From Gammaproteobacteria bacterium (GTDB lineage: Bacteria > Gemmatimonadota > Gemmatimonadetes > Longimicrobiales > Gaopeijiaceae), in the NCBI GenBank assembly GCA_028819075.1, contig JAPPMM010000059.1:1-64000 (forward strand): a stretch of 64,000 nucleotides of DNA, in the 5' to 3' direction. The notes beneath the pieces were generated by a model, which was not told the origin of the DNA, ran no database searches, and saw only the letters and a program-made list of their open reading frames with translations. Within the stretch, counting starts at the first letter, position 1. Each line of letters opens with the position of its first letter. The translations under genes were made by a program, and so were the position numbers. Of the stretch, positions 1-64,000 are shown piece after piece.

Positions 1-79
1 AATACACCGGATCGCGATAGACTTCAAGGGACGACGAGGATTCGGAAATAACCTACAATACATTGTCTAGCAATGTTTT

Positions 80-1609
80 ATGGATGCCATACGATACGGC
101 ATGGGATGGTGTCGGACAAGTTGTACTGAGTTCTACCGGAACTTCTCCACCGCCGAAGCGGAAGCAGCGGCGGCGGACTGGCTCCAGCGGTTCGGCAGGT
201 CGGTGGCCAGCCAGACGATGGAGATGATCGGCAACCGCGTTTCACACCGCCATCGGCAGGAGGACTTCGTCGAGGTGGGTGGGCGGACGCTCGATTTCGG
301 CTCGCTCCTCGACCCGAACACCCTCGCGAGCGCCGGGGCGGCCGGACCGTCGATCCTGCTCCCGATGTCCGCCGGCGGTCTGTTCGGCGGCAGCGCCTTC
401 CAGCTCTCGTCCGGCGGGTCCGGCGGCGGCTACTCCCTGTGGGGAGGCGGAGAGATCATGCGGTTCAACCACGAGGAGGGAGGAGGTTTCGGCGACGGCG
501 AGGTCAGCACCGCCACGCTCGGCGCCGACTACGAGGTCGGCCCGGTGGTGACCGGCCTTGCGGTGACCCACAGCCGCGGGTCGGGCAACTTCGAACTCGG
601 GCGGCCGGGCCAGGACGACGCCGGAGAGGTCTCCAGCAGTCTCACCAGCGGCTTCCCCTATGCCCGGCTTGCCATCAGCGACCGCCTGTTGACCTGGGGC
701 GTGCTCGGTTACGGCGCCGGAAGGCTGGATATCGCGGGCGGCGGCGAGGAGGACCCGGAGAGCGACATCTCCATGCGGATGGGCGGTGTGGGGTTCAAGG
801 GAGATCTCGTGCGTTCCGCAGACGCCGGCGGTTTTGAACTGGCGCTGCGCTCGGACGCCTTTCTCGCGCGCATGGACTCGGAAGCCGTCGAGGGGCGAGG
901 CGAACTGACCGCCGACGCAAGCCGCGTACGGATGCTCCTCGAAGCTTCGACGGGATTCACGACGGGCGCCGGTGCGATGCTGCGTCCTCAGGTGCGCGCC
1001 GGCATGCGGTACGACGGTGGCGACACCGAGTCCGGACTCGGGATGGAGGCGGGAGGGGGCCTTACCTTCGTGGACCCCAACCGGGGACTCACCATCCGGG
1101 TGCATGGCCGCACGCTGCTCACGCACGAACAGAACGGCTACGAGGAATGGGGTCTCGGCGGATCGATCGACTTCAACCCGGGCGGCGAAGGACGCGGACT
1201 CTCCGTCGGCCTGAGACCGACCTGGGGATCGACGGCAAGCGGACTGGCGCGTCTCTGGGCGCAGGGTGCGGCGGGGATGACCGCCAACACCTACGGAGCC
1301 CGAGGCTTGAACGCGGAGGTCGGCTATGGATTCGGCGCAGGAGAGGGCGAGGCCGTGTTCATGCCGTACGCAAGGCTCGCCATGTCCGAGCAGCCCGGCT
1401 CCGGCTACCTCGGCGCATACCGGACGGCAAGCCCGGCCGCAAACATGCCGCTACACGTCTCGAGCCAGGGCAGGTACGGCTATCAGTTGGGCGGCCGTCT
1501 GACCGTCGGCCCGGGTTTGTCGGCGAACATCGAGGCCGGCCGCAGCGCGTGGGCTCCCGATTCGGGTCCGGCCCACGGCGCCATGGTCAACTTCTCCCTG
1601 CACTGGTAG
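80..1609 (+). CDS. Autotransporter-type outer-membrane beta-barrel protein, passenger missing
   Basis: The 509-residue product looks like the C-terminal translocator of a type V (autotransporter) protein. From about residue 24 (STAEAEAAAADWLQRFGRSV) it has the conserved linker that precedes such barrels. Then come Gly-rich alternating strands with aromatic girdles, and it ends in a hydrophobic/aromatic strand (VNFSLHW) typical of Omp insertion signals. There is no signal peptide and no passenger domain: an in-frame stop lies at 68-70, just before the ATG at 80, and the first 20 or so residues do not resemble the family. The simplest reading is a truncated remnant of a larger autotransporter (often a subtilase or adhesin), rearranged at about position 120-140. 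It may not be exported and could be a pseudogene; the barrel reading frame itself is intact. Confidence 0.6.
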   Translation: MDAIRYGMGWCRTSCTEFYRNFSTAEAEAAAADWLQRFGRSVASQTMEMIGNRVSHRHRQEDFVEVGGRTLDFGSLLDPNTLASAGAAGPSILLPMSAGGLFGGSAFQLSSGGSGGGYSLWGGGEIMRFNHEEGGGFGDGEVSTATLGADYEVGPVVTGLAVTHSRGSGNFELGRPGQDDAGEVSSSLTSGFPYARLAISDRLLTWGVLGYGAGRLDIAGGGEEDPESDISMRMGGVGFKGDLVRSADAGGFELALRSDAFLARMDSEAVEGRGELTADASRVRMLLEASTGFTTGAGAMLRPQVRAGMRYDGGDTESGLGMEAGGGLTFVDPNRGLTIRVHGRTLLTHEQNGYEEWGLGGSIDFNPGGEGRGLSVGLRPTWGSTASGLARLWAQGAAGMTANTYGARGLNAEVGYGFGAGEGEAVFMPYARLAMSEQPGSGYLGAYRTASPAANMPLHVSSQGRYGYQLGGRLTVGPGLSANIEAGRSAWAPDSGPAHGAMVNFSLHW

Positions 1610-1624
1610 CGGAATCCCGGGTGG

Positions 1625-1652
1625 GTCGGCCGGCGTCAGGCGGACCGGCCCC
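1625..1652. terminator. Possible bidirectional terminator hairpin
   Basis: GGCCGG (1628-1633) and CCGGCC (1645-1650) form a perfect 6-bp stem with an 11-nt loop in the short gap between two convergent genes. There is no T-tract on either side, so it is only a candidate. Confidence 0.3.
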
Positions 1653-1661
1653 CCGCGTTCC

Positions 1662-2393
1662 TCAATCGTCGACTGATCCGAGCCCGTCCGGGTCGTAGCG
1701 CAGGGGCTCGACCCGGATGCCTGTCCGGTCCAGCGCCAGCGCGGCCTCGGCTCCCGCCGCGCAAGGAACGCCACCGATGTGCCATCGCCGAGGATCCTCC
1801 GGCAGATCCTCGACCGCCAGCAGTCCCTGCGCGGCGCCGGGAGTTGGATCCACGGAGAAAGACCTCAGCGGATGTGTGAGGCCGAAGCCCAGCGCCTTCA
1901 GGAACGCCTCCTTGCGGGTCCAGATGCGGAAGAAGAGCCGCCGCCGTTCTTCCGCCGGGGCCGCGTGCAGCCGCGCCGCCTCGTCGCGGGCGAAGTTCTT
2001 GTCGGCGATACCGAGCATGAGGCGCACAGTGCGCCTTTCCTCGATGTCCACGCCCAGCCGGCCGGAGGCGGCCACGGCGATCATGAGCCGGTCCTCGGAG
2101 TGCGACTGGTTGAAGGAAGGGCCACCGGGCAGGAAGGGCTTCCCCTTGTCCTCGTAGTGAAAGCGGACGGTCTCCGGGGCGATGCCGGTCAGCTGCCCCA
2201 GCACGCGGCGCAGGTGCGCCTGGGCCACTGTGTAGCGACGGCGGTGCCGGTCGTACACGAAGCGGTCGCCGCGCTTGCGTTCGCGCGCGGAGAGAAGCCG
2301 CCGGGCAGCGGCCAAGACGTCTGCGGGGACATCCAGCCGCCCCTCCCAGATGTAGACGACGCCTGGCTGGAGGTGTGGGACTCTCGTGGTCAT
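1662..2393 (-). CDS. 4'-phosphopantetheinyl transferase, Sfp/Gsp type
   Basis: This enzyme family transfers the phosphopantetheine arm of coenzyme A to a serine of carrier proteins (ACP/PCP). The 243 residues match the usual Sfp-type length. The Mg-binding motif is visible as GVDIEERR in the middle of the protein and the second catalytic motif as WTRKEAFLKALG. The upstream FNQSHSEDRLMIA matches the conserved FNxSHs region. It reads away from the autotransporter remnant and is divergent from the acetamidase gene. No polyketide or peptide synthetase lies in the window, so the carrier-protein partner must be elsewhere. The family call is secure; the physiological substrate is unknown. Confidence 0.88.
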   Translation of the reverse strand: MTTRVPHLQPGVVYIWEGRLDVPADVLAAARRLLSARERKRGDRFVYDRHRRRYTVAQAHLRRVLGQLTGIAPETVRFHYEDKGKPFLPGGPSFNQSHSEDRLMIAVAASGRLGVDIEERRTVRLMLGIADKNFARDEAARLHAAPAEERRRLFFRIWTRKEAFLKALGFGLTHPLRSFSVDPTPGAAQGLLAVEDLPEDPRRWHIGGVPCAAGAEAALALDRTGIRVEPLRYDPDGLGSVDD

Positions 2394-2555
2394 GTGCGTT
2401 GCCGGGAGCGAGAAGTCGTTGCCGTGAAGCCAGTCTGGTGCCTTGCGGGCGTATGGCGCAAAGTCCGCGGCCGATCAAGAATAGATCACACCCGCGGGAA
2501 CGATCGCCCGAGCCTGCGGGACCCCGTCGCAACCGTCTTCCGAGGAGCCATCCCG

Positions 2556-3599
2556 ATGTTTGCCACGCCGACTTCGCGCTCGTTCAGGCGCGCCGCAGCC
2601 TTCGCTCCCTGCATCCCCCTCGCCCTGGCTGCCTGCCAGGCCGCGCCTCCTCTGGAGGAACAATCCGCCGAGGCGCCACCGGCCGCGGAGACGCCGGCGC
2701 CCGAGTACACGCTCGGCCCCGAGAACTCCCACAATCGCTGGAGTTCCACGATCCCGCCCCAGCTCACGGTTCCCTCCGGAGCCGTCGTCGAGGTGTTCAC
2801 CAAGGAGGCCTCCGATGGTCAGATCACCGAATCCACGACCGCCGAGGACCTGGCCAACGTCGACTTCGACCTGATCCATGCCCTCACCGGACCCATCTAC
2901 GTGGAAGGGGCGAGCCCGGGCGACATCCTCGCCGTCACCCTGCACGAGATCGAGGTCCAGGGATGGGGATGGGCCGGCATCTTCCCGGGCTTCGGGTTCC
3001 TGGCCGACGAGATCACCGGGCCCTGGATCCGGGGGTTCCCGATGGAGCCCGGCGCCACGGAGGTCGCCTTCAACGACGACATCACGATCCCGCTGGCGCC
3101 GTTCGCCGGGGTCATGGGGGTCGCGCCCGACACCGACTCGATGCTCGTGACCATCCCGCCACGCACCAACGGCGGGAACATGGACAACCGCCACATGATC
3201 GCCGGGACCACGGTTTACTTCCCGGTCCAGGTCGAGGGTGCGCTCTTCTCCATCGGCGACGCGCACGCCGCCCAGGGAGACGGCGAAGTGTCCGGTTCCG
3301 CCATCGAGACGCCCGTGCGCGTCGTCTTCGAAGTCGAGGTCATGGAGAACACGCGCGGCATGGTCGAGCCCCAGTACGAGAGCGACGACTACTACGCCGT
3401 GACCGGGTTCGGCACCACCATCGACGAGGCGGCCCGCAAGGCCACCCGCTACATGATCGACTATCTCGTCGCCGAACACGGCCTCACCCGCGAGGAAGCC
3501 TACGTGCTCTGCTCGATCGCCGGCGACATGAAGATCTCGGAGACGGTGGACGTGCCCCACATGCTGGTCAGCATGCACATGCCGAAGGGGATCTTCTGA
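2556..3599 (+). CDS. Acetamidase/formamidase family lipoprotein
   Basis: The family hydrolyses short-chain amides such as formamide or acetamide to ammonia and the acid. The 347-residue product starts at the ATG at 2556; the open frame runs further upstream, but only from this ATG does the protein begin with a signal sequence ending in a lipobox-like LALAAC, so it is probably a periplasmic lipoprotein. Family hallmarks are the early HNRWSSTIPPQLTVPSG segment, GPIYVEGASPGD, the NGGNMDNRHM region and FSIGDAHAAQGDGEVSG, with the C-terminal segment EAYVLCSIAGDMKISE. The family is usually cytoplasmic in characterised members, so export is a difference worth noting. It is probably monocistronic; the next gene starts 26 nt downstream but looks unrelated. 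Confidence 0.88.
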   Translation: MFATPTSRSFRRAAAFAPCIPLALAACQAAPPLEEQSAEAPPAAETPAPEYTLGPENSHNRWSSTIPPQLTVPSGAVVEVFTKEASDGQITESTTAEDLANVDFDLIHALTGPIYVEGASPGDILAVTLHEIEVQGWGWAGIFPGFGFLADEITGPWIRGFPMEPGATEVAFNDDITIPLAPFAGVMGVAPDTDSMLVTIPPRTNGGNMDNRHMIAGTTVYFPVQVEGALFSIGDAHAAQGDGEVSGSAIETPVRVVFEVEVMENTRGMVEPQYESDDYYAVTGFGTTIDEAARKATRYMIDYLVAEHGLTREEAYVLCSIAGDMKISETVDVPHMLVSMHMPKGIF

Positions 3600-3625
3600 G
3601 GACTGGGGAGATCGAGGAGACCTAC

Positions 3626-4807
3626 ATGAGCATAGCCTTCGTCGTGATGCAGATTGGAGACTCGGAGCTGAATCAGCTGTTCGACACGGTCATCCAACCG
3701 GCCATCGAGTCGGTAGGCCTGCAGGCGAAGCGGGTAGACCGTCACAACGAGGGCGGGCTGCTCAAGAGTGAGATCATCGAGTTCTTGAACAACTCGGACA
3801 TCATCATTGCCGATCTCACCAACGAACGACCCAACGTTTACCTGGAGGTCGGATATGCGATGGGAATCGACAAGTTTCGCAACCTAATCCTGACTTGCAG
3901 GAGCGACCACCTGCCCGGCAACGCCGGCTGGCAACCAGACGGTCCCAAGATCCACTTCGACCTCGTGGGATACGACATTTTGCTTTGGGAACCATCCGAG
4001 CCCGACAGCTTTCGCCAAGAACTGAAACGTCGAATTCGGCGACGACGGGCACTCCTCTCGCCGGTCACCCAAGTCCAAGAGCCGGTACTCGACATGGACT
4101 GGGTACGAACCCACCAAGAAACTGCCTCGCGCCAGATGGCGGAGACGGGCTTCACGGCCTACATGGAGGCATCGTTCGGAATCGCCGCTCCCAAACCTGA
4201 CCGCAGTCCGTCCGAGCTATTGAGCGCGGCTTCAGATGCTATGATTCGAACCTTCGGATGGCCCATCGGCGTCGTCTTCCATGATGTACCCGAGTATCAA
4301 CCCCGGCCTCGGTCAGATGGAATCGTGGCTGAGGTAAAGCGGGCGGGTGAGTTCCCGGATTCCTACTACGACTACTGGGCCCTGCGGCGGAATGGAGACT
4401 TTTTCCTTCGGAAGAGCCTCTTCGAGGACAAGCGGGACCCGACTGCGATCTTCTTCAACACGAGAATTGTCAGGAACACCGAGCTGCTGATGTATGCCCT
4501 TAGGTTGTACGACCGGCTCGCCATCGACCCCTCGACCCGATTCGAACTCGAACTCCGTTACGGTGGACTAAACGGCCGGGTGCTGCGTACCTCGTCACCT
4601 AACCGCTACATGTCCGGATCCCATACGTGCTCCGAGGATCAGATCACGACGAGCTACAACGGTAGCCTACAAGACGTCGAGGGAAGCCTCACGGAGGTCG
4701 TGAAACAGCTCACCGCGCCCATGCTTGCTCTGTTTGATTTCTTCGAGTTGGCTGACTCAATCTATCAGGAAATCGTGGAAGCCTACGTGGAGGGTCGAGT
4801 AACGTAA
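3626..4807 (+). CDS. TIR/nucleoside 2-deoxyribosyltransferase-like protein with unknown C-terminal domain
   Basis: The 393-residue product opens with a flavodoxin-like alpha/beta fold of the TIR / nucleoside deoxyribosyltransferase-like superfamily. FVVMQIGDSELNQLFDTVI is the first strand and loop. DIIIADLTNERPNVYLEVGYAMG (residues 58-80) carries the conserved Asp63 and the putative catalytic Glu74. These domains cleave N-glycosidic bonds of nucleotides such as NAD+ in several anti-phage systems. The remaining ~250 residues are not recognised and may be a sensor or oligomerisation domain. The start at ATG 3626 follows GGAGATCGAGGAG. The gene sits at the left edge of an island rich in restriction and HEPN genes, consistent with a stand-alone defence effector; that role is inference. 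Confidence 0.65.
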   Translation: MSIAFVVMQIGDSELNQLFDTVIQPAIESVGLQAKRVDRHNEGGLLKSEIIEFLNNSDIIIADLTNERPNVYLEVGYAMGIDKFRNLILTCRSDHLPGNAGWQPDGPKIHFDLVGYDILLWEPSEPDSFRQELKRRIRRRRALLSPVTQVQEPVLDMDWVRTHQETASRQMAETGFTAYMEASFGIAAPKPDRSPSELLSAASDAMIRTFGWPIGVVFHDVPEYQPRPRSDGIVAEVKRAGEFPDSYYDYWALRRNGDFFLRKSLFEDKRDPTAIFFNTRIVRNTELLMYALRLYDRLAIDPSTRFELELRYGGLNGRVLRTSSPNRYMSGSHTCSEDQITTSYNGSLQDVEGSLTEVVKQLTAPMLALFDFFELADSIYQEIVEAYVEGRVT

Positions 4808-5359
4808 GCCAGCTCACTCGCAGCTCGAACGCGACCTGCGAGCGGTGCCGGTCCCACACGGCCAAGATGCTACAGGTGGCGCTTCGATCGGGGATAGTAG
4901 GGCCTTGATCACGCGGAGCGTGCGTTCCACGCCGACGATGAAGCCGAACGCTTTGAAATGTGTGGGCAGGTCCGTAAGGGGGAATGCGACGCGGCTTGGC
5001 GCAGGTCCGGATCGCGAAGCTCGAGGCATGGAAGTCGCTCACCAAGGTGTTGCGTGGAGCGGTCGCGCTCGCGTAGCGCGTCGAGAGCCTCGCAAGCCTG
5101 TCCGTAGACGCTGCGAGATCGCGCTAGGCTCTACCTCTGTTGGGCGATCAACACACGCCCGGTCCGAACAGGTCGATAGCCCCCGCAGAAGTGGTGTTGT
5201 AGACCGGCGGCTCGGTGTGGATTGCGTGTGGCCGGCGACATTCAGCGACACATCCCCGACGGAGCGGAGCATGCTAGGACATCACGGCTACTCCTCCCAC
5301 TCCGAGCCTGATTTCGAGCTTCTAAGAACCGGTGTCCGGCACCTGGATGTGCCATAAGG
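4808..5359. other. Intergenic stretch without a convincing gene
   Basis: About 550 bases have no gene I can support. Short open frames on both strands lack ribosome binding sites and have no recognisable domains. A plus-strand stretch near 4990-5130 could be read as decayed coding sequence interrupted by stops. This may be eroded mobile-element or gene debris at the left edge of the island. Confidence 0.4.
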
Positions 5360-5421
5360 GGTCATGACAGGCTTGACGAGGTAATGGCTGTCCACTACCT
5401 TGGTTTACATACCTCATGACC
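5360..5421. promoter_or_regulatory. Nested inverted repeats, likely operator/promoter of the downstream wHTH gene
   Basis: Two inverted-repeat pairs are nested upstream of the gene at 5438: GGTCATGA (5360-5367) with TCATGACC (5414-5421), and GAGGTA (5378-5383) with TACCTC (5410-5415). A -35-like TTGACG lies at 5373-5378 with a poor -10 (TACCTT) 17 nt later at 5396-5401. This layout suits autoregulation by a DNA-binding protein, possibly one of the two following gene products. Confidence 0.4.
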
Positions 5422-5437
5422 ACAGGAGTTGGCCATC

Positions 5438-5947
5438 ATGCCTTTGGACCCCGAGATCAAAGCTATGTCAGACATCGTGTCTGCCTTAGAAGACCTGGAG
5501 GATGTACAGGTCACCCGCGTCTTGAACTGGGCGCAGGAAAGGTACAGCGTTTCCCGACCACGTGTTGGATCTTCCACTTCCAGGCGGACAACACCTACCG
5601 CCGATAAGGGAGCCCATGCCACGTCTGCGTCTGGGTATGCTGAATTCCATGACCTTTTCGAAGCTGCCAGCCCGAACACCGTGTTGAATCGCATACTCGT
5701 TGCCGCGTATTGGCTTCAGGTGGAGAAGAATCAGGACACTTTCGGCAGCGGTCCAGTCAACCGAGAGCTGAAGCACGTGGGGTACCCGTCGTCCAACATA
5801 ACGAGGGATCTGAACAAGCTGATGAACCGGTCCCCAAAGCTCGTGATGAAGGTTCGAAAGGAGGGCTCGGCGAAGCAGTCACGCAATCGGTACAAGCTTA
5901 CCAGTCCGGGGATCGACGCCGTGGTCCAGATGCTCAAGAAGTCATGA
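5438..5947 (+). CDS. Small protein with predicted C-terminal winged-helix domain, first gene of a HEPN-associated pair
   Basis: The 169-residue product is not assigned to a named family. The start is the ATG at 5438, nine bases after AGGAG (5424-5428); a TTG three codons upstream lies too close to that site. Residues ~1-30 are acidic and helical, ~30-65 are Ser/Thr/Arg-rich and probably disordered. The C-terminal 100 residues (NRILVAAYWLQ...GSGPVNRELKHVGYPSSNITRDLNKL...RYKLTSPG) look like a winged helix with a recognition helix and a basic wing. The next gene begins 46 bases later and probably belongs to the same transcript. Within a restriction/HEPN island the pair looks like a conflict module, but no function has been shown. 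Confidence 0.6.
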   Translation: MPLDPEIKAMSDIVSALEDLEDVQVTRVLNWAQERYSVSRPRVGSSTSRRTTPTADKGAHATSASGYAEFHDLFEAASPNTVLNRILVAAYWLQVEKNQDTFGSGPVNRELKHVGYPSSNITRDLNKLMNRSPKLVMKVRKEGSAKQSRNRYKLTSPGIDAVVQMLKKS

Positions 5948-5993
5948 GACGTGCCGTTATCAGCCGACTCAACACACGGGAGTCGTACTACGG

Positions 5994-6722
5994 ATGCTGA
6001 GGCCCAACCGCCTAAAGGACCTGCTTGCTAGACCGGACTTTTCGCGTCGTGAGAAGATGTTGCTCTGCCTCGCACGAGAACCGCTAGCACCACGGCAGGT
6101 CCAGGAAGTTAGAGAGACAGCGCTCGCACATGGCCTCCGACACGCCTTAAACTGGAATGTTTCCCAGTTGTTGTCCGAACTTCAAGGGCTGGCGATCCGT
6201 TCCAAAGCAGGTTGGGAGCTTACTAGCGCTGGCCAGATCTCAGTGGGCAAACTCGCCGGATCGGCCGTTAGCGGACGTGCAATCCGGGTGGCGGTGGGGT
6301 TGAGGCGTCACCTTGATACAATTCGAGACGATACTACTCGAGGGTTCGTCGAGGAAGCGGTGCTGTGTCTGGAAAACGCGCTGCACCGGGCTGCCATCGT
6401 GCTGAGTTGGGTGGGTGCCGTTTCGGTGCTACAGCAACATGTGGCTCGTCTGCGGCTCCACGACTTCAACCGCGAGGCCCATCGGCGTTTCAAGAAATGG
6501 AAGCCGGCCCGAACCGCTGATGACCTTAGTCGTACCCGCGAGGCCGACTTCCTGATCGTCCTAGAGTCCATATCGGTTTTCGGAAAGAGCGTAAAGCAAG
6601 AGCTTGAGGCCGCCTTGAAACTGCGGAACGGATGCGGCCATCCCAACTCGCTCCAAGTCGGCGAAGCCAAGGCCGCGGCCCATGTGGAATCACTGATTCT
6701 CAACGTGTACTCGAAGTTCTGA
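5994..6722 (+). CDS. wHTH plus C-terminal HEPN-like protein
   Basis: The 242-residue product has an N-terminal part (1-~75) that looks like a winged helix (REKMLLCLAREPLAP...LSELQGLAIRSKAGWELTSAG). A helical C-terminal half follows. Its last 35 residues contain R211-N-G-C-G-H216, an R-x4-H motif followed by PNS, as in HEPN domains, which often act as RNases in toxin-antitoxin and abortive-infection systems. The conserved segment EEAVLCLENALHRAAIVLSWVGAV is typical of the helical core of this group. It lies 46 nt after the winged-helix gene. The RNase role is inference from the motif. Confidence 0.6.
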   Translation: MLRPNRLKDLLARPDFSRREKMLLCLAREPLAPRQVQEVRETALAHGLRHALNWNVSQLLSELQGLAIRSKAGWELTSAGQISVGKLAGSAVSGRAIRVAVGLRRHLDTIRDDTTRGFVEEAVLCLENALHRAAIVLSWVGAVSVLQQHVARLRLHDFNREAHRRFKKWKPARTADDLSRTREADFLIVLESISVFGKSVKQELEAALKLRNGCGHPNSLQVGEAKAAAHVESLILNVYSKF

Positions 6723-6875
6723 CGAGAACAAAACTGGCCGACATTCCTTGGGGCTCATTAGGCGGCTCTCGGTCCGCCCGCGCACTACGGCAGCACGTCA
6801 CATGCCTTATCTTGGGCGGTGATCAGGCTCTAGCAGTTCGGCTAGGGCGACAGCGAACATGAGACAGCGACGACG

Positions 6876-8425
<1,550 letters not shown>

Positions 8426-8429
<4 letters not shown>

Positions 8430-8851
8430 ACATCGACACCACCTTCCTGCGCCGCTGCATTGCTTCGCTGGAGCACGCGGTTGAGGGCATCGCACGTCAG
8501 GCAGACCGCGAAGATCTCATGTACGACATCTATCGCGCTGCTTGTGTCAAGGAGTTCGAGCTCGTCCTTGAGCAAAGCGGGAAGTTGCTGCGCAAGCGTC
8601 TCACCGCCTGGTTCGCTAGCAACCGCCAAGCGGACCGCCTGCATTTCAAGGATCTGTTCCGCCACGCGGCTCGCCACGACTTCATGGACTGCGAAACGGT
8701 CGAACGATGGCTGAGCTACCGGGACAACCGCAACTACACTGCGCACGATTACGGAGAGGACTTCGCGGAGGCCACCCTCCGGCTCCTACCGGACTTCATC
8801 CGTGACGCCAAGGCGCTGGCCGACATGATCGAGCAGGCCAACGATGACTGA
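8426..8851 (+). CDS. hepT: HEPN toxin of the MNT-HEPN (HepT/MntA) type
   Basis: This 141-residue protein belongs to the HEPN family known as nucleotidyltransferase substrate-binding protein. It carries the intact toxin motif R102-N-Y-T-A-H107-D-Y109 (RX4HXY). In characterised HepT/MntA pairs the HEPN protein is an RNase toxin, neutralised when MntA transfers AMP units to a tyrosine near this motif. The GTG start at 8426 overlaps the hsdM stop. The stop at 8851 overlaps by 8 nt the next gene, whose N-terminus is the matching MNT nucleotidyltransferase. The toxin-antitoxin pair is therefore embedded inside the restriction operon. Confidence 0.85.
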
Positions 8852-10454
8852 CCGCCTGCGCCTCTCGCCAAGGCATCGGCGCATCCTCACCTCGTTGCTG
8901 CGGGAGCACCTGCCTGATGTCGAAGTCTGGGCCTACGGGAGCCGCGTGAACGAGCGGGGCCACGAAGGCAGCGATCTCGATCTCGTGCTGCGGGGGCCGC
9001 AGCTGAGGAAGATTCCGTTCGAGCGACTGATGGACTTTGAGGACTCGGTGCGGGAGTCGACGATTCCGTTCCTGGTCGAGGCGCGGGACTGGGCGAGGCT
9101 GCCGGAGCGGTTCCACCGGGAGATCGAGCGGGAGTATGTAGTGCTGGTGTCTTCAGATACTCGGTGGCAGGAAGCCAGACTGGGTGATGTAATCCGCCTG
9201 GTGTCTGGAGGAACGCCGTCAAAGAAGCGGGAAGAATACTGGAACGGCGCGATCCCCTGGGTCTCAGCGAGAGACATGAGGCGGTTTCGGCTCCGCGATA
9301 CGACTCATCATGTCACTGCGGAAGGGCTCGCCAACGGCACCAAGCAGGTCCCGGTCGGCACGATCCTGCTTCTGACCAGGGGCATGAGACTCCTGAAGGA
9401 GCTACCCGTTTGCGTCACAGAACGACCGATGGCGTTCAACCAGGACATCAAGGCTCTCTTACCAAAGACCCGGATGGACCCCGATTTCCTTCCATACCTT
9501 GTTCTTGGCAACAAACAGCGGCTCCTGAATCTCGTAGACCTCGCAGGTCACGGTACAGGACGCATCAACAGTGACGAACTGCGCGCCCTCGATGTCCGGC
9601 TGCCACCGACGTCCGAGCAGCGCGCCATCGCCCACATCCTCAGCAAGCTGGATGACAAGATCGAACTGAATCGGCGGATGAGTGAGGCGCTGGAGATGAT
9701 GGCACGGGCGCTGTTCAGGTCCTGGTTCGTTGATTTCGATCCGGTACGCGCCAAGATGAACGACCGGGACACCGGCTTTCCGCAGAACATCGCCGACCTG
9801 TTCCCCGACCGGCTGATGGATTCTGAGATGGGGCAGATTCCAGAGGGATGGCATGTTGCGACCTTGGCGGAGCGCATCGAGGTCAACCCGAGGCGATCTC
9901 TTCGACGGGGACAGACCGCTCCTTATCTTCCGATGGCCAATATGCCGACCCAGGGTCACCTGCCGGATGCCGTGGCGGTTCGACCCTTCGGATCCGGCAT
10001 GCGGTTTGCTAACGGCGATACGCTTGTGGCCCGGATCACACCGTGCCTTGAGAACGGCAAGACGGCCTACGTGGATTTCTTAGCCGACGGCGAGGTCGGA
10101 TGGGGCTCTACCGAGTACATCGTCCTGAGGCCGAAGCCCCCGCTTCCAAATCAGTTCGGGTACTTCCTCGCTCGGAGTGCAAGGTTTCGCGAATTCGCAA
10201 CCCAGAACATGAGCGGCACGAGCGGCCGCCAGCGGGTGTCGCCAACCGCGCTGCGAGGCTTCCGTATGGTCGCGCCACCAAGCCGGGTGGCCGCGCGGTT
10301 CGGTGAAGTCGCCCGATCACTCTTCGAGAGAGTCAGCAAAGCGAGTCACGAATCCCACACCCTCGCCGCTCTCCGCGATACTCTCCTCCCGAAGCTCATC
10401 TCCGGCAAGATCCGCGTAGGTGATGCCGATAAGGCAATGGAGTTCATCGCATGA
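8844..10454 (+). CDS. hsdS: MntA-like nucleotidyltransferase fused to type I specificity subunit HsdS
   Basis: The 536-residue product joins two families in one frame. Residues 1-~100 are a minimal nucleotidyltransferase with the exact GSX10DXD signature (G32-S33...D44-L-D46) seen in MntA antitoxins. From ~103 a full-length HsdS follows. Target-recognition domain 1 begins WQEARLGDVIRLVSGGTPS. The central conserved helix is at TSEQRAIAHILSKLDDKIELN with FRSWFVDFDPV. TRD2 comes next, and the C-terminal helix is LAALRDTLLPKLISGKI. The partner HEPN gene is immediately upstream and overlaps by 8 nt. No stop or frameshift separates the two parts. The fusion would place the antitoxin activity on the DNA-recognition subunit. 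Confidence 0.9.
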   Translation: MTDRLRLSPRHRRILTSLLREHLPDVEVWAYGSRVNERGHEGSDLDLVLRGPQLRKIPFERLMDFEDSVRESTIPFLVEARDWARLPERFHREIEREYVVLVSSDTRWQEARLGDVIRLVSGGTPSKKREEYWNGAIPWVSARDMRRFRLRDTTHHVTAEGLANGTKQVPVGTILLLTRGMRLLKELPVCVTERPMAFNQDIKALLPKTRMDPDFLPYLVLGNKQRLLNLVDLAGHGTGRINSDELRALDVRLPPTSEQRAIAHILSKLDDKIELNRRMSEALEMMARALFRSWFVDFDPVRAKMNDRDTGFPQNIADLFPDRLMDSEMGQIPEGWHVATLAERIEVNPRRSLRRGQTAPYLPMANMPTQGHLPDAVAVRPFGSGMRFANGDTLVARITPCLENGKTAYVDFLADGEVGWGSTEYIVLRPKPPLPNQFGYFLARSARFREFATQNMSGTSGRQRVSPTALRGFRMVAPPSRVAARFGEVARSLFERVSKASHESHTLAALRDTLLPKLISGKIRVGDADKAMEFIA

Positions 10455-10620
10455 CGCCGTCGCCTGGAACGCCCCGGCTTCGGTACGGCGTGCGCGCCGG
10501 AGGCACCACCGGTCGTATCCGACCAAGGAATCAGGAAGCTTCTGCATTGGAGTATAGTGAAGGGCAGCGCTTCGAACACCGATGCGTTCCCACGGATGGC
10601 TCGGCCGAGAGGATCGAACT
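10455..10620. promoter_or_regulatory. Intergenic gap with a possible promoter
   Basis: A -10-like TATAGT lies at 10553-10558 ahead of the DUF3800 gene, without a clear -35. It suggests, weakly, that this gene and hsdR can be transcribed apart from hsdM-hepT-hsdS. Confidence 0.25.
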
Positions 10621-11529
10621 GTGACTTCGTCCACGAGCTACGTTGTTTTCTCTGACGAGAGCCGTCACACCGAGGGTCGCTTTCGCAGCATCGCTGCGGT
10701 ATCCCTACCATGTGATCCGCCGAGTCACGTCGTTGATCTGACTGCCAAGCTTGCGGACGCCCTGGAGTTCACGACGAAGGGCGAATTGAAGTGGCTGAAA
10801 GTCGGACGGAGAGCCCGAACCAACGTCGCGCGGGCAACGGCAGCCATTGATTTCCTTCTTTCACACCTCTCTCACGGTGTCCGGTGCGATGTGGTCGTCT
10901 GGGATACAACGGACTCTCGGCATGCCGTCGAGAGGCGAGACGATGTCGCAAACTATGGCCGGATGTTCTTTCACCTACATCGCGCGCTCATGCGTCGCCG
11001 GGGAGCGGACGCCCACTGGCACCTCCGCCCAGACCAACTGATCACTATTGACTGGGCTACGATACGGGATTGCCTCAACAGCGATGGCACTTGGAAACAA
11101 GACTCCCACACGGCGTTGGGCGCGGAATACCGTTGGATCGTGCCAATGGTGCGGACCTTCAGGGAAGTGGATTCCGCTGCCACGCCGTTCGTCCAGCTGG
11201 CCGACCTGTTCGCTGGCATGGCCACGTACACGCGCATGTCTTGGAAGGTTATTCGCACGCTGCTGGCTGAGAACGAAAACCAACAGGACCTGTTTCCGGC
11301 CGTCCCACCGCCTGAGTCCAGACCGACCTCCAAAGACCGTGGTCGTTTTCGGGTCGTGTCCCATTTCTACCGTCGCGCCAAGGTAGCGAAACTTGGGATA
11401 TCGCTCAACGCCCATGGGTATCTCCGAACGCCCAATCCCCTGAACCCTATCAACTTCTGGCACTACGAGCCGCAGCACCCCGCGGACAAGGCCCCCACGA
11501 AGGACCGGGGAGGAGTGCTTCTGCCGTGA
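10621..11529 (+). CDS. DUF3800 domain protein
   Basis: The 302-residue product begins with the diagnostic DUF3800 segment (YVVFSDESRH), followed by an RNase H-like layout of acidic residues (VVVWDTTDS, ITIDWATIR, FVQLADLFAGM). DUF3800 proteins are predicted nuclease-like and are frequent in defence islands and phages; no activity is established. I choose the GTG at 10621, which follows GAGAGG; an ATG at 10582 would add 13 residues without family resemblance. It lies between hsdS and hsdR, 30 nt before hsdR, so it is probably cotranscribed with the restriction subunit. Confidence 0.75.
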   Translation: MTSSTSYVVFSDESRHTEGRFRSIAAVSLPCDPPSHVVDLTAKLADALEFTTKGELKWLKVGRRARTNVARATAAIDFLLSHLSHGVRCDVVVWDTTDSRHAVERRDDVANYGRMFFHLHRALMRRRGADAHWHLRPDQLITIDWATIRDCLNSDGTWKQDSHTALGAEYRWIVPMVRTFREVDSAATPFVQLADLFAGMATYTRMSWKVIRTLLAENENQQDLFPAVPPPESRPTSKDRGRFRVVSHFYRRAKVAKLGISLNAHGYLRTPNPLNPINFWHYEPQHPADKAPTKDRGGVLLP

Positions 11530-11559
11530 CAGTCATCGGCACTTGACCCAGGCCGTTCC

Positions 11560-14700
<3,141 letters not shown>

Positions 14701-14791
14701 CGCAGGCTCTGGTGACGCAGCATCGTGTCGTCGTGACAGTGCCGATCCCATTCTTGGACGAGATCACTTCCACAGAGGAGAGTCCAATCTA

Positions 14792-15739
14792 ATGTATGTG
14801 TTGACACGACGCGTTTTGGGAAAACAGCCCAAGATCTCGATTGATGCAAGGCGCTACGCCGCATTGAGCGAAGCTATGAGAATCCAGCGCGCCGCACTTG
14901 AAATCGAAGAGAAGTTTGATCTTGTAGTAGCGAACTACGAGGAATTGGAGCGCGAAATCCTCACGTTGACGTTGACCCACGCCGTAAGAGACGATTTCAC
15001 CTGGGCCAGCATGTCATCCGACCGGCTTCTGCTGGGGAGACGACTCGTTAATCTCCTAACCACATGTAGGCTCTACGTTGACCAAGTTACGCACTCCGTC
15101 AGTCGATCCGCTACAACTGGCTGTACCCGCGAGCAAGCCGAAAGGGTGTTCAGGGACCAGTATGACGGGAATCTCGCATACCGAATCATGGACGCCCTGC
15201 GGAATCACGTCCAACATCGTAGCTTAGCCATTGTAGGAATAACCTATGGTTGCAGTAGAGCGCGGGAAGAAGCGACCCAATCGCTGTTGGAATTCACATT
15301 GTCACTCACACTGAACTTGGAAGCTCTCCGTGAGGACAGAAGATTCAAGCAACGCACTTTGGAAGAACTGGAGAACCTTCCGCAGAAGCGACGAGATGTG
15401 ATCTTGTTTGTACGACAATATCTGGAGTCGCTCGGGCGTGCCCAGGAGCAACTGCGCGAGCTGTTGGCTACGGCGGTAGAGCGGGCTGACGCGGACGTTC
15501 ATTCGGCACTAGCGGAATGGAAGACAGTGAGTGATACGAGCACGGGATTGGTCGCGCTGAAGCGTTGTGATCGCCCAAGTTCGGATGAATACGTTGCAGT
15601 TACAGGCAATCTAAGGGCAAGGAGGGAGGAGTTGGTCGCCTCCAATCGTTCATTGGCGAATCTGGCGAGTAGTTTCATCAGTAGCGCTCGACCTCGTGAT
15701 GCTTACCCTTCTTGGGATCAAGAGATGGCTATTGGGTAA
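14792..15739 (+). CDS. HEPN-like accessory protein downstream of hsdR
   Basis: The 315-residue product has no family I can name. It is nearly all helical and contains R137-N-H-V-Q-H142 within YRIMDALRNHVQHRSLAI, an R-x4-H motif as in HEPN RNases. The ATG at 14792 follows AGAGGAGA with suitable spacing. Codon use and base composition look less GC-rich than in the neighbours, suggesting recent acquisition. It may share the hsdR transcript (gap ~90 nt). A toxin or abortive-infection role is plausible but unproven. Confidence 0.55.
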   Translation: MYVLTRRVLGKQPKISIDARRYAALSEAMRIQRAALEIEEKFDLVVANYEELEREILTLTLTHAVRDDFTWASMSSDRLLLGRRLVNLLTTCRLYVDQVTHSVSRSATTGCTREQAERVFRDQYDGNLAYRIMDALRNHVQHRSLAIVGITYGCSRAREEATQSLLEFTLSLTLNLEALREDRRFKQRTLEELENLPQKRRDVILFVRQYLESLGRAQEQLRELLATAVERADADVHSALAEWKTVSDTSTGLVALKRCDRPSSDEYVAVTGNLRARREELVASNRSLANLASSFISSARPRDAYPSWDQEMAIG

Positions 15740-15853
15740 CTCATGTCGATGACCCCTCGCCGTCCTCGGACCGGAACAAGACGCGCCCGGTACGCGCACA
15801 CTCCAACGACCCGTACAGTAGCCCCTTCGCGCGATGCAAGATTCGGCTCCCGC

Positions 15854-18328
15854 TCACCCCCGCCGTTGCTCAATAGTCCCTACAATGTCCCCGACGACCT
15901 TTTCGAACTCTTCGGGCACTCTCACTGGCCGCCCCGCGAGCCTTCGGAGCGCGGCCAGCAGCGGCACGAGCTCCTCGCAATCTTCCGCGCTGGCCGCAAG
16001 TGCGTCGGCGAAGACGCCCGGAGTCGCACCGGCTGCCATCAGATCGATCACGTCCCAGACGATCTTGGTGACCATCCCGTTGTCTGCGACATCGAGGTCA
16101 TCGCACATCTTCCGGAAGACACGGTCCGCCGCCGACTCGTCACCCTCGAGCACTAATGCGTGTACCTGGTTCCCCATAGCGCGCCACGCGACAGGGATGC
16201 CGCCTTGCCCGGCCATGCTTCCGAAGTCACGGACCAAGACGCCGCAAGTGCCGAGAGCTTCCCGACCCCGCCCCATTCGATTCAGAATCATCGTCTTGAG
16301 TTCCAGCGCCATGGCCACCTCTCGCCGCAGATCCAACCGGTCGCTTGCCGAGTAACGACGAACGGCCTCGTCGCAGACTGCAACCGCAGCCTCGTCCCTG
16401 CCCATCTTCATTTGCGCGCCCGCCTTCTTCGTCATGGCGCTTGCGACCTGCATCTGGATATCCGGTTCGCAGTCCTCGCCGAACCGGTCGATGAGGTCAT
16501 CCCAAGTCGCGATGCCCCTGTCCATCGAGGACGGTGATCCGAGTCCAGCCAGGGTCGAGCCCTTGTTTCGCAGCGACTTCGCGACGTAAAGCCGAAGCCC
16601 AGGCGCCTGACTCTCGCCAAAGCGCCTGATTGCATCGTCGAACGACGCTATCGCTGCTTCCGGATCGCCAAGTCGACCATGGTGGAACCCCGCGTTCAAG
16701 AGCGCCGCGCCCACGCACTCTTGGATGTCCGGCACTTCGGACTCTCCGAACCGCGTCACCACCTCGTTGAAGGCGGTCAATGCGACCTTGTGCTCGCCAA
16801 CCTGCTGAGGCATCAAGGCCTTGTTGAAGAGGGCCTTGGCGACAGCGGTCTGCACGTCCGGAATCAGCGTGGACTCGAAACGCCGGATCAGTTCGTCGTT
16901 GTATTCGACCGAGCGCTCGGCCTCCCCTGAGCTCCCAAGCCTCGCGCCGATGTCGAGTAGATCGCCCGCAACCCGGATCCGCCCCTCGGGGTCACCAAGG
17001 TCCCGATGGCGCTCTACGAGTTCTCGGTAGGTTGCCGCAGCCCCGCCCGCAGGAATACCGGCGAGGCCCGCACCTAGATCTTCCTGTGCGCGACGGAAAA
17101 CGGTGTCGTTTGACCTTTCGTCCAGCAGGGAGCCGAGAATCTTCTCGGTCTCGGCCGGACCGTAGAAAGCCACCATGAAGCGAATCAGCCCGTGGACGAT
17201 GGCCGCTTCGTCCCGCCAGCGCCTCAGCTTGTAGTAGATGCAGTGGAGCGGTTCCCCGACGGAGTACAGCCGGCTCCTTCCATTCCCATCGACCTTGACG
17301 GCACCTCGCCCGACCAGCCGTCCCAGCAAAGCAGACGTCTTCCGTACTCCTAGGCGGGCTCTGTTTGCGACCTTGCGCGTGGTCGAGGGTCGCCACAGGT
17401 CGGCCAGAGCCGCGAAGATCCGTCGCTCGGTCTTGGGCAGGGAGTTCAGATTACTGCGAAAGTATTCGCTGTGATCGTCGACAAGGCCCACCAGTTCCTC
17501 CAACAGCCGCGCCATCGTGCGATGTCGCGCAAACTCGGCGACGATCACCAGGAGGCGTGGATTCCCACCCGTAAAAATCTCCAACGGTCGCATCTGCCTG
17601 GCGTCACGTCGCTCACCAGTGATCCAGTGCCAGAGGCTCTGGCACTCGGCAGTCTTCAGGGGCTCCAGCCGGAGGATGCGAAAGAGTTCGAAGAATGGTG
17701 CGCCTACGTCATCCAGCGCTTCGAAGCGGCTTGTGGCGGTCCCCAGGAGTATGATTTCGGGATCCGATTGGAGCGACTGGCGGAGTTGCCACCCGAAGTC
17801 CTCGTCCACCTCCTCGCACAGACTCTGGAGATTCTCCACCATGAGCACCAGCCGTCTTCCCAGCCGGTCGGCTGCATCAAGGAGAGCGGCCTTGGCCTGC
17901 CCGGCGATGTCATCTCCCTGCGTTCGGCGGGTCAGAGAGGCGTGTGTTACTTCGATCTCGCTGCAGAGGCCGGGGTGACCCTCAGCGCACTCCTTCGCCA
18001 GGTACAGCAGAGCGTCCAGCCAGAAGTCTCCGATGTCGAAGACCTCCACGCTTTCCTCCATAAACCGAACCGGCACCAGAGCCTGCCGAAGCTGCGGATC
18101 GGTACGGATTTCCGCGGCGACGCGCGCCAGCAACATGGTCTTGCCACGGCCCCGAGGACCCACGATGAGGGCGTGCTGACAGGAAGGAACACCGATGTTG
18201 TTGTGGATGACCTTCAGGACAGCGTTCAGCTCCCGCCCGCGTACAACGAACTGGTCGACGATCTCCTCGTCCGGCTGAAAGACGCCCGGATTGAATTTGC
18301 GTATGGTGCGCTCTGCTGGTCCGCTCAT
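15854..18328 (-). CDS. P-loop (STAND/NACHT-like) ATPase with winged helix and helical-repeat C-terminus
   Basis: The 824-residue product has Walker A G57-PRGRGK-T64 and a Walker B-like strand RRLVLMVENLQSL (about 160-170). A sensor-like GTATSRF and a GGNPRLL segment follow, both typical of STAND/Orc-like ATPases. After this comes a winged helix (~300-370: TERRIFAALADLW...VRKTSALLGRLVGRGAVKV). The last ~400 residues are ~38-residue helical repeats of TPR type (VEYNDELIRRFES..., ALTAFNEVVTRFGES..., AIASFDDAIRRFGES..., GIATWDDLIDRFGED...). This ATPase-plus-repeat layout is that of ligand-sensing switches. Its start overlaps by 4 nt the stop of the second ATPase, so both are translated from one message. 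The trigger and output are unknown. Confidence 0.7.
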   Translation of the reverse strand: MSGPAERTIRKFNPGVFQPDEEIVDQFVVRGRELNAVLKVIHNNIGVPSCQHALIVGPRGRGKTMLLARVAAEIRTDPQLRQALVPVRFMEESVEVFDIGDFWLDALLYLAKECAEGHPGLCSEIEVTHASLTRRTQGDDIAGQAKAALLDAADRLGRRLVLMVENLQSLCEEVDEDFGWQLRQSLQSDPEIILLGTATSRFEALDDVGAPFFELFRILRLEPLKTAECQSLWHWITGERRDARQMRPLEIFTGGNPRLLVIVAEFARHRTMARLLEELVGLVDDHSEYFRSNLNSLPKTERRIFAALADLWRPSTTRKVANRARLGVRKTSALLGRLVGRGAVKVDGNGRSRLYSVGEPLHCIYYKLRRWRDEAAIVHGLIRFMVAFYGPAETEKILGSLLDERSNDTVFRRAQEDLGAGLAGIPAGGAAATYRELVERHRDLGDPEGRIRVAGDLLDIGARLGSSGEAERSVEYNDELIRRFESTLIPDVQTAVAKALFNKALMPQQVGEHKVALTAFNEVVTRFGESEVPDIQECVGAALLNAGFHHGRLGDPEAAIASFDDAIRRFGESQAPGLRLYVAKSLRNKGSTLAGLGSPSSMDRGIATWDDLIDRFGEDCEPDIQMQVASAMTKKAGAQMKMGRDEAAVAVCDEAVRRYSASDRLDLRREVAMALELKTMILNRMGRGREALGTCGVLVRDFGSMAGQGGIPVAWRAMGNQVHALVLEGDESAADRVFRKMCDDLDVADNGMVTKIVWDVIDLMAAGATPGVFADALAASAEDCEELVPLLAALRRLAGRPVRVPEEFEKVVGDIVGTIEQRRG

Positions 18329-19581
18329 GGGGCGTCATCTCCCGGAAGCCTGTTAGGCGATTTTCGACCAAGAGGCCTGTAGTGATGCCGAAAGCGGGTC
18401 TTCCACCAGTCGCGCAACAGGTTTGACGCGAATCGATGGCCACCGGGGTGCGGTTCGAGATAGCCGTCATGGACGAGGACGGCGAGGGTGTCGGCGACCA
18501 GCCGTGGGGCGTCCGCCACAAGCCTGGAATGCCTGTTCTCGAGTTGACGGTGTGCCTCCGCAGCAAAGATGCCCTGGACGGACGCCTCGGCCAGAATCTC
18601 CATTGCAATCCGGTAGCGGCGTGCATCACCCAAGCCATCCCTCAGTCGCGCTTCGTTGTGCGCGAGGTCATTCTGTCCGGATGGTCCCAGAAGTTCGGTG
18701 CGGTACACTTCCGCCACGTCGTCCACCGTAATCCGGCTTCGGTCGTGCATCCGAACGTAGTCCCACAGACACGCGAAGAAGGACTGTACGTGCTGCGGGA
18801 TGCCAATGCCGAGGTGCTCGTAGACCGCCCGTGCTACTCCATCGTCGGCAGATAGGTCGTGGCTCCTCGCCAGCGTCTCGAAGCACTGGACGGAGACCTC
18901 CAGGTTCCACGGACCCAGCCGGACTGGATACAGGTAGTTGATTCGATCAGAGATGCCCAGCCGCTCGACCAACGGCGCGAGCCCGATACTGCCTGACAGG
19001 ATCAGCGTCAAGTTGCGACCATCGACCTTCTGGAATGTGGCCCGCAACCAGCTCAGAAACTCGTCAACGCGGCGAGTACCGTCTTCCTGGCGGAGCAATC
19101 TCGCCAGGAAGATCGGCACCTCGTCGAGGACGATCAGCACCCGGTGGTCGTGTTGGGCGCAGTGGGCGATCAGCTCTTCCCCGTGACGCCGCCAGTTCCC
19201 GGAGTCCAGGCCAGCGCGGAAGCGGACGGCGAACTTGTGGGCGCTGACTTTGTCGACGCGGCCAGCCAGTCTGCGTAGCCTGCGACGCATGCCCCTCACG
19301 AGGCGCGCCCTGATTGGCGTGACCGGATGGATGGCCTTGGCCAAGCTGGCGATCAGGTCTTCCTCGGATCGATCCGCCTCCACATCCGCGAATAGAAACA
19401 CCCAGCCTTTCTGTTCCAGCCGACGCCCGAGTTCGCGAAGAATGCTGGTCTTCCCCATGCGGCGCTGGCCGGTCATGACCATGTGGTTTCCGTTGCGGAC
19501 ACGGGTCTCGAGGAGTGCCAACTCTCCTTCGCGGTCGAAGAAGTCGCCGTCGATTACCCAGCGACCGGTGGATGATTTCAT
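18325..19581 (-). CDS. AAA/STAND-type ATPase, partner of the repeat ATPase
   Basis: The 418-residue protein has Walker A GQRRMGKTS (K44 from this start) and Walker B VLIVLDEVPIFL. It has the LSGSIGLAPLVERLG sensor-type region, then a C-terminal winged helix. It resembles stand-alone archaeal/bacterial ATPases of the ATPase_2/STAND group. The start at 19581 is preferred because GGAGGA lies nine bases upstream; the frame stays open to 19650. The gene overlaps the larger ATPase gene by 4 nt. Upstream lies a triple inverted-repeat operator. No nuclease or other effector domain is recognisable in either protein. Confidence 0.7.
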   Translation of the reverse strand: MKSSTGRWVIDGDFFDREGELALLETRVRNGNHMVMTGQRRMGKTSILRELGRRLEQKGWVFLFADVEADRSEEDLIASLAKAIHPVTPIRARLVRGMRRRLRRLAGRVDKVSAHKFAVRFRAGLDSGNWRRHGEELIAHCAQHDHRVLIVLDEVPIFLARLLRQEDGTRRVDEFLSWLRATFQKVDGRNLTLILSGSIGLAPLVERLGISDRINYLYPVRLGPWNLEVSVQCFETLARSHDLSADDGVARAVYEHLGIGIPQHVQSFFACLWDYVRMHDRSRITVDDVAEVYRTELLGPSGQNDLAHNEARLRDGLGDARRYRIAMEILAEASVQGIFAAEAHRQLENRHSRLVADAPRLVADTLAVLVHDGYLEPHPGGHRFASNLLRDWWKTRFRHHYRPLGRKSPNRLPGDDAP

Positions 19582-19662
19582 GAGTGTTTTCTTCCTCCGT
19601 GGAGGGAAATATTGCCACTTCTGCGACCCCGTGAGATCGCGCTCCGACACGTCAAGCTATGC

Positions 19663-19695
19663 GTCAACAGTTTTGTTGTCAACAACTCTGTTGAC
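19663..19695. promoter_or_regulatory. Triple TCAACA/TGTTGA operator upstream of the ATPase pair
   Basis: GTCAACAG (19663-19670) and CTGTTGAC (19688-19695) are perfect inverted repeats. Between them TTGTTGTCAACAA forms a further palindrome around a 3-nt centre. The local AT-richness differs sharply from the surroundings. The site lies 82-114 bp upstream of the ATPase start, fitting a repressor operator at the promoter. Confidence 0.5.
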
Positions 19696-19829
19696 GACCT
19701 GTCGTTTGGCGACTACCACCGTTAGGCATAGGCATGGCTGAAAAGCGTCTCGCAGCAAGCAAGTGCCCGGTTCTGGAACGACCGCCACCGGCCCTGTCTT
19801 CCTCCCTTCCCACCGGCCGTAGATCAGAT

Positions 19830-20840
19830 CTAGGCTGGGCTATCCTTCCTTTCCGGCAAGACCTCAACGAGGACCTTGATCAGCGGCGTTAGCACCCGCA
19901 GCGCCGCAGCGCTGACGCCCGCTGCAATCAGTAGCTCCGGAGCAGTCGCCAGTATGATCAGTACCACCACGGCCACATCTCTGATCTCGATCTCCCTTGC
20001 GACGCCCCTGAGAGAGCGCCCGAGTTCGCGCACCAGCGAAGCGAGCAACCCTACGACTCGAAGTCGACCTTTCTTGTCATTTGCGGACTTGGCAGCTGCC
20101 ACCAGATGGCCGATCACCTGGCCCACATGATCCGGGTCCAGCCTGTCTACGAGGCGCTTAAGGGCTCCCGTCGCCGCAGCGGCGATCCGTGTGGCACGCT
20201 CCGGGCCGATCTTGGTGAGGGCAGCCTTGGAGACCTTGTCCATCTTTCCTTTGCCGTCCACGTCGATCGTCTCGGCGACGCGGCGGACGGCCGCCTCGAC
20301 CCGACGCGGATCGAGCTTGACGATGGTCTTTCGAGCCAGCCGAGTCGCTTCGCGGGCGATACGCGCGGCGGCGGCGGGATCAATGTTCTGGACCAGGTCT
20401 CGGACGGCGGCAGCAACCACCCGAACGCTACGTGCCTTGCGGGGCGAAAGGACCCTAAGCCGACGGGCCACGCCCTTCGATCGCTGGCCGAGACCGTGTG
20501 CAATCCCAGCCAGATCACTCGCCCCGATTCTCCGGAACTCCCGGGCAGCTCTCACCAATCTACGCGGGTGAAGCTTGACGACTACCGATTTGGCGGCCTT
20601 ACCAGACGCGCCCAACGCCCCTTCCCTAGCTCCAGTCGGGTTGAGCCTGCGGGCCAGCCGCCTCATTGCCCCGGCAGAGCGTGCCAATACGCCCGCTCCG
20701 CAACGGGACCCGTCTTCAAGGTCCGCGGTAGGCTGCTCGATCGGCATCCCGTCTCCGGGCAGTTCTATGACCACAAGAGCAGTGCTGGCGGCTACCGAAT
20801 TCCTCGCCTCAGGCTTTTTCGTCCAGAAAGGCAGGCGCAT
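19830..20840 (-). CDS. Basic helical protein with C-terminal membrane segments, unknown function
   Basis: I do not recognise this 336-residue protein. It is rich in Ala, Arg and Val and has a recurring motif of the form KxxPxxx..A..R..A (KLHPRRLVRAAREF, NIDPAAAARIAREA, KLDPRRVEAAVRRVA, RLDPDHVGQVIGHL). This suggests degenerate helical repeats. Near the C-terminus DVAVVVLIILATAPELLIAAGVSAAALRVL is hydrophobic enough for one or two membrane segments. The gene starts 5 nt after the stop of the upstream multipass membrane protein, so the two form an operon. It lies downstream of neither ATPase but on the same strand further upstream; a functional link to them is unproven. Confidence 0.5.
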   Translation of the reverse strand: MRLPFWTKKPEARNSVAASTALVVIELPGDGMPIEQPTADLEDGSRCGAGVLARSAGAMRRLARRLNPTGAREGALGASGKAAKSVVVKLHPRRLVRAAREFRRIGASDLAGIAHGLGQRSKGVARRLRVLSPRKARSVRVVAAAVRDLVQNIDPAAAARIAREATRLARKTIVKLDPRRVEAAVRRVAETIDVDGKGKMDKVSKAALTKIGPERATRIAAAATGALKRLVDRLDPDHVGQVIGHLVAAAKSANDKKGRLRVVGLLASLVRELGRSLRGVAREIEIRDVAVVVLIILATAPELLIAAGVSAAALRVLTPLIKVLVEVLPERKDSPA

Positions 20841-20845
20841 GCTCG

Positions 20846-21622
20846 TCAGACCTCAGGTGCCTCGGCAGCGGCGTCACCCAGCCTTCGAGCAGAATCAGTG
20901 GAGGGCTCCTCAGGCATCTGCTCTAGTCCACTGGCAGCTCCGTTGGAGGGAGGGTCAGAGATGTCGCCTACCATCGGCGCCAGCCTGGCCAACGCCAAGA
21001 CGTACAAGAACAGCGTGAAGAACGCGAGATATCCGGTGACCGGATGTCGCGGTTCACAGGTCGGGACGAGCCTGCACAAGAACTCCCTCCAACCTCCAAC
21101 CGGACTCGATGGCAGCAAGACAAACTTGAAGGTGAACGTCAATGCAAAGATGACGATGCAGCTCCGCAAGAGCCGTATTCGGTCAGCGGCGATGGCCCGC
21201 GTGTTGAATGCAAGTAGCACCAGTGAGTACAGGGTGTAAACTGCTATGCGAAGCAGACCCCCATTGGGGACCGTCAGTTCGAACACCTGGGCCGATGCGA
21301 ACACGACTGCCAGAAGCATCAACAGCCCCTTGAGATCGGGCGTTGGGCGGGACGAGTTCAAGAGCCGTTCAAGCGCGAGAGCGCCGTGCCTGTTGAGTGC
21401 GCCAACCATCAGCACTGCAACCACAAGCGAAAACAGCGATGGCGCGCGCCACATCTCGGATTCGCCAACCCGCAGGCCCCCGAGCAACCCAACAGCAAGA
21501 AACACAAGAGGTAACAGCGTCGCGTCACGGCTGGCAGTCGACGCCGATGGAATGCGCCGGGCCAGCCCGCGTAGTTCCGTGATCCACGCCTCTACGACCT
21601 GTCTCAAGTCGCTAACGTCCAT
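20846..21622 (-). CDS. Multipass membrane protein, unknown function
   Basis: The 258-residue product has about six hydrophobic segments. These include LLPLVFLAVGLLGGL, LFSLVVAVLMVGAL, LLMLLAVVFASAQVF, AVYTLYSLVLLAF, CIVIFALTFTFKFVLL and LAFFTLFLYVLALA. An acidic, probably cytoplasmic C-terminal tail follows. No conserved family is recognised. It is the first gene of a two-gene unit with the basic repeat protein (5-nt gap). Genes of this type next to ATPases can be membrane effectors, but here that is only a suggestion. Confidence 0.5.
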   Translation of the reverse strand: MDVSDLRQVVEAWITELRGLARRIPSASTASRDATLLPLVFLAVGLLGGLRVGESEMWRAPSLFSLVVAVLMVGALNRHGALALERLLNSSRPTPDLKGLLMLLAVVFASAQVFELTVPNGGLLRIAVYTLYSLVLLAFNTRAIAADRIRLLRSCIVIFALTFTFKFVLLPSSPVGGWREFLCRLVPTCEPRHPVTGYLAFFTLFLYVLALARLAPMVGDISDPPSNGAASGLEQMPEEPSTDSARRLGDAAAEAPEV

Positions 21623-21741
21623 GAGTCAGCGTCTACCCTTCCTTCGCATCCCCCTGGGAGGGGTCGAAGACCTTGCCCGAGAAGCGAGCCTGCCATCCGT
21701 CGTCCGTATGCCAGAGTCGCTCTCTCGATTCCCAGAGCGCT

Positions 21742-22623
21742 TCAATTCGCCAGCGCCCGTCCGACGGTGATGTGATACACCGTCTGCTGCCGCTCGTAGA
21801 TCACGAGGACCAGCCCCTCGGACTGCGCCTCCAGGAGCACCCGGCTGAAGATGGCTCCCAGTTCGCGGGACTTGCGGCCCGAGACCGACTCCAGCGCCAG
21901 ATCCACGAACCGCTCGACGTGCGGGGCGAACTCGGCGGGTACGCCGGCGAGAATCTCCGGTGGCCGCTCGGCCGGGGGTGCGAAGGCGGAGTAGGAGAGG
22001 TCGACGGTGGTGCCGAACTCGTGTGAGCTCACGCCGGCGGCCGCGTTCGGGTTCCTGCCCCGCAGCCGTGCCTGCCGCTCGGACGTGCGCAGGGCGCTCG
22101 TCACCTCGATGCGGTAGGGCGGAAGCCCCATCTCCGCGAGGCGTTCCTGGAAGCGCCGGCCCAGCTCCTCGAGCAGGACGGGCACCTCGGGGACCATGTA
22201 CGTGGGAGAAGTGCCGGGGCGAACGATCCAGTGGACGGTGCTGTCCTCGAGCTGAACCAGCCGCCCGGCCGCAACAAGGGAGTCCAGGGCCGCGCGGTCG
22301 GCTACCCGCACGCCCAGCTCGCGGGCGCGGGCCACGTGCGACGCGTTGAGGAAGCGGCGGAGCGCGTTCTCCTGGGCCGTCGTCATCACCGGGAGGGGAG
22401 ATAGGATGCCGTTGGCCCTGTCCGCCTCCCGGTCCGTGAGGGAAAGCGCCTGCGACAGGGCTCGCTCGATCTCCGCCACCGTGGCGGCCCTGGTCGCCTC
22501 TATGGCCGCCTCCACCGCCGCCTCCCTCTCCCGTTCCGCTCTGCCGCACGAGGTGAGGATCAGGGCCAGAAGCGCAATCCATGCCGCTCCGGAACGAAAC
22601 GAAACCGTGCCGCCGGCTCTCAT
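21742..22623 (-). CDS. DUF5715-type lipoprotein with M15-like motif
   Basis: The 293-residue product has a signal peptide ending in the lipobox LILTSC, so it should be anchored in the envelope. The segment RIEVTSALRTSERQARLRGRNPNAA...SSHEFGTTVDLSY contains an SxHxxGxxxD pattern. That pattern is typical of D-Ala-D-Ala carboxypeptidase/VanY-like (M15) metallopeptidases, and DUF5715 proteins resemble them. A peptidoglycan role is therefore likely but not shown. The ATG at 22623 is chosen over one six codons upstream because GGAGGA lies just before it. Confidence 0.65.
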   Translation of the reverse strand: MRAGGTVSFRSGAAWIALLALILTSCGRAEREREAAVEAAIEATRAATVAEIERALSQALSLTDREADRANGILSPLPVMTTAQENALRRFLNASHVARARELGVRVADRAALDSLVAAGRLVQLEDSTVHWIVRPGTSPTYMVPEVPVLLEELGRRFQERLAEMGLPPYRIEVTSALRTSERQARLRGRNPNAAAGVSSHEFGTTVDLSYSAFAPPAERPPEILAGVPAEFAPHVERFVDLALESVSGRKSRELGAIFSRVLLEAQSEGLVLVIYERQQTVYHITVGRALAN

Positions 22624-22855
22624 CGAATTCCTCCAGTCCAACGGGTCGCAGGAACCGTCAACAGTGTACGGGTTTCGACGCTAGACACGTGCATGACCGC
22701 AGGCAAGGAGCAGCGTGCAATGACCCAAGGCAGATTCCATCCCCGCTCGAGTGTCGTCGGAAGAGCCCGGCTCGCGAGGGCAACCGGAACCTGGGCCCGT
22801 CCATCCGATTAGACAGACAGAGCAAGCACGTTTCCCGATCCCGCTCGAACCGCCG

Positions 22856-23998
22856 ATGGCCATCGACCAGCTCCCACTCGTCCGGCGGCAGCCGCATCGC
22901 GGCATCCCGCTCGCGCATGACCGCGCCCAGGCCGGAACCGCCCACGCCCTGAACGCAATCTTTCTCCTGATGTTCGGCTTCGCCGCCGCATCGCCCTCGC
23001 AGGCACAGATCACGGGCTACGTCCTCAACGAAGAGGGCGACCCCGTCCCCGGTGCCGCCGTGGAGGCGTGGGCCGCGGACCGCAAGATCGGAGGCCGGCT
23101 GGCCAACGAAGACGGCTCGTTCCGGTTCCCCGCCGAAATGACGGGACGGATTCGCGCCCTGTATGCGGGACAGCTCGGATACCATCCCGAGGTGGTCCAG
23201 ATCGAGGAGGGCGTCGAGTCCTACGAGATCCGCCTCACCCGCGAACCCATCCCGCTTCCCGAGCTCGTGGTGGATGCGCAACGGGACCGCTGCGCGGGCG
23301 GGGAGGATCGCGGTGCACGCCGCCTGTGGGAGCACGCGGCCGCGCGCTACAACCAAGGTCTGGACACGCTGGGCGTGGCCACCTATCTGGCGTCCGTGGA
23401 ATCCATCCTGCCGGAGGGCGAGGTGGGAACGGTGCAGGCCGCGGGCGAGGCCGTGGCGCAGCGCGGCTCCTCTTCCCTGCTCCGGTTCAGCTGGCGGCGT
23501 CGCATAGAGCGCGAGGGGTACGCGTACCAGATCCGGAGATCCACGCCCGAGCAATCGTACACGTCCTGGGTCTATCCTCCGCTGGAGGCGGATTTCGCCC
23601 CGCACTTCGCGGGAGAGTTCTTCGGCGATCGGCACCGCTTCTATTTCGACCGGTCCGACGAGCCCGATGGCGACGGGAGCGTGACGCTGGTGTTCTGCGC
23701 GCGGGACGACGACCACCCGTCGATGGAAGGCACGCTGGTCATCAGCCCGGACACGACCATCGCGGTGGCCCAGTGGCTCTTCCGCACCCCGGAGCCGGTG
23801 GAGCACGCGGGTGGCCGCGCGGTGTTCGGTCCGCTCGCGGACGATCCCGAGGACTCGTATCTGCTGCCCATCGAGGGCGTCTTCTGGCGCAGGTCGCCGC
23901 CCGACAGCTACTGGCAGCGGTATCAGAAGTTCGAGCAGTGGATGGTCGCGCAGGGCGACTCGGTGCCTTTCCTTCCCAAGAGGCCGGGCGGAGATTAG
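22856..23998 (+). CDS. Secreted protein with carboxypeptidase-regulatory-like beta-sandwich
   Basis: The 380-residue product, from ATG 22856, has a signal peptide ending near ASPSQA. A carboxypeptidase-regulatory-like / CarboxypepD_reg domain follows at ~55-140: GYVLNEEGDPVPGAAVEAW, EDGSFRFPAEM, ...YEIRLTREPIPLPELVV. This domain is common at the N-termini of TonB-dependent receptors and surface proteins in Bacteroidota and Gemmatimonadota, but here no plug or barrel follows. The remaining ~240 residues are beta-rich and unassigned. The upstream region is shared with the divergent DUF5715 gene. The start is uncertain since the frame opens 35 codons earlier. Confidence 0.65.
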   Translation: MAIDQLPLVRRQPHRGIPLAHDRAQAGTAHALNAIFLLMFGFAAASPSQAQITGYVLNEEGDPVPGAAVEAWAADRKIGGRLANEDGSFRFPAEMTGRIRALYAGQLGYHPEVVQIEEGVESYEIRLTREPIPLPELVVDAQRDRCAGGEDRGARRLWEHAAARYNQGLDTLGVATYLASVESILPEGEVGTVQAAGEAVAQRGSSSLLRFSWRRRIEREGYAYQIRRSTPEQSYTSWVYPPLEADFAPHFAGEFFGDRHRFYFDRSDEPDGDGSVTLVFCARDDDHPSMEGTLVISPDTTIAVAQWLFRTPEPVEHAGGRAVFGPLADDPEDSYLLPIEGVFWRRSPPDSYWQRYQKFEQWMVAQGDSVPFLPKRPGGD

Positions 23999-24051
23999 GG
24001 CGGTCTGCGGGTACGCCGCAGCAATACCTGCCCCTCGAACCCGCCACCGCC

Positions 24052-25980
24052 ATGAAACACTTCGCCTTCGGCAGGCGCGTCCGCGCCGGGTCCGTGGTCC
24101 TCATGCTGTCCGCCTGCGCCGAAGCCGCCCCCGGGCCCCAGCCTGCCGGCGACGGGGACTGGGTTGCCTACGGCCGCGACGCGGGAGGATCCAAGTATTC
24201 GCCGCTCGACCAGATCACGACGGCGAATGTGGGCGAGCTCGAGCTGGCGTGGAGCTGGGAGACGGGCGAGCAACCGATTCCGGGGCCGTTGTCACCGATC
24301 CGCGGGCAGGAGACGCGCCCGGGCAATTTCGAGACCACGCCGCTGGCCTTCAACGACACGCTCTTCTTCACGACGGCCTACAACCGGGTCATCGCCCTCG
24401 AGGGGAGCACGGGACGCCCGCACTGGGAGTACGATCCGCGCACCGTGGAATGGGGCCAGCCGCCCAACGGCACCGGCTTCGTGCACCGCGGGGTGGCGGT
24501 GTGGAGCGGGCCGGGCGAGCGGCGCATCTTCCTCAACACGCGCTGGCGCCTGATCGCGCTCGACGCCGCCACCGGCGAACCGATCCAGTCCTTCGGGCAC
24601 CGGGGCGAGATCGACCTCACCGAGCCGTTGCTCTGGCCCACCAACCGCCTGCACTACACGCAGACGTCGCCGCCGGTGGTCTTCGAGGACCTGGTGATCG
24701 TGGGCAACGGGGTGTGGGACGGCTTCGTCTACCCGCGCGATCCGCCGGGGAACGTGCAGGCCTTCGACGTACACACGGGCGAGCTGGCGTGGTCGTTCAA
24801 CCTCATCCCGCAGCCCGGCGAGCCCGGCAACGAGACCTGGGAGGACGGCAGCTGGGACTACACAGGGCACACCAACGCCTGGGCGCCGATGGTGGTGGAC
24901 GAGGAGCGCGGGCTCCTGTATGCGGGAATCGGCACCCCGTCCAACGACTACTACGGCGGCCACCGCCTGGGCGACAACCTGTACGCGGAGTCGCTGGTGG
25001 CTCTGGACGCACGAACGGGCGAGCTGGCGTGGCATTTCCAGACCGTGCACCACGGGCTATGGGACTTCGACCTCCCGGGCGCGCCGGCGTTGCTGACGGT
25101 GACGGTCGATGGCCGGGGGGTCGACGCGGTGGCCGTGGCCGGCAAGACCGGCTTCGTCTACACCTTCGACCGGGAGACCGGCGAGCCGGTGTGGCCCATC
25201 GAGGAGCGGCGCGTCCCGCCGAGCGACGTGCCCGGCGAGGTCGCCGCCGCGACCCAGCCCTTCCCCACCTCCCCGCCCCCGTTTGCCCGCCAGGGATTCA
25301 CTCCCGACGACCTCATCGACCTCACGCCGGAGCTGCGGCGGCGCGCGGAAGAGCTGACAGCCGGCTACCGCTTCGGCCCCCTCTACGAGCCGCCCTCCAT
25401 GGAGGGCACCATCGCCATGCCGGGCATCCTCGGCGGCGGCAACTGGGGCGGCGTGGCGGTGGATCCCGCCAGCGCGGTCCTGTTCGTGAAGTCGTCCGAG
25501 GAGGCCAGCCTGCTCCGGATCGCGCCCGCCAACCCGGCCACTACGGTGGCCGACTACGCCATCGACCGCACGGCGTCCCGGACCCTGACGGTGGACGGGC
25601 TGCCCATCTCCAACCCGCCCTACGGCACCGTTACGGCCATCGACATGAACGGCGGCGCGATCCTCTGGCAGGAGGCGGTCGGGGAGCGCCCCGAGATCGC
25701 GGGACATCCGGCGCTGGCCGAGCTCGACCTGCCCGCCCGGCTGGGGGTGGTGGGGGCGCCGGGGCCGTTCGCGACCGCCGGCGGCCTCGTGTTCCTCACC
25801 GGCGGCTCGGACATCCTGTACGCCTTCGACGCGGCGAGCGGAGAGGTGCTCTGGGAGGGCCGGCTGCCCGCGCGGGCCTACGCCAACCCGATGACCTTCG
25901 AGACCCGGGACGGCCGGCAATTGGTGGTCATCGCCACGGGCGAACGCGAGGGGGCGGCGCTGCTGGCGTTCGGGCTCTAG
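24052..25980 (+). CDS. PQQ-dependent alcohol/glucose-type quinoprotein dehydrogenase
   Basis: The 642-residue protein is an eight-bladed quinoprotein of the membrane-associated glucose/alcohol dehydrogenase family, which oxidises sugars or alcohols in the periplasm with PQQ. It begins with a signal peptide ending LMLSAC, probably a lipoprotein. The repeated tryptophan-docking motifs are clear (GELAWSF, GELAWHF, GEPVWPI, GAILWQE, GEVLWEG). So are the opening DWVAYGRDAGGSKYSPLDQI and the TVHHGLWDFDLPGAPAL region. No cytochrome c domain (CxxCH) is present, so electrons probably go to a quinone or separate carrier. The stop overlaps the convergent zinc-ribbon gene at CTAG. Confidence 0.9.
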   Translation: MKHFAFGRRVRAGSVVLMLSACAEAAPGPQPAGDGDWVAYGRDAGGSKYSPLDQITTANVGELELAWSWETGEQPIPGPLSPIRGQETRPGNFETTPLAFNDTLFFTTAYNRVIALEGSTGRPHWEYDPRTVEWGQPPNGTGFVHRGVAVWSGPGERRIFLNTRWRLIALDAATGEPIQSFGHRGEIDLTEPLLWPTNRLHYTQTSPPVVFEDLVIVGNGVWDGFVYPRDPPGNVQAFDVHTGELAWSFNLIPQPGEPGNETWEDGSWDYTGHTNAWAPMVVDEERGLLYAGIGTPSNDYYGGHRLGDNLYAESLVALDARTGELAWHFQTVHHGLWDFDLPGAPALLTVTVDGRGVDAVAVAGKTGFVYTFDRETGEPVWPIEERRVPPSDVPGEVAAATQPFPTSPPPFARQGFTPDDLIDLTPELRRRAEELTAGYRFGPLYEPPSMEGTIAMPGILGGGNWGGVAVDPASAVLFVKSSEEASLLRIAPANPATTVADYAIDRTASRTLTVDGLPISNPPYGTVTAIDMNGGAILWQEAVGERPEIAGHPALAELDLPARLGVVGAPGPFATAGGLVFLTGGSDILYAFDAASGEVLWEGRLPARAYANPMTFETRDGRQLVVIATGEREGAALLAFGL

Positions 25981-26975
25981 GGATCAGCCGGACGGTTCTG
26001 CCGCAGGAGCTCCTCCGCTCCCTCCGGCAGGAACAGCTTGTCCGAGATATCCGCGATCTCCTCGGCTTCTTCCCAGGCCTTCTCCAGTAGCCACAATTCG
26101 CCTTCCAGGGCGCGTCGCTCCTGTTCTTCGTGGAGCGCCATTTCCAGCGCGAGCTTGTGCGGTTTGGGCATCTTGTTGACGTAGCCTGGCACGCCCTTCT
26201 TGTCTTCGAAGCGCTGTCCCTCCGCGACCCTCGCCAGAAAACGCTCCGGATGTCCGGTGGTCTCGATGAGGCCTACGGCGTTCTGCACCGCACCGCTGGC
26301 TCCGCCGGACGCGTTCATCCTCGGGAGGATCGCCGCTGCGAACCGGTGCGCTTCGGCGCCGTCGTGCCAGGTCTTCCGTTTTCCCTTGCGGATCTGAAGC
26401 CTGAAGCCCTGCTCGTCGTCGGCGGGCCGGATGCGCGTGCCCAGAAGGTCATGGTTGTTGAGCTTGATGACACGCTCTGCTTCGGGACGCAGTTTCACGA
26501 CAGTGCGCCGACTCCGCCAGACGTTGAACCAGTTGGGCACCTGGCTGATGACGCCCGCGCCCACGCCGGCTACGGCTCCGCCGACCACGATGCCTCCGAT
26601 CACGACGGCCACGGCCGTCCCATACAGGATCGTACGTTTTCGCCGCCGCCCGAACTGGTCTCCGTAGCGCCAGGCCGCGAACTCGGGCCGCATGGGCTCG
26701 CCGATGCGCACCAGGGTCAGGCCCTCGGGATGACGCGCCAATCCGATGTTGTCCGTGGAGACACGGATGCGGGTGTCGCGGAAGAGCCGCTCGCAGTCTT
26801 CAACCGCCTCCCAGCGCTCCTCGAGCGGCGTCAGGTTCCAGCGCTCGCACTTCGTACAGACCACCCAGAGGCGGCCCCGGACGGCGTCGAAGGCCAGCCT
26901 CCGCCCAACCGGGAACGACTCCACGACCTCGTTGGCGCCCAGAGGCTTCCGGCAGAACATGCATGTGGTGTACAT
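25977..26975 (-). CDS. Zinc-ribbon membrane protein, paralogue A
   Basis: The 332-residue product opens with two CxxC pairs (C5-M-F-C8 and C40-T-K-C43), which probably bind zinc. A central hydrophobic stretch follows (ILYGTAVAVVIGGIVVGGAVAGVGAGVIS). The C-terminus is a charged helical segment rich in Glu (LALEMALHEEQERRALEGELWLLEKAWEEAEEIADISDKLFLP). A close paralogue of the same layout lies at 36443-37453; most of the first 110 residues and the last 60 are nearly identical, the middle differs. No named family is recognised. It overlaps the quinoprotein stop convergently. Confidence 0.6.
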   Translation of the reverse strand: MYTTCMFCRKPLGANEVVESFPVGRRLAFDAVRGRLWVVCTKCERWNLTPLEERWEAVEDCERLFRDTRIRVSTDNIGLARHPEGLTLVRIGEPMRPEFAAWRYGDQFGRRRKRTILYGTAVAVVIGGIVVGGAVAGVGAGVISQVPNWFNVWRSRRTVVKLRPEAERVIKLNNHDLLGTRIRPADDEQGFRLQIRKGKRKTWHDGAEAHRFAAAILPRMNASGGASGAVQNAVGLIETTGHPERFLARVAEGQRFEDKKGVPGYVNKMPKPHKLALEMALHEEQERRALEGELWLLEKAWEEAEEIADISDKLFLPEGAEELLRQNRPADP

Positions 26976-27193
26976 GAGTTTTCGACGTGCTCAGGTCACC
27001 AGGTCCGAAGGGGTCCAGAGTAGTTCTGTACGATGTCAATAAGACGACCGAGGCGGCTTCGGGGTTTCCCTGCTCGTGAAGCCGACCACCACGGGACGAC
27101 TATCCAGGACGTGGAGCCAAAGACTGCGGATTCATGGCCACCCCGTCAACGTCGGACTCGGCGCGTATCCGGTCGACCGATTGGTCGGCGTTC
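26976..27193. other. Intergenic spacer
   Basis: I see no gene or RNA here. It is the upstream region of the zinc-ribbon gene and the downstream end of the exported-protein operon. Confidence 0.4.
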
Positions 27194-28063
27194 CTAAAGC
27201 CCCATCAGCCCGAAACGCCTCCATAGATCGTCGAGCCACTCGATCTCGTCCGGCGTGAGTGGTCCTGTTGAGCGCGCGTGCCACCACTCCATGACCTCCG
27301 TCTCGGCAGCTCGCAACGCCGGCGCCCAGCCGGCTGCCGGCCCGGAGCCCTGGTCCGCGAACAGCTTCGCTCTATCGATGAAGAACGCGCCTCCGAGCGA
27401 CGCGAGAGAGATGGCTCGATCGGCCTGCGGCGGAACCTCGGGCGGGCGGCGCAAGCCGAGCCGCAAGTATGGTAGCGTCCAGTTGTTGGGCTCGATCACA
27501 CCCGCAGGATTCTCCACGACCACCCACGCGTGCACGACCGATATCCCGGCTTCGCTCCGCCCATGCACAGTTGAACGAGCGTCGTGCAGGCCAAGGTCCT
27601 CGTGATCCGTGCGGTGGCTCTCCATATCGAGTCTGCCGGAATGGACGTGCCATGCGTCACCCTCGAATGGGTTCGGCGGAGGAACCTTGCCGTTTCCGGA
27701 ACCCACCACGTATCCAAAACCGATTCCCACCAGCATCTCGCGCCCGTCCACAACCGCGTACATGAGGATTTCGGGTCTCGCGGGATTGATCTCGCCGTCG
27801 AACAACCGCGCCAGGCTGACCCAGTGACGTCCCATGGCGGGGGCGTCGGCTCCCACCCGTCGAAATCCATCGGCGACAGCGGCCGAGGGGTCATGGTAAC
27901 GCTCGGTCGCACGCTGGCTGACCACCAGGAAATCGGTCTGCTCCGCCGACAACCCGCACCAGGATGGCAAGGGCCGTCCGGACGACGAATGCTCCTGTCC
28001 CTGCGCACCGCAGCACCAGCACAGCCAGGCGGCCAGCGAGACCAGGGAGCGAATCGTCCTCAC
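27194..28063 (-). CDS. Secreted protein of unknown function
   Basis: The 289-residue product has a signal peptide (LVSLAAWLCWCCGAQGQ). The mature domain has the pattern ERYHDPSAAVADGFRRVG...MGRHWVS, VGIGFGYVVG, DAWHVHSGR, VVHAWVVVENPAGVI, with several His and Trp residues that could bind a ligand or metal. The family is one of unnamed exported proteins. It is the last gene of an apparently translationally coupled set; its start overlaps the upstream stop by 4 nt. Confidence 0.55.
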   Translation of the reverse strand: MRTIRSLVSLAAWLCWCCGAQGQEHSSSGRPLPSWCGLSAEQTDFLVVSQRATERYHDPSAAVADGFRRVGADAPAMGRHWVSLARLFDGEINPARPEILMYAVVDGREMLVGIGFGYVVGSGNGKVPPPNPFEGDAWHVHSGRLDMESHRTDHEDLGLHDARSTVHGRSEAGISVVHAWVVVENPAGVIEPNNWTLPYLRLGLRRPPEVPPQADRAISLASLGGAFFIDRAKLFADQGSGPAAGWAPALRAAETEVMEWWHARSTGPLTPDEIEWLDDLWRRFGLMGL

Positions 28064-28560
28064 GGTTCGCCATCCGGATCCAGGGTCTCGAGCTCGCCGT
28101 ACGCTGCCTCGAGACGGGCCAGCAGGTCCCCGCTCACGCCCTGCGGATAGCGGCTCAGGAGCTGCAGATTGGCGCGGTCCTCGGGATTCGCGGCCAAGTC
28201 TTCGCCCGTCGCTTCATAGGGTCGGACATTTGCCGACAAGGAAAAGCCGCGGCCAAAAAAGCCGCGGCGGACGCCACCGGCATGCGCGAATCGGCCTCGG
28301 GTGATTCCCGGGAACGGAATACGCGCCAGCCTTCCCGCGAGCCGGTGCTGACCCGCCGAGTCAACAAGGACGAGAAGGGCGTCCTCCTCCACGGCAAGCA
28401 CCTCCGCGTCAAGGGTATCGCCAGCGACATACAGCAGTGAGGCGATTCCCGAGGGGTGCAGCGCGGGGGGAAACCGATCCACCTTGGGGCCATACGAACA
28501 GGCCGGCATCAGAAGGGAGACCATCCCCGCGAGAACGAACCGGGTCTTCGGATGCGGCAC
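28060..28560 (-). CDS. Small lipoprotein of unknown function
   Basis: The 166-residue product has a signal peptide with a lipobox-like SLLMPAC and a beta-rich centre (GIASLLYVAGDTLDAEVLAVEEDALLVLVD). This resembles a small barrel of the type that reports on surface or transport complexes. The function is unknown. It begins 3 nt after the stop of the 537-residue lipoprotein and overlaps the next gene by 4 nt. Confidence 0.5.
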   Translation of the reverse strand: MPHPKTRFVLAGMVSLLMPACSYGPKVDRFPPALHPSGIASLLYVAGDTLDAEVLAVEEDALLVLVDSAGQHRLAGRLARIPFPGITRGRFAHAGGVRRGFFGRGFSLSANVRPYEATGEDLAANPEDRANLQLLSRYPQGVSGDLLARLEAAYGELETLDPDGEP

Positions 28561-28563
28561 CGG

Positions 28564-30177
28564 TCACCTCACCGGGATTCGGGTGGCGTAGAACTGCTCC
28601 TCCATCGTATCACGTGCCGCGTGCCACCGGCGGAGGGCCTCGACGAGGGTTTCGGGGCCTGGCCGGAACGGTTCCGTTTCGCGCCCGGCGGCCAGCCAGC
28701 TTTGCCGGACCCACTCGATGTAGTAGCCCTGCGACGCGAGGAAGAACGTGCGACTGCGGTTCCGCCCGTCTTGCCGGGCATCGACACCGGGCCGGAAGAC
28801 GATCTCAAAGGCATGCCCGGGAGAGGTCACAAGATACGAGTCGTCCGCCGACGCCAGATTGGCGAGCATGTCCGTCTGGTCGCTGCCGTCCAGGGCGTGG
28901 ATCATCGAGAGCGGAACCACTCGGCCTTCGGCGTATCGCGCGGTCTCGAACGGCATCACATGGTCGATCCGCCAGTGATCGGCCGGAAACGCCAGCCGGA
29001 TCCTCACGGACGCCTCCGTCCGGTCCGGGCTCACGGGAACGACGACGGCGACATCATCCCACGCCAGCGGCCCTTTGTCGGGAATCCGGGCAACCTCACG
29101 CCATGTGCCGCTCTCGAGTACGCTGGCGCGCATACCGAGGTTGTCGGCGGCCCACTGGCCGAGTTCGACCGCCGGCCCGATCTCCCCAAGATCCTGGCCG
29201 AGCCAGTCCAGTGCACGCGCCCCTCGGTCGCCCAGCATCATGTCGTAGAAGAGCACCGTGGCGAGCAGGCTGTTCCTCAGGCGCAGGTGCAGCCCGATCT
29301 GCCCGGCCTCCAGGGGAACCGCTACATCCAGTTCGATATGGTCCTCGACCTCCCCGGGACCCGAAGCTATGGCATCCTCGATGCGGGACACGGAGCTGGT
29401 GTACAGGATTCCGTCCGGCCTTGAGAGCAGCTCCGTCACGTCGCGGCCATCCCGGTCCGCAGCGTGCTGCAACGCGAGCGGGCTTCCGAGCCTGACGGGC
29501 CTTCCCTCGGGATCCGGGACCACCTGCTCGTGGGACGCGTGCCCGACTTCGATCAGTTCGAAGTGGTTGATGTAGTGCGTCTCCACCGCTTCGTTGCGAA
29601 CCTCGAGACGTACCTCGCCCTGGTCGTCAACGCCGACCGCGAGTCGGTCGACATCTCGCGATTCGAACAGCGGAGCGATGCTGTATGAGAACGCTTCGGC
29701 CTCCAGCAATTCGACTCCCGTGCCATCCGAGTACACCGTGGGGCAAGAACCCCAGATCGCGGCAGCAAGACCAGCGCTCACCACGGTGATTGCCGCGGTG
29801 TGCAGGTAGACGGAAGCGATCGACTTAAGGATATCCGTTTCCGTCCTGAAGCTCTCCATGGCAAGCACGCTGTCCAGAGCGACTCCCAGGACGGCGCCGA
29901 CGGGGTTGAGACGAATGTCGAATCGCGCCCCATCACCCGTTACCAGGCTGTTGTCGATCGTGACCCCGTCAGAGAATACGATCGTGGAACCGTCCACGAG
30001 GTGCGCCTTGACTGGCGACTGAACCACGCGCGGCCCGGCCAGCGGGACCGATTCGTACCGGACGTTGGTCACGCACGAACCGATCGCGGCTACCAGAACC
30101 GCGGCGCCGATGGCGGCGCGGAACGGGTGGCGTACGCGGAGAACGTGTAGGGCACTACCAGCCGAGACCCAAACCAT
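28564..30177 (-). CDS. Large lipoprotein of unknown function
   Basis: The 537-residue product has an N-terminal hydrophobic segment ending AAIGSC, a likely lipobox. A beta-strand-rich region follows (KAHLVDGSTIVFSDGVTI). A second hydrophobic stretch (VYLHTAAITVVSAGLAAAIWG) lies near residue 130, and a long unassigned C-terminal part contains YYIEWVRQ. I cannot place it in a family. It is one of five adjacent minus-strand genes encoding exported products, all separated by 51 nt or less. Confidence 0.5.
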   Translation of the reverse strand: MVWVSAGSALHVLRVRHPFRAAIGAAVLVAAIGSCVTNVRYESVPLAGPRVVQSPVKAHLVDGSTIVFSDGVTIDNSLVTGDGARFDIRLNPVGAVLGVALDSVLAMESFRTETDILKSIASVYLHTAAITVVSAGLAAAIWGSCPTVYSDGTGVELLEAEAFSYSIAPLFESRDVDRLAVGVDDQGEVRLEVRNEAVETHYINHFELIEVGHASHEQVVPDPEGRPVRLGSPLALQHAADRDGRDVTELLSRPDGILYTSSVSRIEDAIASGPGEVEDHIELDVAVPLEAGQIGLHLRLRNSLLATVLFYDMMLGDRGARALDWLGQDLGEIGPAVELGQWAADNLGMRASVLESGTWREVARIPDKGPLAWDDVAVVVPVSPDRTEASVRIRLAFPADHWRIDHVMPFETARYAEGRVVPLSMIHALDGSDQTDMLANLASADDSYLVTSPGHAFEIVFRPGVDARQDGRNRSRTFFLASQGYYIEWVRQSWLAAGRETEPFRPGPETLVEALRRWHAARDTMEEQFYATRIPVR

Positions 30178-30228
30178 TGTCGCTTCCTTGAACTGAACTG
30201 CAGGCGAACGTGTCCCAGCCGCGTCCGG

Positions 30229-30687
30229 TCACCGCAATACTCGTATCGACGAGATTACGTCGTCCCAGTTCCGAATTGAGTCGTGGGGGATACCTAATGG
30301 TGGTAGTGGGATCCGGCTGAGGTCCGGGATGTCGGACGTGACGGTGAGGCTGTCCCCCCGGAAGGTATCGTGCACATATAGGACCGCCTGCCATCCATCG
30401 GCGACTCTGATGGAAGAAACGCAATCGGTCCAATATTCCTGACCGAAGATCTTGGTGGCGCAGTCCGACGCAGCGGGTTGAGGCTCGTCGTCCACCCGCC
30501 GGAGGTCTCTCACGTCGTTGACAAAGACCCGGTGCGGACCGCGGTAGTCGGCGCGCGCGAATACGATGATGCCGGCGCTGGGGACGAGTCCGACCGGATC
30601 GATCGGACTGCCTTCGCACCCTGCGAGCAGCAACAGCACGAGGAACGAGGCTGTGAGGTGCGTTTCGTTGAGCCGGCCGGAACCCAT
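30229..30687 (-). CDS. Beta/gamma-crystallin-like lipoprotein
   Basis: The 152-residue product has a lipobox (LLLLAGC, Cys24). It then has two Greek-key-like units. Each shows the F/Y-x4-F/Y-x-G motif (F-ARAD-Y-R-G and Y-VHDT-F-R-G) and ends in a crystallin Ca-binding type sequence (TDCVSS and the canonical DDVISS). Microbial beta/gamma-crystallins bind calcium through such D/N-D/N-x-x-S/T-S motifs. The ATG at 30687 overlaps the TGA of the LRR gene (CATCA on the plus strand), so the two are translationally coupled. The family call is from motif pattern only. Confidence 0.65.
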   Translation of the reverse strand: MGSGRLNETHLTASFLVLLLLAGCEGSPIDPVGLVPSAGIIVFARADYRGPHRVFVNDVRDLRRVDDEPQPAASDCATKIFGQEYWTDCVSSIRVADGWQAVLYVHDTFRGDSLTVTSDIPDLSRIPLPPLGIPHDSIRNWDDVISSIRVLR

Positions 30688-32588
30688 CAGCGGATGCCGG
30701 GCTCCCGCTCCGCCATCCTGGCGATCAGCCGGTTTCGCGGCATGCGCTCGATGAGAGCCCTGTGTCTCGTCTCCTCCAGATCCTCCCGCAAACTCGCCCG
30801 CAGCGCGTCGCCGGCTTGCCCGGTGAAACCGGTCACACCCGTCACAGCGGCCGCCCCATCGCGTCCGATGCATTCCTTCAGGTTGACGGTGCCGCCCGTG
30901 GACGTGCGTTGTGGATTCACCCGTAAATTCCAGAGGAGTCCCCACAGCCGCCATGTCGCCGGGATGCAGCCGGAGAAATAGTTTCGGCGGACGTCGCCGG
31001 CGGGGAGCAGGGGCGGCGAGCCTGTCAACTCGTTACCTGCAAGGGAGATGAAGCTCTCGACCTCGTAGAGCGAAAGGCTATCGAGTTCGGCCGGTGCCGG
31101 GCCCGAGAAGCGGTTGTTGTCCGCGAACAGGAAAGCCAGGGGGTATCGGTCACTGTCCCAGTCATGCAGGAATGCCGACCGCACGAACTCCCCCGATATC
31201 GGACCCGACAGGTCGTTGTCGTCCAGCCACAGGACTTCCAGCACCTCCAGGTCGCCCAGCTCCGGCGGGATCGAACCGGTCAATTGATTGTCCTGCAGTT
31301 CCAACGCCCTGAGGCTGTCGAGCTGGCCCAACTCCGGCGGAATCGAGCCCGTCAGCCGATTGCCGGAAAGGGACAGGTCCATCAGCCTGGACAGCTCGCC
31401 CAGCTCCGGCGGGATCGACCCCGCGATTTCGTTGTCGTTGAGGAGCAGGAACCTGAGATTGTCGATGTCGGTCAGCTCTGGCGGGAGCTCGGTCAATTCG
31501 TTGTGGGCGAGGGTGAGGAACTGGAGGTTGGCGAGGCCGCCAAGTTCCGATGGGACGTCAGCCAGGTTGTTTCCCGAAAGGTACAGCACTTCGAGATTGC
31601 CCAGGTTGCCAAGTTCCGACGGGACGCTGGTCAACTTGAGATCTTCGAGGGTCAGTACCACGAGGTTGTCCAGGTCGCCAAGTTCCGGTGGGATGGAACC
31701 CGTCAGTTGATTCGCGCCCAGCCACAAGGCCAAGAGGCCATCCAGTCCGCCGAGTGCCGATGGGATCGATCCTGTCAACTGATTATGGCTTAGCGCCAAC
31801 GCCTCGAGGTTGGCCAGTTCGGCGAGTTCGACAGGGATCGATCCCGTCAACTGATTCCCGGCCAGCATCAACTCCTCGAGATTGGCCAGCTCGCCGAGTT
31901 CGGCGGGGATCGATCCCGTCAGTTGGTTCGAGACCAGGTACAACGAAGCGAGATTGCCGAGATCGCCCAGCTCCGGCGGAATTGAACCCGTCAGCCTGTT
32001 CTCATCGAGATCCAGGACTTCGAGGCTGGACAGGTCGCCGAGTTCCGCCGGGATCGACCCCGTCAGTTGGTTTGCCCAGAGATTCAGCCAGAGAAGGCTG
32101 GAAAGGTTGCCGAGCTCCGCCGGGATCGACCCCGTCAGCCGGTTGAAAGAGAGGTCCAGGTCCTCCAGGTTGCCCAGACCGCCCAGTTCTCCCGGGATTG
32201 AACCGGTCAACCGGTTTTCGGGGAGTTGCAGCTCCACCAGTTTGGTCAGGCTCCCGAGTTCCGGCGGAATCGACCCGGACAGGTTGTTGTAAGGCAGCCA
32301 CAAGGCCTGCACCCGGCCGGCCGTGTCCACGCCGACGCCTTCCCAGTCGGCGATCGACGGTTCGGACATCCAGCCGCCCTGGTAATCCCAGTCCGGACCT
32401 CCGGTGGCGTGATAGAAGACCTCGAGGATTTCACGGTCTGTCAGCGTATCGGTCACCGCATTCCGAGCCTGCGCCTCGGCGTAAGGCGCGGCTTCAGCAA
32501 TGGGTGCCACTACCTCTGCGGCGTCTGAAGTGCAGGTCCCAGACACGAGGCACGCCAATGCCACACTGGGCCAGAAGCGTTTCAACAT
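30687..32588 (-). CDS. Secreted plant-type leucine-rich-repeat protein
   Basis: The 633-residue product has a signal sequence and a short helical cap (LTDREILEVFYHATGGPDW), which often precedes LRRs in bacterial and plant proteins. About 15 repeats of ~24 residues follow, of the plant-specific consensus LxxLxLxxNxLTGSIPxELGxLxx. The C-terminal ~90 residues form a cap without repeats. Such proteins in environmental bacteria are extracellular and probably bind other proteins or surfaces. It is the first gene of the five-gene exported-protein run and is coupled to the beta/gamma-crystallin lipoprotein. Confidence 0.85.
   Translation of the reverse strand: MLKRFWPSVALACLVSGTCTSDAAEVVAPIAEAAPYAEAQARNAVTDTLTDREILEVFYHATGGPDWDYQGGWMSEPSIADWEGVGVDTAGRVQALWLPYNNLSGSIPPELGSLTKLVELQLPENRLTGSIPGELGGLGNLEDLDLSFNRLTGSIPAELGNLSSLLWLNLWANQLTGSIPAELGDLSSLEVLDLDENRLTGSIPPELGDLGNLASLYLVSNQLTGSIPAELGELANLEELMLAGNQLTGSIPVELAELANLEALALSHNQLTGSIPSALGGLDGLLALWLGANQLTGSIPPELGDLDNLVVLTLEDLKLTSVPSELGNLGNLEVLYLSGNNLADVPSELGGLANLQFLTLAHNELTELPPELTDIDNLRFLLLNDNEIAGSIPPELGELSRLMDLSLSGNRLTGSIPPELGQLDSLRALELQDNQLTGSIPPELGDLEVLEVLWLDDNDLSGPISGEFVRSAFLHDWDSDRYPLAFLFADNNRFSGPAPAELDSLSLYEVESFISLAGNELTGSPPLLPAGDVRRNYFSGCIPATWRLWGLLWNLRVNPQRTSTGGTVNLKECIGRDGAAAVTGVTGFTGQAGDALRASLREDLEETRHRALIERMPRNRLIARMAEREPGIR
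31240..32290 (-). repeat. Tandem 72-bp DNA repeats encoding the LRR array
   Basis: The LRR coding region repeats at DNA level roughly every 72 bp (for example GGGATCGATCCCGTCAACTG variants). Several adjacent units are almost identical, so unequal crossing-over could change repeat number. Confidence 0.6.
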
Positions 32589-32668
32589 TGGTCAGCCTCC
32601 GTCATTCACTTTCGCCCCTGCGGCGACCTGCCTGACGCGATCATAGTATCACGGTGCCCTTGCTTCAA

Positions 32669-32685
32669 CGATCAATACATGATCG
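32669..32685. promoter_or_regulatory. Palindrome upstream of the LRR operon
   Basis: CGATCA (32669-32674) and TGATCG (32680-32685) are perfect inverted arms around ATACA, 81-97 bp before the LRR start. It could be an operator. Confidence 0.3.
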
Positions 32686-32761
32686 ACAGGATTCCAACGG
32701 TTACCATACAGAGACTTCACCGGGACGCGCCAAGGATGAGGATGTGGAGTTGGCATGCGCA

Positions 32762-32789
32762 CGGGTATCCCCTCTTCAGGGGACACCCG
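32762..32789 (-). terminator. Strong hairpin downstream of the LuxR gene
   Basis: CGGGT-A-TCCCCT, loop CTTC, AGGGGA-C-ACCCG forms an 11-bp stem with one mismatch, ~45 nt past the LuxR stop. No U-tract follows on the minus strand, so it is a terminator candidate rather than a certain one. Confidence 0.4.
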
Positions 32790-32833
32790 GGAATGGGAGG
32801 GAATGCTGGCGCGTCCGAAACGAGGGTTTCCCG

Positions 32834-33985
32834 TTACCGGGTTGACCCTCGCAGGATTTCCAGCGACATGACCCTCCGCACCAACTCGGTCTGCTTGCGA
32901 ATCCCCAGCTTGCGGTAGACCCGCTTGAGGTGGGTCTTGACCGTGCTCTCCGCGCAGCCCAGCGAAGCCGCAATGCCGGGTACCGTCCGGCCCGCCGCGA
33001 CCGCCACCGCCACGCGGCTCTCCATGGGAGTCAATCCGAAGAGCTTTGCCACCAGGCCCGGATCGACCCGGGGTCGGCGCGCTGGGTCCACGACGAGCAC
33101 CAGTGCCCCGACCTCGCCCGCACGACGATCCACACCCATGCGCCGTGCGGGATGGATTTCAAGGATCAACGGCGTTCGATCCTTCCTGCGCGTGATCCCC
33201 ATGGAACCCCCGACGCCCGGAACACCGGACCGGGGCAGCGCCTGGGCCAGCAGGCGCTGAAGCTCTTCGTTTTCCCCTCGGTGCCCGCAGCTTAGTACAC
33301 CTTCCGCATCACGGAGCCCATCGCGCTCGACGAGGATGCCCCTGGCGCGGTCGTTCGCCTCCACGATGCGTCCATGGCGATCCAGCTGGATCGATCCCAC
33401 CCGCCCGTTCTCGAGCAGTCCGGCCAGCGACGCGGCCAACGCCCCGGCATCCGCTATCGCACGGCGAACACGCGCGGCCTGGCGTATGTGAGGCGCGAGG
33501 AGCCGGATGACCCGGACCTGATCGTGCCCCCATCCTTCCCGCGCGGTAGAGTTTCCGCAGGACCAGACGATCGCCGATCCGTCCAACCCGTGCATTGCGG
33601 TGAAGAACCCGTTCTGCGTGCTGTTGGCCACGCGGAACTCATTGTATGCAGCGGATGTCTTCATCTCCTGGTCGGTGTAGAGATCCGACTTCCAGGCCAG
33701 CTCTCCATCGTCCAGTCCGGCGAGCCGTGGAATCGCTTCATCCCGCCAGTAGTAGTCGCGATAATACAGCTGGCGCAGATCGTCCCGTGATTCCGCCCCC
33801 ACATAGAACCGGGACAGAAGAAGCTCGGGCTCACCCCCGGGACCCATGTCCAGGTGCGTAATGCTCTGGCCGGTCGTCCGGATCAAGTCGTTCATCGCGG
33901 CAGCTGCGGAAGCCCAGCTGACGCCTCCAAGCGCCGCCTCGTACAGATGCTCCACGACCCGCCCGAACCTGTCCGCTCCGACCAT
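32834..33985 (-). CDS. LuxR-family transcriptional regulator
   Basis: The 383-residue product ends in a LuxR/NarL helix-turn-helix (FGLTPMESRVAVAVAAGRTVPGIAASLGCAESTVKTHLKRVYRKLGIRKQTELVRRV). The N-terminal ~200 residues form an unassigned sensor region. A PAS-like segment follows near GSIQLDRHGRIVEANDRARGIL. No receiver domain with the usual phosphorylatable Asp is visible, so a small-molecule or unknown signal is more likely than a two-component input. The start at ATG 33985 is preferred; the frame is open further upstream but without a binding site. It is divergent from the DUF819 permease gene, its best candidate target. Confidence 0.85.
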   Translation of the reverse strand: MVGADRFGRVVEHLYEAALGGVSWASAAAAMNDLIRTTGQSITHLDMGPGGEPELLLSRFYVGAESRDDLRQLYYRDYYWRDEAIPRLAGLDDGELAWKSDLYTDQEMKTSAAYNEFRVANSTQNGFFTAMHGLDGSAIVWSCGNSTAREGWGHDQVRVIRLLAPHIRQAARVRRAIADAGALAASLAGLLENGRVGSIQLDRHGRIVEANDRARGILVERDGLRDAEGVLSCGHRGENEELQRLLAQALPRSGVPGVGGSMGITRRKDRTPLILEIHPARRMGVDRRAGEVGALVLVVDPARRPRVDPGLVAKLFGLTPMESRVAVAVAAGRTVPGIAASLGCAESTVKTHLKRVYRKLGIRKQTELVRRVMSLEILRGSTR

Positions 33986-34413
33986 GCTCTCTACTCGTTT
34001 CGGTTGCTGCCGACCGGCCACGCCCAAGCCTGCCCGGAGATGACCATGACCGCCACCGATACGTCGCCGATCGCCATATTTTGCGATTGACTCGCGACTC
34101 TTGGCTTGTGTTCGTGATACTACCGTGATCGCCGAACAACCTGCAAGCGCGACCGACGGGCCCGGACCTCCCCGGCGCGCCGTTCCGGACCTGCCATCCT
34201 CGGAATCGAGGGACTTGCAGCACCACCGCGGGCGGATCGGGGCAGGCATCGCGCGTTCGACGTGACGCGGGCATGGGCCCGCCGGCCACTTGTGCTTCAT
34301 GCTGCCGTCGTGGCAAGGTGCTGCACCGGCCTCGTCCGCGGACATCGACAGTACGCTGATATCTACTGGTATCATAACTGACAAATACTGACATCTTCAT
34401 GGGAGCAGAACGC
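33986..34413. promoter_or_regulatory. Divergent promoter region of the LuxR and DUF819 genes
   Basis: No gene is visible. Close to the DUF819 start the sequence becomes AT-rich and holds inverted arms TGATA (34357-34361) and TATCA (34370-34374), then a direct repeat ACTGACA (34377-34383 and 34387-34393). These are candidate binding sites for the divergent regulator. Confidence 0.4.
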
Positions 34414-35607
34414 ATGGGTCAGGAAACCACGGCACTCATCACCGACCCGATGGGGGTATTCGCCTTCCTGGCCGCCATCGTGGCCCTGGTCTTCTGGGTC
34501 TCGGAGCTGCCCCGCTTTCGCAAGGTGTTCGAGGTCGTTCCGCCCGTCATCTACGTCTACTTCCTGCCCATGCTGGCCACGACCGCCGGGATCACGCCCG
34601 CAGAATCCCCGCTTTATGGCTGGACGGTGCCGTACCTGCTCCTGTTCGCGCTCCTGCTGCTGATGGTCTCGGTGGATCTGGGGAGCGTCTTGAAGCTCGG
34701 AGGGACGGCGCTCTTCATGGTCGCGGCCGGCACGGTCGGCATCATTATCGGAGGCCCGATTTCGCTCCTGTTGTTCAGGGACATGCTGCCCCCGGACGCG
34801 TGGACCGGCTTCGCCGCGCTCTCGGGAAGCTGGATCGGAGGGACGGCCAACATGGTGGCCATCGCCGAGAGCGTGGGGACGTCACCCGACGCCATGGGGC
34901 CGGCGATCGTGGTCGACACCGTGGTCGGATACGGATGGATGGGGGTGCTGATCGCGATGGTCGGGCTGCAGGGCCGTTTCGACGAGCGCACGCGCGCCCG
35001 CACCGGCGCCATAGAGGAGACCAACCGGCGCCTGGAGGCCATCAACCGGGAGCGGCGCCCGATGTCGCTGCGCCACGCGGTGGTCATGATCGGGTTCGGG
35101 ATGGCGTGCGCGGTGGGCGCCCGGCAGCTCGGCGCGATGCTCCCAGCCGTCGGCGATCCCACCATCATCAGCAGCACCACCTGGGCGATCCTGATCGTCG
35201 TGACCGGCGGGCTGATCCTGTCGTTCACGCGGCTGAGGGAGCTCGAGACCGTGGGGGCGTCACATCTGGGCTACACGGCGCTCTACCTGCTGCTGGCGGG
35301 GATCGGGGCCCAGGCCGACCTGAGGGCGGTGCTCGACACTCCTGTCTACCTCGCGGCGGGAGCCGTCTGGATCGCGATTCACCTGGTTGTCCTGCTGATC
35401 GCTGCCCGCATCGTGCGCGCGCCATTGTTCTTCGTGGCCACCGGAAGCATGGCCAACGTCGGGGGGGCGGCGTCCGCGCCGGTGGTCGCGGGGGTGTATC
35501 ACCGGGCCATGGCCCCGATCGGGCTGCTCATGGCCGTCGCGGGCTACATCCTGGGGATCTACGGGGCGCTCGCGTGCGCGTGGCTGCTGGGTCAGGTGGG
35601 GGGTTGA
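34414..35607 (+). CDS. DUF819 family membrane permease
   Basis: The 397-residue protein has about ten hydrophobic segments and the DUF819 (YjcL-like) hallmarks: the opening FWVSELPRFRKVFEVVPPVIYVYFLPM, SGSWIGGTANMVAIAESV, and MANVGGAASAPVVAGVYH. DUF819 proteins are thought to transport small organic solutes, but the substrate is not known. The ATG at 34414 follows GGGAG with good spacing; an ATG five codons upstream has no binding site. The divergent LuxR gene likely controls it. Confidence 0.85.
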   Translation: MGQETTALITDPMGVFAFLAAIVALVFWVSELPRFRKVFEVVPPVIYVYFLPMLATTAGITPAESPLYGWTVPYLLLFALLLLMVSVDLGSVLKLGGTALFMVAAGTVGIIIGGPISLLLFRDMLPPDAWTGFAALSGSWIGGTANMVAIAESVGTSPDAMGPAIVVDTVVGYGWMGVLIAMVGLQGRFDERTRARTGAIEETNRRLEAINRERRPMSLRHAVVMIGFGMACAVGARQLGAMLPAVGDPTIISSTTWAILIVVTGGLILSFTRLRELETVGASHLGYTALYLLLAGIGAQADLRAVLDTPVYLAAGAVWIAIHLVVLLIAARIVRAPLFFVATGSMANVGGAASAPVVAGVYHRAMAPIGLLMAVAGYILGIYGALACAWLLGQVGG

Positions 35608-35711
35608 GACGGATGGGCGGGCGGCAGGGCGGACGTGCGCACGAGGCGGTGGCGGGCCGGAGGTCGGCGGGCTGGGTTGGCTTGCCGCGGACGGTCGCTG
35701 ACACGGAAGCG

Positions 35712-36446
35712 ATGGCCGCGATTCGCGCGGTCTCGATGCACATGGCGAAGGCGGCCGCGGGCTCGATTGTCGCGCTTCGGCCCGCGAGGCTCTTCCCCGG
35801 CATGTTTCTGCTCCTCCTCGCTGCCGGCTGCTCCCCAGCCCCGGCCGACCCCGACCCGGTCCTGCTGGAGGCTGTGGATTGGTACACAGGTGTGGCGGGT
35901 AGCGTAGACGATGCCCGCGCCCGTGAACTCCTCGAGCAGGCGGTCGACCGCGGGGGCGTGCTCTCCATGATGTGGCTGGCGCGCGTCCATTCCACCGGGC
36001 GGATGGGCTTCCCCCACGACGAGGAGCGGGCGCGCTCAATCGCCGCGGAGGTCATCGACGAGGTGGAGCGCGCGGCCGAATCGGGCGTGCTGGAGGCCGT
36101 CTTCCTGATGGGCACCGCCTACGACGAGGGGCTGGGCCAACCGGTCGATCCGGTGCAGGCAGCGGCCTGGCACCGCCGCGCCGCCGAGCGGGGGCACGTG
36201 CTGGGAGCGCACAACCTGGGGAATCAGTACGCGGCCGGGCGGGGTGTGCAGGAAGACCACGGGCTGGCGGCGGAGTGGTGGCTGCGCGCCGCCGAGCGGG
36301 GAGACGCCATCACGCAGCTCCGGCTCGGCGAGGCCTACGAGGCCGGGCGGGGCGTGCCGCTTGACCTGGAGCGGGCGCGGGAGTGGTACGGGCGGGCGGC
36401 CGCGGCGGGCAACGCGCAGGCTCGGGAGGCGCTGGAGACGCTTTAG
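35712..36446 (+). CDS. Sel1-repeat lipoprotein
   Basis: The 244-residue product has a lipobox (LLLLAAGC). It then has at least four Sel1-like (SLR) units: ARELLEQAVDRGGVLSMMWLARV, AAAWHRRAAERGHVLGAHNLG, AAEWWLRAAERGDAITQLRLGEA and AREWYGRAAAAGNAQAREALE. Sel1 repeats mediate protein-protein contacts, often in envelope biogenesis or signalling. The start is uncertain: ATG codons 8 and 10 residues later are alternatives. The stop overlaps the convergent zinc-ribbon paralogue. Confidence 0.75.
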   Translation: MAAIRAVSMHMAKAAAGSIVALRPARLFPGMFLLLLAAGCSPAPADPDPVLLEAVDWYTGVAGSVDDARARELLEQAVDRGGVLSMMWLARVHSTGRMGFPHDEERARSIAAEVIDEVERAAESGVLEAVFLMGTAYDEGLGQPVDPVQAAAWHRRAAERGHVLGAHNLGNQYAAGRGVQEDHGLAAEWWLRAAERGDAITQLRLGEAYEAGRGVPLDLERAREWYGRAAAAGNAQAREALETL

Positions 36447-37453
36447 CCGTCTCGGCGATATCGGTCGAGGAACGCGTCCGTTCCGGCGGGCAGGAAGAGA
36501 TTGTCCGAAATCGCAGCGATCTCTTCGGCCTCTTTCCACGCTCGTTCAAGGATCCACAGTTCCCCTTGGAGGGCCCGGCGTTCCTGCTCTTCGTGAAGCG
36601 CCATCTCCAGCGCGAGCGTTGTGTGCTTCTCGAGTGCGCTCAACTGCACTCCGGCGGGTGAATATCGATACTGTAGAAGGTGGGCGAGGCTTCGAACGAT
36701 TCTATCCGGCTGCCCGGCGCGTTCGATCCTTGTCACGGCAGCCTGCACCGTCTTCCGGGAACCCCCGTCGGCATTGACCCGCGGCAGGATGGCATGGAGT
36801 ACCCGGACGGCGTCCTCGCCCTCGAACCTCTCCTGCTTTCCGCCAACAAGCCCCTTGGCCTTCACTTCGACACTGAAGTCGGATTCGCCCCCCGACGGAC
36901 GCAGGCGAGCCCAAAGAGCGCGGAAGCGGTTCATCCACCGAAGTCGCCCGTCCTCCGGGCGAAAGAAGACCGACGGGCGGAACATGTTCCACCCGTTGAT
37001 CGATTGGTAGATGAACGTCCCGAAGCCGATGCCCCCCAGCCCCGCCAGTGCTCCGCCCAGTACCATGCCGCCGGCTCCCGCAAGGAACGCCCCGGTTCCA
37101 ATAGCCACAGCACGCCGACGCCTCCGCCCGAACTGGTCTCCATATCGCCAAGCCGCAAACTCCGGCCGCAGCGGCTTTCCGATCCGAACCAGTTCCAGCC
37201 CTTCCGAATGCCGCGCCAGCCCGATGTTCTCTGTAGAAGTGCGGATCCTCGTGGCACGAAAGAGCTTCTCGCACGTTTCCACCGCCTCCCATCGCTCTTC
37301 CAGCGGAGTGAGGTTCCAGCGCTCGCAGCGGCGACACACCACCCATAGCCTTCCCTTCGCCGCGTCGAAGGCAAGGCGGCGACCGACGGGGAACTCCTCG
37401 ACGACCTTGTTCGTCCGGAGCGACTTGTTGCAGTACATGCATGTCGTGTACAC
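36443..37453 (-). CDS. Zinc-ribbon membrane protein, paralogue B
   Basis: The 336-residue product has the same layout as the protein at 25977-26975: CxxC (C5-M-Y-C8) and CRRC zinc-ribbon pairs, a strongly conserved first ~110 residues, a glycine-rich hydrophobic stretch, and a Glu-rich C-terminal helix. The central region is unrelated in sequence, suggesting relaxed or divergent specificity. The family is not named. Confidence 0.6.
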   Translation of the reverse strand: MYTTCMYCNKSLRTNKVVEEFPVGRRLAFDAAKGRLWVVCRRCERWNLTPLEERWEAVETCEKLFRATRIRTSTENIGLARHSEGLELVRIGKPLRPEFAAWRYGDQFGRRRRRAVAIGTGAFLAGAGGMVLGGALAGLGGIGFGTFIYQSINGWNMFRPSVFFRPEDGRLRWMNRFRALWARLRPSGGESDFSVEVKAKGLVGGKQERFEGEDAVRVLHAILPRVNADGGSRKTVQAAVTRIERAGQPDRIVRSLAHLLQYRYSPAGVQLSALEKHTTLALEMALHEEQERRALQGELWILERAWKEAEEIAAISDNLFLPAGTDAFLDRYRRDG

Positions 37454-37591
37454 GGCGTTCGCGGACGATTGGATTCAGAGGAGCAACTCGGCAGGTAATC
37501 ATATTCGCACATCGCATTCTGCAACGGCAACGGTCCCCACACACTCGACGGTTGACAGAATGACGGTTGCTTCGTCACTTTGCCCGTCAAT

Positions 37592-38761
37592 ATGACAATT
37601 CTACCGCGATTCCTCGCCGCTCCGCGCGGGAGCTTCTTCCTCTTCGGCCCACGCGGGACCGGCAAGACGACATGGTTGCGCGCGCAGTTTCCGGACGCGC
37701 TTGTAGTGGATCTCCTGCGCGCCGAAGAGTTCCGCCGATTCGCGGCTCGCCCGGAGCGATTGCGTGAATTGGTCCACGCTGTTCCACCCGGCGGAGATGT
37801 CGTGGTGGACGAGATCCAGCGCGTCCCCGAACTCCTGAACGTGGTGCACGAACTCATGGAGAGCGGGAAACGGTGGCGGTTCGTCCTAACGGGATCGAGC
37901 GCCCGGACGCTGCGCCGGGGAGGAGTCAACCTTCTCGCGGGACGCGCGATCCTGCGGACGATGCACCCCTTCATGGCGGGGGAACTCGGGGCCGGCTTCG
38001 ACCTGAGAGCCGCTCTTTCGCTGGGAACCGTACCCACCGTCCTCTCATCAAGCGATCCCGCGGGCGCGTTGTCCGCCTACGCATCCCTCTACGTGGAGCA
38101 GGAAGTGCGTGCCGAGGGGCTGGCTCGAGACGTGGGCAACTTCTCGCGGTTCCTCGAAGCCATCGCGTTCTCCCACGCGGCGACGCTCAACGTCAGCGAA
38201 GTAGCACGCGAATGCGAGACGAGCCGGTCCACCGTGTCGGGCTATGTCGAGTTGGTCGAAGATCTGCTGTTGGCGTTCCGCCTCCCCGTCTTTACCCGGC
38301 GCGCCAAGCGACGCCTCGTGGCGCACCCGCGCTTCTTCTACTTCGACTGCGGGGTCTTCCGCAGCCTGCGTCCCTCGGGTCCGCTCGACCGGCCCGAAGA
38401 GATCTCCGGCCCCGCCCTCGAGGGACTGGTCGCACAACACCTGCGCGCATGGCTGGCCTACTCGGAAACGGACGGCAGGCTCTACTACTGGCGTACCCGG
38501 GCGGGGGCCGAGGTCGATTTCGTCCTCTATGGAACTCCCGGCATCTGGGGCATCGACGTCATGAATGCCGACCGCATCCGTCCCGCCGATCTCAGGGGCC
38601 TCGGGGCCTTCGGCGACGAGTACCCCGAGGCCCGCCGGATTCTGCTCTACCGCGGCGAGCAGAGGCTGGTCAGAAACCGTGTGCTCTGTCTGCCTGTCGG
38701 TGAGTTTCTCGCGAAGCTGGATCCCGCCAGGGAACTGGAGGATGTCGTCGCGTCAGCGTAG
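37592..38761 (+). CDS. AAA ATPase with DUF4143 domain
   Basis: The 389-residue protein belongs to the widespread ATPase family with a C-terminal DUF4143. Walker A is FLFGPRGTGKTTW and Walker B is DVVVDEIQRVPELL. A GSSARTLRRGGVNLLAGR segment follows, then a winged helix (NVSEVARECETSRSTVSGYVELVEDL). The C-terminal DUF4143 region (YYWRTRAGAEVDFVL) resembles a PD-(D/E)xK nuclease fold; its biological role is unknown. The ATG at 37592 is taken although a TTG four codons earlier is possible. It ends convergently with the vapC-like gene, overlapping by 9 nt. Confidence 0.85.
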   Translation: MTILPRFLAAPRGSFFLFGPRGTGKTTWLRAQFPDALVVDLLRAEEFRRFAARPERLRELVHAVPPGGDVVVDEIQRVPELLNVVHELMESGKRWRFVLTGSSARTLRRGGVNLLAGRAILRTMHPFMAGELGAGFDLRAALSLGTVPTVLSSSDPAGALSAYASLYVEQEVRAEGLARDVGNFSRFLEAIAFSHAATLNVSEVARECETSRSTVSGYVELVEDLLLAFRLPVFTRRAKRRLVAHPRFFYFDCGVFRSLRPSGPLDRPEEISGPALEGLVAQHLRAWLAYSETDGRLYYWRTRAGAEVDFVLYGTPGIWGIDVMNADRIRPADLRGLGAFGDEYPEARRILLYRGEQRLVRNRVLCLPVGEFLAKLDPARELEDVVASA

Positions 38762-39169
38762 GTCCCGGGGCCAGATAGCCGGCCCGCCCTTCAGGTTGAC
38801 GGCTCCGAAGTCACGGAGATCCAGTGTCGCGATCGCCTCCGCTTCCAGCCGCTCCGCTACCGCCATGACGACCCCGTCGACCAGCCCGAGCGAGAGGCCG
38901 CCATAGGCGCGGTCGAGCTCCAGCGCCCTCCGCACGTCGGCCCAGCCACCCCATTCGACGGCGAAGCAGCCCTCCTCCAGGTCGGCCTGGAATGCCCTGT
39001 ACACAGCGGCGCCGAGTGCCCGGGGAATCATGTAATCCAACTCGGGGAGAATCGCCCACGGCAACACCCATCGTTCACGACAGGCATGAAACGCCTCCGC
39101 CAAAGCTCCGTGGGAACGGCTGCGCCGATCCAGAAGTCCCAGCAGGGCACTGGTGTCGGCCACGATCAC
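38753..39169 (-). CDS. vapC: PIN-domain toxin of VapC type
   Basis: The 138-residue product has the PIN acidic residues: Asp5 in MIVADTSAL, Glu in WAILPELDY, Asp in LGLVDGVVMAVAE and Asp in ATLDLRDFG. VapC toxins are Mg-dependent RNases cutting tRNA or rRNA. Its start overlaps the stop of the ribbon-helix-helix antitoxin by 4 nt (ATGA). Confidence 0.88.
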   Translation of the reverse strand: MIVADTSALLGLLDRRSRSHGALAEAFHACRERWVLPWAILPELDYMIPRALGAAVYRAFQADLEEGCFAVEWGGWADVRRALELDRAYGGLSLGLVDGVVMAVAERLEAEAIATLDLRDFGAVNLKGGPAIWPRDLR

Positions 39170-39483
39170 GGGGCCGGATCCCTCCTGGACTCAGGGTGCG
39201 GGCGGTGCTCTCCGGCCGGAGCGGCCCCGCTGTCCTCCGCGCCCGTGAGACCCTCTGCGCCGAAGCCGTCCATCATGTCCTCGTACCGCTCGGCCAGGTC
39301 GGCGACGCCGCTGTCTCCCATGCCGATCGACCGCGGCCATCGACGCTCGGTTGCCCGAGCCGCGTACTCGGCCACCGCCTCGCGAACCAGTTCCGCCGCC
39401 GAACGCCTCTGATCGGCCGCCAGTGACTTGAGCGTGCGGTAGTCGGCGGCATTCAGGTACACGGTCGTCTTGATGGTCTTCAT
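39166..39483 (-). CDS. Ribbon-helix-helix antitoxin paired with VapC
   Basis: The 105-residue product begins with the RHH fold (KTTVYLNAADYRTLKSLAADQRRSAAELVREAVAEYAAR). It ends in an acidic, Pro-rich tail likely to wrap the toxin. RHH antitoxins bind operators as dimers and repress their own operon. The start at 39483 lies just downstream of a perfect 21-bp palindrome. It overlaps the toxin gene by 4 nt. Confidence 0.85.
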   Translation of the reverse strand: MKTIKTTVYLNAADYRTLKSLAADQRRSAAELVREAVAEYAARATERRWPRSIGMGDSGVADLAERYEDMMDGFGAEGLTGAEDSGAAPAGEHRPHPESRRDPAP

Positions 39484-39492
39484 AAAGTATAT

Positions 39493-39513
39493 GGTATATG
39501 GTAACCATATACC
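39493..39513. promoter_or_regulatory. 21-bp palindromic operator of the vapBC-like operon
   Basis: GGTATATGGT-A-ACCATATACC has ten perfect base pairs on each side of one central base. It begins 10 bp upstream of the antitoxin start and is AT-rich against a GC-rich background. This is the expected layout for autorepression by an RHH dimer pair. Confidence 0.65.
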
Positions 39514-39535
39514 TGGCAACCGCTGCGGCCTGGCG

Positions 39536-40552
39536 TCAGTGGGTCGGCCGGTACGCCCTGGCAGCCTGATGGAGCGCCCGGAACACGACTCCGCGATCCC
39601 CAAGCCTGTGGTGAAGTTCACGCTCCAGCCCGGCAATCGGATAGAGATTCTGGGGCGCCCGGTCGTCCTTGTGGGGCTCGGAGGCGAAGCGCGGCAACAC
39701 CGCCGCCGTCGCGTCCGCGATCCTCCGCACCTGCTCCAGCTCCGTCTCCGGCCAGGCCTCGCAGCGGACGATGCCCGCCCAGGGGTGCCCGCGCGCTTCC
39801 GTGAGGCGCAGATACCACGAGTATCGCGTCCACTTCGTCTGAATGAGAAACAGGGGAGTCCGCTCCCGGGCGGCGAGCCGCGCCACCACCGCGCGCGCAG
39901 CCCCGGTCAGGTACTGGACGCGGTGGGTCTTCACGTAGCCGATGGCCCCCGGGATGCGTTGGCCGCCGCGCAGGGGGCCGTCCATCAGCATCAGGGCACC
40001 GGGATGCAGAGGGGGATTGGCGCCGTTGGAATCCGAGCCGAGGCCGACGCGGGCCGAACGACCACGCGATCGCGTGGCGCCCCACCCACCCGCAACCTTG
40101 ACCTCCAGTTGGCCCATGCGCTCCTGCAGGCCGTTGATGAGCTGCTGGATATCGTCCTCCGCCACCGGGCTCGCAGCGAAGGTCCCCACCCGGGTCACCA
40201 GGTCCGGAACCCCGGCCCGTCCGAAGAACCCGCGGCGCACCTCCGCCGCCACGATCTCGGCCTTGCGGCCGCAGCGGACCATCCCGGCGGCGTACGAGGC
40301 GCAGATCCCGAGACTGGGGTCACCCGCGGCGCTCATCCAGACGCGCGCCTCGATCCGCCGCACGCCGTCGATGAAGTAGACCCTCCCGGGGACGGCTTCG
40401 GCTTCGTCGGAAGGAAGCGGGCGCCATTCGCCCTCGGGAAGTTCCACGCCGGCGTCCACCTGGTCGGCCGGGATCTCCTCCCGCTCCATCTCGACCGGAG
40501 AGCCGTACTCCGGGGACCAGCCTTCGATGGCGAGGGATTCGAAGCGCTTCAC
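39536..40552 (-). CDS. nurA: NurA-domain nuclease
   Basis: The 338-residue product has NurA hallmarks: FIDGVRRIEARVW, LMLMDGPLRGG, then GYVKTHRVQYL and WTRYSWYLRL. NurA is the 5'-3' nuclease partner of the HerA DNA translocase in archaea, acting with Mre11-Rad50 in end resection. Here it is the last gene of a cluster that holds herA, sbcD and sbcC. It starts with GTG overlapping the sbcC stop (GTGA). The family call rests on motifs and context together. Confidence 0.75.
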   Translation of the reverse strand: MKRFESLAIEGWSPEYGSPVEMEREEIPADQVDAGVELPEGEWRPLPSDEAEAVPGRVYFIDGVRRIEARVWMSAAGDPSLGICASYAAGMVRCGRKAEIVAAEVRRGFFGRAGVPDLVTRVGTFAASPVAEDDIQQLINGLQERMGQLEVKVAGGWGATRSRGRSARVGLGSDSNGANPPLHPGALMLMDGPLRGGQRIPGAIGYVKTHRVQYLTGAARAVVARLAARERTPLFLIQTKWTRYSWYLRLTEARGHPWAGIVRCEAWPETELEQVRRIADATAAVLPRFASEPHKDDRAPQNLYPIAGLERELHHRLGDRGVVFRALHQAARAYRPTH

Positions 40553-43329
40553 GTCTCGACCCGCTCCACCGAGGACGAGTTTCCCACCTTCTTCACCCGG
40601 TACTGGACCGGTATGCGATCGGCCAACTCGGGAACGTGGGTCACGATCCCGACCATGCGTTCGGTGCCGAGTTGCTCGATGGTGGCCGCCACTACATCCA
40701 GCGTCTCCGAATCCAGCGTCCCGAAACCCTCGTCCAGGAAGAGCGCCTCGAGCTTGGCACTGCCGTGCGCCGCCAGGTTGGTCACCTGCTCCGCCAGCGA
40801 AAGAGCGAGGGCAAGCGAGGCGAGGAAGGTCTCGCCTCCGGACAGCGTCTTGGCCAGCCGGGGCTCGTCGGCGTTCCTGTGGTCGATCACCAGGAACTCG
40901 TTTCTGTCCGACAGATCGAGTGAATAGTGGCCGCTCGACAGCTCCCGAAGCCGGGTCGTCGCGCCCTCGACGAGCCAAGCGAGAATCTGGTTCTGCATCC
41001 AGGCGCCGAAGCTTCTCGCGCTGAGGTGGGTTCCCAGATCCTTGGCGATGACCGCGCGCTTGCGAACGTCCTTCTCCTCGCTGACTACGCGCTTCCGCTC
41101 GGCGGCGGACTCGCGCAACTGTTCCAGCCGCGCGCGGGCCGCTCCCAGTTCCTCCGAGCATTGCTGCGCGGGATCCTCGTCGGGTCCCACGGCAAGGCCG
41201 TCCCGCAGGCAGCGTTCCCGGAGCTTCGAATCGAGACGGGTCTTGTCCCGGGTCGCCCTCTCGTGTTCCGACTCGGCCTTGGCCATGGTTTCCCGCGATG
41301 TGGCATACTGCCCGTCGGCCCACTCCGACAGGCGGGTCCACGAACCCGAGAGGTCGCCTTCGGCGGCCGGCGGCGGTTGCATCTCGGCAACGCCATCGCG
41401 GACGCTGCGGAACCGGGTCCACGCTTCCGCGATGCGCGCCTGCAGACCCTTCAGCTTCTGCTCGGCGTCGCCGTGCGTACGCCTGGCCGCATCCTCATCC
41501 GCCTGCGCCTGTCGCAACGCGGCCTCAGCCGCGCCAATCCTCTCCAGCAGCTCAGCCGTTTCCTCGGGGGTCGGCGCCTCCGTCAGGTCGGCCCGAAGAC
41601 TCTCGGCGAACCTCTTCTGTTGCCTCAGTGTGGCGCTGGCACCGTTCAACCGGGCTTCACACCCGGCCCGCTCCCGAGCGGCCGCTCCGGCTTGCTCTTC
41701 CAACAGCCGCACGCTCGCCTCCGCCTCGGAGATGCGGATCAACTCGGCATCGATTTGCCCGGGCGTCGGCTTCCCCGCGAGCTGTTCACGGAGGGCTGCC
41801 ACCGACTGCTGCCGAAGTTCGAACGCGGTCACGCACGACGTCCGCGTCGCCGCGCGTCCATCCCTGGCGTCTCGGGCCCGTTTCGATCCTGCTTCCGCGG
41901 CGCTCTTGCGCTCCCGGGCTCCGTCCAGATCCGCGGGGACGTCATGTTCCGGCAGTTGTGACACAGTCTGGAGGCAGACGGGGCATGGCTCACCCTCCGT
42001 CAGGTGGTGGGCCATATCGGCCGCGCCGTGAGCCAGCCGGAGCTCATCCAGCACCCGGGTCGCGACGTCCAATTCGTGATCGGCCTCGGCCATTCGGCCA
42101 ACCGCCACCCGGTATTCCCGCTCGGCGTTCGAAAGCGCGCCCCGGGCGCGCTCAGCCTCGCCCTCCAGCCCCACGAGCTGATCGTGTTGTCGACGGAAAG
42201 CCTCGAGCTCGTCCTTGCCGGGCAGCCCATCGAGCGACCGCCTGGCCTCTGCGAGTTCCTCATTTGCGGACTTTTCATGCCTCGCGGCCGACGCGGCGGC
42301 TTCCGCAGCGGCGTTCAGTGCATCGCGGGTCCGCCCGATCTCCGCCTGCATTCCGGCGAGCTCCTTACGCGTCTTGACCACGTTCTCGATGGCCGCCCTC
42401 TGCGGCAGGTCGGCCAGGGCGGCCTGCGCACCACGCCGCCGGTCCACGGCCCGTTCCAGCGCCTCCGACGCCGCCCGCAGTCCTTCTTCGGCCTGGCGGT
42501 ATTGCGTCGCGAGAATCGCCGCTTGTTCCGGAACGCGCACTTCGGCAAGGAGTTCCAGCCGCCCGGCAGCCTTCGTCCAGCGATCGCCCGCGGCCTCGGC
42601 GGCGGACGCAAGCCGGGCAAGCTCCGCCGACACCTTGCCGATGTGCTCCCAAAGCTGGACCAGCGTCGCGATCCGGCGCTCTGCCGCGCCAACGGCCTCC
42701 GGAGTCGCGTGCGCCAGCGCCGACTCCAACTGCCACTTGAGGTTGTCCGCTCGGCTCTCCTCCTCCTTCCACCGCAGGTTTGCGGCCTTGCGCAATCGCT
42801 CGTACAGCCCCAGCCCGAGCAGTCTCTCCAGCAGCTGCTTGCGTTCCGCAGGCCGGGCTCGCAGGAAGGCGGCGAAGTCGCCCTGCGGGAGCACGACGCA
42901 CTTGGTGAAGTGGTCGAGGCTCAGCCCGATTACGTCGTGCTGCACGCTCGCCGACAGGTCCGCCTCGGTAGCTGCGAGTGTCGTGACCGGTTCTCCCTCG
43001 GTGAACGCCTCGAGACGGGCCTCCTTCGTGGTGGCACCGGTCCTGGTGCGCTGAACGACCCTGACGGCCGTGTACGTCCTGCCCCTGGCCTCGAAGTCGA
43101 GCCTTACCCTGGCCCGGTTCTTCCCCTGGCTGATGACCGGCGCGATCAGGTTGAGGTTGTCGTAGCGCGGTACCGATCCGTACAGCGCAAAGATCATTGC
43201 GTCGATCAGGCTGGATTTTCCGGATCCGGTGGTTCCTCGGAAGACCAGCAGGTCGGTGTCGGCGAAGTCCACGACCGTGGCTTCGCGGTAGCACGTGAAG
43301 CCCTCCAGCTCAAGCCGTAGCGGCCGCAT
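40549..43329 (-). CDS. sbcC: SbcC/Rad50-type exonuclease ATPase
   Basis: SbcC is the SMC-like ATPase of the Mre11-Rad50 (SbcCD) complex that processes DNA ends and hairpins. The 926-residue product has Walker A FRGTTGSGKSSLIDAM near the start. A long coiled coil is broken by a zinc-hook CPVC (GEPCPVCLQTV) near residue ~450. The ABC signature is KTLSGGETFLASLALALSLAEQ and the Walker B is LEALFLDEGFGTLDSETLD. Its start overlaps the sbcD stop by 20 nt. Length and domain order are complete. Confidence 0.95.
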   Translation of the reverse strand: MRPLRLELEGFTCYREATVVDFADTDLLVFRGTTGSGKSSLIDAMIFALYGSVPRYDNLNLIAPVISQGKNRARVRLDFEARGRTYTAVRVVQRTRTGATTKEARLEAFTEGEPVTTLAATEADLSASVQHDVIGLSLDHFTKCVVLPQGDFAAFLRARPAERKQLLERLLGLGLYERLRKAANLRWKEEESRADNLKWQLESALAHATPEAVGAAERRIATLVQLWEHIGKVSAELARLASAAEAAGDRWTKAAGRLELLAEVRVPEQAAILATQYRQAEEGLRAASEALERAVDRRRGAQAALADLPQRAAIENVVKTRKELAGMQAEIGRTRDALNAAAEAAASAARHEKSANEELAEARRSLDGLPGKDELEAFRRQHDQLVGLEGEAERARGALSNAEREYRVAVGRMAEADHELDVATRVLDELRLAHGAADMAHHLTEGEPCPVCLQTVSQLPEHDVPADLDGARERKSAAEAGSKRARDARDGRAATRTSCVTAFELRQQSVAALREQLAGKPTPGQIDAELIRISEAEASVRLLEEQAGAAARERAGCEARLNGASATLRQQKRFAESLRADLTEAPTPEETAELLERIGAAEAALRQAQADEDAARRTHGDAEQKLKGLQARIAEAWTRFRSVRDGVAEMQPPPAAEGDLSGSWTRLSEWADGQYATSRETMAKAESEHERATRDKTRLDSKLRERCLRDGLAVGPDEDPAQQCSEELGAARARLEQLRESAAERKRVVSEEKDVRKRAVIAKDLGTHLSARSFGAWMQNQILAWLVEGATTRLRELSSGHYSLDLSDRNEFLVIDHRNADEPRLAKTLSGGETFLASLALALSLAEQVTNLAAHGSAKLEALFLDEGFGTLDSETLDVVAATIEQLGTERMVGIVTHVPELADRIPVQYRVKKVGNSSSVERVET

Positions 43330-44488
43330 ACTCGCCCTCCAGCAGCTCGTCGAACAGCCGGGCCAACTCTTCGCCCTCGATTCCCGCCTCTTTCAGGTAG
43401 CGCCGGAACTGGGAACGTGGATCGCGCAGCTCGCGCGGGTCGACAGGCGGGGGAGACGGCGAACCAACCGGCTCTTCAGGCCTGACCAGTACGTCGACCG
43501 CAAGGGGAAACATCTCCCTGACCCCTTCAGCCAGGCCCGGTGACGGGGCCTGCTCGACGATGACGCGGAGGAAGTCGTCGCCGGTCGTGCCAGCCATCCG
43601 CTCCAGCTGGAGGATGTTGCCGCGAAGGGTGCTGAGTGCCCGCCCGGAGGTGAGAGGAATCGGCCGAACGCGCGCCGGTCTCCCGGCCCCCGCCTCGACG
43701 AGCGTGACGCTGTGCTCCCCATGCTTCTCGCCGAAATCCATCGCGAACGGCGAGCCCGCGTAGCGGATGGGACAGCGTCCCGGGATCTTCTGGGGCCTGT
43801 GGATATGCCCCAGGGCGACATAGTGTGCCGATTCCGGGAAGATGTCGGCGGGGACGTAGTAGTCGAAGAGGTGGGCGTCGCGCTCCCCCCCTCCCCTCAT
43901 CCCCCCGACGTCACCCGCGCTCCCCGCGACCGTCAGGTGGGCGACGACGAGATTGATCGTATCACCGGTGAAGCCCGCACACAGCACCTGCGCAATCCTG
44001 CGGCAGCGGTCGCTGTATTCCTTCTGGTGATCGTCGGGGTCACCCCCCATGAGCGCCTCCGCCGTCACGATCCCGCGCTTCGACTGGAAGGGGAAGAGCG
44101 CGATGCAGGCGGTCTCGCCGGATTTCGTGCGGACGCGGACCACGCCACCATCGTCCGGGCGGGCGACCCTGGACGCGGCCGTGACGTTTGTGAGTTCCAG
44201 GAGGGGCTTGACCGCGGCCAGCCGTCGCGGGTTGTCGTGGTTGCCGGCGATGACGACCACATGGGCGTCAGTGCGGGCCAGCCGCAGGAGTGCGTCGTAG
44301 ACGATTTCCTCCGACTCGGGGCTGGGCACGGCGCGGTCGAACTGGTCGCCGGCAACCAGCACGATACCGACGGCCTCCCGCTCCGCGATGGCGACAATCT
44401 CGTCGAGGACGGCCCGGTGCTCGTCGGCCCGACTGCGTCCGCGGAGCGTCTTGCCGACGTGCCAGTCGGCGGTGTGGAGGATCTTCAC
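43310..44488 (-). CDS. sbcD: SbcD/Mre11-type nuclease
   Basis: The 392-residue product has all phosphoesterase motifs: HTADWHVGKTL, GDQFDRA, GNHD, VVAHLTV and GHIHRPQ. It should be the Mn-dependent nuclease subunit of SbcCD. The GTG at 44488, preceded by GAAGGTGAC, is preferred because the next candidate start upstream would overlap herA by over 70 nt. The gene begins 8 nt after the herA stop. Confidence 0.93.
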   Translation of the reverse strand: MKILHTADWHVGKTLRGRSRADEHRAVLDEIVAIAEREAVGIVLVAGDQFDRAVPSPESEEIVYDALLRLARTDAHVVVIAGNHDNPRRLAAVKPLLELTNVTAASRVARPDDGGVVRVRTKSGETACIALFPFQSKRGIVTAEALMGGDPDDHQKEYSDRCRRIAQVLCAGFTGDTINLVVAHLTVAGSAGDVGGMRGGGERDAHLFDYYVPADIFPESAHYVALGHIHRPQKIPGRCPIRYAGSPFAMDFGEKHGEHSVTLVEAGAGRPARVRPIPLTSGRALSTLRGNILQLERMAGTTGDDFLRVIVEQAPSPGLAEGVREMFPLAVDVLVRPEEPVGSPSPPPVDPRELRDPRSQFRRYLKEAGIEGEELARLFDELLEGEYAAATA

Positions 44489-44495
44489 GTCACCT

Positions 44496-46193
44496 TCACT
44501 CCAGCCCCTCGAAGGGATCAGGCCCGTCGTCGCCGCCGCCATCTCCTCCATCGGCATCTCCCGCCTCATCCGGCCGCGTGGCCCACGCCGGGAACGGGAA
44601 CTCGAGCACCAGCGGGACCGGCAGCTCGGGCTGCGACAGGATCATCGTGCCCGGCTTCAGAATGGTGGCGCGCTGGCGCTGGGCCGTGGGAAGGAAGGCG
44701 TACTCGGGACGCCCGGCTTCGGCGCTGTCCAGCCGCCCCGCCACCCGGATCGAGGAGTTGGCGATCACCCGGCGTTCCACCTCGCTGGCGGTCTGCTGGG
44801 CGCCGACGAGGATCACGCCGAGCGAGCGGCCGCGTTCGGCCATGTCGAGCAGGATCTCCTTGATGGGGCTCCGGCCGTCCCGGGGCGCGTACTTGTTCAG
44901 TTCGTCCAGCACCACGAAGAGCAGCGGCTTGCGCGAGCCGGTCTCCTCCTTGTCCTGGAAGGTCTTGCGCAGCACCACCCCCACGACGAAGCGCTGGGCG
45001 CGCCGCGACAGTTTGGCGATGTCGACCACGGTCACCTGCTCCTGCATGCCGATGCGGTGCTTGCCCGGGTTGGGCACATCGCCCCTGATCAGGTGCTCGG
45101 CGTCCCGGCGGGCCGCGTAAAGTCGCCGCACGAAGGCGTTGATGGTGCCGCCGCCGATGGAGCGCCCCGCCCAGTCGGGCTGATCGGCAGGATCCTCCAC
45201 CCGTTCGCGGATGGCTTCAATCAGGCCGCCGAAGGTGCGGCAGGTGGTCCCTGCGATCCGCACCGCGCCGTCGTCGAGAGGCGTGGCGTCCCGGCGCAGC
45301 CGCGCCGTCACGTTGTGCACGACGATGGTGTACTGCTGGCGCTCATCCTCGGCGTCGGCGAACAGGAAGGGGAGCAGCTCGTCCCGGCAGAAGTCCGCCA
45401 GCGTCCAGAAGAACGAGGTGACCCCGTGGGCGCGGCTTCCGGTGCGGGGCGCGGCGGAGGGATCCCGGGGACGCGGAGGCGCCCACAGCTCCACGCTCCG
45501 GAAGGGCCCGGCGGGGAGCTCCAGCGCAGCGTAGCGTCCCGCCTGCTCGGGATCGAGGTTGCGGTTGGACTTGTCCAGGAAGAGCAGATCCTCGCCCTTC
45601 ACGTTGAAGATCAGCGCCTTGGTGTTGTGGGCGCCGCCGCCCAGCTGACCCGACGTGAAGAGGCTGTGCAGGAGGAAGACCGCATAGCTGGTCTTGGTCG
45701 CCACCCCCGAGACCCCGCTGATGTTGACGTGGGCGCCCCGGGTGCCGTCCAGGAACTCCACGTTGGCGTACACCACCTCGTCGTCCCGCGAGAGACCCAC
45801 CGGGACCTTGCGCTCCATGCCATCGAAGAAAAGCGCCTCGTCGCGCTCCTTTCCGACGGCCTTGCGCACCATCTGGCCGGGCACCGGCGGCACGAACACC
45901 TCGGGCTCGAAGCGGGTGGCCAGCACCTTGGCCGCCTCGGTCACCTGCGCCGGGAGCACGCCGTCTTCAATCAGGAAGACGTCGCTGTCGAAGCGTGCCC
46001 CTTCGTGCCGGACGCGCAGGTCGGCCACCATCCCGTAGATGCGGACTGGATCGTCCCTGCCGGGGAGGCTCCGCTCGACCACGACCACGTCGTCGAGCTG
46101 AAGGAAGGTCCCCTCGGCCACCGCGACCCAGAACTCGAGCGGCGTCGCCGGATCCGTGCCGATGACCCGCCCGACCGGGATCGACTCGCTCAC
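44496..46193 (-). CDS. herA: HerA-type bipolar DNA translocase
   Basis: HerA is a hexameric FtsK/HerA-family ATPase that, with NurA, resects DNA ends in archaea. The 565-residue product shows the HerA-barrel N-terminal part and a Walker A region [21 protein letters not shown] (K167). Walker B is [18 protein letters not shown], and the [30 protein letters not shown] region carries sensor and arginine-finger residues. The C-terminal tail is acidic, Gly/Asp-rich. It starts with GTG overlapping the DAHP synthase stop. It is followed directly by sbcD, sbcC and nurA. Confidence 0.88.
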
Positions 46194-47227
46194 GCTTCCG
46201 CGAGCGGCGCCACCAGCGGCCGGCCGATGTGGTCGGCGATCCCCCGCACCTGGGCCATCATCTCGGCGAAATCCTCCGGATAGAGCGACTGGGCTCCGTC
46301 CGACAGCGCCTTCGAAGGATCGGGATGAACCTCCACGATGAGGCCGTCCGCCCCTGCGGCGACCGCGGCGCGCGCCATGGGCGTCACCTTGTCGCGAATG
46401 CCGGTGCCGTGGCTGGGATCGGCGATGATGGGCAGGTGTGAGAGTGACTGCACCACGGGGATCGCGGTCAGATCGAACAGGTTGCGGGTCTCTGTGTCGA
46501 AGCTGCGCACTCCCCGCTCGCACAGGATGATGTTGGGGTTGCCCTCGGAGAGGATGTACTCCGCCGCGAGCAGCAGCTCCTTGATGGTGGCCGCGAGTCC
46601 GCGCTTCAGCAGGACGGGACGCGGTGACCGCCCCGCGCGCCGCAGCAGCGGGTAGTTCTGCATGTTGCGGGCGCCGATCTGCACGATGTCGGCGTACTCT
46701 TCCACCGAATCCAGGCTCTCCGGGTCGACGGCCTCGGTCACGATGGCGAGGCCGGTCGCCTCGCGGGCGCGGGCCAGGAGCCTGAGGCCGTCGATCCCCA
46801 GTCCCTGGAAGGAGTACGGGGAGGTGCGCGGCTTGTAGGCGCCCCCGCGCAGGATGGTGGCGCCAGCCGCCGCCACCCGCTCGGCGGCCTCCATGATCTG
46901 CCCCTCCGACTCGACCGAGCAGGGGCCGGCCATTACGGCGACCTCGCGTCCGCCGATGACGGTGCCGTTGGCGAGCGGCACGACGGTGTCTTCCTCGCGC
47001 CACTCACGCGAGACCTGCTTGTAGGGGCGGCTGACCGGGATAATCTCCAGAACCCCCGGAAGCCCCACCAGCCGGGCCTTGTCGACCCGCCCGTCATTGC
47101 CCACCAGCCCGATCGCCGTGCGCTGGCGGCCGGGCATGGGACGCGCCTTGTACCCCAGGTCGTGGATGGCGTCCACCGCGCCCTGGACCTCCGCGTCCGT
47201 GGCATTGTGCTTCATGACGATGAGCAT
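46190..47227 (-). CDS. aroF: 3-deoxy-7-phosphoheptulonate (DAHP) synthase
   Basis: The enzyme condenses phosphoenolpyruvate and erythrose 4-phosphate, the first step of the shikimate pathway. The 345 residues combine a ferredoxin-like N-terminal regulatory domain (1-~70) with a KDO8P-synthase-type barrel. Diagnostic are [41 protein letters not shown] and [12 protein letters not shown]. It lies 24 nt after smc and overlaps herA by 4 nt, so it is translated as part of the genome-maintenance operon. Confidence 0.93.
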
Positions 47228-47251
47228 GTGGGTCTCGTGGTGTTGATATGG

Positions 47252-50200
47252 CTACGCGGACGCACCCGCTTCGAGACGAACCCCTACAACGGAGCTCACC
47301 CCCGGCTCCTCCATGGTGAGCCCGTAGATCCAGTCGGCCGCTTCGATGGTGCGCGGATTGTGGGTGATCACCACGAACTGGCTCTGCTGCTTGAACTCGC
47401 GCAGCAGCTGAACGAAGCGGTCGATGTTGTTCTCGTCAAGCGGGGCATCCACTTCATCGAGCACGCAGAAAGGACTGGGCTTCACGAGGTAGATGCCGAA
47501 GAGGAGCGCGAGCGCGGTCAGCGCCCTCTCTCCCCCCGACAGCAGATCGATGCGCCGGGTTCTCTTGCCCATTGGAGAGGCGTGGATGTCGACCGGCCCG
47601 CTCAATGGATCGTCGGGATCGCCCAGGCGCAGATCGCACTCTCCACCCTCGAACAGGCGCTGGTGGATCCTGCGGAAGTTCTCGCGCGCCGCCTCGAAAG
47701 TCTCGAGGAAGAGCCTGGTGGCCGTCTGGTCGATCTCGCGGATGGCGGCGCGCAGGTCGTTGCGCGCACGCTCGAGGTCATCGCGCTGCCCGGTAAGGAA
47801 TGTCAGGCGCTCGTGCTGTTCGGCGTGCTCCTCGATGGCGAGCATGTTGACGGGCCCGAGGCGTTCGATGCGCTGCACGAGCCCGGCCAGCTCCTCCTTC
47901 AGCTCGGCGGGGTCTCCCTCCACCGGCTCCGACATTTCGACCAGCTTCTCGAAGGGTCGCGCCCACTCCGCCTCCACGCGCTCGCGGATGAGGACGATCT
48001 TCCCGCCGAGCTCCCGCTCCTCCAGGCTCAGATCGTGGTGCCGGTCGGAGGCGGCCCGCTCGGCCGCGCGCGCAACCTCGACCCGCCGGTCCACCCGCTT
48101 CACCTCCTCCTTCGCCCGCTCGAGCGCCGCGTCGTCCTCCCCGAGCCTCTCCTTCGCCCGGTCACGCCGCTGGAACAGCCGCTCGACCGCCTTGCCGCCC
48201 CGTGCGAGCAGCGCACGGGCTTCGGACAGCTCGCGACCGAGCTGCGCTTCCTCCTTCTCCAGCCGCGCGAGCTGTGAGGAGGCCTGTGTCTCCGCCCTGC
48301 CGAGATCGTCCAGACGGTCGTCGGCGCGCGCCAGCTCGCCCTTGTGCTGGTTCGACTGGATGGCCAGCCGGGCCTCTTCCACGCGCGCCCGTTCCCAGTC
48401 CCCCTCCGCCACCTCCAGCACCTCGGCCGCGCGCTCTCCGCCACGGCGCAGGGCGGCGGCTTCCCCGGTCAGTTCGTTGAGTTCTTCCTGCTGCGCGCGC
48501 TCCCGGGCGGTCGCGGCGGCGATGGCCTCCCGGGTGTCGCGGACGCGCTGCGCCAGATCGTCGCTGTCCCGCGTCAGGCGGGTGTGGCGCTCGTCGTGCG
48601 TGCTCCGGTCGGCCCGGACGGCGCGCAGGTCGTCTTCCGCGCGGGTCAGGGCCGCGCGCCGCTCTTCGAGCACCTTCTCGGCCCGCGCGACGCGCGCCTG
48701 CGCCGCCTCGCGCGCTTCCCGGGCGCGGGAGGCTTCCCGGGCGGCGGGGACGGCGGCCTCCTCGAGGGCCGCGAGCTTGCCGCGGCGTTCGAGGAGGCCG
48801 GCGGTCCCGGCTGGGTTGCCGACGACCAGAACGCCGCGCGCGTCCACCGAGGCGGGCGGGCCGGCCTTTGCGGCCTCGCGGGCCCGGGTCGCGGAATGGC
48901 TGGCCTGTCCGGCCGTCCCGGCCCCGCCAGCGGAGTCCAATGCCTCGGCGCGGTCCACTCCGGCCAGCAATACCCGCACCCAGGAGGCGCCGGGGCCTTC
49001 CGGGCGGAGCTCGCCGAGCAGCGACCCCGGCGGACCCGGTTCGCCGGCCTCGTCGAGCCGGAGCAGCACGATCCCCCCGCCCTCCGTCCACTCGCCCGCA
49101 AACCATCGCCGCAGACGCGAGGCGGCTTCGCCGTCCTCCACCAGCAGCGCCTGCGCCAGATGACCCAGATACGATTCCGCGGCGGCCAGCGCCCCGGCCG
49201 GACCTGCCATGCACTGCGACAGCGTCCCCAGAACCAGGTCCGGATGCGCCTTGCGGGCTGCCCGCACCACCGGCTCGTAGCCGGCCCCATCCCGCTCCAT
49301 GGCCGCGAGGGCCGTCCGGCGGGCCTCGAGGGCGGAAGCCTGGTCCGCCGCCTCGACCTCCGCGGCTCGGGCCTGGGTCTGCGCGGTGCGTGCCGCCTCG
49401 AAGTCCTGCAGTCCCTCGTTCACCCCTTCGCGCGCCCGCGCAACGGAAGCCTCCAGCCGGACCATCCGGTCGTCCGACTCTCCGCCCTCCCGGCGCATCC
49501 CGGTCAGTTCGAGTTCGGTCTGGGAGGCCCGCTCCTCAAGCCGGACCAGACGGCGGCGCAATTCGTCCAGCCGGGTACGTGAGGCGGCGACGGTTCCTTC
49601 CATGCCGGCCACCCGGCGCAGCAGTCTCCGTTCCGCGCCGCGCGCCTCCGCGAGCGCCGCGCGCGCGCGCCGGAGCCGTTCCCTGGTGCCCGCCGTAGCT
49701 TGGCGCGCCTGTCGCGATTCCACGCCCACTTCGGCCAGTTCGGCCGCGATGCGGGCGCGCGATCTCTTCAGCTCGGCCAGTTCGCTCGCCAGTTCCCCTG
49801 CGCGCGTGCGCGCCGCGGCCTGATCCTCGCCGATCTGCCCGAGTCGCCGCTCCGCGTAGACGATGCGCTCACGCGCGACAGCCAGGTCCCGCTCCCAGCG
49901 CACCAGATCCTTCTGGATGCTGTCCAGCACGACGGCGGCGTCCGCGCGCGACTTCTCGGCCTCCAGGCTTCGCACCCGCGAGGCCTCGCGTTCGGTCTCC
50001 GCGGTCCGCAGCTCGATAAGCGTCGTCTGTTGCGCCTCGTCCTCGCGCGCGCGGAGCTCCCGAACTCTCGTCAGCCGATCCTCGAATTCCAGGAGGTCCA
50101 CCGAAACCACCGCGACTTCGACCGACAGGCGCCGCTTCCTCAGATCCTCGTAGCGCTGCGCCTTCCCTTTCTGCCGTGCCAGGGAGCGGACCTTGGTCGC

Positions 50201-50794
50201 TACCTCCGCAATCACGTCCTCCAGCCGCTCCAGGTCCAGTTCGGCGCGGGCCAGCCGCCGTCCCGCGATCCGGCTCCGGTCCTTGTATTTGCCTATGCCC
50301 GCGGCTTCCTCGAACAACCCCCGGCGCTCCTCCGCCCGTTCCGAGAGGATTGCGTCGATCATTCGGCTCTCGATGATCGCGTAGGCGTTGGCGCCGAGTC
50401 CGGTGTCCCGGCAAAGCTCCTGGACGTCGCGCAGACGACATGTGGTGCGGTTGATCGAATACTCGCTTCCCCCATCGCGATAGACGGTGCGCCCGATCTC
50501 GACCTCGCCGAAGGGAACCGGGAGCAGGCCGTCCTCGTTGGTGACCCGGAGGACGACCGATCCGCGGTTGACGGGCCGACGATTGACCGTGCCCTGGAAG
50601 ATCACCTCTTCCATGCGTGAGCCGCGCACAACCGTGGGCCGCTGTTCGCCCAACACCCAGCGAACCGCGTCGCTGATGTTGGATTTTCCGCATCCGTTGG
50701 GGCCCACGATCGCGGTGATACCCTCGTGGAACACGATGTCCGTGCGCTCGGGAAACGACTTGAACCCGTGCAGTCTCAGCGAGGCGAGCTTCAT
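47252..50794 (-). CDS. smc: Chromosome segregation protein SMC
   Basis: The 1180-residue product is a full-length SMC ATPase that compacts and separates chromosomes. Walker A is AIVGPNGCGKSNISDAVRW. The first head half ends at the conserved EEAAGIGKYK. Long coiled coils flank a hinge near residues ~520-650 that contains a Gly-rich stretch. The signature is DLLSGGERALTALALLFGIY and the Walker B is FCVLDEVDAPLDENN. The start overlaps the ParA-like gene's stop by 4 nt. Confidence 0.96.
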   Translation of the reverse strand: MKLASLRLHGFKSFPERTDIVFHEGITAIVGPNGCGKSNISDAVRWVLGEQRPTVVRGSRMEEVIFQGTVNRRPVNRGSVVLRVTNEDGLLPVPFGEVEIGRTVYRDGGSEYSINRTTCRLRDVQELCRDTGLGANAYAIIESRMIDAILSERAEERRGLFEEAAGIGKYKDRSRIAGRRLARAELDLERLEDVIAEVATKVRSLARQKGKAQRYEDLRKRRLSVEVAVVSVDLLEFEDRLTRVRELRAREDEAQQTTLIELRTAETEREASRVRSLEAEKSRADAAVVLDSIQKDLVRWERDLAVARERIVYAERRLGQIGEDQAAARTRAGELASELAELKRSRARIAAELAEVGVESRQARQATAGTRERLRRARAALAEARGAERRLLRRVAGMEGTVAASRTRLDELRRRLVRLEERASQTELELTGMRREGGESDDRMVRLEASVARAREGVNEGLQDFEAARTAQTQARAAEVEAADQASALEARRTALAAMERDGAGYEPVVRAARKAHPDLVLGTLSQCMAGPAGALAAAESYLGHLAQALLVEDGEAASRLRRWFAGEWTEGGGIVLLRLDEAGEPGPPGSLLGELRPEGPGASWVRVLLAGVDRAEALDSAGGAGTAGQASHSATRAREAAKAGPPASVDARGVLVVGNPAGTAGLLERRGKLAALEEAAVPAAREASRAREAREAAQARVARAEKVLEERRAALTRAEDDLRAVRADRSTHDERHTRLTRDSDDLAQRVRDTREAIAAATARERAQQEELNELTGEAAALRRGGERAAEVLEVAEGDWERARVEEARLAIQSNQHKGELARADDRLDDLGRAETQASSQLARLEKEEAQLGRELSEARALLARGGKAVERLFQRRDRAKERLGEDDAALERAKEEVKRVDRRVEVARAAERAASDRHHDLSLEERELGGKIVLIRERVEAEWARPFEKLVEMSEPVEGDPAELKEELAGLVQRIERLGPVNMLAIEEHAEQHERLTFLTGQRDDLERARNDLRAAIREIDQTATRLFLETFEAARENFRRIHQRLFEGGECDLRLGDPDDPLSGPVDIHASPMGKRTRRIDLLSGGERALTALALLFGIYLVKPSPFCVLDEVDAPLDENNIDRFVQLLREFKQQSQFVVITHNPRTIEAADWIYGLTMEEPGVSSVVGVRLEAGASA

Positions 50795-51876
50795 CGGGCG
50801 AAGAACCCGCTCACCCAGGCCAGGAGGTTCTCGAAGAGCTCCCGGAGCCGATCGGCCCCGGGCACCTCGGCGATCCCGGCATTGTCGACCCCCATCAGGA
50901 TCATCACCGCCGCGAACAGGACGAGCACTGCGAACGCCGAGATGCTGAGGCCCCGACCCCGGCTTCGGGAGTCGGTCCCGGGCCCCGCGTCGTCCGCGGG
51001 CTGCTCGTGGGCGGCAGCCGGAGCCAACTCCGCTTCGGCCTCGGTGGGTTCCTCCGCTCCGGCTTCGGTGGGTTGCTCCGCTTCGGCTCTGGCGGGCTCC
51101 TTCGCTTCGGCCTCGCTGGGTTCCTCCGCCTCAGCCCCGGCAGGCTCCTCCGCCTCGGCGTCGTCCTCGAATCCATCCCACAGCGAATCCCGATAGGTCT
51201 GGCTCCCGAGACGGTTCTCCTTCTTTCCGGTCACCATCGTGACCGTAGTACCGTTGGGTGCCGGACCCAGCAGAGCGACCGCATCCCTGAGCCCCACCTT
51301 TCCCAGCGCGGTCATCGGCTCGCCCTTGCAGGCCAGCACGATCGAAGGTGTGCCGCGCGGATGGTAGGACGATTCGGCAACCTGATAGGTGACGACCGTG
51401 ACACCGCCCTCGACCAGTGTAGCAAGGAGACGATGCCACTCCGTCCGGTCGAGCAAACCGTCCGAACTCGCCACAAGCGTCCCCGCCGTTGCCACCCAGA
51501 ACTTCTCTTCGTTCGCGGGGCGCGCGATTCGCCTCAGGGAAGCGCCGTACTCGATGGCGTCGGTGATGCCCTCGAGATTCGCGGCGTTGAACGCCCGGTG
51601 CAGACGGGGCTCGTCGAAACACAGGTCGACCAGCAGCACGCGTGCGCTCCGGGAGGCCCAGCTCCCCGCGATCGCCACAGCGGCGTGGGCGGCCCAATCC
51701 TGGTGCCGTGCCCCGGGGCTGGCCCGGACCGCGACGACGCGCCCTTGCTCGGACCCGACGGGCAGATCGAGTTCCGCGAAGCCACCGGGGATGTCCCGGG
51801 AAAAATCGAAGGGTTGCAGTTGCAGCGCGGAACGGCCGCGTCCGGCTCGAGCGGATGGGGCGGCACGGGGGTTCAT
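50791..51876 (-). CDS. Degenerate ParA/CpsD-like protein with acidic repeat linker and membrane anchor
   Basis: The 361-residue product resembles MinD/ParA/CpsD P-loop proteins: an early VVAVRASPGARHQDWAAHAAVAIAGSWA and VLLVDLCFDEPRLHRAFN (80-97) align with Walker A and Walker A' regions. The P-loop lysines are absent (RASPGARHQD at 51-60), so ATP hydrolysis is unlikely. Residues ~235-310 form an acidic repeat linker and ~325-345 a transmembrane segment. It is coupled to both rsfS (upstream) and smc (downstream) by 4-nt overlaps. It could tether SMC to the membrane; that is inference. Confidence 0.6.
   Translation of the reverse strand: MNPRAAPSARAGRGRSALQLQPFDFSRDIPGGFAELDLPVGSEQGRVVAVRASPGARHQDWAAHAAVAIAGSWASRSARVLLVDLCFDEPRLHRAFNAANLEGITDAIEYGASLRRIARPANEEKFWVATAGTLVASSDGLLDRTEWHRLLATLVEGGVTVVTYQVAESSYHPRGTPSIVLACKGEPMTALGKVGLRDAVALLGPAPNGTTVTMVTGKKENRLGSQTYRDSLWDGFEDDAEAEEPAGAEAEEPSEAEAKEPARAEAEQPTEAGAEEPTEAEAELAPAAAHEQPADDAGPGTDSRSRGRGLSISAFAVLVLFAAVMILMGVDNAGIAEVPGADRLRELFENLLAWVSGFFAR
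51030..51165 (-). repeat. Tandem repeats encoding the acidic EAxEP linker
   Basis: Five to six imperfect ~24-30 bp units of the form GGTTCCTCCGCTTCGGCCTC encode an EAEAEEPTEA-type linker. Confidence 0.5.
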
Positions 51877-52265
51877 GGCGGGCCGAGCTCCGCGTCTGCC
51901 GCAAGCTCGTGCCGGGGCGCATCGCCCCAGAGCGCCTCCAGTTGATAGAACGACCGCACCTCGGGGTGAAAGACATGGACCACGAAATCGATGTAGTCGA
52001 TCAACACCCAGCGGGCTTCCCTGCCCCCCTCGGTGTGCGCGGGGCGGGTACCCTCGTTGCGCAGCTCCTTCGTGACGTGGTCCGAGATCGAACGGACCTG
52101 GGTATCGGAGGTTCCGGTGGCGAGCAGGAAGTAGTCGGTGGCCGAGGAGATGCCGCGCAGGTCGAGCACGACCACGTCGCTGGCCTTGCGCTCGAGCGTC
52201 AACTGGGCCGCCCGACGGACCGCGGACGGGAGACGGGAATCGCCGGAGGAGGCAGCGTCGACCAT
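51873..52265 (-). CDS. rsfS: Ribosome silencing factor RsfS
   Basis: The 130-residue product binds uL14 and blocks subunit joining in starvation. Family features are LTLERKASDVVVLDLRGISSATDYFLLATGTSDTQVRSISDHV and ARWVLIDYIDFVVHVFHPEVRSFYQLEALWGDA. The ATG at 52265 is the best start; no strong binding site is visible, and rplI ends 20 nt upstream. Confidence 0.93.
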   Translation of the reverse strand: MVDAASSGDSRLPSAVRRAAQLTLERKASDVVVLDLRGISSATDYFLLATGTSDTQVRSISDHVTKELRNEGTRPAHTEGGREARWVLIDYIDFVVHVFHPEVRSFYQLEALWGDAPRHELAADAELGPP

Positions 52266-52285
52266 GCGAAAGGCGCCCGGCGGGC

Positions 52286-52741
52286 TCAGCTCGTCCTTTC
52301 CACGTGCACGGTCACATTGACTTCCACTTCCGCGTGGAGCCTGATCGGGACTTCGAAGTCGCCAAGCATCTTGATCGGTTCGGAAAGCATGACGTGCCGC
52401 TTGTCGAGATCGAAGTCCAGCCCCGAGCCGACCGCGCGTTCGGCGATGTCCGCCGCCGTGACCGAGCCGAACAGCTTGTCGGACTCGCCGGCGCGTGCCC
52501 GGAAAACGAGGTGCATGCCCTCCAGCCTGGAGGCGCGCCGCCGTGCTTCCAGGTAATCCTTGCGAGCCCGCTCCTCCGCTCTGCGCTGCTCCTGCTCCAG
52601 ACGTCGGACGTTGGCCGCCGAAGCTTCGTAGGCGAGGCCGCGGGGCAGGAGAAAGTTGCGGGCGTACCCGGGCTTCACGTTCACGACATCGCCCGGTTCC
52701 CCGAGGCGGTCCACGGATTCCTTGAGGATCAGTTTCACCAT
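52286..52741 (-). CDS. rplI: Ribosomal protein bL9
   Basis: The 151-residue product has the typical N-terminal KLILKESVDRLGEPGDVVNVKPGYARNFLLPRGLA, a long connecting helix, and the C-terminal domain with KLFGSVTAADIAE. The ATG at 52741 follows AGGAG. It lies two genes after the bS6-bS18 fusion, the conserved rpsF-rpsR-rplI order. Confidence 0.96.
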   Translation of the reverse strand: MVKLILKESVDRLGEPGDVVNVKPGYARNFLLPRGLAYEASAANVRRLEQEQRRAEERARKDYLEARRRASRLEGMHLVFRARAGESDKLFGSVTAADIAERAVGSGLDFDLDKRHVMLSEPIKMLGDFEVPIRLHAEVEVNVTVHVERTS

Positions 52742-52808
52742 CCACTCCTGTTTTGTCGAAACATGCGGGCCCGCGCCGTGAGGCGCCACGCGGGCCGGTG
52801 GTTGTCGG

Positions 52809-53732
52809 TCAGGTTCGTCGGGCCCGTGCGCGGATGTCCATCCAGGTGTCGCTCAGCCCGATCAGAAGCGCCGCCGCAAAAAGGAAGGGTGCCAGCAGCA
52901 GGAAAGCGAGCGCAAGCAGGACCCATCCGAGAGCCGACACGCCGCGGGTCAGCGTGACCGCCACGCCGGCGCCGCGCAACGCGTAGAGCGCGCCCATGAA
53001 GGCAAGCAGGTTCAGTCCCACCCGGCCCGCGGCGCCGTCGGGCTGCACGATGAACAGTGCCGCGCCCGCAACCAGCAGCCACACCAGCTGGTCGTCGAAC
53101 CGGAAGTCGCGCAGCTCGCGGAGGCCTTCCCCGCTCCCGCGCACGAGGCGGACGTAGATCCACCAGGCGGTGCCCAACGCGGCCAGGGAGGACAGTCCGA
53201 GCATGGCCGGGAACAGGTTGCTCTGCCACTCCGCCGCCTGAAAAACGGTGGTGATCACGGTCCCGGGGAGCGGAGTTCCGTCCCGGAGGACGCGCAGCGC
53301 TTCGAGGGACGTGCTCACTCCGTCGCGCAATCTGGTCGCCACCATCCCGTCGATAATCGCCCAGCGCCGGGGGCTCAGCCCCAGTGCGGCCCATGCGCCG
53401 GCACCGGAAATCGCGAGAGCCAGCAGGGCACGGGGCAGAAACTTCCGTTCCGGCCAACGCAATGTCACCGCGGCAAAGCAGCCGCCCAGTATGATCGTCC
53501 ATCCACGCTCCACGTACCACAATCCGGATCGCGTGGCGCCGGCCAGGACGACCACCATCCCCAGGACGCCGGCCATCACGGGCAAGGCCCGTTTTGCGGG
53601 CGAACTGAATACGAGACAGGCGAACGGGATCAACACCAGGACGAGGGGACCGAAGACGGAGAACATCAGCGTGGCGAAAAAGAGCGCTCCCGCTCGTCCC
53701 CAGCCCCGCAACGGGGTCCTCGCCCGGACCAC
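52809..53732 (-). CDS. DUF2232-like membrane protein between rpsR and rplI
   Basis: The 307-residue product has about eight hydrophobic segments (AGALFFATLMFSVFGPLVLVLIPFACLVF, VMAGVLGMVVVLAG, LVWLLVAGAALFIV, LGWVLLALAFLLLAPFLFAAALLIGL). It sits exactly where DUF2232/YybS proteins occur in many bacteria, between rpsR and rplI. The function is unknown. The stop of the fused S6-S18 gene lies 8 nt upstream. Confidence 0.7.
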   Translation of the reverse strand: MVRARTPLRGWGRAGALFFATLMFSVFGPLVLVLIPFACLVFSSPAKRALPVMAGVLGMVVVLAGATRSGLWYVERGWTIILGGCFAAVTLRWPERKFLPRALLALAISGAGAWAALGLSPRRWAIIDGMVATRLRDGVSTSLEALRVLRDGTPLPGTVITTVFQAAEWQSNLFPAMLGLSSLAALGTAWWIYVRLVRGSGEGLRELRDFRFDDQLVWLLVAGAALFIVQPDGAAGRVGLNLLAFMGALYALRGAGVAVTLTRGVSALGWVLLALAFLLLAPFLFAAALLIGLSDTWMDIRARARRT

Positions 53733-53740
53733 GGGCGATG

Positions 53741-54397
53741 CTATCCCTCGTGACGGCGCACGTAGGGAAGCAGGGCCAGGTAGCGCGCCCGCTTCACCGC
53801 CCGTCCGAGCTTGCGCTGAAATCCGGCGGCCACGCGGGTCGTGCGCCGGGGCAGCAGCTTGCCCTGCTCGGTGACGAAGCGCGACAAGGTGGCTACATCC
53901 TTGTAGTTCAGGATGGTGATCGGCGGGCCTTCGATGCGCCGGCGGTGACCGCGCCCCCCGGAGAACTCGGGCGGGCTCGTTCGCGACCGGGCGTCATCTT
54001 CCGGTTCCCCGTCCTTTTTCGGGTCGTCGGCATCGTCCTCCTTGCGGGACTCCTCGGAAGCACTGGAGGCCGCGGGGGGCTCGGCCACGACGGACATGCC
54101 CGTGGACGGCTGGCCCTCGTTGAGGACGATGAGATACCGGAGCACGCCCTCGTCGAGCTTCATGATGCGCTCCAGCTCGGGCAGGCTCGTGGGATCGCCG
54201 AAGAATTGCGTCACGACGTAGTAGCCGGAGGTCTGCTTCTGGATGGGGTAGGCGAGCCGCCGGCCGCCCCAGTGGTCCACCACCCTGATTTCGGCGTCCC
54301 CGCCGGATACCAGGCCATGGAATCGCTCCAGCTTCTGCTGGATGGCGTCCTCGCCCAGGGCGGGGTGGAAAATCAAAACGAGTTCGTAGTCGCGCAT
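53741..54397 (-). CDS. rpsF-rpsR: Ribosomal proteins bS6 and bS18 fused in one polypeptide
   Basis: The 218-residue product begins with a complete bS6 (1-~95: [44 protein letters not shown]). An acidic Ser/Glu/Asp-rich linker (~96-150) follows, then a complete bS18 (~151-218: [26 protein letters not shown] and [14 protein letters not shown]). The two proteins are neighbours and bind as a heterodimer in the 30S platform, so a covalent link is structurally plausible. There is no stop, frameshift or obvious internal start between the parts. The ATG at 54397 follows GGGAGA. The order with DUF2232, rplI and rsfS is standard. The fusion could be confirmed or refuted by resequencing or proteomics. 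Confidence 0.9.
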
Positions 54398-54560
54398 GGT
54401 CTCTCCCATGGTCCGCGTGTTGACGGGCCTCGCTCCCTGGAGCGCTGTTCGCGGAAGGATTCGCTCCGGGTCCGAGGCGGGATCGGCACGGGAATATACC
54501 CAACCCGACCTGAGCTTCAACCCGGGGGCCTCCGCGAGGCGCGGGTCGGGCGGGGGAACG

Positions 54561-55766
54561 TCAGCTCTTCGCCGCCGCCTCCTGCACGGCGAGAACGAGC
54601 GACGGGTAGCGGCTGAACGCCCAGCGGGCCTCCTCGACGTCGAGCCGTTCGCGGTTGGTGTGCGCGTAGCGTTCCTCCCCGGGGGCGAAGCCGATGGTCG
54701 GAATGCCGAACACGCCGCAGGTCCAGCCTCCGTCGGTTGCGAAGGTCCAGGGACGGCAGCGGGCGGCCGTGTCAGGGGCGCCGCGGCGCCCCACCGCGCC
54801 CGCGGCCGCGGTCACCACCGCGTGATCGGGTTCCATGAGAAAGCCCGGCGTAAGCAGGTTGCGGTCGGCGGAGCGGCCGGTGTAGGAGGTCTGGCGCTCC
54901 GAGGCGAGGCGGCATTCGATGGCGTAGCCCGCGGGCACATCCGGGAGCACCTCGGCGATCGCGTCTTCGACGCGCCCGATGAGGCTCGCCTCGGTGTCGG
55001 TGGGCAGGATGCGCCAGTCGAGCACCACGATCACTTCGTCGGGGATGACGTTCGGGCTCTCGGGGCGCACCCCGACGTCGGTGGGCGCGAGGCTCGCGGG
55101 CCCCAGAACGGGATCGGACTCCTGCCGCCGCGCGAGAGCGGCGACCCCGGTCAGCACGCCGGGCAGCAGGTCGAGCGCGTTGCGGGCCCGGTCGGGGGCG
55201 CTGGCATGGCTGGCGAGACCGCGGATCACGACCTCGAGCTGCGCCCGGCCGCGGTGACCCAGAGCGATGTCGCCGTACGTCGACTCGCCGATGATCACCG
55301 CTGCGGGGTTCACCAGGCCCGACCGCACCAGGTTCTCCATGCCCCAGCCGCCCCGCTCCTCGTACACCACCTGCCCCACGATCACGTCGCCGGGCGCGCG
55401 GTTCGCGAGGGCGGCGGCGGCATAGACCTGGAGCGCCATGGGCCCCTTGATGTCCATCGCCCCGCGGCCGTGCAGGTGGCCGTCCACGACATCGCCGCAG
55501 AAGGGCGGATGCTCCCATTCCTCGTGCGCCCCCTCGGCCACCACGTCGAGGTGGCAGGAGAGCATCACCGGCGGTGCGTCGCCCCTTCCCTTCACGACGC
55601 CGGCGACGCTGCCCAGCCCGTCAACCTCCACCCGGTCGAATCCCAGCACGCGCATCTCCTCCTGGAGGCGGGTGGCGACTTCGCCCTCTTCCCCGCTCAT
55701 GGAGGGGATGCGGATCAGATCCCCGGCAAAGGCCAGGGCGTTTTCGAAGGTCGGCTCGCGGTTCAT
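54561..55766 (-). CDS. M20 family metallopeptidase (ArgE/DapE-type)
   Basis: The 401-residue product has the zinc-binding pattern of M20: [13 protein letters not shown] and [17 protein letters not shown], then VVYEERGG for the catalytic and metal-binding Glu, and the final [11 protein letters not shown]. Substrates in this family include N-acyl amino acids and dipeptides; the specific one is unknown. It lies between hppA and the bS6-bS18 gene, separating blocks that are contiguous in many genomes. Confidence 0.85.
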
Positions 55767-55796
55767 CGGCTCAGGCTCCGGGGGCAGGCACAGGGA

Positions 55797-57914
<2,118 letters not shown>

Positions 57915-57969
57915 CGGGTCCGTTTCCGGTTGGGGTTGGCGGTTCGGCTCCCCGCGTAGCGCGGGCGGG

Positions 57970-58533
57970 TCATCGGTTGTAGGCGTTCATCACGGGCTCG
58001 ATGCCCTCGCACATCCACAGTCGGGCCGCGGCCGCCAGCTCGCCCAGCAGGGCGACCACCTCGCCCTCGTCGTCTTCCGGCATGGGGGAGAGCACCCAGT
58101 CCGCCAGATCCATGTCTTCCGGACGGGCGCCCACGCCGATGCGCAGCCGCGGGTAATCCGTGGTGCCGAGCACGCCGGCCACCGACCGGAGGCCCTTGTG
58201 TCCGCCGGCGCCGCCGCCGGGCCGCAGACGCAGCCGCCCGACGTCGAGGTTGACGTCGTCGGCCACGACCAGAAGGTCCTCCGCGAGGCGGAACTCCTCG
58301 GCATCGAGATACGGCGCCAGCGCGGCCCCGCTTCGGTTCACCCAGGTGACCGGCTTCACCAGGTGCACGAGGTAGTCATCGACGAACCCGTCGGCCAGCA
58401 ACGAGGCCGCGGTTCTCTCGAAGGGCCCGAGATTCCAGTCGTACGCCAGGCGGTCGATGGCCCACCATCCGACGTTGTGGCGCGTGGCGTCATAACGGGC
58501 TCCCGGGTTTCCGAGACCCACGATGACCTTCAA
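57970..58533 (-). CDS. pth: Peptidyl-tRNA hydrolase
   Basis: The 187-residue enzyme frees tRNA from peptidyl-tRNA. It has the opening [19 protein letters not shown] (Asn and His catalytic), the [26 protein letters not shown] segment, and [10 protein letters not shown]. The last is usually KPxTyMNxSG, so Met is Val here. The start abuts the rplY stop with no gap. Confidence 0.94.
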
Positions 58534-59169
58534 CTAGGACTCCTCGACATCCTCGCCGGCTTCTTCGACCTCGCCGACTTCCAGAGCATCTTCCTCCTCG
58601 TCAGGCGCCCAGGATGTCGCGATGTGACAGACGAGGGTATCCGGGCTGGAGAGCAGCTCGACGTCGTCGGGAAGGGCGATGTCACCGAGCCGAAGCGACT
58701 CTCCAATGCCCAGCTCCGAGATGTCGGCCTCTATCGACTCCGGTATCTTTGCGGGCGTGCAGCGCACATGCGCTTCGTGCGCGGCGATGTCCAGGCGACC
58801 GCCGGCGCGGGTCCCTTCCGGAGTGCCGGAGAGCGTGATCGGGACGTTCAACTCCACGGCGACGCCGTGACGCAGACGCATGAAGTCGACGTGGATGATG
58901 TCGGGGCGGAACGGATGGGTCTGGATCTCGCGCACCAGCGTCCGCAACGTCTCTTCACCTCCGATGTCCAGTTGAAGAACCGTGTTTGCCACCGGTATGG
59001 ACTGGAACAGGTTGACTGCCTCCTGTTCATCCAGCGAGAGCGGGATGGGGTCCATGTCCTTGCCGTACACGACCGCCGGGATACGCCCCGCTCGCCGCAG
59101 GCGGCGTGCGACGCCCTTGCCGGTCTTGTTCCTGCGGCTCGCCTGGAGGGATGCTTCTGCTACGCTCAT
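58534..59169 (-). CDS. rplY: Ribosomal protein bL25 (Ctc type)
   Basis: The 211-residue protein has the 5S rRNA-binding N-terminal domain (RNKTGKGVARRLRRAGRIPAVVYG) and the longer Ctc-type C-terminal beta domain (AVELNVPITLSGTPEGTRAGG...). The tail is acidic. It follows prs by 20 nt and abuts pth, the usual prs-ctc-pth order. Confidence 0.94.
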   Translation of the reverse strand: MSVAEASLQASRRNKTGKGVARRLRRAGRIPAVVYGKDMDPIPLSLDEQEAVNLFQSIPVANTVLQLDIGGEETLRTLVREIQTHPFRPDIIHVDFMRLRHGVAVELNVPITLSGTPEGTRAGGRLDIAAHEAHVRCTPAKIPESIEADISELGIGESLRLGDIALPDDVELLSSPDTLVCHIATSWAPDEEEDALEVGEVEEAGEDVEES

Positions 59170-59188
59170 TTCGGGCTCTTCGTCGGTT

Positions 59189-60244
59189 TCAGGAAGCTGT
59201 AAGGGGGGATTGGCTGCGCGCATCGATCCACGCGCCTGCCGACGCGGGATCGCCGTCACCGGCATCAACCACGATCGGCGCCTCGCGGGCCGGCATCCTG
59301 AACAGCTGGCTCACCGAGGCGTTGGAGTGAATGTAGCGGATGGCATCGGAGAGAAGCCCGGCCACGGACAGCACCTTGAGCTTGGGGAAGCGCAACTCCG
59401 GGACGATGCCGATGGTGTTGGTGACCACGACTTCCTCGACCGGCGCTCCCTGCAGCCGCTCGGACGCCCTTCCCGACAGGAGGGCATGGGTTGCACAGGC
59501 ATAGACGGCGGCCGCCCCGCGTTCCTTGAGGGCGTAGATGCCGTTGGTGAGGGTGCCCGCGGTGTCGACCATGTCGTCGACGATCAGGCAGGTCCTGCCC
59601 TCCACCTCGCCCACCACGTTGACCACTTCCGCCACGTTCGCGGTGCGCCGGCGCTTGTCGATGACCGCCAGGGACGCCCCGAGGCGGCGCGCGAAGCCGC
59701 GCGCCATCTTCGTGGACCCCGCATCCGGCGCGACGACGGCCAGATCATCCAGGTTCATGTCGCTGAAGTACCGGGTCAGCACGGGCGCGGCGTACAGGTG
59801 ATCCACGGGGATGTCGAAGAATCCCTGGATCTGATGCTGATGGAAATCGACGCCCAGCAGCCGGTCGGCCCCGGCCGCGACGATCAGGTTGGCGACCAGC
59901 TTGGCGCCGATCGAAACGCGCGGCTGGTCCTTGCGGTCCTGGCGTCCGTACCCGAAGTAGGGCACCACTGCAGTGACCCGGGCGGCCGAGGCGCGGACGG
60001 CGGCGTCGACGAGGAGCAGAAGCTCCATGATGTTGTCGGCCGGCGTCGTCGTCGGCTGGATGATGAAGACGTCGCGGCCGCGCGCGTTGCGGTCCAGCCG
60101 GACGAAGATCTCGCCGTCGGCGAAATCCCGCACCGTGGCGCCGAAGGCCGACTCGCCCAGCCTCTCCCCGATCTCCGCGGCCAGCGGCCGGTTGGCCCGG
60201 CCAGCCAGGAGCAACAGCGGACCGCGGCGGTATTGGTCGTCCAT
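59189..60244 (-). CDS. prs: Ribose-phosphate pyrophosphokinase
   Basis: PRPP synthetase makes the precursor of purines, pyrimidines, histidine and tryptophan. The 351-residue product has FADGEIFVRL, PYFGYGRQDRKDQPR, LGVDFHQHQIQGFFD, VVAPDAGSTKMA and the PRPP loop VDDMVDTAGTL. The C-terminal ~30 residues are an extension beyond the usual length. Confidence 0.95.
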   Translation of the reverse strand: MDDQYRRGPLLLLAGRANRPLAAEIGERLGESAFGATVRDFADGEIFVRLDRNARGRDVFIIQPTTTPADNIMELLLLVDAAVRASAARVTAVVPYFGYGRQDRKDQPRVSIGAKLVANLIVAAGADRLLGVDFHQHQIQGFFDIPVDHLYAAPVLTRYFSDMNLDDLAVVAPDAGSTKMARGFARRLGASLAVIDKRRRTANVAEVVNVVGEVEGRTCLIVDDMVDTAGTLTNGIYALKERGAAAVYACATHALLSGRASERLQGAPVEEVVVTNTIGIVPELRFPKLKVLSVAGLLSDAIRYIHSNASVSQLFRMPAREAPIVVDAGDGDPASAGAWIDARSQSPLTAS

Positions 60245-60362
60245 GGGGGCGTCACCGTAAGCTGGCGTTCAGGGGGCGTTCGACGTGACGGTAGCCGTTA
60301 AGTGTAGATACGCCGGAGAGGAGCGTCAACGCGCGCTTTGCTCGGGCGCCAGCGCGCCCGCG

Positions 60363-62186
60363 CTATCCGACAATCTGCACGCGCCGGCGTCGTATCACGG
60401 GTGCCCAGTCGTCGACGCTGAGCTCCAGCCGGAGCTCGTAGATCCCGGGTTCCAGGTTTCTGAAATCGAGATCGACGGAGCGGAAGTGCGCACCCGGTTG
60501 CCCCGGGCTCGGCTCGATCCACTCCAGCGTCAGCGGATCGCCGCTCCCCACCAGCCTCAGGAACTCTCCCAGCCGGCGGAAGAACGAGCGGTCGAGCGGC
60601 TCGACTCCGAGGCTGTAGGCGATCCGGCTTTCGCCCGTCCCGAGCCCGTAGGCTTCCCACGCGACCGCCAGCTCCTGCAGCCCGCCGAGCGCCAGCGAAG
60701 GCAGCGCATGGTCCAGGACGTCGTCGACCGACTCGGGCATCCGGTCCAGAGCTTCGATGATCAGGAAGTCGGAGAGATCCGGGATGTCATCCGGATGCGG
60801 ACCCAGTGCGAGGTCTCCCCGAAAGCGCGCTCCATGGCCGGCCCGGCGGTCGAGGGCTTCCACGCTGTACACGTAGCTGCCGAGCGGCACCATGAGCGAA
60901 AGCGTGCCCCTGTCCGAAAGCATGCGCTGCGTCGGCGGACGCGCCTCCCCGGTCGTCTCCGCCCAGGGCACCAGGAACAGTCCCGCCTGAACATCGCGCC
61001 GATGCTCGTTCGCTTCCTCGGGGCTGCCCGGGCCGGGAACCGCTCCGGACGTGTCCCGCGGTTCGAACCGGAACGGAGCCACAACCAGCAGCGAGTCGCC
61101 GCGCCGGAAGCGGGCGAGCACGGTGTACATCGTCCCCAGTTCGGGGGCATAGGATGGCGCATACGCGCTGCGAGGCCGTTCGACCGGGTCGCCCCAGACC
61201 ATGCCCGGGGGCAGGCTGGCTACGCCTGTCAGCACTCCGTCCGGGGGCATGTACCGCTCGGAGTGGGGAGGATGGCGCCCGGTCACCCGCGGAGTCATGC
61301 TCGATCCGCTGGTGGGCACGTATCGGGTCCAGCTGGTTTCCTGCCCGTAGCGAATGGCGAGTTCATCGAGGCCGGATGTCCACGGCAGCCCGTGGGGATT
61401 GCGCGCACGCCGCTGAATGCGACCCACGGTGTGCCGGCTCATGTGTTCGGTCCAGCGGTCGTTGCCGCGCACCAGATAGTAGGGATCGGCGAGCGCCCAC
61501 AGCCTGCGGCTCGCCGCCTCGCGCGCTTGCGGATCGAGGCCGTCCAGGCCGGATTCATCCGTCCTCTCCAGCAGGAGCGCCAGTGAAAGCCACTCCTCGG
61601 CCTCGCGCGGATCCATCGCTTCCAGCGCCAGGCGGTAGGTACGCTCCGCGTCCTCGAACCGCTCCAGGCGATGGAGCGCGAGACCGTGCAGCAGGTGGCA
61701 CAGGTCGGGCTCCGGAGCGGCGCAGTCGCGGGCAACCTCGAGCGCTTCGTGCGCCCGGCCCGCCTCCACCAGGTAGAAGACGCGCTGGCCCGCGATCCAG
61801 CCGTCGCCGGGCAGCCGCCGCGCGGCGTGCGCCAGGGTGTCGAGAAGTTCCTCGCGCGCCACGGTGATCTCCACGGCCTCCGGATCCGGCTCGTGGTGAT
61901 TGTCTCCGTGCCAGTAGCACATGCGGCCGATGAGTTCGTCGCACGGGGAGGAACCGGGCTCCATGGACCGGGGCAGATGCTGCACGCGCACACGCTCGAA
62001 GCGCCGCTGCGCGTCGCGGGCCCGGTCGTGGATCGCGGAGGAGTCGGGTTGAACCGACGCCTCCTGCGGAGATGGATCCGAGGGCAGGTTGCGTTCCTCC
62101 CGCGGAGGAACCGCGGCCGCCACGGACGACACTGCAAGGGTCGCGGCCAGCGCGAGCGTGGCGGGGGCGAGAACCGGACTCGCGAT
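60363..62186 (-). CDS. Secreted TPR-like protein of unknown function
   Basis: The ~607-residue product has an Ala-rich hydrophobic N-terminus (PVLAPATLALAATLAVSSVAAAVPP) suggesting export. TPR-like helices follow around ~110-190 (HEALEVARDCAAPEPDLCHLLHGLALHRLERFEDAERTYRLALEAMDP), then a beta-rich C-terminal part. No domain family is recognised. No ATG, GTG or TTG lies near the strong GGAGGAG binding site; the codon at proper spacing is ATC at 62186-62184, so either a rare ATC start or a start at another position is possible. The next in-frame ATG upstream would lie beyond the tRNA. This start is the least certain in the core block. Confidence 0.5.
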   Translation of the reverse strand: MASPVLAPATLALAATLAVSSVAAAVPPREERNLPSDPSPQEASVQPDSSAIHDRARDAQRRFERVRVQHLPRSMEPGSSPCDELIGRMCYWHGDNHHEPDPEAVEITVAREELLDTLAHAARRLPGDGWIAGQRVFYLVEAGRAHEALEVARDCAAPEPDLCHLLHGLALHRLERFEDAERTYRLALEAMDPREAEEWLSLALLLERTDESGLDGLDPQAREAASRRLWALADPYYLVRGNDRWTEHMSRHTVGRIQRRARNPHGLPWTSGLDELAIRYGQETSWTRYVPTSGSSMTPRVTGRHPPHSERYMPPDGVLTGVASLPPGMVWGDPVERPRSAYAPSYAPELGTMYTVLARFRRGDSLLVVAPFRFEPRDTSGAVPGPGSPEEANEHRRDVQAGLFLVPWAETTGEARPPTQRMLSDRGTLSLMVPLGSYVYSVEALDRRAGHGARFRGDLALGPHPDDIPDLSDFLIIEALDRMPESVDDVLDHALPSLALGGLQELAVAWEAYGLGTGESRIAYSLGVEPLDRSFFRRLGEFLRLVGSGDPLTLEWIEPSPGQPGAHFRSVDLDFRNLEPGIYELRLELSVDDWAPVIRRRRVQIVG

Positions 62187-62215
62187 GAGGGCTCCTCCTT
62201 CGAGGCGGGAGCGGA

Positions 62216-62286
62216 TTGGCCCGGGTGGATTCGAACCACCACCGCCGGTTCCAAAGACCGGTGTCCTGCCATTAGACGACGGGCCA
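62216..62286 (-). tRNA. tRNA-Gln(TTG)
   Basis: The cloverleaf is clear: acceptor TGGCCCG/CGGGCCA, anticodon stem CCGGT/ACCGG around loop CTTTGGA with anticodon TTG, and T-arm GGTGG-TTCGAAT-CCACC. The 3' CCA is not encoded. The U1-A72 pair fits Gln. It lies between ispE and the TPR-like gene, its usual neighbourhood. Confidence 0.93.
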
Positions 62287-62350
62287 CCCACGATGGCTCT
62301 CGGAATCCTACTCGTGCGCCGCTGCGGTCTCAAGAGTGAACCGGGGCGCG

Positions 62351-63253
62351 CTACGTCGGTTGCAGCGCGGGAAACCTCGAAAGGGTGGTCGTCAGATGGA
62401 CGTGTTCGCCTCCGTGCAGCGGCTGGACCTGGCGGTGAGCTCGCGCAGCCGACTCCTCGTGCGGGTAAACCGCGAAGATCGTGCTGCCGCTGCCCGACAT
62501 GAGCGCCAGCAGGGGCGAGGTGTCGCGCAGCGAGAGCATCGTGTCGCGGAGGTCGGGGCGGACGGCGAAGATGGGCGCCTCGAAGTCGTTGTGGGCCATC
62601 CCGGCCACGGTCGGCCAGTCCCGGCAGCGGGCCGGGGTGAGGGGGACCGGCTGCCCGGCGGACGGCAACTCCACGCTCCGGCCCCTCCCGCGCGCGAGCA
62701 GGTTGTACGCCCAGGCCGTCCCGACCCCTTCCGGCGATCCCACCAGAAGCACCGGGCGGGGCGGCAGCGGGGGCAGCGGCGTGAGGTGGTCGCCTCGGCC
62801 GCCACCCAGTCCGAGCGGCGACGGCGACAGGAAGAAGGGGACGTCGGCGCCGAGGCCGCGCGCCATCCCGGTGAGCGCGGCGACGCCCACGGGTGGTCCG
62901 AACAACTCGTCCAGGCAGCGGAGCGTCGCCGCCGCGTCCGAGGAACCTCCCCCCAGCCCGCCACCGACCGGAATGCGCTTCTCCAGCTGGATCGCCACCC
63001 CGCCCTGCTCACCGCGCGCGACCAGATACGCCCGCGCCGCCCGGTACACCAGGTTGTCGCGCGGGTCGCCCAGGTCAGCGCCTGTGACCTCCACGGTGAT
63101 GCCCGCCCGAGCGCGCTCCACCCGCAGGCGGTCGCGCAGCCCGACCGCCGCGAAGAGGGTGTCCACGTTGTGGTACCCGTCGGCGCGCCGCGCGCCCACG
63201 CGCAGCACGAGGTTGACCTTGGCCGGAGCCTCGACCACGACCGCGCGCTTCAC
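62351..63253 (-). CDS. ispE: 4-diphosphocytidyl-2-C-methyl-D-erythritol kinase
   Basis: The 300-residue GHMP kinase phosphorylates CDP-ME in the MEP isoprenoid pathway. It has VEAPAKVNLVLRVGARRADGYHNVDTLF, the ATP loop KRIPVGGGLGGGSSDAAATLRCL, GADVPFF and LMSGSGSTIFAVY. The GTG start at 63253 overlaps the stop of the upstream membrane protein (GTGA). Confidence 0.95.
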   Translation of the reverse strand: MKRAVVVEAPAKVNLVLRVGARRADGYHNVDTLFAAVGLRDRLRVERARAGITVEVTGADLGDPRDNLVYRAARAYLVARGEQGGVAIQLEKRIPVGGGLGGGSSDAAATLRCLDELFGPPVGVAALTGMARGLGADVPFFLSPSPLGLGGGRGDHLTPLPPLPPRPVLLVGSPEGVGTAWAYNLLARGRGRSVELPSAGQPVPLTPARCRDWPTVAGMAHNDFEAPIFAVRPDLRDTMLSLRDTSPLLALMSGSGSTIFAVYPHEESAARAHRQVQPLHGGEHVHLTTTLSRFPALQPT

Positions 63254-64000
63254 CGCGCCGGGACCGCCTCTTCGCCGCCCTTCCGCGCCAGCCCGATCTG
63301 CCGGAACGAAAACCCCATGCGCCAGAAGTACCAGAGCCCGATCGCGGTCACGGGAATGAACGTCGTGACGTGGTACCCCGCGGCGAACGCGAGCGCGGGG
63401 TTCTCGCCAATCCCGAGGACACCGACGAGCGCGACCCGCACCGCGGCCTCGAACGGACCGAAGAATCCCGGCGCCGAGGGCAGCGCGACCGCCAGCGCAG
63501 TGATCCCGTTCAGGAAGAGCGCTTCCGCATATCCGGCATCGATGCCGAAGGCGCGGAAGCCAAGCCAGAACGACGCCGAATGCCAGAGCCAGAAGGCTAG
63601 GCTCCACACCGCGGTGCGCGCCACCAGTATTGGACTTCGAAGCGCACCCAGCCCCTCGACGAGCCCGTCCAGAATGGACAGCGCCCTGTCCCCGGCGGCG
63701 TCCGGCAGCCGGGAAGCCAGCGCACGAGCGGCGGCCAGCACCATGTACGGCCGCGCCAGCACCAGCGTCACCCCCAGGATGACGATCGCAAGCACGGCCA
63801 GGAACCCGGCAACCGCGCCCCCGACAAGCTCGCCGGCGAGCTCCGAGTCCGCGCGGAACCCCGGCAGCGACAGCGAAACCACCAGCAGCGCCACAACCGT
63901 GATGCCATCGAAGAGGCGCTCGACGACGAGGGAGGACAGGCACGCGGAGGTCCGCATCCTGGCCATGCGCGCGAGCGACCAGGCGCGGGCGAATTCGCCG
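63250..64000 (-). CDS. LPG-synthase/YbhN-like integral membrane protein (5' end outside window)
   Basis: The visible 250 residues belong to the lysylphosphatidylglycerol synthase transmembrane / UPF0104 flippase-like family: GEFARAWSLARM...SLVVERLFDG and LNGITALAVALPSAPGFFGPFEAAVRVAL. The frame stays open to the window edge, so the N-terminus is missing. The C-terminal aminoacyl-transferase domain of MprF is absent, so it is not an LPG synthase. It is coupled to ispE. Confidence 0.85.
   Translation of the reverse strand, partial: GEFARAWSLARMARMRTSACLSSLVVERLFDGITVVALLVVSLSLPGFRADSELAGELVGGAVAGFLAVLAIVILGVTLVLARPYMVLAAARALASRLPDAAGDRALSILDGLVEGLGALRSPILVARTAVWSLAFWLWHSASFWLGFRAFGIDAGYAEALFLNGITALAVALPSAPGFFGPFEAAVRVALVGVLGIGENPALAFAAGYHVTTFIPVTAIGLWYFWRMGFSFRQIGLARKGGEEAVPAR

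Follow-up and report, generated by a model that had tools for sequence, protein, structure and literature searches.

HEPN ribonucleases are found in toxin-antitoxin, CRISPR, retron, and phage defense systems, and for each of these the mechanism that restrains the RNase, whose activity in this superfamily is metal independent, is a key question. In type VII toxin-antitoxin systems (HEPN/MNT, HepT-MntA), the toxin carries the motif RX4HXY and its partner is a minimal nucleotidyltransferase, while in type IV systems, AbiEi is a winged-helix antitoxin and its effector, AbiEii, is a nucleotidyltransferase. In type II systems, toxin and antitoxin genes lie side by side in one direction, the toxic protein is neutralized by a protein antitoxin, and the operon is autorepressed via an operator. 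The nearest mechanism that we found in print is that of the type IX retron, whose operon encodes both a HEPN RNase and a winged-helix protein, as does the pair described here. According to its description (PMC13405049), the HEPN dimer of retron-Kva2 is sequestered with the winged-helix protein and freed by a phage protein, which releases tRNA cleavage; in the model given there, the HEPN protein stays idle until the phage protein engages the DNA sensor.

The pair described here lies at positions 5360 to 6722 of a stretch of 64,000 nucleotides (the window). A first-pass annotation had presented it as an autoregulated RNase toxin pair belonging to none of the named types, and we found no description of it in the open-licence PMC literature, which was the part that could be searched. 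Our main reading, to which we give a probability of about 0.6, is that of a putative autonomous two-gene HEPN RNase effector module working in toxin-antitoxin or abortive-infection style. As in type VII systems, there are two genes and a HEPN fold. However, gene 1 has no nucleotidyltransferase match at E values of ≤1 and models as a winged helix, and gene 2 reads R-N-G-C-G-H-P-N, with no Y two positions after the H; membership in HEPN/MNT was rejected because there is no nucleotidyltransferase partner. One partner of type A (see below) matches AbiEi (E value, 0.0067), but the effector here is a HEPN protein, in contrast to the nucleotidyltransferase AbiEii of type IV.

Predicted folds of the two proteins

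Gene 1 (169 amino acids, positions 5438 to 5947 on the plus strand) is listed among the open reading frames with an ATG at 5438, an alternative TTG at 5429, and the stop at 5947, and was further characterized by a structure model and structural matches. The model, made from 11 sequences (mean pLDDT, 77.8), predicts a helical hairpin (residues 5 to 36), a disordered segment (39 to 64), and a winged helix (ca. 70 to 168), the last of these mostly with pLDDT values of >90. The C-terminal winged helix that had been read from the sequence at first pass was thus recovered, with structural matches of the PadR/MarR type; the nearest were AF1382 (3ov8; Z, 10.1; rmsd, 1.7; 78 aligned) and the DNA-bound PadR chain 5x11_C (Z, 9.8; rmsd, 2.1; 81 aligned). 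Neither Pfam nor NCBIfam gave a match to gene 1 at E values of ≤1, PDB profile searches with the partners gave nothing below 0.05, and a viral scan with type B, the partner type of gene 1, found no relative. AT-hook-like linkers (GRPRG or GRPKG, recognized by eye) occur in relatives of gene 1 and, together with the PadR/MarR-like winged helix, point to a DNA-binding character. Five aligned sequences from genomes of the same order (L075, L078, L081, L082, and L083) combine the window-type winged helix with a helical hairpin and an AT-hook-like linker.

Gene 2 (242 amino acids, positions 5994 to 6722 on the plus strand) was defined from the open reading frame list, a model, and alignments. Its model, made from 59 aligned sequences, has a mean pLDDT of 91.8 and predicts a winged helix (residues ca. 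4 to 88) followed by a C-terminal helical domain (ca. 96 to 239). When residues 111 to 242 were compared by VIA-align, HEPN chains ranked first, for instance, 2hsb (Z, 11.5; rmsd, 2.2; 107 aligned), the Csm6' structure 8pe3 (Z, 10.2; rmsd, 2.8; 113 aligned), and MntA-HepT 7bxo_F (Z, 9.5; rmsd, 3.1; 111 aligned), with Z values of a size that helical bundles can also attain by chance. The first part of the protein matched VanR, PadR, and MarR types. The architecture proposed earlier, a winged helix joined to a HEPN-like C terminus with R211-x4-H216, therefore agrees with the model. Foldseek searches with the model gave no E value of <0.001, single-sequence PDB searches gave no useful match, Pfam and NCBIfam gave none at E values of ≤1, and the single weak PHROG match was phrog_27609, of unknown function (1.5e-4). 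By profile comparison, the winged helix of gene 2 had no detectable relation to that of any partner type, type C being the nearest (9%).

In the model, the motif (R211-N212-x3-H216-P217) stands where HEPN proteins usually have it, at the point where a long helix ends, and the predicted helical HEPN fold and RX4-6H motif would place gene 2 in the HEPN superfamily. R211, N212, and H216 are invariant in all 62 rows of the gene 2 alignment, a figure that is biased because RNGCGHPN was one of the six patterns used to find the family. In 11 rows aligned from whole-profile scans without a motif filter, divergent relatives included (matches in L004, L089, and L143 were left out), R and H are kept in all 11 and N is kept in 10; the residues between them vary. 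Compared with a sister genome, both genes are under purifying selection, with dN/dS ratios (from the computed dN and dS) of ca. 0.20 for gene 1 and ca. 0.15 for gene 2.

Given the likeness to retron-Kva2 (PMC13405049), the pair might be taken for a retron-type system with its reverse transcriptase encoded at another place in the genome. Along these lines, Foldseek matched the winged helix of gene 2 to the retron-Eco1 effector (probability, 0.96; E value, 0.79), and a partner-like protein in L131 matches NDT_II-A (2.6e-4). However, of 35 gene 2-bearing genomes searched with PF00078, 18 had a reverse transcriptase match, none of them within 60 kb of gene 2, the finding on which retron membership was rejected. 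In addition, the retron-Kva2 HEPN protein is described as lacking the canonical motif (PMC13405049), whereas gene 2 has kept a canonical R-N-x3-H and has a winged helix of its own. We consider a retron-type system extremely improbable. The earlier claim that the pair is not one of the named types was supported.

Pairing with small partners and their exchange

Relatives of gene 2 were found in genomes with eight different phylum labels (61 loci) and on 2 viral contigs, one of which is close to L062; a viral scan with the gene 2 alignment returned the same two contigs. Partners were called with profiles of three types (A, B, and C). A small partner was present within 1.8 kb of all 58 full-length genomic copies of gene 2; since these very loci supplied most of the sequences for profiles A4, A5, and C, this recognition is partly circular, but the position of the partner is not. 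The partner was upstream on the same strand in 57 of the 58 copies and divergent in 1, so that the genes are co-directional neighbors, as in type II toxin-antitoxin systems. All three genomic copies without a partner are fragments (L064, 147 amino acids; L065, 117 amino acids at a contig edge; L066, a 40-amino-acid remnant). Signs of decay were seen at two loci with only 3' remnants of gene 2 and in G508, where a stop interrupts the gene 2 frame and the partner is intact. As for the viral copies, L068 is paired with type A; at L067, no match to any of the three partner profiles was found. The two-gene module postulated at first pass is thus borne out by this neighborhood survey.

The same arrangement was found among 385 genomes of the class of G439, where the gene 2 profile matched in 10, with four strong and six divergent matches. 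Type A lies directly upstream in each of the four strong ones (G439 and G462, which were already known, and two new genomes), and a small same-strand gene lies upstream in five of the six divergent ones (G555, G778, G642, G782, and G842); in G604, the sixth, no small upstream gene was seen. Along similar lines, 31 of 34 genomes with gene 2 had one strong type A copy; in the other three, the partner was C, B, or D. A further three type A matches were weak and sit in open frames of >500 residues.

Frequent occurrence of each gene without the other had been named as an argument against the pair. It was not seen for gene 2, always paired in its 58 full-length copies, but partners of the window's type, or their domain, were indeed found alone, namely, a window-type partner without gene 2 in G009 and 11 order-level relatives that are similar over the winged helix only. 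Type A was found without gene 2 in G774 and G663. Such an asymmetry, with partner-type genes occurring without gene 2, is what would be expected if one protein is an inhibitor and the other a harmful effector.

Other combinations of such genes were also observed. In G009, of the same genus, L092 (9526 to 11361) has a window-type partner followed by a different HEPN-like gene with the motif RNNRDAAH (by eye) and a C-terminal winged-helix-like part and then by a type A-like partner, an unknown gene, and a DNA methylase. Profile comparison did not link this HEPN-like gene to gene 2, Pfam gave it no match above the cutoff, and calling it HEPN is a guess from its motif. In L141 (2000 to 2743, with 1477 to 1995) and L142 (697 to 1968), HEPN genes without a winged helix are preceded by a partner whose C-terminal motif reads INIQLHLPE.

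The usual partner is of type A, present in 51 of the 58 full-length loci (two also with B and two also with C). Type B alone accounts for four (L006, L007, L022, and L063) and type C alone for three. L006 is the window's locus in a genome of the same species, L022 has its B partner on the opposite strand, and L063 is a weak match, called D. In the three-gene loci, the order is B-A-gene 2 (L027 and L038) or C-A-gene 2 (L037 and L052). On a tree of 56 rows (L059, L060, L064, L065, L067, and L068 were left out, and L066 had no usable open reading frame), the absence of type A required five changes, at least four of them forced by well-supported branches, which indicates that the partner was exchanged several times or that type A was repeatedly lost from three-gene loci. 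Therefore, the composition of the pair as originally described holds for a near-obligate small partner but not for its kind, which is usually another type and has been replaced repeatedly.

Profile comparisons linked type B with C (71%, 3.7e-5) and with D (95%, 5e-8) along most of the sequence and with the partners of the divergent family (91%, 9e-7) over the winged helix alone. The winged helix as the constant part of B, C, D, and the divergent partners is thus well supported by these comparisons. The link between A and B was marginal (68%, falling to 21% with a larger B set) and none was found between A and C, D, or the divergent partner set, so that a constant winged helix is weakly suggested for A as well. 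As a tentative proposal, the family could be an unnamed widespread class in which one winged-helix-HEPN effector works with interchangeable small subunits, each made of a constant winged helix, by which the effector would be held, and a swapped N-terminal sensor. The swapped sensors might then be a helical hairpin, a beta-hairpin-helix, or others, possibly giving one killer different triggers.

Partner exchange would also fit receptors under diversifying pressure. The pair would then be a sensor-effector defense pair without antitoxin logic, in which gene 1 is a receptor or activator that binds a phage cue and gene 2 alone is idle. The HEPN region of divergent relatives is weakly similar to that of the phage defense protein PD-T7-3 (PADLOC PDLC04108; L138, E value of 7.5e-5), the C-terminal motif of the L142 partner, though not gene 1, matches the PADLOC candidate defense family PDC-M34A (1.6e-8), and the gene 2 profile matches the PDB entry “Dandelion-hepn” (5e-4). 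In the open-licence PMC literature, “PDC-M34” gave no match and “Dandelion” gave no relevant paper. However, the PD-T7-3 model, of 432 positions, is matched only at its start, the gene 2 protein of the window reaches an E value of only 0.023 (positions 9 to 121), and defense genes are not clearly enriched around the loci (see below). On balance, we regard a sensor-effector pair of this kind as rather unlikely.

The distribution of the gene 2 family is patchy, with profile matches in 8 of 395 and 10 of 385 sampled genomes (the class-level search around G197 covered only 6 genomes). Many addiction modules occur on plasmids or phages, but searches of 72,556 plasmid and 50,697 phage records gave no match to gene 2. 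This, the PadR/MarR-like character of gene 1, and the presence of window-type winged-helix relatives without gene 2 in several order-level relatives would suit an ordinary nontoxic regulator pair for transcription or RNA processing, in which the HEPN protein processes a specific RNA. Such a role is improbable given the very patchy presence of the family, its decayed remnants, and the lack of conserved neighbors.

Upstream repeats and genomic neighborhood

The nested inverted repeats reported upstream of gene 1 were confirmed. The outer pair, GGTCATGA and TCATGACC (positions 5360 to 5367 and 5414 to 5421), is a candidate operator with perfect 8-bp arms and 46 nucleotides between them, although an 8-bp inverted repeat this close was found in 6.8% of shuffles. 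The inner pair (5380 to 5387 and 5392 to 5399) is imperfect, with 7/8 pairing. By a second palindrome measure, the window had no excess (5 observed, near the middle of the shuffles). The presumed promoter on the plus strand, TTGACG (5373 to 5378) and TACCTT (5396 to 5401) with 17 nucleotides between them, agrees with the consensus at 8 of 12 positions by eye, but it is not listed by a promoter scan with a threshold of 9/12.

At the sister locus (L007), the promoter equivalent is TTGACC/TACCAT, and the arms are GGTCAAG and CTTGACC, changed on both sides with pairing kept. CTTGACC occurs three times in this region on either strand (any 7-mer occurred three times in 2.1% of shuffles). GGTCAWG-like sites numbered 5 and 4, compared with 0.85 and 0.55 in shuffles, for a motif that was chosen after viewing the sequences. 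Across the family, upstream inverted repeats were found in 1 of 52 regions at P values of ≤0.05 and in 2 of 52 at P values of ≤0.1, which is fewer than expected by chance and therefore shows no operator for the family; an operator as a general family property was rejected on the former count. Autoregulation, as originally claimed, can thus be argued only for the window locus and its sister.

Downstream of the pair lies a type I restriction-modification cluster (6876 to 14700), and the pair could be taken for a part of that operon, acting as a backup suicide effector. Gene 2 ends only ca. 150 nucleotides before hsdM, and restriction-modification operons with HEPN genes have been described (PMC3710099). 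However, in 20 kb of the sister genome (L096), no HsdM- or HsdR-like gene was seen by eye in the open reading frame list, and an HsdM-like cluster was present within 10 kb in only 3 of the 61 genome loci. Dependence on type I restriction-modification genes was rejected on these two grounds, and a suicide effector of the adjacent operon is highly improbable.

The cluster itself contains a HEPN-type nucleotidyltransferase substrate-binding protein (8426 to 8851; PF08780, 5.5e-16) that overlaps a gene (8844 to 10454) in which a nucleotidyltransferase domain (PF01909) is fused to a type I specificity subunit (Methylase_S), that is, an MNT/HEPN-like pair built into the HsdS gene. A DUF3800 protein (10582 to 11529; PF12686, 4.1e-5; PDC-M04A, 6.3e-8) is encoded between the HsdS fusion gene and the HsdR gene. 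Upstream of the pair, at ca. 3640 to 4807, the end of a long open reading frame looks by eye like a TIR/SLOG/deoxyribosyltransferase-like nucleotide-binding protein (FVVMQIGDSELNQLFD..., IIIADLTNERPNVYLEVGYA).

Across the loci, no neighbor gene was conserved except the partner; further neighbor clusters look like antisense artifacts, and an ABC transporter cluster lies at scattered distances. Integrase-like genes were seen just upstream of the pair in L015 (7789 to 8583, integron type by eye) and L008 (8320 to 9330, tyrosine recombinase-like). Among the matches listed, PADLOC families were present both near and far from the pair (125 genes near and 115 of the 138 listed far; first 25 families, counted as model families and not as genes). 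In these sets, which include false antisense frames from a simple open reading frame caller, genes near the pair were not clearly richer in known defense families than genes farther off.

A putative effector module with a changing partner

The main reading, a HEPN effector module of toxin-antitoxin or abortive-infection style, draws on the HEPN fold and motif, the 58 of 58 pairing, the profile scans, the patchy spread, the interrupted gene 2 of G508, and the DNA-binding character of gene 1, as well as on the HEPN and winged-helix complex described for the retron (PMC13405049). Against it stand the lack of a general upstream repeat, of plasmid or phage matches, and of a clear defense enrichment, together with the marginal A-B link and HEPN Z values that helical bundles can reach.

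In the mechanism that we infer, gene 2 would be a HEPN ribonuclease that most likely acts as a dimer and has R211 and H216 in its catalytic center; “RNase toxin” is a putative label for it. Its N-terminal winged helix may serve for contact or nucleic acid binding. The C-terminal winged helix of gene 1 would bind the effector, nucleic acid, or both and keep the RNase idle, and its N-terminal part could be an exchangeable input or assembly module. At the window locus, gene 1 or the complex probably represses the promoter via GGTCAWG-type half-sites. Upon loss of the partner or its engagement by a trigger (nucleic acid, stress, or a phage product), the RNase would be freed and growth arrest would follow.

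The pair is a real, unnamed two-gene module in which a predicted HEPN RNase goes together with a near-obligate small partner whose type has changed repeatedly; the best reading of it is putative toxicity and restraint by the partner. Genes that now have no Pfam or NCBIfam match, under eight phylum labels, could then be named. The same effector with repeatedly different small partners is a natural experiment on which part restrains the RNase and which one senses.
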